From: Lachnospiraceae bacterium
Lineage (GTDB): Bacteria; Bacillota; Clostridia; Lachnospirales; Lachnospiraceae
Reading direction: 5' to 3'
NCBI GenBank assembly: GCA_011959285.1
Contig: BLLW01000030.1
Coordinates: forward strand, 1-42,304
DNA length: 42,304 nt
Shown: one piece after another, positions 1-42,304 of the stretch
Layout: every line of letters starts with the position of its first letter
Position numbering within the stretch: position 1 is the first letter of the stretch
Position numbers and translations under genes: made by a program
Notes under the pieces: generated by a model
Database searches by the model: none
The model's input: only the letters and a program-made list of their open reading frames with translations
Told to the model about the DNA's origin: nothing

Positions 1-924
1 ACGTGCGAATTTTACGCATCTTAACTTCATGATGAGGTGGTCAACAAATTCTTGGATTTCCTGCTCTGTGAATGTTCCGTTTGCAAGGTCTCTTTCTGCA
101 TAACAGTCGATAAACGTAGATGTACGTCCAAGAGACATAGCCGCACCATTCTGTTCCTTAACTGAGCACAGATATCCGAAGTAGGTAGCCTGGATTGCTT
201 CCTGTACATTTGTAGCAGGTTTGGAAATATCGCAGCCATAAGATGCAGCCATTTCCTTCATCATCTTAAGAGCAACCATCTGCTCGGAAAGTTCTTCGCG
301 AAGACGGATTACGTCATCTGTCATAACACGTCCTGTGGAATCTTTCTGTGCCTGCTTGTCTTCAATCAGTCTGTCAATACCATACAGAGCAACACGTCTG
401 TAGTCGCCGATGATACGTCCACGTCCGTAAGCATCCGGAAGACCTGTGATGATATGTGCGGAACGGCAAGCTCTCATTTCTGCATTATAAGCATCGAAGC
501 AGCCTGCATTATGTGTCTTTCTGTGTGTTGAGAAGAACTCGCTGATTTCAGGATCAACTTCATAACCATTGTCAGCGCAAGCTTTTTCAGCCATTCTGAT
601 ACCGCCGTAAGGCTGGAGAGAACGCTTAAAAGGCTTATCTGTCTGGAAACCAACGATTTTTTCTTTTGACTTGTCTAAGTAACCGGGACCATGTGATGTG
701 ATGGTTGATACAACTTTTGTATCCATATCAAGAACGCCGCCTGCCTCACGCTCTTTCTTCTGCAAATCAAGTACCATCTGCCATAAGTCTTTTGTGTTCT
801 GTGTAGCTTCGGCTAAGAAGGATTCGTCGCCATCATAAGGATGGTAGTTCTTCTGGATGAAATCACGTACATTAACTTCATTCTCCCACTTGCCGCCTAC
901 AAAATCTTTCCATTCTGGTCTCAT
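1..924 (-). CDS. pflB: Pyruvate formate-lyase, N-terminal 308 residues (cut by window edge)
   Basis: Glycyl-radical enzyme that cleaves pyruvate with CoA to acetyl-CoA and formate in anaerobic fermentation. The reading frame is open from ATG at 924 to base 1, so 308 residues are visible out of about 750 in the family; the active-site Cys pair and the glycyl-radical site lie outside the window. The N-terminus reads MRPEWKDFVGGKWENEV, and YGRGRIIGDYRRVALYG further on is characteristic of PflB. The start is fixed by an AGGAGG Shine-Dalgarno sequence 9 bases upstream and a consensus promoter at 995-1024. The activating enzyme pflA is 7 kb away on the other strand (8058-8813) instead of next door. 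Family assignment is very secure. Confidence 0.96.
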   Translation of the reverse strand, partial: MRPEWKDFVGGKWENEVNVRDFIQKNYHPYDGDESFLAEATQNTKDLWQMVLDLQKKEREAGGVLDMDTKVVSTITSHGPGYLDKSKEKIVGFQTDKPFKRSLQPYGGIRMAEKACADNGYEVDPEISEFFSTHRKTHNAGCFDAYNAEMRACRSAHIITGLPDAYGRGRIIGDYRRVALYGIDRLIEDKQAQKDSTGRVMTDDVIRLREELSEQMVALKMMKEMAASYGCDISKPATNVQEAIQATYFGYLCSVKEQNGAAMSLGRTSTFIDCYAERDLANGTFTEQEIQEFVDHLIMKLRCVKFAR

Positions 925-994
925 TTTGTGTAAGCCTCCTATTAAAATGATTTAATTTATTTGTGCATAAAAACTATGCTATTACCGTATTCTC

Positions 995-1024
995 ATTATA
1001 TGTTAGAACATCATTTACCGTCAA
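995..1024 (-). promoter_or_regulatory. Sigma-A promoter of pflB
   Basis: On the minus strand TTGACG (1019-1024) is followed after 18 bases by a perfect TATAAT (995-1000). Transcription would start around 988, giving a leader of about 65 bases before the pflB ATG at 924. The strength fits a highly expressed fermentation gene. Confidence 0.8.
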
Positions 1025-1192
1025 GGCAAAGAGTGTACTTTTTTATGAACAAAGTATGGATTTTAGGGAAATTTTACATATTTTTTGTAAAAAGGTTACA
1101 GTCTAGAGCATAAAGCCGTCATATAGGTATGCAGGCAGGAAAATATCCGCACCAAAAGCACTGCAGAACCGTATGGTCAAAAGGGTTTAGAC

Positions 1193-1221
1193 TTGCCAGA
1201 AAGTGGGCAAAGTATTATACT
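1193..1221 (+). promoter_or_regulatory. Sigma-A promoter of the DUF1858 gene
   Basis: TTGCCA (1193-1198), a 17-base spacer and TATACT (1216-1221) lie about 60 bases before the start codon at 1283. The -35 region forms part of a short dyad (TTGCC/GGCAA), possibly incidental. Confidence 0.65.
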
Positions 1222-1282
1222 ATAAAAGCGCAGTTGCAGGATCTGCTGTGAAAATATATACATTAGAAGGAGGTTCTATACT

Positions 1283-1474
1283 ATGGCACAGATTACCAAA
1301 GACATGACAATCGGTGAAATTTTAAATACCAATCCGAACGTTGCGCCTATCCTCATGGAAGCCGGAATGCATTGTCTCGGCTGTCCTTCTGCTCAGGCGG
1401 AAAGTCTCGAGGAAGCCGCTATGGTTCATGGCATGGATATAAATGATTTGATGGCTAAAATCGAAGCGCTTTAA
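1283..1474 (+). CDS. DUF1858 domain small redox-type protein
   Basis: A 63-residue protein that is essentially one DUF1858 domain: [11 protein letters not shown] at the start, then a helix ending in the motif [12 protein letters not shown] with a CxxC pair. The family occurs alone or fused to hybrid-cluster and other Fe-S proteins in anaerobes, and a disulfide or metal role is suspected but not established. The start has a textbook ribosome binding site (AGAAGGAGG), the gene has its own promoter and is closed by a strong terminator, so it is a monocistronic unit. Its place beside pflB is compatible with anaerobic redox metabolism but does not prove a link. Confidence 0.86.
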
Positions 1475-1495
1475 TAATAAGCAGGCGCTTTCCAC

Positions 1496-1534
1496 AATCC
1501 GGACAGTCCTTTTACAGACTGTCCGGATTTTTTC
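1496..1534 (+). terminator. Rho-independent terminator of the DUF1858 gene
   Basis: A perfect 13-bp stem (AATCCGGACAGTC / GACTGTCCGGATT, 1496-1508 and 1517-1529) is followed by a T run on the plus strand. The right arm and loop overlap the last codons of the convergent antiporter gene, which stops at 1512. Confidence 0.9.
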
Positions 1535-3140
1535 TTTGATTCACTGTTTTTATAATAAACAAGCAGATAAGAAGCAGTACCAATCCGATTGGAAGCGGTA
1601 CCCATGGATTTTGCACAAAGCCGGCAATCATATAGGTGACAAACGAAACCGCTGCAACCAACAGCGCATAAGGCAGCTGAGTGGAAACATGGTTGACATG
1701 GTTGCATTGAGCACCCGCGCTTGCCATGATTGTCGTATCTGAAATAGGCGAACAATGATCCCCACAGACAGCTCCCGCCATACATGCAGAAATGGAAATA
1801 ATCATCAGCTGGGGATTCGTCTCCGCAAACGCAGAAACCACGATTGGAATCAGTATGCCGAAAGTCCCCCATGAAGTTCCTGTAGAGAACGCCAGGAAGC
1901 ATCCCACAAGAAATATTATCGCAGGCAAAAACAACATGAGACCCCCGGCGCTCTTCTTCATTACTTCCGCCACGAAAACGGCAGCTCCCAAGCTGTCGGT
2001 CATCGCCTTTAAGGTCCATGCAAAAGTCAAAATTAAAATGGCCGGAACCATTGCTTTGAAACCGGAAGGCAGGCACTCCATACATTCACCGAAAGTAAGC
2101 ACACGTCTGATCAGATAAATCACAATCGTAAGAAGCATAGCAAATATACTTCCCAGCGCAAGCCCCACAGAAGCATCCGAATTGGAAAAAGAAGACACAA
2201 AACTTTCTCCGCCAAAAAATCCTCCGGTATAAATCATTCCGATTACACAACATATGATTAACGTGATAATCGGAATCGCCAAATCAATCACCTTGCCTTT
2301 AGGATTCTTTGATTCCGTCTCACTATCTTCCGCCGCTTTCCCCGAAGTGAAAAGATCTCCATTCAGCGCGTTCTTCTCATGCGTGCGCATGGGACCAAAG
2401 TCAATTCTCAAAAGGATAATGGCTATCATCATCACAATTGTCAGAAGCGCATAATAATTGTACGGAATCGCACGGATAAAAACAGAAAAACCATCTTCAC
2501 CTTCAACAAAACCTGACACAGCTGCTGCCCATGAGGAAATCGGAGCAATAATACAGATTGGCGCCGCCGTGGCATCTATTAAATAGGAAAGTTTTGCACG
2601 GGAAACCTTATGCTCATCAGTGACGGGACGCATAACGCTTCCCACTGTCAGGCAGTTAAAATAATCGTCTATAAAAATGAGAACCCCCAACGCTACCGTT
2701 GCAAGCTGCGCACCCGCCCGGGTCTTGATTTTTTCTTTGGCAAAATGTCCGAAAGCCGCCGATCCCCCTGCACGATTCATAAGGCTTACCATTGCGCCCA
2801 GAATCACGAGGAATATCAGGATACCTACATTATAACTATCAGATAAAACCGCCACAAACCCATCGTTGAAAATGTGGTTAAAGGTACCCTCAAATGAAAA
2901 ATCAGAATAAAACAAACCTCCCACGAGAATCCCCACGAATAAAGAACTGTAAACCTCTTTGGTGATAAGCGCAAGTACAATTGCCACAATAGGAGGCACA
3001 AGCGCCCAGAAAGTTGCATACATAGAGGGCTGTAGTACTGCCTCTTCTTCTGCCGCAAGCACAAGCACAGGCGCCAGCAGAACACAAATTGATAGGGCTG
3101 ATGCGCCTGCAAGCAGCCCGCGTTTAAATTTTCTCATCAT
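1512..3140 (-). CDS. NhaC-family Na+/H+ antiporter
   Basis: A 542-residue polytopic membrane protein of the NhaC antiporter family (related to arginine-ornithine type and malate-lactate type exchangers). It begins with a signal-like hydrophobic helix (about residues 8-30) followed by about eleven more membrane segments. Conserved family motifs are visible: IDDYFNCLTVGSVMRPVTD near residue 160, GTSWGTFGILIP near 425, and GDHCSPISDTTIMASAGA near 460, the last being the ion-binding signature. A charged cytoplasmic loop (about 265-285, EDSETESKNPKGK) separates the two halves. The start is ATGATG at 3140 behind GAAAGGGG; the second ATG is equally possible. It has its own promoter (3171-3199). The transported substrate cannot be deduced; ions other than Na+ or exchanged organic acids are possible. 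Confidence 0.88.
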   Translation of the reverse strand: MMRKFKRGLLAGASALSICVLLAPVLVLAAEEEAVLQPSMYATFWALVPPIVAIVLALITKEVYSSLFVGILVGGLFYSDFSFEGTFNHIFNDGFVAVLSDSYNVGILIFLVILGAMVSLMNRAGGSAAFGHFAKEKIKTRAGAQLATVALGVLIFIDDYFNCLTVGSVMRPVTDEHKVSRAKLSYLIDATAAPICIIAPISSWAAAVSGFVEGEDGFSVFIRAIPYNYYALLTIVMMIAIILLRIDFGPMRTHEKNALNGDLFTSGKAAEDSETESKNPKGKVIDLAIPIITLIICCVIGMIYTGGFFGGESFVSSFSNSDASVGLALGSIFAMLLTIVIYLIRRVLTFGECMECLPSGFKAMVPAILILTFAWTLKAMTDSLGAAVFVAEVMKKSAGGLMLFLPAIIFLVGCFLAFSTGTSWGTFGILIPIVVSAFAETNPQLMIISISACMAGAVCGDHCSPISDTTIMASAGAQCNHVNHVSTQLPYALLVAAVSFVTYMIAGFVQNPWVPLPIGLVLLLICLFIIKTVNQRKNPDSL

Positions 3141-3170
3141 TCAAACCCCTTTCTCATTAGTAAACAGTTT

Positions 3171-3199
3171 ATTATATCATTAAAAAATGATATAAACAA
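3171..3199 (-). promoter_or_regulatory. Promoter of the NhaC-family gene, with a palindrome as spacer
   Basis: On the minus strand TTGTTT (3194-3199) is followed after 17 bases by TATAAT (3171-3176). Most of the spacer and the start of the -10 box form an inverted repeat ATATCATT-TTTT-AATGATAT, a likely place for a repressor, although AT-rich palindromes also occur by chance. Confidence 0.6.
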
Positions 3200-3202
3200 C
3201 AG

Positions 3203-3234
3203 AAAAAGCAGCCCCTTTGCTGTGGGGCTGCTTT
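3203..3234 (-). terminator. Rho-independent terminator of mecA
   Basis: An 11-bp perfect stem (AAAGCAGCCCC / GGGGCTGCTTT, 3205-3215 and 3224-3234) is followed on the minus strand by a T run. It lies directly downstream of the mecA stop codon and directly upstream of the antiporter promoter. Confidence 0.9.
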
Positions 3235-3244
3235 AGCTCTGATC

Positions 3245-4045
3245 TTAAATGCAGGATAATGACTGCAGTGCAGTATTTTGAATAACCGGCTCGAAATGCT
3301 CTTCAAGGTATGCCTCTGAAGCAGGCACCGATTTGAGAACTGTTCCATACTCCGAAAGCACATTGCACACCTTGTTGAAATCCACCGGCGAATGTTCGCT
3401 TTTAGAAAGGACCAATATATAGGAACCGTCCTTTTGTTTGTATAGTGAATTCGCCCCGTTGTAAAAATTAGCCAGTACATGTGCCGAACCAATTAATTCT
3501 CTAAGTGATTGGAACGAATAAAGCTTGGTAAGTTCTGCCGAAACCGCGGTATCGGAAAGCTTTTTCTGCAATGCATTCTTAAATGAACGCTTCGCGCTTT
3601 CTATGTCTGTACTTCCCTCATCAACAGACGATGTTCCTTCCTGAGATATGTTTCCTGTTTTTGTATTTTGAATCTTCTTGAACAGATCAAGAACCTCATC
3701 TGCGCCTTCCGCAATGGTATCGAGAACATCTCCTAAAGTATTGTCTTCTTCATGAACAGACGGAGCAAACTTTGAAAAACGGGTATCGAGCTCATCCGGG
3801 TCCTCTACCTTAGTGATGATAAGAACGATACATTCGGAGTTTAATGGAATTGCTTCTATCATTAAAGGAATATCTTCCGCTTCAAATCCGAATTCAAAGG
3901 ATGCCTGCTGCATCATATCACGAAATAAATCTTTAGCTTTTTCGGTACCGTAAGCAAGCTCGCTGAGCTTTAATTCCCTATCAGCCAGATCTTCCCTGGT
4001 AAGGGTACAGCGAATCTGATGATCGTTGACTTTTTCTATTTTCAT
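3245..4045 (-). CDS. mecA: Adaptor protein MecA
   Basis: A 266-residue MecA-family adaptor, which delivers substrates to the ClpC unfoldase and stimulates ClpCP proteolysis. The N-terminal substrate-binding domain (MKIEKVNDHQIRCTLTREDL, ending about residue 110) and the C-terminal ClpC-binding domain (about 165-266, with FQSLRELIGSAHVL and the YLEEHFEPVI end) are both recognisable. They are joined by a long acidic and Ser/Thr-rich linker (about 100-155), as in the family. The start at 4045 has an AGGATG Shine-Dalgarno sequence. It is monocistronic, between a consensus-like promoter (4115-4146) and a strong terminator. Confidence 0.9.
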   Translation of the reverse strand: MKIEKVNDHQIRCTLTREDLADRELKLSELAYGTEKAKDLFRDMMQQASFEFGFEAEDIPLMIEAIPLNSECIVLIITKVEDPDELDTRFSKFAPSVHEEDNTLGDVLDTIAEGADEVLDLFKKIQNTKTGNISQEGTSSVDEGSTDIESAKRSFKNALQKKLSDTAVSAELTKLYSFQSLRELIGSAHVLANFYNGANSLYKQKDGSYILVLSKSEHSPVDFNKVCNVLSEYGTVLKSVPASEAYLEEHFEPVIQNTALQSLSCI

Positions 4046-4679
4046 ATTATTTTCACATCCTTACTATTAAGATACTGTTATCCTGCCGTTTGGTGACACT
4101 TGCAGTCACTTAAAATTATATTATACTTTGTGCGAATTTAAGTCAATAGGGCAGAAAAACAGTTTAAAAAAATTTAATAAACTACTTATTTTTTTGCTTT
4201 CCAAAAGCTTTTTGTTAAAAATATATAAAAAATCACAGTATCATATTGCATATTTTGGCAATAAGTGCTATTCTCTTTTCGTAAGATGCTTCCGGATAAA
4301 TCCTGTATCGGAAGGAGGCATGATTTTTTTAATTTTATTTATACGAATCTAAGCATATTTAATCAAGGATGCCTATATCAAAACAGCATAATTATATTGC
4401 TGTCAATCAGCGCATCTGTCGATGTCTAACAGGCTTTGTGCCTGTCGCGAGTTTTCTATAGTCTTTCTATAGTTTTTCAATTGTTATAATTCACCCAGTT
4501 AGAAATTCGCAGCGGTAGTTTATTTTTAGATACGTGTCCGGCATCTTATCTGTTTTTATTATCGTCATTTATACGAAAACTATAATCAGTTTTGAATTTT
4601 ATTTATCTTTTTGACATGACATATCACGGAATCCTTTTGGAATTTGTCAAAAAACAGATTCAAAACAGATGGGAGAATC
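4046..4679. other. Long intergenic region with several hairpins
   Basis: About 630 bases, strongly AT-rich, with no convincing gene. It holds the mecA promoter, a small dyad in the mecA leader (GTGAC/GTCAC, 4093-4109), and on the plus strand an imperfect hairpin at 4286-4321 (TTCCG-G-ATA paired with TATCGGAA inside an ATGC/GCAT clamp) followed by a run of seven T, which resembles a terminator. Further on are smaller hairpins at 4384-4402 (CAGCA/TGCTG) and 4429-4445 (ACAGGC/GCCTGT), and an extended -10 box TGTTATAAT ending at 4490. This could be a small RNA or the leader of the 4680 gene; I recognise no riboswitch class. Confidence 0.5.
4115..4146 (-). promoter_or_regulatory. Promoter of mecA
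   Basis: On the minus strand TTGACT (4141-4146) precedes two overlapping TATAAT boxes (4120-4125 and 4115-4120), at spacings of 15 and 20 bases. The elements match consensus well but neither spacing is ideal. Confidence 0.5.
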
Positions 4680-4898
4680 ATGCGTTCAAGAAACAAAGCA
4701 AAACCCGTTTCTCTTCGACCACAGCTGGAGCAGTTGGAAAAGGCAGGTGTAAAGCTGTACCTAAATGGCATTCCGTCCACCACGGAGTATATTATGAAGA
4801 ATTGTGTAAACGAGGATACAGTCTATATGCCCGACTATGTAATCGACGAAAACGGCAAGCTAAAGGAAATCCGGTATGACCGGATCTTCCATAATTAA
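4680..4898 (+). CDS. Unknown 72-residue protein
   Basis: A small soluble protein starting MRSRNKAKPVSLRPQLEQL. The ATG at 4680 is preferred over the upstream in-frame ATG at 4644 because a GGGAG ribosome binding site sits 5 bases before it. The N-terminal third is basic. The rest alternates charged and aromatic residues (EDTVYMPDYVIDENGKLKEIRYD) and looks like a small alpha/beta fold with a beta hairpin at the end. I do not recognise the family. It follows a long structured non-coding region and precedes an 85-base structured element. The amino-acid composition is that of a genuine protein, so I think it is real, but no function can be given. Confidence 0.6.
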   Translation: MRSRNKAKPVSLRPQLEQLEKAGVKLYLNGIPSTTEYIMKNCVNEDTVYMPDYVIDENGKLKEIRYDRIFHN

Positions 4899-4914
4899 TG
4901 CCCCTATCTAATCG

Positions 4915-4999
4915 CACGCGAAAGGGACCAGAGATGCAAATGACCAAAAGCCCCTTATAACCAAAAACAAGTGAAACCTTCTGGCTCCCTTTATGCGTG
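4915..4999. other. 85-base imperfect inverted element (structured RNA or miniature repeat)
   Basis: The two ends pair as CACGC/GCGTG, AAGGGA/TCCCTT and CCAGA/TCTGG with small bulges between, giving about 16 bp of interrupted stem. The 45-base interior contains two ACCAAAA boxes flanking GCCCCTTATA. It stands between the 4680 gene and the promoter of the GH18 gene. No T run follows, so it is not an ordinary terminator. It could be an RNA element or a small mobile repeat. Confidence 0.45.
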
Positions 5000-5050
5000 A
5001 ACTATACCGGCAATGCCATAAGAAAATGTTGTAAAAAGTCAAAATGGGTA

Positions 5051-5079
5051 ATGACGATGAGGAAATAGTCTGCTATAAT
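5051..5079 (+). promoter_or_regulatory. Promoter of the GH18 gene
   Basis: ATGACG (5051-5056), a 17-base spacer and a perfect TATAAT (5074-5079) that is also extended by TG one base upstream. The GH18 start codon at 5102 follows after a very short leader carrying GGAGG. Confidence 0.7.
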
Positions 5080-5101
5080 TAGGACGATTGGAGGTTACGG
5101 A

Positions 5102-6799
5102 ATGAAGAAAAAAATAATACCTGTTCTGCTAGCAATCGTCCTTATTATAGTAATTGCAGGAATCAGCTTCGGAACAAAGATATTGGAAAAATATTCCTAC
5201 ACGAAAGAACGCGCCGACCTCGATGCCTATTTTCAGATGGCAGGAGACAGCGACGTTGCGATTGTACTACAGAATGAAATAATAGAAGAAAGAGCACGCC
5301 TTTTTGACGGCGTTTACTATTTGGATTTAAATACGGTCCATAAATATTTTAATGACCGTTTTTATGAAGATAAAGGGGAAGGACTGCTGCTTTACACACT
5401 CCCAGATGACATCATCCGCACAGTTACAGGAAGCAGTGAAGTAACCACTAAAGACGGAACCGAAACGCTTGCTTACCAGCCTGCAAGATATGAGGGCGAC
5501 ACCTTATACCTCGCCATAGATTATGTGAAGCAGTATACCAATTTCTCCTATGAAGGATTCACCGCGCCCAATCGGCTGCAGATTTATTTAAGCTGGGAAG
5601 AGCGCCAGACTGCAGAAGTCAAGAAGGATACTGCTGTACGCGTCCTTGGCGGTGTAAAGAGCGAGATTCTCGAAGATGTCGCTGCTGGAGATAAGGTAAT
5701 CCTTTTAGAGCAGATGGAAACTTGGTCAAAGGTTAAGACTGCCGATTCTGTGATAGGCTATATTGAAAACAAGCGTCTCGAAGAGCCTAGGGCAGAACTT
5801 CCCATTCCAGTCACCGACTACGAAGAACCGGAATACACCAGTCTGACACGGGATCACAAGATCAATCTTGGCTGGCACGTAGTTGCCGGGGTTGCCGGAA
5901 ACGATACACTTGACGCCGTCACCGCCAATACAAAGGGGCTGAACGTCATCTCGCCCACTTGGTTTAAATTAAGCGATAATGAAGGGAACTTCACCAGCTT
6001 TGCCAGCCAGAGTTATGTGGACAAGGCTCACGGAATGGGACTCGAGGTATGGGGACTTGTGGAAAACATCGAGTATAAGGACAGCATCGATATGTACGCC
6101 ATCCTCTCTTCCACCACTACCAGGACAAAATTAATTGATGGTCTGGTTAATGCTGCGCTTACCTACGGGCTTGACGGAATCAATGTGGACTTTGAGCAGA
6201 TCAGCATGGACTGCGGAGAACATTATATAGAATTTATCCGGGAATTGTCCATTCCCTGCCGTGCCAACGGCATCGTTCTTTCCGTAGATAACTATGTACC
6301 TACTGGATATACAGACCATTACGACAGACAGGAGCAGGGCGTTGTCGCCGATTATGTAATCATCATGGGATATGATGAACATTATGCCGGAAGTCCCGAA
6401 GCCGGAAGCGTGGCATCCATCAACTTTGTCGAGGAGGGCATCGAAAAGACGGTTTCACAAGTTCCTGCCGGCAAAGTAATCAACGCAGTTCCCTTCTACA
6501 CCAGAATCTGGGAGACGAAAGACGGCACTCTTGACAGCCAGGCAGTAGGCATGGAAATGGCGGAAGAATATGTAAATGCTCACAATATCCAGATTGAATG
6601 GGACGATGAGACCTGTCAGAATTACGGCGAGTACTCGGAAGGCGGAAGCCTATATCAGATTTGGCTGGAGGATGCAGCTTCCTTGGAAGTGAAGCTGAAC
6701 ATCATGGAAAAATATCAAATAGGCGGTGTGGCATGCTGGAGACTGGGATTTGAAAAGCCTGAGATTTGGGATATCATTGAGGCATATCTGGCAAGATAA
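5102..6799 (+). CDS. Membrane-anchored GH18-family glycosidase with SH3 domain
   Basis: A 565-residue extracytoplasmic protein. Residues 5-25 are an uncleaved signal or anchor helix. Residues about 50-165 resemble a copper-amine-oxidase-N-like stalk domain (FDGVYYLDLNTV, YLAIDYVKQY). Residues about 170-230 form a bacterial SH3 domain (VRVLGGVKSEIL, WSKVKTADSVIGYI). Residues about 250-560 are a GH18 TIM barrel of the YaaH/cortical-fragment type. The catalytic signature is DGINVDFE (D358, D363, E365), in which the first inner Asp of the classical motif is Asn, as is common in this subgroup. The likely target is peptidoglycan or another N-acetylglucosamine polymer at the cell surface or spore. 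It is monocistronic with its own promoter and a 17-bp hairpin behind it. Confidence 0.88.
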   Translation: MKKKIIPVLLAIVLIIVIAGISFGTKILEKYSYTKERADLDAYFQMAGDSDVAIVLQNEIIEERARLFDGVYYLDLNTVHKYFNDRFYEDKGEGLLLYTLPDDIIRTVTGSSEVTTKDGTETLAYQPARYEGDTLYLAIDYVKQYTNFSYEGFTAPNRLQIYLSWEERQTAEVKKDTAVRVLGGVKSEILEDVAAGDKVILLEQMETWSKVKTADSVIGYIENKRLEEPRAELPIPVTDYEEPEYTSLTRDHKINLGWHVVAGVAGNDTLDAVTANTKGLNVISPTWFKLSDNEGNFTSFASQSYVDKAHGMGLEVWGLVENIEYKDSIDMYAILSSTTTRTKLIDGLVNAALTYGLDGINVDFEQISMDCGEHYIEFIRELSIPCRANGIVLSVDNYVPTGYTDHYDRQEQGVVADYVIIMGYDEHYAGSPEAGSVASINFVEEGIEKTVSQVPAGKVINAVPFYTRIWETKDGTLDSQAVGMEMAEEYVNAHNIQIEWDDETCQNYGEYSEGGSLYQIWLEDAASLEVKLNIMEKYQIGGVACWRLGFEKPEIWDIIEAYLAR

Positions 6800-6808
6800 C
6801 ATTTTTAT

Positions 6809-6852
6809 ATAATCGGGCGTTAAAGCTTATCCAAACTTTAACGCCCGATTAT
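6809..6852. terminator. Probable terminator after the GH18 gene
   Basis: A perfect 17-bp stem with AATCGGGCGTTAAAG as its core (6809-6825 and 6836-6852) begins 10 bases after the GH18 stop codon. The following bases lack a proper T run on either strand, so termination may be incomplete or the hairpin may protect the 3' end. Confidence 0.6.
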
Positions 6853-7043
6853 CATTGTTGATATGGAGATTCTCTCTATGACTAAATATTCTGCATAAAT
6901 TCTTGGATGCTATTAATTCTGGTAGCAAGCTTATGCCATTTTTTCAAGATGACAACGTCTTTTTGCGGCGATTCCTTCGTTCCGGGCATCATTTTCCAAG
7001 AAATGTGATTCACACATTGCAATTGTACCTTTAGGCTGTCCTC

Positions 7044-7256
7044 CTACTTTTTGTCCCTTTGAAATTCCAGTATATCGCCCGGCTGGCAGTCCAGCACATC
7101 GCAGATTGCATTTAATGTGGAAAATCTGATTGCGCTCACCTTGCCCGTCTTAATGTTGGAAAGGTTCACGTTTGCAATTCCAACCTTCTCTGCCAGTTCA
7201 TTCAGCGATATCTTGCGGTCCGCCATCACACGGTCTAATCTCAATATAATTGCCAT
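7044..7256 (-). CDS. Xre-type helix-turn-helix regulator (YozG-like)
   Basis: A 70-residue protein that is one Cro/C1-type helix-turn-helix domain: MAIILRLDRVMADRKISLNELAEKV and then recognition-helix residues ANVNLSNIKTGK. Proteins of this size, ending in CDVLDCQPGDILEF, are constantly found directly downstream of a DUF2975 membrane protein, as here. The ATG at 7256 is chosen because two purine-rich Shine-Dalgarno-like stretches (AAGGAGG and AAGGAG) precede it; the longer frame upstream overlaps the neighbouring gene. It is cotranscribed with DUF2975, 13 bases apart. A palindrome on the operon's -10 box is a plausible site for autorepression. Confidence 0.88.
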   Translation of the reverse strand: MAIILRLDRVMADRKISLNELAEKVGIANVNLSNIKTGKVSAIRFSTLNAICDVLDCQPGDILEFQRDKK

Positions 7257-7269
7257 CTCCTTCGCCTCC

Positions 7270-7806
7270 TTATAATGTTTCATCCGATTGTCTCTGCTGC
7301 TCGCATCCATACTCGAAAATCTGGAGCACGCACCAGAACGCAATCCCCACGATAAGTGCAATTGCTAAAGAATTGCTCAATGTCAGAAGCGTAACCAGTA
7401 CAAAGACTACTTTCAGGTTCTTAATGACTGATAAGTTGAAGGGGGAGTAACTCTCACGCATTTCCTTAAAAACCTTACCCAAAAAGTGAACGATTACCGC
7501 AGTACAGATCAGCATAATGCCCATGGCAATTAGTTCCACTCCAATTACAAGTGCAAAGTTTCCTTCTTCCAGCATATATCCCAGCAATGCACTCTCAAGT
7601 GCTTCCAGATCCTGCGTCCGTAATTCGCCGCTGGCAATCAGCTGCTCCATGAGCTCATTGATTCTCGTGCTGCACGCAATGAAAATCCCTGCCAAAATTG
7701 CAATCACAGACATTACCGCACAAAAAATCTTCACAATTGACGTTACTGCTGCCCCTGCTTTGCAGGTCTTTTGAATCTTTTCAATTATCACTCTTTCTTC
7801 TTTCAT
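7270..7806 (-). CDS. DUF2975 membrane protein
   Basis: A 178-residue protein with four predicted membrane helices (about 22-45, 83-108, 128-145 and 147-165). The family signature is the segment after the second helix, FKEMRESYSPFNLSVIKNL, which fits DUF2975. The function of the family is not established; the fixed partnership with a small Xre regulator suggests a membrane protein that senses or modulates the regulator. The gene starts at 7806 behind a GAGGGAAATGAA sequence, a weak to moderate ribosome binding site, and has a strong promoter at 7890-7918. Confidence 0.78.
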   Translation of the reverse strand: MKEERVIIEKIQKTCKAGAAVTSIVKIFCAVMSVIAILAGIFIACSTRINELMEQLIASGELRTQDLEALESALLGYMLEEGNFALVIGVELIAMGIMLICTAVIVHFLGKVFKEMRESYSPFNLSVIKNLKVVFVLVTLLTLSNSLAIALIVGIAFWCVLQIFEYGCEQQRQSDETL

Positions 7807-7880
7807 TTCATTTCCCTCACTCTCATAGCTCTCGATTTATTCTTACTTTTTTATTTCAGGCTGCATGCTTTATTGCCTTT

Positions 7881-7918
7881 TATGATGCTATCATAGTACC
7901 TCATTTTACGTTTGTCAA
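7881..7918 (-). promoter_or_regulatory. Promoter and operator-like palindrome of the DUF2975-HTH operon
   Basis: On the minus strand a perfect TTGACA (7913-7918), a 17-base spacer and TATGAT (7890-7895). The -10 box is one arm of a perfect inverted repeat TATGAT-GCT-ATCATA (7881-7895), so a protein bound there would block RNA polymerase. Confidence 0.7.
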
Positions 7919-7998
7919 TAGCTTTTTAATGTTTATCATTAAATATTTAATTTTATTTATGTAATAATATATCTAACACATTAATTTTTGAGGAGTGA

Positions 7999-8027
7999 TT
8001 GGTTTTTTCCATGTAATCTGATATACT
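7999..8027 (+). promoter_or_regulatory. Promoter of pflA
   Basis: TTGGTT (7999-8004), a 17-base spacer and TATACT (8022-8027) with a TG one base upstream, i.e. an extended -10 box. The pflA start follows 30 bases later. Confidence 0.6.
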
Positions 8028-8057
8028 ATAGGTTGAAATAGGAAGGGAGATTTTGTA

Positions 8058-8813
8058 ATGAAAGGAAGAATTCACTCGTTAGAAAGTTTTGGCACGGTAG
8101 ACGGTCCCGGCACCCGGTTCGTCGTCTTCGTCCAGGGATGCCCTATGCGGTGCGCATACTGCCATAATCCTGATACCTGGGCAATGACCGGCGGCACAAT
8201 GATGGAGCCAGAGGAAATTTTTGAACAATATAAAAGAAATGAAGACTTTTACAAAAAGGGCGGTATCACTGTTACCGGCGGAGAACCTCTTATGCAGGTA
8301 GATTTTTTAATCGATTTATTTACGATTGCAAAGGCAAACAACGTGCATACCTGCATCGACTCCTCCGGTATCGCCTTCAAACCTGACAACACAGAATTTA
8401 TCAAGAAATTGGATGAATTGATGAAGCTTACTGACCTCGTGATGCTCGACATCAAGCATATCGATCCCGAAAAGCACAAAGAGCTCACCGCACAGCCCAA
8501 TGACGGCATCCTTGCCTTCGCGGAATATCTGAACCGGAAACACGTAGATATGTGGATCCGCCACGTGGTAGTTCCCGGCATCACCGACGACGATACCTAT
8601 CTATTTGAACTGGGCTATTTTATCGGACAATTCAGTAATTTAAAGGCTTTAGATGTACTCCCCTACCACACCATGGGCGAATCCAAATATGAAAAGCTGG
8701 GCATCCCCTACAAACTTGCGGGCGTACCCGCCATGGACAAAAATAAAGTAGTGGAGAAGAAAGAAGTCATACTAAAAGGCATCCGCAAGCGGCGCGACGA
8801 AACCGTCCTGTAG
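8058..8813 (+). CDS. pflA: Pyruvate formate-lyase activating enzyme
   Basis: A 251-residue radical-SAM enzyme that installs the glycyl radical on PflB. The radical-SAM cluster motif CPMRCAYC gives Cys28, Cys32 and Cys35. The preamble LESFGTVDGPGTRFVVFVQGC and the SAM-binding TGGEPLMQ are typical of PflA, and the length is that of the family (about 245-265) without the extra ferredoxin insert seen in other glycyl-radical activases. The start at 8058 follows GGAAGGGAG. It has its own promoter and no cotranscribed partner, although a ferredoxin gene, a possible electron donor, follows at 8969. Confidence 0.95.
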   Translation: MKGRIHSLESFGTVDGPGTRFVVFVQGCPMRCAYCHNPDTWAMTGGTMMEPEEIFEQYKRNEDFYKKGGITVTGGEPLMQVDFLIDLFTIAKANNVHTCIDSSGIAFKPDNTEFIKKLDELMKLTDLVMLDIKHIDPEKHKELTAQPNDGILAFAEYLNRKHVDMWIRHVVVPGITDDDTYLFELGYFIGQFSNLKALDVLPYHTMGESKYEKLGIPYKLAGVPAMDKNKVVEKKEVILKGIRKRRDETVL

Positions 8814-8968
8814 CACGCGCGTAAAGCTGCGGCATATAATAAGTAATTTTAGGGATATTTTACTTGTATTCCCCATGATTTTATATTAAAATGTAAGAAG
8901 ACTTTGATAATAAAATATCAATGAATATCGTATTTATTAATACGGACATAATTAAGGAGGATTTGATC

Positions 8969-9139
8969 ATGGCATATGTAATTAGTGACGCTTGTATCTC
9001 TTGTGGTGCTTGTGCTGGACAGTGTCCTGTAGGCGCTATCAGCGAAGGTGATGGAAAGTTTGAAATCGATCCTAATACCTGTATCAGCTGCGGTTCCTGC
9101 GCTGGCGGATGCCCTGTAGGCGCTATCTCCGAGGAATAA
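8969..9139 (+). CDS. 2[4Fe-4S] clostridial-type ferredoxin
   Basis: A 56-residue ferredoxin with two cluster motifs: Cys9, 12, 15 and 19 followed by Pro, and Cys38, 41, 44 and 48 followed by Pro. The two halves are an internal repeat (CISCGACAGQCPVGAIS and CISCGSCAGGCPVGAIS). It is a low-potential electron carrier for fermentative enzymes. The start at 8969 has a perfect AAGGAGG; an upstream in-frame ATG at 8921 is rejected because it has no ribosome binding site and adds a tail foreign to the family. A dyad TTGATA/TATCAA lies at 8904-8921 in the leader. A strong terminator follows. Confidence 0.95.
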   Translation: MAYVISDACISCGACAGQCPVGAISEGDGKFEIDPNTCISCGSCAGGCPVGAISEE

Positions 9140-9153
9140 ACGAAGTATAGTCG

Positions 9154-9186
9154 AAGCGTTCAATCATACGATTGAACGCTTTTTTC
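9154..9186 (+). terminator. Terminator of the ferredoxin gene
   Basis: A perfect 12-bp stem (AAGCGTTCAATC / GATTGAACGCTT, 9154-9165 and 9170-9181) followed by a T run on the plus strand. The stop codon of the convergent MerR-like gene lies in it. Confidence 0.92.
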
Positions 9187-9964
9187 TTAGAAAACCTTTC
9201 ATCATTCCCTTTTGTTTCTGATCCTTGTCCTTGTCCTTGTCCTCTTCCTTTTCGCTTTCTTCTTTCTGCTTCACAGGAATTGTCTTGTCCCGCATTTTTT
9301 TCGCTCTTCTGCCCTTCTGATTGTAGGCACGGAGCATTTCATCGATCTTCTGATAGTGTTCCTCCTGTTTCTGCAGACGTTCCTCTTCCCTGGCATCCTC
9401 CTTCTCCTCCTGCAGTCTGAACTGATAATCCAGCTCCTTTAAAAGGGTTTCCTTGATTTCCTGGCAAATCTGCTTATTATTCGTCTGCACTGCCTCCACG
9501 ATCATCTCCTTTAATAACTGTTGAAGCCTTAAACTCTTCTGCTCCCGGCTCTCCTCCTGGATGGGCATAGTGCTGCCCTCTACCGGAAGAAATTCTCCTT
9601 TTTTGACCATAATGACATGATGCTTGCCCAATTCCACATCCTCCGTGGAAGCTGCCGCCTGTACTTCTGCCTGTTGCGTGTGTGCTTCCTTTTCCTCTTC
9701 CGGCTTTTCAAAAAACATGATGGGCGATTTCAGGTCTCCGTTTTTCAACATGTGGCGGATTGCCTTAAGCTGAAGTCCCTGTTCCTTTAATTCCTTCACC
9801 ATCTGAAATCTGCTGATATCCTCCTCCGTATAGTAGCGGTGCCCCATCTCGTTGCGCTTTGCCGGTACCTTTAATTCCTCCTCCCAGTATCTGAGCACAT
9901 GTGCCTCCACTTGTACTTTTTTGGCTGCATCCGAAATCATATAAATTTTTTCTGCCTGTTTCAT
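9164..9964 (-). CDS. MerR-like DNA-binding protein with long charged tail
   Basis: A 266-residue protein. Residues about 5-75 are a MerR-type winged helix (YMISDAAKKVQVEAHVLRYWEE, then RYYTEEDISRF and LKEQGLQLKAI). The remaining 190 residues contain no known effector domain: a Glu/Gln-rich helical region with probable coiled coil (about 140-225) and a Lys/Asp/Glu-rich end (KDKDKDQKQK) encoded by a small CCTTGT tandem repeat. This architecture resembles structural or chromosome-associated MerR proteins such as RacA more than drug-sensing regulators, but that is inference. The ATG at 9964 follows GAAAGGGGA; a longer frame starting at 9997 lacks a binding site. Confidence 0.78.
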   Translation of the reverse strand: MKQAEKIYMISDAAKKVQVEAHVLRYWEEELKVPAKRNEMGHRYYTEEDISRFQMVKELKEQGLQLKAIRHMLKNGDLKSPIMFFEKPEEEKEAHTQQAEVQAAASTEDVELGKHHVIMVKKGEFLPVEGSTMPIQEESREQKSLRLQQLLKEMIVEAVQTNNKQICQEIKETLLKELDYQFRLQEEKEDAREEERLQKQEEHYQKIDEMLRAYNQKGRRAKKMRDKTIPVKQKEESEKEEDKDKDKDQKQKGMMKGFLRKKRSIV

Positions 9965-10030
9965 ATTTTTTCCCCTTTCTTTTTGATTTTTAAGCACTGG
10001 CCGTCACGCTTCGCGAGGCAGCTCTATGTT

Positions 10031-10067
10031 AAAAAAAGAGAACATGCCTTATAGCTTGTCCTCTTTT
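10031..10067 (-). terminator. Terminator of the gdpP-rplI-dnaB operon
   Basis: On the minus strand AAAAGAGGACA pairs imperfectly with TGTTCTCTTTT around a 12-base loop and is followed by more T residues. It lies 36 bases past the dnaB stop codon. Confidence 0.8.
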
Positions 10068-10102
10068 GTAATGTGTATGATCCTATGTACTTTTGTGTGT
10101 TT

Positions 10103-11443
10103 CTATTTCTGCAGATTGGCAAACTTGGTGTAATCCGGCAGCCATACCAATTCTATGGTTCCAATGGGACCATTTCTCTGCTTGGCTATGATGATCTCCG
10201 CGATGCCTTTCTTTTCCGTATCTTTATTGTAGTAATCATCCCTGTATATGAACATGACCACATCCGCATCCTGCTCGATGGCGCCGGATTCACGAAGGTC
10301 TGAAAGCATGGGTCTGTGGTCCGGACGCTGTTCCACCGCACGGGAAAGCTGGGAAAGCGCCACCACTGGCACATTCAATTCCCTCGCCAATGCCTTTAAG
10401 GAACGAGATATATCCGAAATCTCCTGCTGTCTGGAGTCCGACCCGCGTCCGCTTCCTGACATCAGCTGAAGGTAGTCGATGATAATAATCTTCAAATCAT
10501 GTTCCAGCTTATATTTCCTGCACTTGGAGCGCAACTCCGAAATGCTGATACCGGGCGTGTCATCTATGATCAGATTAGACTTTCCGATCACCCCCGCACT
10601 CTCTATCAGCTTCTCCCACTCTGCGTCAGATAGATTGCCCGTACGCAAATGCTGAGAATCCACCTTAGACTCCAAGGAAAAGAGACGATTCACAAGCTGT
10701 TCCTTACTCATTTCCAGACTGAATATCGCCACCGTCTGATTTAGCTTGAATGCCACATACTGGGCAATATTAAGGACAAAGGCTGTCTTTCCCATGGAAG
10801 GTCTCGCCGCGACCAAGATCAAGTCGGAAGGCTGCATGCCTGCTGTCCTGTAGTCTAAATCGATAAAACCTGTTGCAATGCCCGTAACGTTTCCGTTGCT
10901 CTTAGATGCCTTTTCGATTTTATCCATGGCGTTCATCACCACCTGCCTGATGGGGACGAACTCCCCTGTGTTCCGCTTTTGTACCAATTCAAAGACACGC
11001 TTTTCTGTGTCCTCCAAAATGACTTCAAGGTTTTCTTTCCCTACATAACAGGTATTGGCAATCTCTTCGTTCAAACGAATCAGTTTCCGCAGGGTCGACT
11101 TTTCAGCGACAATGCCTGCATAGTACTTAATATTGGCAGAAGTCGGCACTGCTGTGATCAAGTCTCTGATAAATTCAAGGCTACTGACTTCGGGAGGCAC
11201 ATCCTTCTCCTTAAGCCTGTCCTGAAGGGTAACTAAGTCCACCGGTCTTCCTTCGTCATTTAGTTCTACCATGGTGTCAAACACTACCCCATACTGCCTG
11301 TTGTAGAAATCATCGCCCGATATGATCTCAGACGCTACCGTAATAGCCTCCCTGTCCATGATCATGGAACCTATGACCGATTGCTCCGCCTCTATGCTGT
11401 GAGGCAATACCCGCTTTAAAAGCGCTTCCTCCGCTGCTGCCAT
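10103..11443 (-). CDS. dnaB: Replicative DNA helicase
   Basis: A 446-residue hexameric helicase (DnaB in E. coli, DnaC in Bacillus nomenclature) that unwinds DNA at the replication fork. The N-terminal domain (about 10-110, LPHSIEAEQSVIGSMI) and the RecA-like C-terminal domain are complete. Walker A is ARPSMGKT with Lys219; Walker B is IIIIDYLQLM near residue 325; an Arg-rich LRESGAIEQDADVV segment is near 385. Length and order match the family with no intein. It is the last gene of the operon, 7 bases after rplI. Confidence 0.97.
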   Translation of the reverse strand: MAAAEEALLKRVLPHSIEAEQSVIGSMIMDREAITVASEIISGDDFYNRQYGVVFDTMVELNDEGRPVDLVTLQDRLKEKDVPPEVSSLEFIRDLITAVPTSANIKYYAGIVAEKSTLRKLIRLNEEIANTCYVGKENLEVILEDTEKRVFELVQKRNTGEFVPIRQVVMNAMDKIEKASKSNGNVTGIATGFIDLDYRTAGMQPSDLILVAARPSMGKTAFVLNIAQYVAFKLNQTVAIFSLEMSKEQLVNRLFSLESKVDSQHLRTGNLSDAEWEKLIESAGVIGKSNLIIDDTPGISISELRSKCRKYKLEHDLKIIIIDYLQLMSGSGRGSDSRQQEISDISRSLKALARELNVPVVALSQLSRAVEQRPDHRPMLSDLRESGAIEQDADVVMFIYRDDYYNKDTEKKGIAEIIIAKQRNGPIGTIELVWLPDYTKFANLQK

Positions 11444-11450
11444 TTATCAT

Positions 11451-11903
11451 CTAACCTTTCATTTGTGTTACTTTCACTTTCAGTTTGCCTGTTACACTTG
11501 GGTGAAGCTTCACGCCCACCTCGAACACGCCGAAACTCTTAATTGCTTCGGGAAGGATGATCTTCTTCTTATCGATTTCTTTTCCGCACTGTTCCTTGTA
11601 GCCTTGCGCAATCTCCTTAGTAGAGATTGAACCGAATGTTCTTCCGCCTTCACCGGCTTTCATGGACAGGACTACTTCGTCTTCCTCCATCGCCTTTGCA
11701 AAATCCTGGGCTGCTTTAAGCTGTTCCTGGGCAAGTTTTTCATCATTTGCCTTTTTCAATTTCAGATCGTTCATATTTTTGTTATTTGCTTCTATGCCCA
11801 GCTTTTTGGGCAGAACAAAATTTCTTGCGTATCCGTCATTTACGTCTACCACGTCCCCCTTTTTGCCAAGACTCTTTACATCTTCTAACAATATTACCTT
11901 CAT
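11451..11903 (-). CDS. rplI: 50S ribosomal protein L9
   Basis: A 150-residue L9 with the N-terminal rRNA-binding domain (MKVILLEDVKSLGKKGDVVDV, then GYARNFVLPK), the long connecting helix (about 41-75) and the C-terminal domain (FGSISTKEI, ending KVKVTQMKG). The start has a GGAG binding site. It is the middle gene between gdpP and dnaB, the usual Firmicutes order. Confidence 0.97.
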   Translation of the reverse strand: MKVILLEDVKSLGKKGDVVDVNDGYARNFVLPKKLGIEANNKNMNDLKLKKANDEKLAQEQLKAAQDFAKAMEEDEVVLSMKAGEGGRTFGSISTKEIAQGYKEQCGKEIDKKKIILPEAIKSFGVFEVGVKLHPSVTGKLKVKVTQMKG

Positions 11904-11938
11904 AATGACTCCTATCTGTTTTCTCTTATCGTTTAAGC

Positions 11939-14002
11939 CTACTCTGCCGACAGATCGCCTTCGGCAATCATCTTGTCCAAAGTCCCCTTCAGGATACCGA
12001 TGCCCTCAGGAATTGAAACGCCGCTTAGCTGGCAGCCTGCCGTGCCTAAATGACCGCCGCCGCCCATCTTTTCCATGATGATCTGCACATTGACCTCATC
12101 AATGCTTCTGGCGCTGATGAACACCTGATTCTGGTACTCTGTAAGGACAAAGCTCGCCTTTACGCCCTTTATATTCAAAAGTTCATTGGCTGCCTGGGCG
12201 CCAACAACGGTAGGACTCTGTATATCTTCGCTGCTGCAGGTGGAAATTGCATAAGACTTACGATAAATCTCCGCCTGACTTACTGCATCCGCTTTTGCTT
12301 TATACTCTATGGCATCTTCCCTGGAGAGCTTGCGCACCCTGGTCACGTCTGCGCCATTCCTCCTCAAAAATGCCGCCGCCTCAAAGGTTCTGACACCTGT
12401 TTTCGTCATAAAATTATTGGTATCCACTACAATACCGGAATACATGCAGTCCGCCTCTTCCGCCGTGATCTTGATGTTTTCCCCGATATACTGCAGAATC
12501 TCGGAAACCATCTCACAGGTTGAGGAAGCATATGCCTCCACATAAGAAAGAGTGGCATTTTCAATAATCTCAGACCCTTGTCTGTGGTGATCGAGCACTA
12601 CAATAGATTTACACATCCTAAGAAGTTCCGGGCACTCCGTGATGCTGGGCTTGTTCACGTCCACCACCACCAGCACGGTACCGCTTCCCGCAAGCTCTAA
12701 CGCCTGCTGACTGTTGACGATCATATCTTCTTGGTATTCCTCATGACTCCTGATCAGATCCACCATGGGCTTCATGGAAGCGCTCACATCATTTAAAACG
12801 ATATTGGCTTTCCGATCTAACGTAGTTGCAATCCGGTGGATTCCCACCGCCGCACCGAAACTGTCCACATCCGCAAGCCTGTGCCCCATGATGAGCACCC
12901 TCTCCTTTGTGGAAATAATCTCCCTGAGTGCCTGCGCCTTGACTCTCGCCTTCACTCTCGTATTCTTTTCTACCTGCTGGCTCTTGCCTCCAAAGTAGGT
13001 GACGTTCTGGGGTGTCTTGACTACCGCCTGGTCGCCTCCGCGCCCTAGCGCAAGGTCTATGGCATTGCGGGCAAATTCATAATTCTGTGCATAAGTAAGA
13101 CCGTCCACACCAAGTCCGATGCTGATGGTCACCGCCATCTCATTGCCAATGTTGACCGTCTTCACATCCTCCAAAATATCGAACTTACTCTCCCGAAGGA
13201 GCATCGTCGCCTTTTTGCGAAGGATAATCATATACTTGTCCTTCTCGATCTTCTTGCAGATGCCGTCAAGGGCGGCAATGTATTTATTGACCTTTCTGTC
13301 GATCAGTGCAATCAACAGGGAGCGCCTTACCTCTTCCACGCTTTCAAGGGCTTCATCGTAATTGTCCAGATAGATCATACCCACAGCAAGACTCTGGTCA
13401 TCCACCTCCTGCAGCGCGATCTTAAGCGCCGTCTCATCAAACAGATAAAAAGCAATCAGAAAGCCGTTGGACTCGTCAGCCTCCACAATATCGCTGCTCT
13501 CAAGCATGTCCCGCATAGACAGCTTCCGCATCTTGGCGACATAGTTGCTCTCTTCAAATACGATATCCGTCTCCGTAAATTCCGTATCATACGGAAGCTT
13601 TTCTTTGGTGATGGAAGGGAAAAGAGAGGTGATAGATTTCTTATATCCTTTCGCCTTATGTACCACCCTCTCAAAAGCCTCGTTGGTCCAGATAATATGA
13701 CCTGCATCGTCCAGCATTGCGTAAGGGATCTCCAGTTCTCTTAACAGCACCTTCTGGACTTGTCCATACTGGGTCGCAAAGCTTACCATCTCATTCATGA
13801 TGACAGGCTTATTATAGAGCTGCAAAGATACCACCACTGCAAAGTACAACAAGGTAAAACAGGTCACGATAAGACCGGCAGGTATGCTGAACAAATATAC
13901 CGCCAAGTTTACGATCATCAATAGAAAACCCAGATATAAAGAAGTCTGCATGTATCTTTTCAGCCTTCCCTTTAATCTCATTTTACTTCTTAATGGAGCC
14001 AT
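11939..14002 (-). CDS. gdpP: Cyclic-di-AMP phosphodiesterase GdpP (DHH/DHHA1)
   Basis: A 687-residue membrane enzyme that hydrolyses c-di-AMP to pApA, controlling osmotic and cell-wall balance. Two membrane helices lie at about 22-62. A degenerate PAS domain follows (about 85-160), then a degenerate GGDEF domain (about 205-330) lacking the GGDEF signature. The DHH domain has the metal ligands H374, D378 and D380, D449, the motif DHH at 471-473, and D527. The DHHA1 domain carries GGGGHLGTAG near the end. All key residues are present, so it should be active. The start at 14002 follows AAAGGAG. First gene of the operon, with a promoter at 14057-14085. Confidence 0.95.
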   Translation of the reverse strand: MAPLRSKMRLKGRLKRYMQTSLYLGFLLMIVNLAVYLFSIPAGLIVTCFTLLYFAVVVSLQLYNKPVIMNEMVSFATQYGQVQKVLLRELEIPYAMLDDAGHIIWTNEAFERVVHKAKGYKKSITSLFPSITKEKLPYDTEFTETDIVFEESNYVAKMRKLSMRDMLESSDIVEADESNGFLIAFYLFDETALKIALQEVDDQSLAVGMIYLDNYDEALESVEEVRRSLLIALIDRKVNKYIAALDGICKKIEKDKYMIILRKKATMLLRESKFDILEDVKTVNIGNEMAVTISIGLGVDGLTYAQNYEFARNAIDLALGRGGDQAVVKTPQNVTYFGGKSQQVEKNTRVKARVKAQALREIISTKERVLIMGHRLADVDSFGAAVGIHRIATTLDRKANIVLNDVSASMKPMVDLIRSHEEYQEDMIVNSQQALELAGSGTVLVVVDVNKPSITECPELLRMCKSIVVLDHHRQGSEIIENATLSYVEAYASSTCEMVSEILQYIGENIKITAEEADCMYSGIVVDTNNFMTKTGVRTFEAAAFLRRNGADVTRVRKLSREDAIEYKAKADAVSQAEIYRKSYAISTCSSEDIQSPTVVGAQAANELLNIKGVKASFVLTEYQNQVFISARSIDEVNVQIIMEKMGGGGHLGTAGCQLSGVSIPEGIGILKGTLDKMIAEGDLSAE

Positions 14003-14056
14003 TCTACCAAATACTCCTTTTGTAGTCCGATGTAATTGATTAAAATATACTTCCTT

Positions 14057-14085
14057 AGTATAACATTTTTCCTAAAAAGTTTCTA
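14057..14085 (-). promoter_or_regulatory. Promoter of the gdpP-rplI-dnaB operon
   Basis: On the minus strand a weak -35 TAGAAA (14080-14085), a 17-base spacer and TATACT (14057-14062) with the extended TG. The remainder of the gap up to 14178 shows no terminator for the ABC cassette upstream, so some read-through is possible. Confidence 0.5.
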
Positions 14086-14178
14086 CCAAATTATTCAGAA
14101 CCTTTTAGACAGTATTTTACCTTTTCCGGCACCACCGGCGTCAAATTAAGGCATGATGTGTCGAGAAAGCCATTCCGC

Positions 14179-15219
14179 TCACATCCCTCCCCCTGCCGCG
14201 TAGAGAAAATAGGAAACCGGAAACAATCTGGCAATCCAGTCCACCCCTTCTATATAATTTCCCATGCGGATAAATACCGGACAGAAAATACAACTTCCAA
14301 GAATCAGTACAGGAAGAAGGCTATACAGGACCTTGCTCTTTTTGATGAACAGGTTTAAAAACCGCACATATAACTCAAGTACAACAAAATAAAGGAAAAG
14401 CGCTATGGCATCCCGAACAGCCCCGCGCCAGCCGCTTCCTATGTCCAGCAGGCAAAGACAAAACCCGCCCATCAGAATGCTTCCGGCTACTGCCGCATGA
14501 ATGCTGCCCGATTTAAGACGCCTGCGAAAGGCTGCGGGCACATTCTTAAAGGTCTGCTCCTGTTCCATGGCATTTCCCAACCCCAAAAGGCTCATCAGAA
14601 AGATCATCACCCCGATACAGCCTCTAAGGGTGTCGAGATTTTCCGCCTTCTCACTGCCTCTTTGCTCTATTGTCTCATATTCAAAACAGAAGGTACTTCC
14701 ATCCTGCGCATACTGATCCTTAAGGGAAAGAAGTCTTTCCCTGTCAAAGCCGCTCCCTTCAAAGTAATCGGTCAAAATATCCTCCGAAAGCATCTGAAAC
14801 AGATCCGCAAATACCACCTCATACGAGATTTTGTAAGCGGAAGAAGCAGGTGAAAAGTAAAGCGTAACCTGATTCTTTGCTCCCCTTTTCAACAGTTCCT
14901 CATAAAAACCTTCCGGAAAAAGATAACCGCATTCCAGCGTTCCATTTTCCACGAGCCTGATCATCTCTTCCTCATCCGTATATCCCTGAAATGTGAAAAT
15001 CCCTTCTTCTTTTTCAAGCATTCGGAACAGTTCTTCTCCCTTTTCATCCTCCCAGCAGACGCCGACTGCAATTCCCCTGTACGCTTCCCCTCCAAAAGTG
15101 CCTGTCTTTCCCATGATGCCCAGAATAATACCTACAAGGAGCAAAAAGGCAATCCAAATCCTGTGCTTTTGCAGATATTGTTTCCAAAGAATCGTATAAA
15201 TTTTTACCCAATTCTTCAT
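14179..15219 (-). CDS. ABC-2 type permease (second permease of the cassette)
   Basis: A 346-residue membrane protein with the ABC-2 exporter layout: one N-terminal helix (about 18-36), an extracellular domain of about 160 residues, then five helices (from about 200 to the end). The external part (EDEKGEELFRMLEKEEG, LECGYLFPEGFYEELL) matches the loop of YhgE/NatB-like permeases. It starts with ATG overlapping the stop of the preceding permease by 4 bases (ATGA), with GGGAGG ahead, so the two are translationally coupled. Together with the next two entries it forms an exporter of unknown substrate. Confidence 0.8.
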   Translation of the reverse strand: MKNWVKIYTILWKQYLQKHRIWIAFLLLVGIILGIMGKTGTFGGEAYRGIAVGVCWEDEKGEELFRMLEKEEGIFTFQGYTDEEEMIRLVENGTLECGYLFPEGFYEELLKRGAKNQVTLYFSPASSAYKISYEVVFADLFQMLSEDILTDYFEGSGFDRERLLSLKDQYAQDGSTFCFEYETIEQRGSEKAENLDTLRGCIGVMIFLMSLLGLGNAMEQEQTFKNVPAAFRRRLKSGSIHAAVAGSILMGGFCLCLLDIGSGWRGAVRDAIALFLYFVVLELYVRFLNLFIKKSKVLYSLLPVLILGSCIFCPVFIRMGNYIEGVDWIARLFPVSYFLYAAGGGM

Positions 15220-16454
15220 TTATGCCTCCCTTTGCCCCTCGCTGCAAGATACGCTCGTCCCATAGCCGCCAGAATACCTGCTGCCAATGAAAATACCCCC
15301 ACAGCCAGAATCATTGCCGTCGTTTTAATATCATATCTTCCCTGCAGAGCTGTCACCATCCCTTCCATCCACACCTTATAAGGAAGGTAAGCGCCTGCCT
15401 TTTCTATCCAAACAGGGAGAAAGGCGGAAGGAATAAAAACGCCGGATGCAAACATAAATACCATCAGCACAGTAAATCCTACCCCCATGCTTCCCACCTG
15501 ATTTCCCAAAATCTGGAACAGCCCGCGTATAAACACGCCCACAAAAAGCCAGAGCGGCAGAATCATCATCCATGCAGGTCCTGGCGCAAAAGAACTTTTG
15601 CTGCTATGCATCACAAACAGATAGACTGGCAAAGAAAAAAGGCTTCCAAGCAGGGCAAAAACGATAGAAAATGCTGCTGTATCGATCAGATACTGCTGTA
15701 CGGCGCCAATCCCTTTGCATTTGAACATCTTCTCTCTCTCCCCCATTTCCACCTGCATATATCTGCCGAAAGCAAGTCCTACAAAGGACAGAAAGGCAAA
15801 AAGCAGGGAAATGACATAATAATCGGTCAGATTTACGCCTTTGACCGCGGTCACTTCCTTTTCCCTGAAAAGCGTGCTTCTTGCAAGAGCGTACTTTAAG
15901 TACGCTTCATTCAGCGCATCTTCTGTCTGACCAATCAGATCCGCCCTCCCATTTTCCCCACAGAGCGTATCCGCCGCATAGATTCCAGCCTGCGCAGTCG
16001 TAAGAAGCGATGCCCCGGCACGGGATAATTGGGTAAACACCTCCGTCTCTATCTTACTGTACGCACTGCCGGTCAGGATCTTTGCCGGTATGTTCTCACC
16101 GGAAAGAATACTGTCCACGATTCCCTCGGGCACAATGATTGCTCCGTAGATTTCTCCTGTCTTAAGCGCATCTTCCGCTGCCTCCTTGGACATAATTTCC
16201 AAGGAAACTCTATCTTTAAAGCTGTCCATGCCGCCTACAAATCTGACCAGCATATCCGCCATCCGGTCTTCTCCCTCAGCGACGATTCCCACCTTGATCT
16301 CTTTTATCACCTTGTCCCCATAAATCGCCCTTGTGGCATAAATACCTGCCCCTGCCAGGATTGCCGCAAATAGAATGGTCTCCAGCAGGATGAGTGGGAG
16401 GATTCGCATAAACTCTTTTAGTTTTAATCTAAACAGCATCCATCTGCAATACAT
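15216..16454 (-). CDS. ABC-2 type permease (first permease of the cassette)
   Basis: A 412-residue permease with an N-terminal helix (about 17-42), a large external domain (about 45-210) and five or six C-terminal helices. The external domain contains EIYGAIIVPEGIVDSI, a sequence type common to ABC-2 permeases of the YhgE/LinearGramicidin exporter group. It starts 6 bases after the ATPase stop codon with an AGGAAAG binding site overlapping that stop. Probably forms a heterodimer with the 14179-15219 permease. Confidence 0.8.
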   Translation of the reverse strand: MYCRWMLFRLKLKEFMRILPLILLETILFAAILAGAGIYATRAIYGDKVIKEIKVGIVAEGEDRMADMLVRFVGGMDSFKDRVSLEIMSKEAAEDALKTGEIYGAIIVPEGIVDSILSGENIPAKILTGSAYSKIETEVFTQLSRAGASLLTTAQAGIYAADTLCGENGRADLIGQTEDALNEAYLKYALARSTLFREKEVTAVKGVNLTDYYVISLLFAFLSFVGLAFGRYMQVEMGEREKMFKCKGIGAVQQYLIDTAAFSIVFALLGSLFSLPVYLFVMHSSKSSFAPGPAWMMILPLWLFVGVFIRGLFQILGNQVGSMGVGFTVLMVFMFASGVFIPSAFLPVWIEKAGAYLPYKVWMEGMVTALQGRYDIKTTAMILAVGVFSLAAGILAAMGRAYLAARGKGRHK

Positions 16455-16460
16455 CTTTCC

Positions 16461-17147
16461 TCACTGCCCTTTCATAAATCCGACGACCATTTCTTCCACC
16501 GTCATCCCTCCGGAAAGTGCAGACGCTTCTCCATCCTTGATTGCCCACAGGCTCTGGCACGCCGCAATTTCCCCTTCCTCATGGCTGGAAAGTAAAACGC
16601 TTCCTCCTTCTTTGGTAAACCTTCGGATGTACTCTTTTAATTCTTCCTTGAAAACCAGATCGAGTGCAGCGCTGGGTTCATCCATCAAAAGAAACGGTGG
16701 CTTATGAAGCAGGGCGCACACAATGTTTACCCGCTTATTCATACCGCCGGAAAGATTCTTTACCTTTTCTTTGTAAAAGGGTCGAATCCTAAACTGCTCG
16801 CACAGCTGTTCCAGATTGCGGCAGTTTTCCCGATAATCCCCAAAACTTGCCCACAATTTTATATTGTCACGAACGGTCAAATCCGGCATCAAAGCGCTTT
16901 CCTGCGGTATATAACCTACATATGCTGCCATCTGGCGGACGGGATTCTTTATTTCTTTCCCGTTTACAAAAATCTGTCCGCCGTCTGCCTTCTCCACCCC
17001 CGCCAAAATCTTAAGGAGCGTGGACTTGCCGCATCCGTTAGCGCCTACAATTCCCACGCACTGCCCCGCCTGCACCGTCAGGCTGACTTTGCGCAACACC
17101 TGCTTTTTCCCATAACTCTTTTTGATATCCCTGATTTCTAATTCCAT
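16461..17147 (-). CDS. ABC transporter ATP-binding protein
   Basis: A 228-residue ATPase that powers the two permeases downstream. Walker A is GANGCGKST with Lys41, the Q-loop is near residue 80 (YIPQESALMPDLTV), the signature is LSGGMNKR near 135, Walker B is FLLMDEPSAALD near 160 and the H-loop is SSHEEGE. The ATG at 17147 has GAGAGGAAAT ahead and fits the family start (MELEIRDIKKSYG). The frame is open back to 17306, but the extra 53 residues have no homology-like features and cover the leader hairpin, so I reject them. Confidence 0.9.
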   Translation of the reverse strand: MELEIRDIKKSYGKKQVLRKVSLTVQAGQCVGIVGANGCGKSTLLKILAGVEKADGGQIFVNGKEIKNPVRQMAAYVGYIPQESALMPDLTVRDNIKLWASFGDYRENCRNLEQLCEQFRIRPFYKEKVKNLSGGMNKRVNIVCALLHKPPFLLMDEPSAALDLVFKEELKEYIRRFTKEGGSVLLSSHEEGEIAACQSLWAIKDGEASALSGGMTVEEMVVGFMKGQ

Positions 17148-17247
17148 ATTTCCTCTCAATCCACCGTGCTTCGCATACCGACTTTTGTTCCGCGCACGTA
17201 TCTGCGCACTCAATTGGACCTCTCGCACGAACTTTCTTATGATATCA

Positions 17248-17276
17248 AATAGAGCAGTGATCTCCACCGCTCTATT
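17248..17276 (-). promoter_or_regulatory. Leader hairpin of the ABC-2 cassette
   Basis: On the transcribed minus strand AATAGAGC-G-GTG pairs with CAC-T-GCTCTATT around a GAGAT loop. The single non-Watson-Crick position is G-U on this strand and A-C on the other, which supports an RNA structure in the ABC transcript. No T run follows, so it is not a plain terminator. Confidence 0.45.
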
Positions 17277-17277
17277 A

Positions 17278-17306
17278 TCATAATACCAAAATCTATTATT
17301 GTCCAA
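17278..17306 (-). promoter_or_regulatory. Possible promoter of the ABC-2 cassette
   Basis: On the minus strand TTGGAC (17301-17306) is followed after 15 bases by TATTAT (17280-17285) with TG one base upstream, or after 17 bases by TTATGA. It lies between the upstream gene's stop codon and the leader hairpin. Confidence 0.35.
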
Positions 17307-17308
17307 TT

Positions 17309-18709
17309 TTAATACAAAGAGTATGCAATCTCATACAGAATCTCATACCAGTCGTCTTCCGTCATCTTGAGGGCATTGCGAAGATCTCCCTCCGGCACTT
17401 CTATCTCACCACATTCGTTGGAGACGGTGATATCGCCGTAGAAAATCTCCTCGCCATCCACTTTAAACGTGTCGATGGTAATGAAATATTCAGAACCTGG
17501 CACTGACCTGTCGATATTTCCTTTCGTAAGAAGAGAAAGGTAATCCTCTTCCTCCATCGCAAACTGGAAATCTCCGCTGTCTTTGTCATACTTTGCCTCC
17601 ATAACCAGTTCTTCTCCATCCACTCTAATGCGATACTGCACCTGATAATCCGTTCCTTCGGAATATCCGCTCCGCTCGATTACAAATGCTAATTCCTCAG
17701 AATCATATTTCATTGTAAAATCTGTATTTTCCAACGGAAAGTTTCCGCCGCAGATGTTCCATTCCACGCACACCTCTTTGCTTTCAAAGCTGACCTGCGC
17801 CAAGACTTCATTATAGACATAGCAGCAGACCTGCAGATTGCCCATTTCAGCGCAGGCTTTTTCAAGCTCTTCAAACGCCTCCAGCATCACCTCATATTCA
17901 ACTGCATATCCGGATGCGCTAATCGCCAGCTGGTCGATATAGTTGCGGAGCGCTTCGTTGCTTTCATAAAGTTCTTTATATGCATGAAAGAAATCGGCTG
18001 TCTGTTCAGCGGAAACTGTCACTACATACCCCTCGCAGTTTCTTTCCTTTCCATTTACTGAAAGCATTTTGCCGTCCGTTTTACCCACTTTTGCATTGGT
18101 CCACATGCTAAGCATGGCATCGCCCAACTGTGTAAACGCTTCATCCAGGGATTCGTCTGTTTCTGCCAATCCATTCCCCTGCAGTTCCTTTCCCAGCATC
18201 CGCAGTTCTTCAGCCAGTTCATCCTCCAGCTCATACATGTCTATAAATTCTTCAATATCTTCATCATACGTTGCAAAATCCACATAAAGCACGTAGTCTG
18301 TCCACTCCGGAATACCCAGCCGCACCTCTTCTTCATCCATATACAGGTTCGCTTCAAGTATGGAAATCCCATAATAGCCTGCGCCCATAAGCATTCCCCA
18401 GCGGTCATGGTCTCTGTTAAATTCGATTGCTACATTTCCCAGCCCAGATAAATCCAGATCGGCGTCGATATGCATCTGTTCGTCTTCAAACATATCCTCG
18501 TAGCTATCCATGCCCCACGCATCCTTTATGGCGTCTCCGCTTTGTGTAAATGTGTTTTCAAATGCGTTCGCAAGTGTTTTTTCAGGACTTTGACCCAAAT
18601 TCCCTGTTGCCACCACTACACCCAAAAGAATTACCACCAACAAAAATCCCACCGCTGCCGGAATGATAAATCTAACTGCATTGCCGGATTTCTTTTGATT
18701 CATCTCCAT
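17309..18709 (-). CDS. Membrane-anchored extracytoplasmic protein of unknown function
   Basis: A 466-residue protein with a short basic N-terminus, one membrane helix (about 14-36, FIIPAAVGFLLVVILLGVVVA) and a long, very acidic external part with many aromatic residues and beta-type alternation. It looks like a bacterial lipoprotein- or anti-sigma-like extracellular domain, but I do not recognise a family. The ATG at 18709 is preferred over one 18 bases earlier because AGGAGG sits 8 bases before it. It lies between the rpsR terminator and the ABC-2 cassette. No terminator separates it from the cassette, so partial cotranscription is possible and it could be an accessory protein of that exporter. 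Confidence 0.65.
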   Translation of the reverse strand: MEMNQKKSGNAVRFIIPAAVGFLLVVILLGVVVATGNLGQSPEKTLANAFENTFTQSGDAIKDAWGMDSYEDMFEDEQMHIDADLDLSGLGNVAIEFNRDHDRWGMLMGAGYYGISILEANLYMDEEEVRLGIPEWTDYVLYVDFATYDEDIEEFIDMYELEDELAEELRMLGKELQGNGLAETDESLDEAFTQLGDAMLSMWTNAKVGKTDGKMLSVNGKERNCEGYVVTVSAEQTADFFHAYKELYESNEALRNYIDQLAISASGYAVEYEVMLEAFEELEKACAEMGNLQVCCYVYNEVLAQVSFESKEVCVEWNICGGNFPLENTDFTMKYDSEELAFVIERSGYSEGTDYQVQYRIRVDGEELVMEAKYDKDSGDFQFAMEEEDYLSLLTKGNIDRSVPGSEYFITIDTFKVDGEEIFYGDITVSNECGEIEVPEGDLRNALKMTEDDWYEILYEIAYSLY

Positions 18710-18734
18710 ACTTTCATCCTCCTGCATAATTGGA

Positions 18735-18766
18735 CAAAAGGGCTGCCGATGACCGGCAACCCTTTA
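18735..18766 (-). terminator. Terminator of the rpsF-ssb-rpsR operon
   Basis: On the minus strand AAAGGGTTGCCGG pairs with CGGCAGCCCTTT around a short loop, followed by a short T stretch. It lies about 45 bases past the rpsR stop codon. Confidence 0.75.
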
Positions 18767-18809
18767 CTGTTTACAATTTGAAATGTCTAAGCTGCATCTT
18801 ACCTGCGCA

Positions 18810-19073
18810 TTAATCACAGGTATAAGGCATTAATGCAATATGACGTGCTCTCTTGATTGCAACTGTAAGAGCTCTCTGATGCTTTGCACAGTTTCCTGTG
18901 ATTCTTCTGGGAAGAATCTTACCTCTCTCAGACACATATCTTTTTAATTTATTTACATCTTTGTAATCAATTACATTGTCTTTGCCGCAGAACACACAAA
19001 CTTTTTTTCTTCTGCGCATTCCGCCTTTTTTTCTCATGGGAGAATCAGACTTGTCTGCTTTATTATATGCCAT
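18810..19073 (-). CDS. rpsR: 30S ribosomal protein S18
   Basis: An 87-residue S18 with the typical core ([23 protein letters not shown], then [20 protein letters not shown]). The N-terminus carries a basic extension and a CVFCG motif, i.e. the Zn-type C+ form, although only two of the usual Cys residues stand together, with C62 further on. It is the last gene of the rpsF-ssb-rpsR operon. In the cell it binds S6 on the platform of the small subunit. Confidence 0.97.
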
Positions 19074-19103
19074 AATTATTGCCTCCTATCTTTATTAAAA
19101 ATC

Positions 19104-19547
19104 TTAGTTAAATGGCAGTTCTTCGTCTATTCCATCCGGAATATTCATGAAGCCGTCACCTGCTCCTGAAGGTTCGGGCGCCCTGCCTCCGCCGGTATAG
19201 CCCCCACCAGAACCGACGCTGCTGTTTTTGCTCTCGGCAAATTCCTGATCTTCTGCTACTACCTCTGTGGTGTACACTTTAACACCATCCTTGTTGGTAT
19301 AGCTTCCTGTCTGAATACGACCTGACACCAGAATCTTGGTTCCCTTCCTGAAATATCTTTCAGCAAATTCCCCAGATTTTCCGAATGCCACACAATTGAT
19401 AAAATCTGCGGTGTTCTCGTCACCGTTACGATTGAATCTACGGTCTACAGCCAGTGTATATCTGGCAATCGCCAATGCGTTTTCCCCCTGTGAGTATCTC
19501 ACTTCAGGGTCTCTTGTCAAACGCCCCATAAGTATTACTTTATTCAT
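19104..19547 (-). CDS. ssb: Single-stranded DNA-binding protein
   Basis: A 147-residue SSB: OB-fold in residues 1-105 (MNKVILMGRLTRDPEVRYS, INCVAFGKSGEFAERY, GRIQTGSYTNKDG), a Gly-rich linker and an acidic C-terminal tip. The tip ends EELPFN, so the Phe that normally closes the protein and binds partner proteins is followed by Asn. The gene lies between rpsF and rpsR, the standard arrangement. It coats single-stranded DNA in replication and repair. Confidence 0.96.
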   Translation of the reverse strand: MNKVILMGRLTRDPEVRYSQGENALAIARYTLAVDRRFNRNGDENTADFINCVAFGKSGEFAERYFRKGTKILVSGRIQTGSYTNKDGVKVYTTEVVAEDQEFAESKNSSVGSGGGYTGGGRAPEPSGAGDGFMNIPDGIDEELPFN

Positions 19548-19585
19548 ACCTGCCTCTACTTTCCAGCATATCTTTCGTATACGCT

Positions 19586-19876
19586 TTATGCTTCGTCCTG
19601 TCTAACGCATAAAAATCTGATAACATTGTCCATAATGCGAACACGATTTTCAATTTCGATCGGCGCTGTGCTTTCCGCATCGAACTGGATAAAGTAATAG
19701 AAAGCTTCTTTCATCTTCTGAACTTCATAAGCCAGTCTCTTCTTGCCCCAGTCGTCAACGTTTGTAATCGTACCGCCGAATCTTTCAATGAGCGCCTTGC
19801 ATTTGTCTACGACTGCTGCTCTTTCCTCATCTTCGATTTTCGCACTTACAACAACGGCTAATTCATATTTGTTCAT
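19586..19876 (-). CDS. rpsF: 30S ribosomal protein S6
   Basis: A 96-residue S6 (MNKYELAVVVSAKIEDEERA, DDWGKKRLAYEVQKMKEAFYY, RVRIMDNVIRFLCVR), full length for the family. It has a GGAGG binding site. First gene of the operon, behind a structured leader (19904-19949) and a consensus-like promoter. It forms a complex with S18, and this complex is known to bind leader RNA of the same operon in many bacteria. Confidence 0.97.
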   Translation of the reverse strand: MNKYELAVVVSAKIEDEERAAVVDKCKALIERFGGTITNVDDWGKKRLAYEVQKMKEAFYYFIQFDAESTAPIEIENRVRIMDNVIRFLCVRQDEA

Positions 19877-19903
19877 GCTTAAGTTACCTCCTTTTGGTCT
19901 CTG

Positions 19904-19949
19904 GCCCCCATTTATGGGAGCAAGGAATGTGTCTCTTCCGCTTTTGCGG
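19904..19949 (-). promoter_or_regulatory. Structured leader of rpsF (candidate S6:S18 autoregulatory RNA)
   Basis: Two hairpins lie between promoter and rpsF: TCCGC/GCGGA with an AAAA loop at about 19937-19950, and GCTCCC/GGGGGC with an ATAAAT loop at 19904-19921, the latter with a G-U pair on the transcribed strand. S6 or S6:S18 binding leaders are known at this position in other bacteria. Whether this one has the conserved CCG-containing loop needs a covariance search. Confidence 0.5.
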
Positions 19950-19975
19950 ATGGTTAAAACATACCACGGAGTAAT

Positions 19976-20004
19976 ATGATACCACGTATTTGCCTATTTT
20001 TCAA
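19976..20004 (-). promoter_or_regulatory. Promoter of rpsF-ssb-rpsR
   Basis: On the minus strand TTGAAA (19999-20004), a 17-base spacer and TATCAT (19976-19981) with the extended TG. The -35 box overlaps the stop codon of the DUF951 gene upstream. Confidence 0.65.
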
Positions 20005-20186
20005 GAGTTTGTCCGTGAAATCTTTTTAATCTTTTTTTCAACCTGACTTCGCGGACTCATGATCTGATGCCCGCAGCCTGCGCACTTTAACCGGAAGTCT
20101 GCTCCCACGCGGAGCACTTCCCATTCAAAGCTTCCGCAGGGGTGGGGCTTTTTGAGCGTCAGTTTATCGCCTATCTGAATATCCAT
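20001..20186 (-). CDS. DUF951 domain protein
   Basis: A 61-residue protein starting MDIQIGDKLTLKKPHPCGSF, with the LKCAGCGHQI motif and the end SPRSQVEKKIKKI, which is the complete DUF951 domain. It is a small beta-barrel-like protein, common in Firmicutes and often near DNA or RNA handling genes; its function is unknown and nucleic-acid binding is only a guess from the basic end. Cys17, Cys35 and Cys38 could bind a metal. It follows the sirtuin gene by 22 bases, probably in one transcript. Confidence 0.85.
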   Translation of the reverse strand: MDIQIGDKLTLKKPHPCGSFEWEVLRVGADFRLKCAGCGHQIMSPRSQVEKKIKKISRTNS

Positions 20187-20207
20187 GCGTCACGTTCCTT
20201 TCTAAAG

Positions 20208-20924
20208 TTACAGGCTTGCAAAGATTTCCCCGATGCTGCCCTGTACCACCAAATCTGCCGCCCCGTCTCGCGCCGTGGGCGTCTTGTTAATCAGAATCAG
20301 TTTGTTCCCTCTATAATAATCTATCAGACCTGCTGCTGGATATACCACAAGGGATGTGCCTCCGATAATCAGGACGTCGGCATTTGCAATATAAGAAATA
20401 GCATCCCGGAGAATCTGGTTATCCAGCCCCTCTTCATACAGGACCACGTCCGGTTTAATTGCCCCTTTGCACGCATCGCATTTGGGCACCCCGTCCGCAT
20501 GGAGCATGTATTCTGCACCGAAGGACTTTCCGCAGCTCTCGCAGTAGTTTCGGAGCACGCTGCCGTGGAGCTCTAACACCTTTTTGCTGCCCGCCGCCTG
20601 ATGGAGTCCGTCGATGTTCTGGGTGATGATTGCCTTTAGTTTGCCCTCCTGCTCCCACTCGGCAAGTTTAAGATGCGCCGCGTTAGGCTTTGCATCGAGG
20701 CAGAGCATCTTGTCCTTATAGAACCGGAAGAACTCTTCGGGCTTTTGTCTGTAAAAGGTGTGGCTTAAAATGGTCTCCGGAGGATAATCATATTTCTGAT
20801 TGTATAGTCCGTCCACACTTCTGAAATCGGGAATGCCGCTTTCTGTTGAGACACCGGCGCCGCCAAAAAATACGATGTTGTCGCTGCCGTCTATGATTTC
20901 TTTTAATCTTTCAATCTGATCCAT
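20208..20924 (-). CDS. NAD-dependent protein deacylase of the SIR2 family
   Basis: A 238-residue sirtuin that removes acyl groups from lysine with NAD. Visible motifs are GGAGVSTESGIPDFRS (21-36), TQNIDGLHQ (101-109), the catalytic H120 in LELHGS, and the zinc ligands C128, C131, C149 and C152. The NAD-binding end has GGTSLVVYPA and LINKTPT. It lacks the Tyr-x-x-Arg pair of desuccinylases, so it is more likely a deacetylase. The ATG at 20924 has GGAGG 7 bases ahead; the frame opens 30 bases earlier without a binding site. Confidence 0.93.
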   Translation of the reverse strand: MDQIERLKEIIDGSDNIVFFGGAGVSTESGIPDFRSVDGLYNQKYDYPPETILSHTFYRQKPEEFFRFYKDKMLCLDAKPNAAHLKLAEWEQEGKLKAIITQNIDGLHQAAGSKKVLELHGSVLRNYCESCGKSFGAEYMLHADGVPKCDACKGAIKPDVVLYEEGLDNQILRDAISYIANADVLIIGGTSLVVYPAAGLIDYYRGNKLILINKTPTARDGAADLVVQGSIGEIFASL

Positions 20925-21096
20925 CCTCATCCTCCATTTCCGCCTGGGACACATCCCTGCGTCCGTGCTTTTTTATTCGTTCTGTACTGCCATGCTCTTT
21001 TACTTGGCTGATTGTATTAGAATCAGTTTACTACAGGATGGTTGGATGTTCAACTGGAATTGTGGGAAGGTTATGCTGTCTGCTTCTTATGTTGAA

Positions 21097-21130
21097 TTAA
21101 GCCTCCTGCTCAAAATGACAGGAGGCTTAA
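21097..21130. terminator. Hairpin between the NYN gene and the sirtuin gene
   Basis: A perfect 12-bp stem TTAAGCCTCCTG / CAGGAGGCTTAA with a 10-base loop. On the minus strand it would terminate the NYN gene, whose stop codon is 77 bases upstream, but only a weak T-rich stretch follows. Bases 20925-21206 otherwise show no convincing gene. Confidence 0.6.
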
Positions 21131-21206
21131 AACTTTTGCATGAATGGAAGTAAACTACTTTCGTTTGTCTATATCTATAACAGCAACGTAGTGAGACCTT
21201 GAAGAA

Positions 21207-21971
21207 TCAAATATCGATTTCTGCATCAACAAGCGCCGCCAAAACAGCACTACCAACAAGAACAACAGCACCACCAACAACAGCAGCAACAGCCAATCCC
21301 ACTTTTTTGTACCATTCTATCGGTTTTTTTTCTTCCTCTGCTTTTTCTTCCTCTACTTTTTTCTGTTCCGCTTTTAATCTTTCTTCTCTCTCTGCTGCTT
21401 TTTCTTCTTCTATTCTGGCATAATGTTCTTTAAATCCTTCTGTACGACCGTCTTCTCCTTGAAAATAAACTAAACTTTCTTGATAATCATCTATCTTAAA
21501 AACTCTATCGCTTACCTTTGCAAGTTCTGGAGACATAGAATTAGAAAAGGCCCATACATCTAATGTAAATGAATCCCCCTCCTTGGCTCTTATCTTATCT
21601 CTTATGTCAGCTATTGGAATGAAATCAGCATCACCTGTCAACAGAACCACGCGACTTGGCTTAAGTTCTCCAATCGCTATCATACCCTCTAGGGCAAGCT
21701 CTAAATCCACACCTTTTTCTTTTGTGTGACCAGCACCCGCAGACACTCGTTTACGTTTACAAAGCACATAATCTTTTTCTTCCATTTGTGTCCAAAATCT
21801 ATCATTGCTGGGCGGCGTTGAACCTGCAATAATTTTTTTAACAATAGTATCATTTCCTGCACAGATTTTTTCAAAATAAGAATAACTAAAACGTGCACTT
21901 GGATCACCATATTTCTCTTTTCCAGAAATAAAAATATTGGAATTATCAATCAATAATAAAACTGTTCCCAA
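21207..21971 (-). CDS. NYN (PIN-like) ribonuclease-type protein with C-terminal membrane anchor
   Basis: A 254-residue protein. Residues 1-145 are a NYN domain of the LabA/DUF88 type: LLLIDNSN with D9, KGVDLELAL with D89, and LLTGDADFIP with D114 and D116, the acidic residues expected to hold the metal. Residues about 175-220 are a charged helix, very rich in Glu, Lys and Ala and likely a coiled coil. Residues about 225-250 are one hydrophobic helix (VGLAVAAVVGGAVVLVGSAVLAALV), so the nuclease would sit at the membrane facing the cytoplasm. The start is TTG at 21971 behind AGGAGGG. It has its own promoter (22072-22100). The natural RNA target is unknown. Confidence 0.8.
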   Translation of the reverse strand: MGTVLLLIDNSNIFISGKEKYGDPSARFSYSYFEKICAGNDTIVKKIIAGSTPPSNDRFWTQMEEKDYVLCKRKRVSAGAGHTKEKGVDLELALEGMIAIGELKPSRVVLLTGDADFIPIADIRDKIRAKEGDSFTLDVWAFSNSMSPELAKVSDRVFKIDDYQESLVYFQGEDGRTEGFKEHYARIEEEKAAEREERLKAEQKKVEEEKAEEEKKPIEWYKKVGLAVAAVVGGAVVLVGSAVLAALVDAEIDI

Positions 21972-22071
21972 AAGATTACCCTCCTATCTAAAAATTTGAA
22001 ATTTATAGGCGTTTATTTCTCCAATATGAGCGCGAGGGATACCGCCCTTATGCCCTGCCTTTTACTTCTTC

Positions 22072-22100
22072 ATTATATCGTCACAATATAAAATTAGCAA
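22072..22100 (-). promoter_or_regulatory. Promoter of the NYN gene
   Basis: On the minus strand TTGCTA (22095-22100), a 17-base spacer and a perfect TATAAT (22072-22077). The leader is about 95 bases to the TTG start. Confidence 0.65.
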
Positions 22101-22192
22101 GGAATATCCATCCTAAATTATTCATGCCAAAATCCGGTAAATCTGAAGTGCTTTTACTATGCGACTGGCTTACCTGATTTTCTGAACAGAAA

Positions 22193-23920
22193 TCATAAAC
22201 TTTCTTTTACTGTACTCCCAATCAACACCCTCTTCCCACAAAATGCAAATCCATACTTCCGTATACGCCGCTCCGGTATCCCCTTTGCTATAAGCTTCGC
22301 CTGATAGTTCTTTTCCCCTATCTGTCGTAGCGCTTTCTGTACTGTGTCAGACAGTTCCTTTTCATCCTCATCCTGCACTTTAAATTCCAGAATGATTGCA
22401 TCGTTTTCCGTATTCCTTGGTTCCAGCATCACATCATACCGCCCCAGTCCGCTTTCCTGATTTGAAGTGATTACATAGCGGTCGGCAAGTTCCACGATCA
22501 GCCCCAAGACAAACCCATGATAAAACCGCTCCGGCTGTCTCACAGAAGGCTTGTTTCCCGTATCAAAGCTGCTAAACATTTCCGAAGATACCTTGTTCAT
22601 ATAAATATTCATTGCCTTGATATCTCCATCCATCAGCGCCCTGATAAATTCATTATAATCAGATGATACATGGTCAAACCATCCTCTCACCATCTCGACG
22701 AACATGATTTTGGTTTCCAGATTCGTCAATGCCAGCTCGTATTCTTCTTTCCATACGCCATATTCCGTCATATATGCCTGATGATCTTTCACCTTCAAAT
22801 AACCGCTGGCAAGTAAAAGGCTCCAGATGGCATTTCTCTTCGTGGAAAGCTGATCATAAATAATCTGCTCATCTATCTCCATCCGAATGCTTTCGCCCTG
22901 AATCAAATGCTCAAAAGTTTTCTTAACCTCCGGGCTCCCTTCTCGTATTAATTTCCCCACAAGACCGTTAGAACTTGTATTCACCCAATAGGGACCCACC
23001 TTCTCATCGTCCAGAAAGTTTATCACAGACCATGGATTATAAATGTCCGACCGGTCTCCAAAAATAAATCCATCATACCAGTCTTTCACCTGCTGTTCCC
23101 GGTCAGACAAACCATACTCTTTCAACGCTGCAAAAACTTCCTCTTCGGTAAATCCAAAACAGTCTGCATATTTCTTCGAGGTTGTCGTCACCACTTTTAA
23201 ATTGTTCAAATCAGAAAAAACAGACTCTTTGCTTACTCTGGTAATTCCCGTCATAATGGCGCGTTCAAGATAGGGATTCGTCTTGAAAGTAGAATTGAAC
23301 AGGCTTCTTGTAAAGGTCACCATCTCCTCCCAATACCCGTTGATATATGCCTCCTGCATAGGCGTATCATATTCATCCAAAAGAATAATCACCTTTTTCC
23401 CATAATATCTGCCTAGAAAATCTGACAAAGACCGAAGAGACACTGCCGCTATGCTGTCAGACATCCCCGCAGAAACTTTTTGATAAAAATCCCGTTCCTT
23501 TTCATTGAGCAGTCCGCTGCCTAAGAGATAATCATGCTTATTATACTGCTCTTCTATCGTCCGGCAAATATTTTCCCGGGCACCGGCAAAGGAGCTTTCC
23601 TTGATACCTGCAAAGCTCATAAAAAGAACGGGATATGACCCCTGCATTTTTCTGTATGTATATTCCCCGTCAGAAGATTTTTCCTGCCATATTGAAAGTC
23701 CTTCAAACAGATCCCCGCGACCCGCGTATTGAATGGAACAAAATTTTTCCACCATGCTCATATTTAAGGTCTTGCCGAAACGCCTTGGACGGGTAATCAA
23801 TGTCACCTCATCACCGGACTCCCACCACTTGCTTATAAAATTGGTTTTATCAATATAAAAATAATCTTTTATCCTTATTTTTTCAAAATCCTGATTCCCA
23901 ATACCAATATTCCTAGCCAT
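22193..23920 (-). CDS. AAA-ATPase-like protein with C-terminal PD-(D/E)XK nuclease domain
   Basis: A 575-residue protein of the family multiplied in gut Clostridia and Bacteroidetes. The N-terminal AAA-like domain has IGNQDFEKIR, FYIDKTNFI, and a P-loop-like RPRRFGKTL near residue 45; Walker B is VIILLDEYDTPM near 175. The C-terminal domain (about 455-565) has SGLGRYDVML and then IILEFKV, the D-(x)n-ExK nuclease core, and ends KYGFAFCGKRVLIG. The biological role is unknown; defence or mobile-element origin is often suspected. I start at ATG 23920, because the alternative GTG at 23944 has no properly spaced binding site. Confidence 0.85.
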   Translation of the reverse strand: MARNIGIGNQDFEKIRIKDYFYIDKTNFISKWWESGDEVTLITRPRRFGKTLNMSMVEKFCSIQYAGRGDLFEGLSIWQEKSSDGEYTYRKMQGSYPVLFMSFAGIKESSFAGARENICRTIEEQYNKHDYLLGSGLLNEKERDFYQKVSAGMSDSIAAVSLRSLSDFLGRYYGKKVIILLDEYDTPMQEAYINGYWEEMVTFTRSLFNSTFKTNPYLERAIMTGITRVSKESVFSDLNNLKVVTTTSKKYADCFGFTEEEVFAALKEYGLSDREQQVKDWYDGFIFGDRSDIYNPWSVINFLDDEKVGPYWVNTSSNGLVGKLIREGSPEVKKTFEHLIQGESIRMEIDEQIIYDQLSTKRNAIWSLLLASGYLKVKDHQAYMTEYGVWKEEYELALTNLETKIMFVEMVRGWFDHVSSDYNEFIRALMDGDIKAMNIYMNKVSSEMFSSFDTGNKPSVRQPERFYHGFVLGLIVELADRYVITSNQESGLGRYDVMLEPRNTENDAIILEFKVQDEDEKELSDTVQKALRQIGEKNYQAKLIAKGIPERRIRKYGFAFCGKRVLIGSTVKESL

Positions 23921-24012
23921 AACCCGCTTTTCCTTCCAGCGCACAATTGTAGATCTACTCTATCCTCCTAACGCTTATCTATAGTATATCCATTCTCTTT
24001 TTTAAATGCAAC

Positions 24013-24858
24013 TCAGGAAAAATACTCAAATTCAAAAGAAGCCCTGTTCGTTTCAAAGGCAAACAGGGTACAGCCTTTTTTGCGGAACCGGTAGAATGCC
24101 CTACAGGATGCGCTTTCGTGAATTGTCCTTACCATGCTTCCATTTGCCGGAGCCTTAAGAGGTCGCGCAAATGCTTCCAGCAAATGGGCATCCAGTTCCA
24201 GGTCGCCCTGTACAATCCGGACCCTCTTGTTTTGAATCCGAACCACTTTGGCTCCTAAATAAGTAGCTATTCTGTACTCTTTTCCCCGCCATAATATAAC
24301 GCCAATAATGCCGGTAAAATGAACACCTGCCATGGGAATGTCCGCCACTGACAGCATCAAGGATCCGCCCCGAAAAAAGCATTGCGTCCATAGATATTCC
24401 TTGGGGAATGACCTTCCCTGGTCTCCCTCCCAATATCCCAGGGCATTCTGAAACATATATTCTTTTCCATTGATGCGCACACTTCCCATAACGGAATGCT
24501 GCATACTCCACACGCTATGACGGCACTCCATAAACGGTACCAGTGCAAATGGTCCCATGATAGGATATTTTAAAGGGGAAAGCCGCCCAAAATCCAATTT
24601 TCCCCTGATGGTTAACTGCGGCGTGCGTATTGCCAGACGAATACCTTTTTCACCGAATCGGCTTCCTCCAATAAAAATATTCTTTCTTGTCCGCCGAAAT
24701 AAATCCGCCTGAAATGTAACTGTCCAGGCATCCTCCTGCGTAATCACCTGAATAGAGCAGGTGGATTCATTTTTTGTACTATGAACGGCAGGTATTACCG
24801 CTAAGGTCTGTGTGTCGGACTGGCATTTTAAATACCAGCCATAAAAGAAATCATGCAT
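24013..24858 (-). CDS. Tocopherol-cyclase-like protein
   Basis: A 281-residue protein matching the tocopherol cyclase family: FGRLSPLKYPIMGPFALVPFM, the short CRHSVWSMQHSVMGS segment and, most telling, GYWEGDQGRSFPKEYLWTQC, the equivalent of the plant motif with a conserved FP-x3-W/Y-x2-Q. No signal peptide; the chain looks all-beta, as in the lipocalin-like plant enzyme. Clostridia do not make tocopherol, so the bacterial members must act on, or bind, some other hydrophobic molecule. ATG at 24858 follows GGAG. It stands alone, divergent from ydcF-like 25008-25751. Note the FAD desaturase-like gene 6 kb away, though no link can be shown. Confidence 0.78.
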   Translation of the reverse strand: MHDFFYGWYLKCQSDTQTLAVIPAVHSTKNESTCSIQVITQEDAWTVTFQADLFRRTRKNIFIGGSRFGEKGIRLAIRTPQLTIRGKLDFGRLSPLKYPIMGPFALVPFMECRHSVWSMQHSVMGSVRINGKEYMFQNALGYWEGDQGRSFPKEYLWTQCFFRGGSLMLSVADIPMAGVHFTGIIGVILWRGKEYRIATYLGAKVVRIQNKRVRIVQGDLELDAHLLEAFARPLKAPANGSMVRTIHESASCRAFYRFRKKGCTLFAFETNRASFEFEYFS

Positions 24859-24942
24859 ATGCTTATCTCCATGAAAAATAATATTTATTTTTCCATGGAT
24901 ACGCCAGATTTATACATTCTAGTGAAACACCGTGTAACGCTA

Positions 24943-24971
24943 ATGACAATTGCCCAGGATTATAGTATAAT
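24943..24971 (+). promoter_or_regulatory. Promoter of the YdcF-like gene
   Basis: ATGACA (24943-24948), a 17-base spacer and TATAAT (24966-24971), 37 bases before the start codon. Confidence 0.65.
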
Positions 24972-25007
24972 CACATCATTAAAGGCAACATTCAGAAGGG
25001 AGCAGCC

Positions 25008-25751
25008 ATGCATCTAATATTATTTTTACTGGGCATCATCTCAATCTGCTATTTTCTATGCATTGCATTTTTTGTGGGGCACGGAACCAACTTCTTTTTT
25101 ATATGGCTCTTAATCGGCATTGGGCTCATCACATTTGCAGCTCTTCTAAGGAAGGGATCCTGGACTGCCCATTTCCCCCTCTGGCTGCGCCGGACCTTTA
25201 CTGCGCTGGTGTGCATCGGCTTTGCCCTCTTTCTTTTCGTGCAGGGATTTATCCTCAGCGGATTTTTCCAAAAGGGACCGGAGGGACTTGATTATGTGGT
25301 AGTCTTAGGCGCGCAGATGAAAACCAGCGGACCTTCCAAAGCCCTCAAATACCGGCTGGACGAGGCTGTCCGTTATCTGGAAGCCAACCCGGACACCAAA
25401 GTCATCGTATCCGGCGGTCAGGGACCGGACGAGCCCATATCGGAAGCGCAGGGAATGTACGATTATCTGGTGAATGCAGGAATTGCGCCTGACCGGATCT
25501 TGTTAGAAGACCAGTCAAAGAACACCTTCCAGAACCTTACCTTCTCCGCGGAGTATCTGGACCCGTCTAACGACTTAGTGGGCGTGGTGAGCAACAATTT
25601 TCATATTTTCCGGGCTACCAAAATCGCCCAAAAGGCGGGCTACCAAAATGTATACGGAATTGCCGCCAAGGGAGAACCCTTTCTGCAATGCAATAATATG
25701 ATGCGGGAGTTTTTGGGCGTCGTGAAAGACTTTCTGGTTGGGAATATATGA
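25008..25751 (+). CDS. YdcF/SanA-type DUF218 membrane protein
   Basis: A 247-residue protein with three N-terminal membrane helices (about 2-22, 26-45 and 60-82) and a DUF218 domain (about 93-245). The domain shows DYVVVLGAQMKTSGPS, VIVSGGQGPDEPISEAQ, LLEDQSKNTFQNL and VVSNNFHIFRA, all standard for the ElyC/SanA/YdcF group, which is involved in envelope or lipid-carrier processes in other bacteria. The substrate is unknown. ATG at 25008 follows AAGGGAGC. The gene converges with the Bce permease, whose stop lies 6 bases after it. Confidence 0.85.
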   Translation: MHLILFLLGIISICYFLCIAFFVGHGTNFFFIWLLIGIGLITFAALLRKGSWTAHFPLWLRRTFTALVCIGFALFLFVQGFILSGFFQKGPEGLDYVVVLGAQMKTSGPSKALKYRLDEAVRYLEANPDTKVIVSGGQGPDEPISEAQGMYDYLVNAGIAPDRILLEDQSKNTFQNLTFSAEYLDPSNDLVGVVSNNFHIFRATKIAQKAGYQNVYGIAAKGEPFLQCNNMMREFLGVVKDFLVGNI

Positions 25752-25756
25752 TCCCC

Positions 25757-27754
25757 TCACCTCACAATCTTGTAGTATGTCCTAGCGGTAGTCAGATAAC
25801 TAATCCCATAAACGAAGACGAACAGCAGGCAAACCAGTGCCGTCATCAAAATCATCAGCCTGCTGTCATATAAGCCAAGCGCCGCCATCAGATTTTCCAC
25901 CATGAACATGCCTGCGCAGGTGTGCATAACTGCCCCTGCCAGGGGAAGCAGAAATACCAGCAGAATCTGCCTGTGAATCGTTCCCTTGATTTCCTTATCG
26001 CTCATCCCCACCTTCTGCATAATGGCAAAACTGTCCTGATCCTCATAGCCTTCTGAAATCTGCTTGTAATACATGATCAGGATCAGACACATAAAGAAAA
26101 TCATGCCGAACAAAATTCCTATAAACAAAAGACCTCCAAACATTGCCTTATTAATAGACCTCTCTTCCAGACCGTTTCCCACGCCGGTAAAGCCTTCCTG
26201 TGCCTGCATCCACACAGACAGCTCATTGACAAACGCTTTCTTATTCCCGTCTTTTCCTTCCAGCACCACCCCCAGCCTCTGATACCCGCTATCCAGAAAA
26301 TCTTCCACATCTGTGATGCCGTTTTCCTTTGCAAAGGCTTCCGCACATGTATTTAACGCCGCATCATCCTTTACCACAATGACAAATTCCGTTTCAAAAG
26401 TATCCTTCCCTGCCTTGGGGAAGGGATATATATGGTTTATCTCTTCCGCTACAGGCAGTTCCATTCCCATAAATACTATAGTCTCATACCCAACATCCTT
26501 TCCTTCCGAAAGAAGCAGAATCTGATTTCCCTCCAACATCTTGTTATCATTTTCCAGTCTGTTATAATCTTCCAAGGTTAAAAAATAAAGCGTAAATATG
26601 TCCTCATACCTTGCACCCTGCCGCTTTTTCCCAAACTGGTTTTCCTCTTTTTGGCAGGAGAATCTCATATAATCAAAGAGATCCTTTCTTACCGCCTGCC
26701 TGCCGTACTCATCTTCCAGCTCCGTTACCTTTGCCTCCGCCGTTTCGCGGTCAATATCCCCCTCTCCATATTCCGCCCACACATCATAGGGGTACGTATA
26801 AAGTCCCATGCCGTCAAGTCCCTTGTACAGGGTAAGGGTGCAGATCAGCGTAATAATCACCATTGTGGAAAAAATACAGATATTGGACAAACTTGCCGCA
26901 TTCTTTTTCATCCTGTAAAGCATGCCGGAAACCGTCACGAAGTTTTTGGGCTTGTAATAAAATCCCTTCTTCTTTTTTAATCCCCTAAGCAGCACGACAC
27001 TGCCGGAGGTAAACAAAAAGTACGTGCCCATGATTACCAGAAATACCGCAAGAAAAAAATCTGTAAAGATCATGCTGTTCACTTCTGACATAACGGAGGT
27101 CTTATATCCCAGCCCCAATAGAACCGCACCCAATATTCCATAGACTGCAATCAGCTTCGGCTCTTTCTCTCCCTTTTTACTTCCGGACAAAAGTTCTACC
27201 GGCTTCGACCTTCCAACCTGAAAAAGCGCATATGCCAGATTGATAAAAAAGATTGCTCCAAAAAGGAGTGCCGTGTCCTTCACCGCCTGCCAGGAAAAAA
27301 CAAATTTTAAATCCAGCGGGAGCCCGGTGACCTTAAGGAGCAGCAGAAACAGGAGCTTAGAAAGTATGCTGCCCATAAGAATCCCGCCGCACATCACGCC
27401 AAGGTAAAGCAGCAGCGTCTCCCAAAACAGCATGATTCCGATATGTCTCTTTTCCAGCCCCAGAATACTGTACAGCCCGAACTCTCTGGTACGCCTTTTT
27501 ATAAGAAAGCTATTGGCATAATATAAGAATGGGACAAGTATGATTCCAAGAAGCACCTTCCCGATGGAGAGCATCATCCACGCATAAGCTGCCTTAGGCA
27601 GATCTTTGATCAGTTCTTCATTGTAGACAATGGACGAAAATGCAAAAAAAGTGAACACCGAAAAGATACCTGCCATCATGTAAGGGTAATAGACTTTTCC
27701 ATTTTGCCCCACAGCCTTTCGTGCCAGCTGGGGCAGCAATTTCCATTTATTCAT
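25757..27754 (-). CDS. Bce-type ABC transporter permease (FtsX-like)
   Basis: A 665-residue permease with ten membrane helices: four or so in the first 240 residues, a large external domain of about 200 residues (about 315-510) between helices 7 and 8, and three at the end. The FtsX signature LIKRRTREFGLYSILGLEKRHI is near residue 85 and IMQKVGMSDKEIKG near 565. The big external loop is the antimicrobial-peptide-sensing domain in BceB-like permeases such as those for bacitracin or nisin. It overlaps the ATPase gene by 8 bases. It is last in the four-gene module. Confidence 0.88.
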   Translation of the reverse strand: MNKWKLLPQLARKAVGQNGKVYYPYMMAGIFSVFTFFAFSSIVYNEELIKDLPKAAYAWMMLSIGKVLLGIILVPFLYYANSFLIKRRTREFGLYSILGLEKRHIGIMLFWETLLLYLGVMCGGILMGSILSKLLFLLLLKVTGLPLDLKFVFSWQAVKDTALLFGAIFFINLAYALFQVGRSKPVELLSGSKKGEKEPKLIAVYGILGAVLLGLGYKTSVMSEVNSMIFTDFFLAVFLVIMGTYFLFTSGSVVLLRGLKKKKGFYYKPKNFVTVSGMLYRMKKNAASLSNICIFSTMVIITLICTLTLYKGLDGMGLYTYPYDVWAEYGEGDIDRETAEAKVTELEDEYGRQAVRKDLFDYMRFSCQKEENQFGKKRQGARYEDIFTLYFLTLEDYNRLENDNKMLEGNQILLLSEGKDVGYETIVFMGMELPVAEEINHIYPFPKAGKDTFETEFVIVVKDDAALNTCAEAFAKENGITDVEDFLDSGYQRLGVVLEGKDGNKKAFVNELSVWMQAQEGFTGVGNGLEERSINKAMFGGLLFIGILFGMIFFMCLILIMYYKQISEGYEDQDSFAIMQKVGMSDKEIKGTIHRQILLVFLLPLAGAVMHTCAGMFMVENLMAALGLYDSRLMILMTALVCLLFVFVYGISYLTTARTYYKIVR

Positions 27755-28577
27755 CCTCTGATTCCTCCCTGCCGTTTGCTACAGCCCCGCTTTCTCTCAT
27801 TTCCTGCAGACTGCCGCCATTTTCGCCTTCTGCCTGCAGTACGGTGAGCGTATCTGAAATCATTTTGTACATGGTGTCTTTGTTCCGGTTCCCCCTATAA
27901 ATCTGGTGAAATACGCAGCCATCCTTGATGAATAAAATACGTCCTGCATGACTTGCCGCCTGTATGCTGTGGGTCACCATCAATATCGTCTGCCCTTCCT
28001 CGTTGATCTCCTGAAACAGATTCAAAAGCTTTCCGGAAGCCTTGGAATCCAGTGCGCCGGTAGGTTCATCTGCCAAGACGATATCCGGCTGGGTAATCAG
28101 TGCCCGGCAGACCGCCGCTCTCTGCTTTTGCCCGCCTGAGACTTCATAAGGATACTTTTCCAAAAGGTCCAGTATGGATAGCTTCTGTGCCAGCGGGAGC
28201 AGCCGCTTTTCCATGGTCTCATACTTTACCCCTGCCAGCACCAGCGGAAGGAAAATATTATCCTTAAGAGACATGGTATCGAGGAGATTGAAATCCTGAA
28301 ATACAAATCCCAAATGATTCCTTCTGAACGCACACAGTTCCCTTTGCTTTACCGTTCCTAAGTCCTTTCCTTTCAAAATCACCTTTCCGCTGGTGGGCTT
28401 GTCCAAGGAGGCAAGGATATTGAGCAGGGTCGTTTTGCCCGAGCCCGATTCTCCCATAATCGCCACATATTCGCCTTCCTCCACAGAAAAATTTACATCA
28501 TTCAAAGCATGGACCTTAAGCGCACCGAACCGCGCCGTGTATACTCTCTTAATATTTTTGACTTCTAAAAGCGCCAT
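27747..28577 (-). CDS. Bce-type ABC transporter ATP-binding protein
   Basis: A 276-residue ATPase (BceA-like). Walker A is GESGSGKTT with Lys48; Q-loop FQDFNLLDTMSLKDN; signature VSGGQKQR; Walker B IVLADEPTGALD; H-loop VTHS. The C-terminal 45 residues after the core are an Asn/Glu-rich tail not seen in the shortest homologues. It energises the permease for target-protective removal of antimicrobial peptides and, in the known systems, controls the kinase activity. The ATG is preceded by AAGGAGAAG and by the direct-repeat promoter at 28613-28680. Confidence 0.93.
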   Translation of the reverse strand: MALLEVKNIKRVYTARFGALKVHALNDVNFSVEEGEYVAIMGESGSGKTTLLNILASLDKPTSGKVILKGKDLGTVKQRELCAFRRNHLGFVFQDFNLLDTMSLKDNIFLPLVLAGVKYETMEKRLLPLAQKLSILDLLEKYPYEVSGGQKQRAAVCRALITQPDIVLADEPTGALDSKASGKLLNLFQEINEEGQTILMVTHSIQAASHAGRILFIKDGCVFHQIYRGNRNKDTMYKMISDTLTVLQAEGENGGSLQEMRESGAVANGREESEDE

Positions 28578-28612
28578 ATCATCTTCTCCTTACGTTTCTT
28601 TAATCTGATTCC

Positions 28613-28680
28613 ATTATAAGAAAAAGGAAAATGCGCTGCCATGCATCCGGCTTACATTTCCCTTTTCTAAACTTACATTT
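28613..28680 (-). promoter_or_regulatory. Response-regulator-type promoter in front of the Bce transporter genes
   Basis: On the minus strand two identical AAATGTAAG boxes (28672-28680 and 28651-28659) lie 21 bases apart, two helical turns, upstream of a perfect TATAAT (28613-28618) that has no credible -35 box. This is the layout of a promoter that needs an activator, most simply the response regulator at 29705-30382. A weaker third copy may overlap the kinase stop codon at 28683-28691. Confidence 0.6.
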
Positions 28681-28683
28681 TTG

Positions 28684-29715
28684 TCACATTTCCTGACAAA
28701 AGCCTAAAAGAATCTTCGTCCCTTCTTTTTCCCGTGACTTGACCATGATGGTATGGTTCAGCCGCCCCATAATCTGACTGCACAGATAAAGACCGATGCC
28801 GGTCGACTTCTTGTCCATCCTTCCATTATATCCCGTAAATCCCCTTTCAAAGATGCGGGGAAGGTCTTCCCTGCGGATGCCGATTCCGGTGTCTTCTATC
28901 ACCATATACATTACTGTGCCTGTCTTCCTCTCTCCCCTTTCGTCTGCTCCGTAAATGGATATGCCGCCCTCTTTTGTATACTTTATGGCATTGGACAAAA
29001 TCTGTTCTATTACAAAGGAAATCCATTTTTCGTCGGTAACAGCCTTTAAAGAAAAATCCTCTAAGGAAAAAGAAAGACCGCTTCCGATAAACAGAACCGC
29101 ATACTTGCGTACCGCCTGCTTTACGACTTCGTGAATTTCTATTTTTTTGAATGCTAAGTCCGAGGACAGACTGTCTAATCTGGCATAGCAAAGCGCCATC
29201 TCCGCATACTGCTCAATCTTAAACAGCTCCTCCGCAGCCTGCTTTCCCACCGGACCTGCACCTGTCTCCTGCACATCTTCAAGCAAAAGGTGCATAGCCG
29301 CAATAGGCGTTTTGATCTGGTGGATCCACATGGTGTAATAATCCGCCATATCCTGTTTCTTTTCGTCATACTCCGTGACTGCCCGGCGCACATCTTCCTC
29401 CCCCGCTGAAACAATCTGGCGATAAATTGCTTCCTTCAAATTATCCGCCTCCGGAAGGCTGCTTTCCCTGGCGCCTTCTTTCAAGACCGTCTCCGCCAGT
29501 TTTAAGCACTTCTTTCTATAACAAACAAAATCATACGCCGTGCAGACGCCAGCCAAAGCAAAAGCCAGCACCAGTCCATAGGACATATTGGCGATTGCAT
29601 CCTCATAGGCATACAGACCTGCCAGAAAAAACAAGATCAATATACTGAGAATGTAGAGGGCAGCATAAGGAATATGCTCTTTAATATACGCTTTTACAAT
29701 CTCCCTATTCGCCAA
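28684..29715 (-). CDS. Bce-type sensor histidine kinase
   Basis: A 343-residue intramembrane-sensing kinase: two close membrane helices (about 17-36 and 45-63) with almost no external part, so it must perceive peptides through the ABC transporter. The phosphoacceptor is H132 in MWIHQIKTPIAA, and the ATPase domain has ILSNAIKYTKEGG (N box), DTGIGIRREDLPRIFERGF and GIGLYLC. The start codon is TTG at 29715, inside the end of the regulator gene, with an 11-base overlap. That overlap couples translation of the two. Confidence 0.93.
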   Translation of the reverse strand: MANREIVKAYIKEHIPYAALYILSILILFFLAGLYAYEDAIANMSYGLVLAFALAGVCTAYDFVCYRKKCLKLAETVLKEGARESSLPEADNLKEAIYRQIVSAGEEDVRRAVTEYDEKKQDMADYYTMWIHQIKTPIAAMHLLLEDVQETGAGPVGKQAAEELFKIEQYAEMALCYARLDSLSSDLAFKKIEIHEVVKQAVRKYAVLFIGSGLSFSLEDFSLKAVTDEKWISFVIEQILSNAIKYTKEGGISIYGADERGERKTGTVMYMVIEDTGIGIRREDLPRIFERGFTGYNGRMDKKSTGIGLYLCSQIMGRLNHTIMVKSREKEGTKILLGFCQEM

Positions 29716-30382
29716 GCTGATACCCCACTTTCTTTTTTGTTACAATCGTCACCGTGATCTTTGCCTCCTCAATCTTTTTCCGCAAACGATTCATATTCAC
29801 TGTGAGCGTATTGTCATCCACGAAACATTCATCATCCCACAGCCGCTTCATCATATTTTCACGGGAAACCACCCCGCCTGCATTTTCAAACAGAAGCTGC
29901 ATGATCCTAAATTCATTTCTGGTAAGTTCCAGCCTTTTATCCTGATAGGAAAGAGACATATCACTCAGATTCAGCAGAACATCTTTGTACTCCAGCACGG
30001 AAGGCTGATTCTGGAATGAATAAGTCCTTCTTAAAATCGCCTGTACCTTCGCCGCCAGCACTTCCAAGTCAAAGGGCTTTGCAATAAAATCGTCCCCTCC
30101 CATGTTCACCGCCATCACGATATTCATATTATCGGCGGCAGACGAGATAAAAATAATCGGCACCTGAGAGTTCTTCCTAATTTCTCCGCACCAATAATAA
30201 CCATTATAAAAGGGAAGCCCTATATCCATCAACACCAGATGCGGATCGAACCGGGCAAATTCCTGCACCACATTTGCAAAGTCTGCTGCACATGCCACCT
30301 CATAGCCCCACTTTTCAAGATGCTTTTTCACTTTTTCGGATATCTTTTGATCGTCTTCTACAATCAGGATACGGAACATCAT
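29705..30382 (-). CDS. Bce-type OmpR-family response regulator
   Basis: A 225-residue regulator: receiver domain in residues 1-118 with the acidic pocket EDD at 9-11 and the phosphoacceptor D53 (LMDIGLP), conserved Ser/Lys further on (FIAKPFD), and a winged-helix DNA-binding domain from about 130 (LSLSYQDKRLELTRNEF, DDNTLTVNMNRLRKK). ATG at 30382 is chosen because GAGGT lies 8 bases upstream; the frame opens 15 bases earlier. First gene of the four-gene module. It is the likely activator of the promoter at 28613-28680. Confidence 0.93.
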   Translation of the reverse strand: MMFRILIVEDDQKISEKVKKHLEKWGYEVACAADFANVVQEFARFDPHLVLMDIGLPFYNGYYWCGEIRKNSQVPIIFISSAADNMNIVMAVNMGGDDFIAKPFDLEVLAAKVQAILRRTYSFQNQPSVLEYKDVLLNLSDMSLSYQDKRLELTRNEFRIMQLLFENAGGVVSRENMMKRLWDDECFVDDNTLTVNMNRLRKKIEEAKITVTIVTKKKVGYQLGE

Positions 30383-30406
30383 TCTTGACCTCATCATCTT
30401 TTTGAA

Positions 30407-30459
30407 GTTGCAGTTTAGCCCGCAATCCCTCCTGCACCCCTTGCGGGTTAAGCAGCAAC
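30407..30459 (-). promoter_or_regulatory. Leader hairpin of the Bce regulator gene
   Basis: Two 19-base arms (30407-30425 and 30441-30459) pair at 16 positions around a 15-base purine-rich loop in the RNA. A TATAAT box lies just upstream at 30470-30475 within a TGCTATAATAGCA palindrome. No T run follows the hairpin and the ribosome binding site is outside it. Confidence 0.5.
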
Positions 30460-30613
30460 CCTTTTTGCTATTATAGCATTTGATGGTGGATTACTTCATT
30501 ATTATTTCCTTAAGATACTCCTGTATTTTCGTTGAGTAAATAACTCTATCTTTTTTATCCTCTCTATGTTAATGTTAAGTCAATACTCAATATCTTTGCA
30601 AAGGAGTGTTTCC

Positions 30614-31192
30614 ATGACACGGAAAGAGCAGAAAGAATTTAGGAGACAACAGATTTTCCAGACAGCGCTTTGTTTGTTCGTGCAGCAAGGCTATTATGGC
30701 ACAAAGACAAGCCAGATTTCCAAATGCGCCGGAATCAGCGAAGGATTACTATTCCATTATTTCCCCACCAAGGAAAATCTTTTGGAGGAACTGGTGCGTT
30801 TCGGCGTTACAGGAATGCAGATGCCTGCACAGATAGACGCAGCAAACGGTCTGGATTTCTTTTACCAGTTTCTTATCCTATTATTCCAGTTTTTAAAGCA
30901 AAATCCTTTTGTCGCCCAAATGTTTATTTTTATGGCGCATGTAGTTAAATCTGAGGATATTCCTCCGCACATCCGGCAAATGGCGGTTTCCGTAGATCCC
31001 GTACAGGACAGCTGCCGCAGAATCAAAGAAGGACAGGCAGATGGCAGCATCCGTCCCGGAGATCCAATGGCATTGTCAAATTTGTACTGGTGCTGCGTTC
31101 ATGGTCTTATGGAACAATATTCTTTAAATCCTGACATCCCTCTGCCGAATCCGGAATGGATTTTAGATATACTTCGTGCAAAAACGCTTTAG
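30614..31192 (+). CDS. TetR/AcrR-family regulator
   Basis: A 192-residue repressor-type protein with the N-terminal helix-turn-helix (FRRQQIFQTALCLFVQQGYYGTKTSQISKCAGISEGLLFHYFPTKENLL split here over residues 9-55, key elements GYYGT, ISEGLLFHYF) and an all-helical ligand domain. The ATG at 30614 is chosen for its AAAGGAG site; the frame opens 48 bases earlier in a region with no binding site. It is followed after 12 bases by the FAD oxidoreductase gene, its most likely target. The upstream region has GAGT-AAATA-ACTC (30534-30546), a small dyad. Confidence 0.9.
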   Translation: MTRKEQKEFRRQQIFQTALCLFVQQGYYGTKTSQISKCAGISEGLLFHYFPTKENLLEELVRFGVTGMQMPAQIDAANGLDFFYQFLILLFQFLKQNPFVAQMFIFMAHVVKSEDIPPHIRQMAVSVDPVQDSCRRIKEGQADGSIRPGDPMALSNLYWCCVHGLMEQYSLNPDIPLPNPEWILDILRAKTL

Positions 31193-31204
31193 AATGGAGG
31201 AAAA

Positions 31205-32719
31205 ATGAACACAACTGCAAAACAAAAAATTGATAAAAAAATCGTAATTATAGGCGGCGGCATTGCCGGGCTGTCGGCTGGTATCTATGGATGCCGTGCT
31301 GGCTATGAGGTGGAAATCTACGAAAAGAATCCCGTCGCCGGAGGTCAGTGCATGGGCTGGAACCGCAAGGGATGTCACATCGACAACTGCATCCACTGGC
31401 TTACAGGCACCAAAAAAGGCTCCTCCCTGTATGAAGTGTGGGAGACTATAGGCGCGCTTGATGAAAACACGCAATTTGTAGGCGACGATCTGTTCTACAC
31501 CACCGTCCTAAACGGTCAGCGCATGACCTTGTGGAAGGATTTGGAACGGACAGAGGCAGAACTTCTGGCATTATCCCCTGAGGATGCAGATGAAATCAAG
31601 AAATTTATTCAGCATGTACGATATGCCTCGGAATGCGAAGTGCCTGCTGAGAAGCCCATGGAAGCTATGAGCATCAAAGACTATATCCGTCTGGGTGCTT
31701 CCATGGCATATATGCCAAAAGTAACGAAAGAATACGGCTCTATTGACTTACAGGATCTGGCAGCACGTTTCAAGCATCCACTGCTTAAAGTACTTTTCAC
31801 CGACTATATTCCGAAAGAATACGTAGCAAGCTCCTTTCTGGTTTCCTACGGCACCATGGTATCAGGCAACGGCGAAATTCCCTCAGGCGGTTCTCTCGCC
31901 ATGGTAAACCGTATAGTTGAAAGATTCCGCCAGATGGGAGGAAAGTTATACTTAAACTCCCCCGTTGCAAGCGTATTAATTGAGAACGGAAAGGCTGTCG
32001 GCATCGAACTGCAGGACCGGAGGCATATCATGGCGGACTATGTAATTTCTGCTACAGATACCATGGAGATGTTCAGCCATTTGATTGGCAAAGAATATAT
32101 GAGCAAGAAATGGCAGTCCTGTTACAGCGACAGCAAAACTTACCCCCTTTTCAGCGGAATGCAGGCGGCATTCGTAGTTGACCGTGATGCTTACAGTGAA
32201 CGGGGCACCATATTCTTTGACTGCAGCCCCATCGAATCAGGGGGCAGCAGCACCTGCCGGATGTCGGTTAAAAGCTATGACTACGAACCCTCCTTCGCAC
32301 CGGAGGGAAAAACGGTGATCCAAATCAACATTGCACAGTATGATGCAGAATATCTGTATTGGAAAAGCCTGTCAAGGGAAACCTATGTGGAAGAAAAGAA
32401 ACGAATTTTACACGCAATAGAAGAGCGCCTGTACCAACAGTTTCCTTCTCTGAAAGGGCATATTGAAGTCCTGGACTGCTGGACACCTCTTACCTACGAA
32501 CGGTACTGTAATGCCTACCACGGTGCTTACATGAGTTTCACCACGAAAAAGGGCGTCAAATCCTTCCGCACAAAAAGAACCGTTAAGGGCGTGAAGAACT
32601 TTTATATAGCAAGCCAATGGCTCATGGCACCGGGAGGATTACCTGTAGCCGCCACATCCGGCAAGTTTGCTATTTGGTGGATAGCAAAAAGAGATAAACG
32701 TAAACTATTTCTCAAATGA
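31205..32719 (+). CDS. Phytoene-desaturase-like FAD-dependent oxidoreductase
   Basis: A 504-residue flavoprotein of the CrtI/amine-oxidase superfamily. The N-terminal Rossmann motif is IVIIGGGIAGLSAGIYGCRAG followed by EIYEKNPVAGGQC, and the C-terminal FAD motif is SQWLMAPGGLPVAATSG near residue 480. This family dehydrogenates or isomerises carotenoids and related lipids, and its many gut-clostridial members have unknown substrates. No carotenoid synthase (CrtB/CrtM) is seen nearby. The start follows GGAGG. It lies 12 bases after the TetR gene and 10 bases before the AraC gene, so the three form one operon. Confidence 0.85.
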   Translation: MNTTAKQKIDKKIVIIGGGIAGLSAGIYGCRAGYEVEIYEKNPVAGGQCMGWNRKGCHIDNCIHWLTGTKKGSSLYEVWETIGALDENTQFVGDDLFYTTVLNGQRMTLWKDLERTEAELLALSPEDADEIKKFIQHVRYASECEVPAEKPMEAMSIKDYIRLGASMAYMPKVTKEYGSIDLQDLAARFKHPLLKVLFTDYIPKEYVASSFLVSYGTMVSGNGEIPSGGSLAMVNRIVERFRQMGGKLYLNSPVASVLIENGKAVGIELQDRRHIMADYVISATDTMEMFSHLIGKEYMSKKWQSCYSDSKTYPLFSGMQAAFVVDRDAYSERGTIFFDCSPIESGGSSTCRMSVKSYDYEPSFAPEGKTVIQINIAQYDAEYLYWKSLSRETYVEEKKRILHAIEERLYQQFPSLKGHIEVLDCWTPLTYERYCNAYHGAYMSFTTKKGVKSFRTKRTVKGVKNFYIASQWLMAPGGLPVAATSGKFAIWWIAKRDKRKLFLK

Positions 32720-32729
32720 GGATTCAATC

Positions 32730-33662
32730 ATGGACATACATTCTCTAAAGGAAAATGCCAGACACGGCACGGTCATTTTTCCCTTGGCATTATACGAATG
32801 GAGCGGCACCGAAGACTGGCGAGTATCTCTTCACTGGCATGAGGAGATGGAACTGGTTTATTTCAAAGAGGGGACCTTTCAGGCATGGCTGAACACCAAA
32901 GAATTTCTGATCAACTCCCCTGCCTTTATGTGCATTCATGCCGGTGAGCTCCATTCCCTGATTCTGAACGCAGGCAGCCTGGAAAGCGCCGTTGTCTTTA
33001 ATCTGAATATATTAAGTTTTGAACATTATGACGCCATCCAGGCAAAGTTGATCCGCCCTCTCATGGATGGTCGTCTTCGTCTGCCCGTTCTAATCGAACA
33101 TTCTGACCCTGTTTTTCCCGGTGTGAAAAGTTATTATGAAAAAATGGAAGATGCACTCAAGGAAATGAACGCCTGCAGCCCGGAGGACGAAATTGCCAAA
33201 AACTCCGCCTATCTGCAAATCAAACTGCTTCTCTTCGATATACTTGCCCTGCTCTATAAAAATAGCAGCCTTATACATGTGAAAAATATTTGCAATGAAA
33301 ATGAACATCAGATTGAAAATCTGAAAAAGGTTCTTTCCTATATCAATGATCGATACGCCTCTCCCATCTGCCTGGATGAACTGGCTTCGCTGGTCAATCT
33401 GAACACCCAATATTTTTGCAGATATTTTAAAGAGAACATAGGAAAGACCACCACAGAATACATCAACGAAGTCCGCATTGAGAAAGCTGCTGCCGCATTG
33501 CTCGAGACAGACGACAAAATTATTACCATTGCTCAGGATACAGGCTTTGACAACATCGGCTATTTCATCCGAAGATTCAGGCAGATAAAAGGCGTCACTC
33601 CTTCCGCGTATCGATCCGAATATCGAAAAGAATCAAAAAGTCAAAATAATGCAATAAATTAG
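32730..33662 (+). CDS. AraC-family regulator with cupin sensor domain
   Basis: A 310-residue regulator. Residues about 20-110 are a cupin-like ligand domain (SLHWHEEMELVYFKEG, CIHAGELHSLI), and residues about 205-305 are the double helix-turn-helix (LASLVNLNTQYFCRYFKENIGKTT, IAQDTGFDNIGYFIRRFRQIKGVTPSAY). Such regulators usually sense sugars and activate adjacent genes. It lies 74 bases before the glucosidase-acetyltransferase fusion gene, whose promoter has a poor -35 box, so it is the best candidate activator. It ends the TetR-oxidoreductase-AraC operon. Confidence 0.9.
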   Translation: MDIHSLKENARHGTVIFPLALYEWSGTEDWRVSLHWHEEMELVYFKEGTFQAWLNTKEFLINSPAFMCIHAGELHSLILNAGSLESAVVFNLNILSFEHYDAIQAKLIRPLMDGRLRLPVLIEHSDPVFPGVKSYYEKMEDALKEMNACSPEDEIAKNSAYLQIKLLLFDILALLYKNSSLIHVKNICNENEHQIENLKKVLSYINDRYASPICLDELASLVNLNTQYFCRYFKENIGKTTTEYINEVRIEKAAAALLETDDKIITIAQDTGFDNIGYFIRRFRQIKGVTPSAYRSEYRKESKSQNNAIN

Positions 33663-33680
33663 TGAATTTTAAGCAAGATT

Positions 33681-33730
33681 TCCTCCGTATGAGATAATAT
33701 AATGTCATTACAATCTCATGAAACGGAGGA
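33681..33730 (+). promoter_or_regulatory. Inverted repeat enclosing the -10 box and Shine-Dalgarno of the fusion gene
   Basis: The left arm TCCTCCGT-ATGAGAT (33681-33695) pairs with ATCTCAT (33713-33719) and ACGGAGGA (33723-33730), all 15 bases, with only a 3-base bulge (33720-33722). A perfect TATAAT (33698-33703) lies in the loop; no -35 box is evident. The right arm contains the ribosome binding site. Transcription from this -10 starts in the loop, so the dyad works as DNA for this promoter, but a transcript read through from the AraC gene would fold it and hide the Shine-Dalgarno. Confidence 0.65.
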
Positions 33731-33736
33731 TTTTTT

Positions 33737-36034
33737 ATGAAAAAGAAATGGTGGCATGACAAAGTTGCCTATCAAATTTACCCTAAAAGCTTTTGTGACA
33801 CAAACGGAGACGGCATTGGTGATTTAAAAGGGGTCATCGATAAGCTGGACTATCTAAAAGAGCTGGGCATCGACATCATATGGCTCTCTCCCATTTATCA
33901 GTCTCCCTTCGTAGATCAAGGCTACGATATCTCGGATTATTATAAAATCTCCGAGCAATTTGGAACCATGGAGGAATTTGACACCCTGCTTGCGGAAGCT
34001 AAAAAGAGAGACATGTATATCGTGATGGATCTGGTCATCAATCACTGTTCCGACCAGCATGTATGGTTTCAAAAGGCACTTCAGGATCCGGAAGGGGAAT
34101 ACGGCGATTACTTCTACTTCCGCAAAGGAAAAGAGGGCAATCCCCCCAGCAACTACCGCTCCTACTTCGGCGGCAGCGCCTGGGAAAAAGCGCCCGGCAC
34201 CGACTATTACTATTTCCACATGTTCGCGAAAGAGCAGCCGGATTTAAACTGGAACAACCCCAAACTTTTGAACGAATTATACACCATGATCAACTGGTGG
34301 CTTGAAAAGGGCGTTGCCGGCTTCCGCATCGACGCCATCATCAACATCAAGAAGGATCCCACCTTTGCCGATCTTACGCCGGACGGACCCGACGGGCTTG
34401 CAAGCGTATGGCACATGGTAGAAAAGGTCAATGGCGTAGGCGATTTACTGGAAAATTTAAAGAAAAACACCTTTGAAAAATATCAGGCGTTCACCGTGGC
34501 AGAAGTCTTCAATATGAAAAAGGATGAATTAGTTGAGTTCGTGGGCGAGAACGGGCACTTTTCCACCATGTTCGACTTCTCCGCTCATTCACTTTCTATG
34601 GGAGAGCACGGATGGTATGACAGTAAACCCATTCAATTTGATGACTTCAGAAATGCCCTGTTTCATTCCCAGTCCGAGTGTCTGGACGTGGGTTTCCTTG
34701 CCAATATCATTGAAAATCACGATGAACCAAGGGGCATCAGCCGTTTCCTGCCATCTTACGCGCAAAATGATGCCGGAACCAAAATGCTGGGCACCATAAG
34801 CGTATTGCTTCGAGGAATCCCCTTTTTATATCAAGGGCAGGAAATCGGCATGCGCAATTGCCCTATGGAGTCCATTGAAGACTATGATGACATCAGCACC
34901 CGTGGCGAGTATCAGATGGCGCTTGCCGCAGGTCTTTCCGCGGAAGAAGCACTGGAGGTCTGTTGCCGCAACAGCCGAGACAACGCTAGGACCCCCATGC
35001 AGTGGGATGCTTCTGAAAACGCAGGATTTACTACAGGACGCCCTTGGCTTAAAGTGAATCCTAACTATAAGACCATCAATGTAAAGTCGCAGCTTGAGGA
35101 TGCAGATTCTGTTCTCTCCTACTACAAAAAGCTCCTTTCGCTGCGAAAATCAAAAAATTATAAAGATGTGTTTACATATGGAACTTTTCTTCCTCTTTAC
35201 AAAGAGGAGGGGTATATCTTCGCTTATGAACGTAAGACAGACGATAAGACCGTTGCAGTCCTTGCCAACTTTGGAAAAAAAGAGAAAACTTTATATTTAA
35301 AGGACAGCTCTGCAAGTACCGTCCTTCTTAACAATCAGGATGAAGTTCAGATTCAGGACGACCAGATTACCTTAAAACCTTGTCAGGTTCTTGTAATCGA
35401 TCTTTTGGACATGGAAAAAAGAATGCTTGCCGGGCTTCCCTACAAGACCACCAAAGAACTATTTGCCAAGCAGGCAGTAAATAAAAAGAAGATCGCCCGC
35501 TTCAACCAGCTTGACCCCACCAACCTGGAGGAAATCGTTGCTTCCCTAAAAGAGATTTTAGGCAAAACCGGCAAAAATGTTTTTATCAATGCTCCTTTTC
35601 ATTGTGACTACGGAAGCAACATAGAAGTAGGTGAAAATTTCTTTGCCAATTACAACTTTACCGTCCTGGATGTAGGCAAAGTCATTATTGGGAAAAATGC
35701 CCAGATTGCACCGAATGTGTCCATCTACACCGCCGGACACCCGCTCCATCCTGAAGCCAGAAATTCCGGCTATGAGTACGGCATCTCCATCACCATAGGG
35801 GACAATGTGTGGATTGGCGGAAACACCGTAATCATGCCCGGTGTCAAAATCGGCAATAACGTAGTAATCGGCGCCGGAAGTGTTGTGACAAAGGATCTTC
35901 CCGACAATGTCATCGCCGTCGGCAATCCCTGCCACATCCTTCGTGAAATTACCGACGAAGATAAAGACTTTTATTACAAGAAGTGCGTTTTCGACGTACA
36001 AGACTACCTTGGCGACGGATATTCCTGGCTGTAA
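33737..36034 (+). CDS. GH13 alpha-glucosidase fused to maltose/galactoside O-acetyltransferase
   Basis: A 765-residue bifunctional protein. Residues 1-550 are a complete GH13 enzyme of the oligo-1,6-glucosidase/sucrose-isomerase type: GDLKGVIDKLDYLKELG, GFRIDAI with nucleophile D199, acid/base E256 in VAEVF, transition-state D329 in ENHDEPR, and an all-beta C domain. Residues 559-765 are a complete maltose/galactoside O-acetyltransferase: a Mac domain (559-620, MEKRMLAGLPYK) and left-handed beta-helix hexapeptide repeats (about 620-745) with catalytic H668 in TAGHPLHPEAR. The junction Met559 is exactly where a free acetyltransferase would start, so the fusion probably arose by loss of a stop codon. 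Both halves look active. It is regulated by the dyad at 33681-33730. Confidence 0.9.
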   Translation: MKKKWWHDKVAYQIYPKSFCDTNGDGIGDLKGVIDKLDYLKELGIDIIWLSPIYQSPFVDQGYDISDYYKISEQFGTMEEFDTLLAEAKKRDMYIVMDLVINHCSDQHVWFQKALQDPEGEYGDYFYFRKGKEGNPPSNYRSYFGGSAWEKAPGTDYYYFHMFAKEQPDLNWNNPKLLNELYTMINWWLEKGVAGFRIDAIINIKKDPTFADLTPDGPDGLASVWHMVEKVNGVGDLLENLKKNTFEKYQAFTVAEVFNMKKDELVEFVGENGHFSTMFDFSAHSLSMGEHGWYDSKPIQFDDFRNALFHSQSECLDVGFLANIIENHDEPRGISRFLPSYAQNDAGTKMLGTISVLLRGIPFLYQGQEIGMRNCPMESIEDYDDISTRGEYQMALAAGLSAEEALEVCCRNSRDNARTPMQWDASENAGFTTGRPWLKVNPNYKTINVKSQLEDADSVLSYYKKLLSLRKSKNYKDVFTYGTFLPLYKEEGYIFAYERKTDDKTVAVLANFGKKEKTLYLKDSSASTVLLNNQDEVQIQDDQITLKPCQVLVIDLLDMEKRMLAGLPYKTTKELFAKQAVNKKKIARFNQLDPTNLEEIVASLKEILGKTGKNVFINAPFHCDYGSNIEVGENFFANYNFTVLDVGKVIIGKNAQIAPNVSIYTAGHPLHPEARNSGYEYGISITIGDNVWIGGNTVIMPGVKIGNNVVIGAGSVVTKDLPDNVIAVGNPCHILREITDEDKDFYYKKCVFDVQDYLGDGYSWL

Positions 36035-36082
36035 CAAACGCTGAAGCTTATTGTAACAAACGCTGAAGCTTATTGTAACAAA
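36031..36082 (+). repeat. 22-bp tandem repeat starting at the fusion gene's stop codon
   Basis: The unit begins GTAACAAACGCTGAAGCTTA and ends TT (22 bp in total). It occurs twice without change (36031-36052 and 36053-36074) with a third partial copy, GTAACAAA, at 36075-36082. The first unit contains the stop codon. Confidence 0.9.
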
Positions 36083-36090
36083 ATTAATCA

Positions 36091-36130
36091 AAGTGCCGCA
36101 AAATCTTCCTCCATTTTGCGGCACTTCCCT
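36091..36130. terminator. Bidirectional terminator between the fusion gene and the HD gene
   Basis: A perfect 14-bp stem AAGTGCCGCAAAAT / ATTTTGCGGCACTT (36091-36104 and 36113-36126) with T-rich stretches on both sides, serving both convergent genes. Confidence 0.9.
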
Positions 36131-36131
36131 T

Positions 36132-36698
36132 TTATAAGACCTCGTCTAATTTTTTTCCCATCTTGTTTTCAAAATATCTTTTTATTTCTATATTTTTATC
36201 CCATTTATCCTGTGGATAAGAACCATACCTGCGCTTCACATCATTCATGCGGTCTTCGATCTTCATGACGCCTTCTGCCCCGCCCACACTGTCGCACAAT
36301 TGAATCAGCCTGTCGTAATCGTCGTATTCGATAGCAGCCAGTGCTTCTTCAACTTCTCTATACTCTTCCTGCGTAATATCGATGTTGCCGATATAAGATA
36401 CGATATCCTGCGTAGGAAAGGAATGGGTCAGGCAGATTCTTGCTGCCTCGTCATACCCTTTCTCCAGCATATAATGATAGCCATCGTAAATATGTCCCAT
36501 GTGCCTTATCCCGAATTTTCGTCCGATATCATGCAAAAGCCCTAATACATAAGCTTTTTCAGAATCCATCTCTGCACATGCCGATGCGATTTTCTCTGCA
36601 CACGCAGCAACGACCCTACTGTGGTCTCCCCATGGACCAGGGTTACACGGCTCCGCCTCCTTTAAAATTCTTTCTGCTTCTTCCCGTTTCGGTATCAT
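36132..36698 (-). CDS. HD-domain phosphohydrolase
   Basis: A 188-residue HD-superfamily protein: first His at H26 in WGDHSRVV, then the HD pair H56-D57 in GLLHDIGRKFG, later His residues in HMGHIYDGY, and D near residue 140 (IQLCDSVGG). The set is consistent with a metal-dependent phosphohydrolase acting on a nucleotide or phosphate ester. ATG at 36698 follows AAAGGAG. It is the last gene of a three-gene unit with the 66-residue gene (10 bases ahead) and the metallophosphoesterase (28 bases further). Confidence 0.88.
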   Translation of the reverse strand: MIPKREEAERILKEAEPCNPGPWGDHSRVVAACAEKIASACAEMDSEKAYVLGLLHDIGRKFGIRHMGHIYDGYHYMLEKGYDEAARICLTHSFPTQDIVSYIGNIDITQEEYREVEEALAAIEYDDYDRLIQLCDSVGGAEGVMKIEDRMNDVKRRYGSYPQDKWDKNIEIKRYFENKMGKKLDEVL

Positions 36699-36708
36699 AC
36701 TGTCTCCT

Positions 36709-36909
36709 TTACCTGCCCGCACTTCTGCCTTTCTCTTTTAAATGTTCCTTTACAATCTTATCTATGGTATCCCTTGAAAGAGGATAATGATATTCCCTTA
36801 TGATCCTATCCGTATCATATCCTAAATCCGCCAAATGCCTGATTGCTCCGCCATATGCAAAATCCTGCACAAAATTATGAAGCGCCTCATTAAAATATTG
36901 ATTTTCCAT
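36709..36909 (-). CDS. Small unknown protein in the HD-metallophosphoesterase operon
   Basis: A 66-residue soluble, mostly helical protein (MENQYFNEALHNFVQDFAY, ending HLKEKGRSAGR). I do not recognise it. Residues 22-60 resemble a helical turn-helix arrangement (LADLGYDTDRIIREYHYPLSRDTIDKI), so a small DNA- or RNA-binding protein is possible. It is squeezed between two real genes with tight spacing, which supports its being expressed. It has a purine-rich site (AAAGGATG) 12 bases before the start. Confidence 0.62.
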   Translation of the reverse strand: MENQYFNEALHNFVQDFAYGGAIRHLADLGYDTDRIIREYHYPLSRDTIDKIVKEHLKEKGRSAGR

Positions 36910-36937
36910 CTTCGTCCATCCTTTGCGCCTGTCCCGC

Positions 36938-37591
36938 TTACGATAGCAGTTCCTTTTCTACCTGCCGCGCTGCTATATTCTCCGCTCTCCTTCTATTGTC
37001 ACATACAATCCATTCGTCAAGCGTCAGCGGTTCATAGTCTGAATACTTACAAAAGCAGTTGATCATATTGCAGGGAATGTGCCGCTCAGTTCCCCTTGCA
37101 TCGGTAATGACGGTGTTCCGGGTCATCTCCTGAAACTGCTCCAGCAGCCTTTGATCCTGAGTATCATGCACATGACCATAAAGCATATAAGTCTTGGGCA
37201 TTCCCTGATCGTCCAGCCGATACTGCCCATTATAGCACATAATCGGATAGTGGCACAGCACCACTTTTCTTTTATTGTCATAAAGCTCTTCATATGACTT
37301 GACCCATCCAAAACGGCTCATGTCCAGTTCCTTTTTCCCAAGAAAACGGTCGTGATTGCCCTGGATCAGATACAGCCTTCCATTCAGACGCCCCAGCAGT
37401 GCATTCGTATCCTTGACGCTTCCCCATGACAAATCCCCGATAATGATCACGTCATCTCTGCTGCGCACCTTACCGTTCCACTTCGCCACCATATACTCAT
37501 TCATCTCTTCCACACTGCCAAATCCCCTGCAGTCCATACGATCGTTCATAGCCGCGTGAAAGAAGTGTAAATCCGCAATATAATATCTCAT
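36938..37591 (-). CDS. Calcineurin-like metallophosphoesterase
   Basis: A 217-residue phosphoesterase with the whole metal site: DLHFFH (D7, H9), GDLSWG near 52, GNHDR near 77, CHYP near 112 and GHVH near 137. The family is that of small cytoplasmic phosphoesterases often annotated as metallophosphatase or hydrolase; the substrate is unknown. ATG at 37591 follows AAAGGATGTGATGG. A possible promoter TTGTCA-15 bases-TATAAA lies just upstream. It leads the HD-domain operon, and two hydrolases acting on phosphate esters suggest a shared nucleotide or alarmone substrate. Confidence 0.9.
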   Translation of the reverse strand: MRYYIADLHFFHAAMNDRMDCRGFGSVEEMNEYMVAKWNGKVRSRDDVIIIGDLSWGSVKDTNALLGRLNGRLYLIQGNHDRFLGKKELDMSRFGWVKSYEELYDNKRKVVLCHYPIMCYNGQYRLDDQGMPKTYMLYGHVHDTQDQRLLEQFQEMTRNTVITDARGTERHIPCNMINCFCKYSDYEPLTLDEWIVCDNRRRAENIAARQVEKELLS

Positions 37592-37736
37592 ACCATCACA
37601 TCCTTTTGTTTCAGTTTATATGGTTTTCCTTCAGATGACAAGACCGGTTCCTCATTAGAGAATTTTTAGAGAATAATATGATATTCTTCTTTTAAAACAT
37701 TAAATCTATACGACTGTTTTCAAAAGAGGAAACATT

Positions 37737-38720
37737 ATGAAAAGATCACATACTCAAAACAAATCTCTGATACGCAAAAGAAAAAGGAGAAAGCGCATCC
37801 TCCAAAGAATAAGGCTCACCTTTCAACTCATCGCCACCTGCATTCTTTTTGGAATCGCGCTCTTTCTCGCAAAAGATCTTATTCGGCATTATGATACGCC
37901 CTCCGGAAGCACTTCTTCCAGCTCTTTATTTGCCTATGATTACACGGCAGATTACCACACAGACAGTCTTTCCGCCGCACCTGATGCTGTTTCCCAGGAT
38001 ATGGTTATTGTGGAAGCGCGAGGCTCCCTTACCAGCGCTGAACTGGAAGAGAAATTGGCAAAACTGGCATTGGAGAATAAAGAAATTGCAGAAATTTATG
38101 CAGACAAGGAGCTATACCCAGAAGAACTGCTGACCGCGCTTGCAAATAATCAGGAATTAATTCCCTTCGTAAAAGGCTACCTTTCTTCTGACGGCACCGT
38201 AAAAGGAGGAATCAGCCCGGAAGAAGAAGCCCAATCCTTCCCTTTATTCCTGCAATGGGATCAGCGCTGGGGCTATGCTCCTTATGGCGGGAGCTGCATC
38301 GGAACCGCCGGCTGCGGTCCTACCTGCCTGTCCATGGTAATTTTTGCCCTCACCCGGGACTTATCCGCCACGCCGGACGCCCTTGCCGCATACAGCATGA
38401 GCTCGGGATTTTATACGAAAGGCGCGGGTACCGACTGGTCCTTCATGACCTATGCCGCCTCTCAGTACGGACTCCGCGCCAAAGAATTGGGACTGGACGA
38501 AGATGCTATGAAGCAGTATCTGAACCAGGGACATCCGATTATCTGTGCCATGCGCGCCGGAGATTTTACCACCGGCGGGCACTTTATCGTTCTCTATGGC
38601 TATGATGAAAACGGCTTCCTGGTCAACGATCCCAACAGCGTGGAACGAAGCAGCAGGCACTGGGATTTTGATACCCTTCATTATCAGATTAAAAATTTGT
38701 GGGGGTATTCTTTATCATAA
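37737..38720 (+). CDS. Membrane-anchored C39-like cysteine peptidase
   Basis: A 327-residue protein: a very basic N-terminus, one membrane helix (about 28-47), a Ser/Thr and Glu-rich stretch, and a C39-like peptidase domain (about 160-325). The catalytic Cys193 is in GTAGCGPTCLSM, the His282 in GGHFIVLYG, followed by the Asp-bearing FLVNDPNS. This places it outside the membrane. Such proteins occur widely in clostridia and are thought to cut peptides or cell-wall linked substrates; no peptide export system is next to it. The start has AGAGGAAAC. Confidence 0.85.
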   Translation: MKRSHTQNKSLIRKRKRRKRILQRIRLTFQLIATCILFGIALFLAKDLIRHYDTPSGSTSSSSLFAYDYTADYHTDSLSAAPDAVSQDMVIVEARGSLTSAELEEKLAKLALENKEIAEIYADKELYPEELLTALANNQELIPFVKGYLSSDGTVKGGISPEEEAQSFPLFLQWDQRWGYAPYGGSCIGTAGCGPTCLSMVIFALTRDLSATPDALAAYSMSSGFYTKGAGTDWSFMTYAASQYGLRAKELGLDEDAMKQYLNQGHPIICAMRAGDFTTGGHFIVLYGYDENGFLVNDPNSVERSSRHWDFDTLHYQIKNLWGYSLS

Positions 38721-39020
38721 GAGCCTCACATTGGCGTCCTGTTCACCACCTTTGAGAACAGATAGATAAAGCTTTCCGTTCCCAGGCAATAACACCCATG
38801 CGGAACATAAGGCCCCACCCACAAAAAATCCCCTTTCCTTCTCCTTCAAGCACGTACAAAAAGGCTTCCATGCCCTTCTGCCGGCAAATTTTCTTACAGT
38901 TCCCTGCCCTTTTTTTGCCGTCACGATCAGCTGCACAAAATCTGCACCCAATTTTCTGGATGCAAAAAAATCTAAATATACACTCATATCTCTTTTGAAA
39001 TAATTGATCCAATCAATCAT
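38715..39020 (-). CDS. Hypothetical protein, uncertain
   Basis: A possible 101-residue gene converging with the C39 gene, 6 bases of overlap at the stop codons. It begins MIDWINYFKRDMSVYLDFF and ends GEQDANVRLL; codon use looks coding. No family recognised. The frame continues upstream to a TTG at 39071, but neither start has a good ribosome binding site. Nothing else is seen in the 386 bases between 38721 and 39106. It could also be a broken remnant. Confidence 0.38.
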   Translation of the reverse strand: MIDWINYFKRDMSVYLDFFASRKLGADFVQLIVTAKKGQGTVRKFAGRRAWKPFCTCLKEKERGFFVGGALCSAWVLLPGNGKLYLSVLKGGEQDANVRLL

Positions 39021-39106
39021 AGAATAGTTCGGATTATTCTCTTTATTACTAATGTCTCCCACAGCTCTCAATTTATCGCTCTATTCAACTCCCAATAAAC
39101 GGAAAT

Positions 39107-39952
39107 TTATCTATTTACGTTTCTTTTCCTGCAATAATAAACGACCATCACAAACGCAAAGGAAATTATCTGTGCAACCATGATCCTGACAATTTGCAAT
39201 TCGTCTGCGCCCTTTAATGAAACGACATGCAGCATATTTGTAGCAACGGTATTATTGAATAAATGGTCGCCAAGCCCTACCCATATATTTCCTGTGATGC
39301 GGTAAAGAAGCCCCCATTTGATTCCCATAATTCCGGCAAGGACAATATAACCGATAGCCATCAGAACCATTGCCGCAAATGACATTTCTCCATTCACATA
39401 GCTTCTGATCGGCATTACAATATGCCAGATACCAAATAAAAATGCTGCAATAAAATTCGCCTGCATAAATGGCTTTGTTTCAGAGAGCGTTTTAATAAAT
39501 AGACCGCGAAAAACACCTTCCTCCATCCATACATTGACAATATTGAATAGTATGCATAACAAAAAGAAAATGAAATCCGTATTTCTTATCTGCGAGCCAG
39601 TTAAAGAAAAACTGCTGATGTATATTTCCAAATGTGCAGGATTGCCTTGCAACGCTAAAATTGTTAATTCTAGCCCATATGAAATGGCAAAGCAAACGCT
39701 TCCCAATAACAAGCCTTTCAAAATACTGCCTGCAAAACCGTTTCCTTGAAATCCAATATCACTCCATATAAGATTTGAGCCTTTTAATATCACGGCTAAT
39801 ATAATAATCCCAACAACTTTGTGGAACACATTTTCTCCAATAGCTGTTTTGTCTGTTTCAATTAGAAAGTATTCCACAAACCTTGCAGACAAACAAAGCA
39901 TGAAGATTATCATGCATAAATTAGTTGGTTTGCATTTTATGTTTCTTTCCAT
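39107..39952 (-). CDS. CPBP-family intramembrane protease
   Basis: A 281-residue membrane protein with about eight helices. The CPBP/Abi motifs are present: EE-x3-R in MEEGVFRGLF (about residue 146), F-x3-H in FLFGIWH, and the third-motif His in WVGLGDHLFNN. Members process or modify membrane proteins, and several act in bacteriocin immunity. ATG at 39952 follows AGGTGG, 8 bases away; the frame opens 15 bases earlier. AT content is higher than in most of the window, as for the following genes up to the tRNA. Confidence 0.85.
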   Translation of the reverse strand: MERNIKCKPTNLCMIIFMLCLSARFVEYFLIETDKTAIGENVFHKVVGIIILAVILKGSNLIWSDIGFQGNGFAGSILKGLLLGSVCFAISYGLELTILALQGNPAHLEIYISSFSLTGSQIRNTDFIFFLLCILFNIVNVWMEEGVFRGLFIKTLSETKPFMQANFIAAFLFGIWHIVMPIRSYVNGEMSFAAMVLMAIGYIVLAGIMGIKWGLLYRITGNIWVGLGDHLFNNTVATNMLHVVSLKGADELQIVRIMVAQIISFAFVMVVYYCRKRNVNR

Positions 39953-40164
39953 ATATAGCCACCTCAATCAGCACCAGTTTCTTTTTCATATATTCGCATT
40001 TCATAAAAGCAGGCATTATATAATTTCATGTATTATTGAAAATACTTTTGCTCAAAAGGAATATACGAAATACTATTTTTTCCAATACCGTCTTTTACAT
40101 ATTTCATTTCATATACCATTATTTCCATACTGTAATCTTCCCCACAAATCACGATTTTAATTTT

Positions 40165-40533
40165 TCACTTTTGCTGTTTTAACTTTCGCCAAAGAATCAG
40201 CTTTATGATTATGGCTATTATCAAAGGGGCAATCGTATATATGCCATAATACAAAATACCTGTGTACCATGGTGCCGATTGCATAGCATATAACCCAGGA
40301 TGTGTCCTGTAATCCAGACATACATAGATTGCATGCCCTGCAAAAGCCCCAATCAATGAAATGATCAATATATTTAAAACTCCGTTCAGCTTTTGTATCT
40401 GTGGTTTCTTTCTTATCCGTTTCCTGTGGGAATCAGTCTCCACAGATACCGCATTCTCTTTTGATTCAGATGAGCAGGCGGTCATCCCCATCGCCAAAAC
40501 TATCATAAATATCAGAATGCATTTCCTTTTCAT
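40165..40533 (-). CDS. Lipoprotein-like N-terminus joined to a two-helix membrane domain
   Basis: A 122-residue protein. The first 20 residues are a lipoprotein signal with lipobox (MGMTACSS, Cys20). After a short basic stretch comes a domain with two membrane helices (LNILIISLIGAFAGHAIYVC and WYTGILYYGIYTIAPLIIAIIIKLIL), which resembles a free-standing two-helix protein known from many Firmicutes. The two parts do not normally occur together, so it may be a small fusion. 18 bases separate it from the 40552-41106 lipoprotein, and both are cotranscribed. Confidence 0.62.
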   Translation of the reverse strand: MKRKCILIFMIVLAMGMTACSSESKENAVSVETDSHRKRIRKKPQIQKLNGVLNILIISLIGAFAGHAIYVCLDYRTHPGLYAMQSAPWYTGILYYGIYTIAPLIIAIIIKLILWRKLKQQK

Positions 40534-40551
40534 AATCTTTCTCCTCTTTTT

Positions 40552-41106
40552 CTAAAAGAACCGTATTTCTGTAGCATGAAATTCATCATTTTTAAAGCTG
40601 CCTTTCATTTCAACGGACATATGCTCTTTCAAATCCTGAAATCCAGCCTCTTTATCTTCATGGTTTTCCCCACTTCCATCCGTGGTTCTCATATAAAAGA
40701 TGGTATCCTCCTCAAAAAACACATGAATCAACTCGGTGTCAGGAAGAACAGCATTGGAGCTTGGAGAACTGTATGATAAAGAACCGTCATCAAGAATTTT
40801 CACTTTCTTTTCGGCGATGAAAAATGAATTCTCTTCCATTTTCCAAACCTTACCCAGAAAATCCGCATCAACAGCAGCGGCAACATCCGGCTCTAAAACC
40901 TGCCATCTGCCTTCTGTATTTTCCTGTGGCTCCTCCGTGCCCCCAGCAATCTCTTTTGGTGCATTATTTGATTCCTCTGATAACACTTCGCTTATCTGGC
41001 TTTCTTCTATTTTAGCAGCAGACTCAGAACCGGAACCGCATCCCGTAACCATCGTATTCAATATACAGACAGTACCGAATACTATCATTGCCTTTTTCAG
41101 TTTCAT
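40552..41106 (-). CDS. Lipoprotein of unknown function
   Basis: A 184-residue lipoprotein: signal peptide with lipobox (MVTGCGSG, Cys at 23), an acidic Glu-rich linker (about 28-65) and a small beta domain in the rest, with repeated short strands (KVKILDDGSLSYSS, EEDTIFYMRTTDG) ending EFHATEIRFF. No family recognised. It has a good AGGAGG site and a promoter with TATAAT at 41147-41152. First gene of a two-gene unit. Confidence 0.7.
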   Translation of the reverse strand: MKLKKAMIVFGTVCILNTMVTGCGSGSESAAKIEESQISEVLSEESNNAPKEIAGGTEEPQENTEGRWQVLEPDVAAAVDADFLGKVWKMEENSFFIAEKKVKILDDGSLSYSSPSSNAVLPDTELIHVFFEEDTIFYMRTTDGSGENHEDKEAGFQDLKEHMSVEMKGSFKNDEFHATEIRFF

Positions 41107-41146
41107 AACTTTTCTTACCTCCTGGTTATTTATAGAAATAATAACT

Positions 41147-41175
41147 ATTATAGTCTGTCTGATTCATTCAAACAA
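41147..41175 (-). promoter_or_regulatory. Promoter of the lipoprotein operon
   Basis: On the minus strand TTGTTT (41170-41175), a 17-base spacer and TATAAT (41147-41152). The -35 box lies at the edge of an inverted repeat around AACAA-CCTG-TTTGTT (about 41171-41187). Confidence 0.6.
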
Positions 41176-41283
41176 CCTGTTTGTTGTGAAATGCTTTCTG
41201 GATACCGTAAATGTCACTGAACGTTCTGAGGAATATCTACTTGGGTCGATTGCAAACCGACCTTCCCGTTTTGTAAACGAGTT

Positions 41284-41577
41284 TCACCTTTCGCAAGCGG
41301 CATTCAAATTTTGTACCACAAAATTCACGTCTCTTTCTGCCCTTATTTCCAGCTGGCGGTCTGCGTATGTTTTTAGTTTCTCGCTGCACATCCGCTCGTC
41401 CTTGTTGTTCAGGTAAATCTGGTAGATGCTCTGCCCCTGCTTCACTAGCGACACAAGTATCTTATTGAGTCTTGCTATCTCCCCTTCCGTTGACAGGATC
41501 CCGCTCCTTGACTCCGATATCTTCGTTTTATGCTCTATCGTAGAGCCATGAACAAAGTAACTCCTAAAACGTTGCAA
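41284..41577 (-). pseudogene. Degraded IS30-family transposase fragment
   Basis: The fragment reads SESRSGILSTEGEIARLNKIL, then SLVKQGQSIYQIYLNNKDERMCSEK. That is the central helix-turn-helix part of IS30-like transposases, where intact members continue with a Tyr-Asn-Tyr-Ile segment and a long catalytic DDE domain. After MCSEK the frame diverges (LKTYADRQLE) and soon stops. The N-terminal zinc-like part and the entire DDE catalytic domain are missing. No terminal inverted repeats were found. Its frame overlaps the start of the recombinase relic on the opposite strand. Confidence 0.65.
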
Positions 41578-42060
41578 GAAAATTTGAACGATTGGAATAA
41601 GAATTTAAAAAACATAAAATTAAGTACCATTCCAATGCATGATTTAAAGCCCAAAGGCTATATTTACTTTTTTGAAAATATAACCAAAGGCAGAAATAAC
41701 CCTATCAAGAGCATTGATTTTTCAGAGTTTAACTACTATGTTCCCTACAATTCTAATAAGGTATATACATTAGAAAACCGCACTATCACAATAAATGAAC
41801 AAGCATTAAGTCTACGTCAACTGCAAGATGATTTGACCTTTGGAAAAAGTACAACAGAAATTGTTCCAAGAATTAAAGGAAATACTTAAAGAGGTAAGCG
41901 AACTTTACCCACGACCTCTGAATGTATAAGAATATTAACGTTGACAAAAGAAATCAACCCGAATAGCGAATACGTTTTTATGCCTTATGAGAAAATTATG
42001 CTAACCAATACATTCAACATATATTTGATCTGGAACACATGGAAGATACTTTTGGCGTAG
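41548..42060 (+). pseudogene. Degraded tyrosine recombinase (integrase)
   Basis: One frame is broken by TAA at 41887. The part before reads KVTPKTLQENLNDWNKNLKN and FFENITKGRNN, like the core-binding domain of clostridial phage-type integrases, then NPIKSIDFSEFNYY. The part after the stop reads KRTLPTTSECIRILTLTKE and NPNSEYVFMPYEKIMLTNTF, like the catalytic-domain end. Between them the Arg-I region has been deleted, and the His-x-x-Arg and Tyr at the C-terminus are missing. The codons are AT-rich, unlike the chromosome core. It stands just beyond the 3' end of tRNA-Cys. Confidence 0.58.
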
Positions 42061-42081
42061 TTGCACCAAGTAATCATAAGT

Positions 42082-42119
42082 AAAAAATAAAGGAAACGCT
42101 GTATTTATCAACGTTTCCT
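42082..42119 (-). terminator. Terminator downstream of tRNA-Cys
   Basis: On the minus strand AGGAAACG / CGTTTCCT (arms 42112-42119 and 42091-42098) followed by a T-rich stretch. It would end the tRNA transcript. Confidence 0.8.
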
Positions 42120-42133
42120 CTACTTTTAACAAG

Positions 42134-42205
42134 AGGCGCAGACCGGATTTGAACCGGTGGATACTGGTGTTGCAGACCATTGCCTTACCACTTGGCTACT
42201 GCGCC
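42134..42205 (-). tRNA. tRNA-Cys (GCA)
   Basis: A full 72-nucleotide cloverleaf on the minus strand: acceptor GGCGCAG/CTGCGCC, anticodon stem TGGTC-T-GCA-A-CACCA with anticodon GCA, T arm CCGGTTCAAATCCGG, and discriminator U. The terminal CCA is not encoded. It lies just upstream, in transcription sense, of the terminator at 42082-42119. Confidence 0.95.
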
Positions 42206-42275
42206 ATACTATGTAATTATAACAAATCGATAAATCACAGTCAATTCCATTTTGTCTGTAATCTATCGCATTAAA

Positions 42276-42304
42276 TGACTCCGACGGGAATCGAACCCGT
42301 GTTA
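42276..42304 (-). tRNA. tRNA, 3' part only (window edge)
   Basis: The minus strand shows a T arm (ACGGG-TTCGATT-CCCGT) and the 3' acceptor arm CGGAGTC with discriminator A. The anticodon is outside the window, so the amino acid cannot be read; a 5' acceptor strand of GACTCCG is implied, which would fit a lysine tRNA, but others are possible. Confidence 0.85.

What the first reader, a model, noticed from the sequence alone, without database searches (positions are those of the whole stretch)
33737..36034. GH13 glucosidase fused to a complete sugar O-acetyltransferase
Both catalytic sets are intact (D199/E256/D329 and H668), and the second half starts at Met559, just where a free acetyltransferase would begin. 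Known family functions: GH13 cleaves alpha-1,6/1,4 glucosides; maltose/galactoside acetyltransferases acetylate glucose or maltose from acetyl-CoA. Inference: the fusion couples release of a sugar to its acetylation, perhaps to detoxify or store excess free sugar, or to stop it leaking or being taken by the glucosidase's own back-reaction. I do not know a described bifunctional enzyme of this kind.
Basis: partly seen in the sequence, partly recalled or inferred. Interest (0 to 1): 0.7.

Follow-up and report, generated by a model that had tools for sequence, protein, structure and literature searches.

The report
Maltase fused to sugar acetyltransferase
A group of gut bacteria has merged two genes, one predicted to split maltose and one predicted to tag sugars with acetate, into a single protein; the same two genes sit side by side in several other gut bacteria, which hints at what the acetate-tagging enzymes are for.

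Summary
In detail: window 33737-36034 (+) is one 765-codon frame, a complete GH13 alpha-glucosidase (1-556) joined to a complete Mac/hexapeptide sugar O-acetyltransferase (MAT; 559-765), active-site residues intact. It is no artefact: the same one-frame gene occurs in 7 of 37 species-level genomes of the genus, one with a nonsense codon in the MAT half. Both halves are under strong purifying selection, form one clade in each tree, and the MAT half mostly lacks a good ribosome site. In 6 of 99 other family GH13 loci a free MAT gene directly follows the GH13 gene on the same strand, in five genera and with two MAT lineages. So the fusion is the extreme case of a recurrent pairing. Asp-Ala-Ile at 199-201 points to a maltase, not a 1,6-glucosidase. 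Best reading: a cytoplasmic bifunctional enzyme that splits maltose and acetylates surplus maltose or glucose. The pairing is shown; activities and the overflow role are inferred. The searches run found no published example. New variant of a known kind.

The parts
32730..33662 (+). AraC-family regulator gene, 74 bp upstream of the fusion; found upstream on the same strand in the 6 fused contigs and 6 unfused sister loci examined (in one sister, L014, with another gene in between), and in 5 of the 6 loci with separate GH13-MAT genes
   Evidence: Pfam HTH_18/HTH_AraC; synteny
33737..35404 (+). GH13 alpha-glucosidase half, residues 1-556; D199, E256, D329; D-A-I maltase-type motif at 199-201
35405..35410 (+). 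Junction residues 557-558 (Leu-Asp) between the last GH13 strand (551-556) and the retained Met559; no stop, weak Shine-Dalgarno pairing
35411..36031 (+). Sugar O-acetyltransferase half, residues 559-765: Mac cap 562-612, strands of the left-handed beta helix about 614-737, His668, and a short tail (...GYSWL) not seen at the ends of the free relatives printed
36032..36034 (+). Stop codon of the fusion
36091..36126 (.). Terminator-like hairpin, 14-15 pairs, found on both strands, between the fusion and the convergent HD-domain gene; consensus match only

Best explanation
The gene encodes a cytoplasmic two-enzyme protein. The N-terminal half is a GH13_31-like maltase that releases glucose from maltose and short alpha-1,4-glucosides; the C-terminal half is an acetyl-CoA-dependent MAT/GAT-type enzyme that O-acetylates the same sugars (maltose substrate, glucose product, or oligosaccharides made by back-reaction) when they build up, so that they leave the reactive pool. 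The family of the C-terminal half forms trimers (recalled), so three maltase units would be carried on one acetyltransferase core by a short hinge. It arose once, in one clade of one genus, when a MAT gene became joined to the 3' end of an AraC-linked GH13 gene; elsewhere in the same family the two genes repeatedly stand together as separate genes. Shown: the architecture, conservation, selection, single origin among the genomes searched, weak internal ribosome site, and the recurrent gene pairing. Inferred: maltose as substrate, trimerisation, both activities. Least certain: the overflow or detoxifying purpose.
For: One open frame; both domain sets intact. Colinear fusion in 7 of 37 genus genomes. 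dN/dS over all 21 pairs: MAT half 0.035-0.071; GH13 half 0 for the near-identical window/L009 pair, otherwise 0.040-0.120. Fused rows are one clade in the MAT tree (100/100) and the GH13 tree (98/96), nested among unfused same-genus GH13s. Predicted ribosome pairing before Met559 averages -2.4 kcal/mol in 7 fused genes, against -8.3 before 25 free MAT genes that I picked's table and -9.3 to -11.0 before 5 fused-gene starts. Separate GH13-MAT neighbours on the same strand in 6 of 99 other family GH13 places, gaps 13-90 bp, five genera, AraC upstream in 5 of the 6; linkage needs 6 changes on the GH13 tree and one clade of all fused plus linked GH13s is rejected (p-AU 2e-45); two MAT lineages are involved. 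D199-A200-I201 corresponds to the A216-I217 maltase motif (PMC6070925 passages); the nearest solved enzyme by sequence and fold, BspAG13_31A (5zcb), is alpha-1,4-specific. AlphaFold2 model: both domains confident, under pLDDT 50 only at 562-570 and 755-765.
Against: No activity is known for either half. The MAT half scores 180 bits against the 314-bit cut-off of the E. coli-type maltose O-acetyltransferase model and 192 against 347 for the galactoside model. 90 of 99 other family GH13 loci show no MAT in the fetched flank, so this glucosidase does not need it; the nearest sisters, 79-82% identical, lack it too. One of seven fused genomes has a stop in the MAT half. His203 and Asn258 of BspAG13_31A, which bind the sugar at subsite +1, are Asn203 and Phe258 here, so the exact glucoside may differ.
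Confidence: 0.55

Rival explanations
1. Both halves are active, but there is no mechanistic coupling: the fusion only locks co-expression of two enzymes acting on different sugars in the same induced pathway.
For: Separate genes in operon-like order behind AraC would already give co-expression; the acceptor of the MAT half is not fixed by family models.
Against: Recurrent pairing with two MAT lineages fits a shared substrate better.
Confidence: 0.22
2. The acetyltransferase half mainly serves as a trimerising scaffold for the maltase; acetylation is incidental.
For: Hexapeptide acyltransferases of this family are trimers (recalled); the joint is short.
Against: The MAT half, catalytic His included, is as constrained as the maltase half; unfused sisters 79-82% identical manage without it.
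Confidence: 0.1
3. A neutral or nearly neutral accident joined two genes in one lineage, without benefit.
For: Single origin; one member already carries a nonsense codon in the MAT half.
Against: Frame and both halves held in six intact species at synonymous distances of up to about 2, without indels; the pairing recurs in other genera.
Confidence: 0.1
4. Sequencing or assembly artefact that removed a stop between two genes.
For: Draft assembly in 317 contigs.
Against: The same join in seven species-level genomes with mostly diverged DNA; in six unfused sister loci no MAT lies in the held flank.
Confidence: 0.01

Closest known systems
BspAG13_31A alpha-glucosidase (Bacillus sp. AHU2216; PDB 5zcb, 8ibk)
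   Same: Whole GH13 half aligns (43% identity in Foldseek), same triad, Ala-Ile after the nucleophile; alpha-1,4-specific with disaccharide preference (PMC10096246 passages)
   Different: No acetyltransferase; subsite +1 residues His203 and Asn258 are Asn203 and Phe258 here
Maltose O-acetyltransferase and galactoside O-acetyltransferase (LacA), e.g. PDB 3srt, 1kqa
   Same: Cap and hexapeptide helix align (3-181 and 17-191 of the 207-residue half), catalytic His in register
   Different: Free-standing; the fused half scores below both NCBIfam equivalog cut-offs and carries an extra tail
TreS-Mak (TreS-Pep2) fusions
   Same: A GH13 enzyme that makes a sugar (TreS; its GH13 membership recalled) fused to an enzyme that modifies it; a bifunctional protein was characterised (PMC11046441 passages)
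   Different: Partner is a maltose kinase and the GH13 is a trehalose synthase; leads to glycogen synthesis
Acetylmaltose formation and excretion in E. coli after maltose accumulation (Boos, Ferenci and Shuman 1981)
   Same: Physiological precedent for acetylation as an outlet for surplus maltose
   Different: Not a fusion; I saw only its title in the reference list of PMC3781023, the paper itself is not held
Separate AraC-GH13-MAT gene runs in other genomes of the same family (G071, G387, G198, G215, G283; GH13-MAT alone seen in G164)
   Same: Same GH13 group and MAT family, same order and strand
   Different: Two proteins, each with its own start; two different MAT lineages

Membership tests
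GH13 alpha-glucosidase (GH13_31-like) | Full alpha-amylase catalytic domain with C-terminal beta domain | tested here: met
   PF00128 444 bits, SusG_C 42 bits, both over cut-off; Foldseek 5zcb TM 0.94 by target length
GH13 alpha-glucosidase (GH13_31-like) | Asp nucleophile, Glu acid/base, Asp stabiliser | tested here: met
   D199, E256, D329 aligned to solved enzymes
GH13 alpha-glucosidase (GH13_31-like) | Maltase (alpha-1,4) motif Ala-Ile after the nucleophile, against Val-Ile of oligo-1,6-glucosidases | tested here: met
   A200-I201; motif meaning from PMC6070925 passages
GH13 alpha-glucosidase (GH13_31-like) | CAZy subfamily 31 assignment | not testable with these tools
   No CAZy subfamily models at hand; the nearest solved relative is described as GH13_31
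Trehalose-6-phosphate hydrolase TreC | Equivalog cut-off of TIGR02403 (799 bits) | tested here: not met
   566 bits
MAT/GAT sugar O-acetyltransferase family (broad) | Mac cap plus hexapeptide left-handed beta helix | tested here: met
   PF12464 39.5 bits, PF00132 51 bits, both over cut-off; model strands 614-737
MAT/GAT sugar O-acetyltransferase family (broad) | Catalytic His in the GHP-type motif | tested here: met
   H668 aligned with the His of 1kqa and with a His in 21 of 21 free MAT rows of alignment A1
Maltose O-acetyltransferase in the narrow (E. coli Maa) sense | Equivalog cut-off of NF007499 (314 bits) | tested here: not met
   179.8 bits
Galactoside O-acetyltransferase LacA in the narrow sense | Equivalog cut-off of NF007076 (347 bits) | tested here: not met
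   192.1 bits
MAT/GAT sugar O-acetyltransferase family (broad) | Homotrimer and acetyl-CoA:sugar activity | not testable with these tools
   Single-chain prediction only

The most novel reading that the evidence does not exclude
The fusion and the recurrent separate pairs reveal the physiological job of this class of sugar acetyltransferases: a relief valve built onto an intracellular alpha-glucosidase, which acetylates the maltose and glucose pool when hydrolysis outruns phosphorylation, so that the sugar can leave the cell or no longer feeds the enzyme's back-reaction.
Probability: 0.35. Interest if true: 0.75.

Novelty: new variant of a known kind. Interest (0 to 1): 0.55.

Why it matters
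What LacA- and Maa-type sugar acetyltransferases do for the cell is a long-standing puzzle (recalled; an EcoCyc analysis listed acetylmaltose among dead-end metabolites, PMC3781023 passages). A natural covalent union with a predicted maltase, plus side-by-side genes in five other genera with two acetyltransferase lineages, ties the family to a specific pathway step and gives a compact protein on which coupling can be tested with two point mutants.

Tried and rejected
Artefact of a missed stop: rejected by seven genomes. A separately translated MAT from Met559: unlikely, as the ribosome-site pairing is weak in the fused genes; but one, L012, reaches -6.0, inside the range of the 25 free genes (-12.4 to -1.9), and two of those 25 are as weak as the fused ones. 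Independent fusions elsewhere: none listed in 397 family, 392 order and 398 phylum genomes. Limits of those searches: only the two best candidates per genome were scored, E-value cut-offs of 1e-165, 1e-135 and 1e-125 were set, and the genomes are draws, so a distant fusion could be missed. G071 and G164 looked like fusions in the listing, but each has a stop between the genes. Origin of the fused MAT from a particular free gene: not resolved; in the MAT tree the fused clade sits on an open fork among lone and GH13-linked MATs. An ancestral pair with many losses, rather than repeated gains, is not excluded: counts of change cannot tell gain from loss, but two MAT lineages need at least two joinings. 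The chance estimate is rough: with 5-15 MAT-like genes per 2500 (my assumption), 0.2-0.6 of 99 are expected and 6 were seen, Poisson 7e-8 to 4e-5; the two g36 loci are not independent, and with 5 instead of 6 it is 2e-6 to 4e-4. Trehalose-6-phosphate hydrolase was considered and fails its cut-off. Rfam found no known RNA in 32500-36300. Foldseek's 50 printed rows were all GH13-type chains, so the fold search says nothing of the MAT half.

Rows dropped or thin: the trees left out MAT rows of 130 aa or less and GH13 rows of 450 aa or less; the change count left out L240, whose flank is 142 bp. In one search, 2 of 102 loci (L309, L324) had no visible GH13 end and stay undetermined; three of the 102 (L325-L327) were not from the family draw and were negative. 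Short flanks (L258 45 bp, L240 142, L289 175) could hide a MAT. In G387 the linked MAT is cut by a contig end (L230, 252 bases held); for the tree I used L231, a near-identical overlapping contig of the same genome that also begins with a GH13 3' end.

Full report
What is there. Window 33737-36034 on the + strand is one frame of 765 codons. Residues 13-473 are the GH13 catalytic domain, 494-548 a C-terminal beta domain, 562-612 the Mac cap of maltose acetyltransferases, 685-719 hexapeptide repeats. D199, E256, D329 and H668 are in place and align with solved enzymes. The join is ...VLVIDLLD-MEKRML...: the last GH13 strand ends at 556, and a helix begins at 559. The AlphaFold2 model (mean pLDDT 90, pTM 0.74) is confident in both domains and under 50 at 562-570 and 755-765, so the joint is short and the mutual orientation unknown.

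It is conserved. The window's genome has 4.23 Mb in 317 contigs; the fusion is single-copy there. Among the other matches are a separate GH13 paralogue (47% identity, C67) and a distant free acetyltransferase (C10). Of 37 species-level genomes of the genus, 7 carry the full-length colinear gene (GH13 half 83-100%, MAT half 84-100% to the window, itself included), and five more carry an unfused GH13 orthologue at 80-82%. Six fused loci in genome contigs (best 80 of 171 kept) are all titled as Lachnospiraceae metagenome assemblies; by their identities they appear to be the same genomes as the other six, and are not added to the count. The name Lachnospiraceae for the window's family rests on these titles. 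One of the seven, G010, has TAA at codon 648 where its nearest relative has AAA. Pairwise dN/dS of the MAT half is 0.035-0.071 over all 21 pairs; of the GH13 half 0 for window against L009 (no replacement), otherwise 0.040-0.120.

How it arose. In six unfused sister loci (L014-L019) the same AraC gene lies upstream of GH13 (in L014 with another gene between), no MAT lies in the held flank, and the metallophosphoesterase gene found downstream in all six fused contigs is found downstream in three (L017-L019); the other three lack it in the flank held, L016 having only about 0.6 kb there. So a MAT gene was gained at the GH13 3' end, or kept there while the sisters lost it. Fused rows are one clade in both trees (MAT 100/100, GH13 98/96) and nested among unfused same-genus GH13s. 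The MAT half mostly lacks a good ribosome site: predicted pairing averages -2.4 kcal/mol in seven fused genes (range 0.6 to -6.0), against -8.3 in 25 free MAT genes picked's table (range -1.9 to -12.4), while the fused gene's own start has -9.3 to -11.0 in five tested.

The pairing recurs. The family draw gave 100 GH13 places in 95 of 397 genomes at E <= 1e-165. I fetched sequence downstream of the 99 other than the window and searched it for MAT: 6 have a free MAT directly downstream on the same strand (G071, G387, G164, G198, G215, G283; five genera; 13-90 bp from stop to start codon), 1 has one on the opposite strand over 1 kb away, 90 have none in the flank held, 2 are undetermined. AraC lies upstream of the GH13 gene in five of the six; the sixth contig begins too close to tell. 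Linked GH13s are scattered: 6 changes of the linked state on the GH13 tree, and fused plus linked GH13s as one clade are rejected with p-AU 2e-45. The MATs of G071, G387 and G164 form a clade of their own (100/96); that of G215 groups with two lone MATs (97/95), and those of G198, G283 and the fused clade lie in the same larger set, which is less firmly supported (85/93). Two MAT lineages beside the same glucosidase, and one outright merger, argue for a functional tie.

No second fusion was listed: no match to the whole protein passes residue 608 in 392 order genomes or 592 in 398 phylum genomes (two candidates scored per genome); among MAT matches listed for 397 family genomes, none but the window's sits in an open frame over 455 aa (listing cut); the two longer spans (G071, G164) cross a stop codon.

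Function. Residues after the nucleophile are Ala-Ile. In characterised enzymes this motif marks maltases, and Ala/Val swaps at this position switch maltose use off or on (PMC6070925 passages). The 18 unfused GH13 rows at 51% identity or more in alignment A1, and its 5 fused rows, keep D-A-I. The nearest solved enzyme, BspAG13_31A, is alpha-1,4-specific (PMC10096246 passages), though two of its subsite +1 residues differ here. The MAT half is a member of the broad MAT/GAT family but lies under the narrow cut-offs of Maa and LacA, so glucose or maltose as acceptor is likely, not certain. No signal peptide is apparent at the N-terminus (MKKKWWHDK, my reading), so I take it as cytoplasmic. I scanned 19 other window frames with Pfam; they include DnaB, GdpP, ABC-2 permeases, an FtsX-type permease with a histidine kinase, and one other glycosidase (GH18 with SH3, at 5102-6799), but no sugar transporter or maltose pathway. 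So the unit appears to be AraC plus the fusion, with a terminator-like hairpin after it.

Most likely mechanism. Maltose is hydrolysed to glucose; surplus maltose, glucose or back-reaction products are acetylated from acetyl-CoA by the attached trimer. E. coli forms and excretes acetylmaltose after maltose accumulation (title of Boos 1981 in the reference list of PMC3781023; paper not held). The order of certainty is: real conserved fusion (shown), both halves selected (shown by substitution rates), shared sugar pool (supported by recurrent pairing), overflow purpose (inferred).

Comparison and novelty. Fusions of a GH13 enzyme with a sugar-modifying enzyme are known (TreS-Mak; PMC11046441 passages). 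Full-text searches for a GH13 or alpha-glucosidase fused or paired with a sugar acetyltransferase showed none by title and start of abstract: 12 papers; 4; 0; 0; 0; 99 papers, 15 listed. The library is open-access only, so much subscription and older work is not covered. I class it as a new variant of a known kind.

Noticed in passing
33663-33745: The leader of the fusion folds into a hairpin whose one arm pairs with the GGAGG ribosome site (z -4.3, 0 of 200 shuffles as good). By eye, 8 of 13 leaders folded (window, L009, L024, L012, L014, L015, L016, L019) pair the site with an upstream CCTCC-type arm, and in the window a TATAAT-like box lies between the arms, as if read-through mRNA from the AraC gene were kept untranslated.
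   Followed up: partly
G740 has a GH13 in a 1235-aa frame, not looked at.
   Followed up: partly
33737-36031 against L009 4001-6295: The GH13 half is nearly identical between window and L009 (dS 0.003) but the MAT half differs at dS 0.149, while neighbouring proteins are 97-100% identical: a sharp change of similarity inside the gene, as after recombination.
   Followed up: no
36002-36031 (residues 756-765): All seven fused frames end in G(D/E)GYS(W/F)L (in L010 beyond its stop), which the free acetyltransferases printed lack; low model confidence there. Function unknown.
   Followed up: no
36035-36078: A 22-base run after the stop codon (CAAACGCTGAAGCTTATTGTAA) stands twice in tandem just before the terminator-like hairpin.
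   Followed up: no
G010 genome, L010 5942-5944: Nonsense codon (TAA where its nearest relative has AAA) at codon 648 of the fusion, with the rest of the frame still conserved: recent decay of the acetyltransferase half or an assembly error.
   Followed up: partly
L042, L050, L101-L103, L244: In several relatives a second GH13 paralogue stands directly beside the orthologue, so tandem glucosidase genes also recur at this locus; not counted systematically.
   Followed up: no
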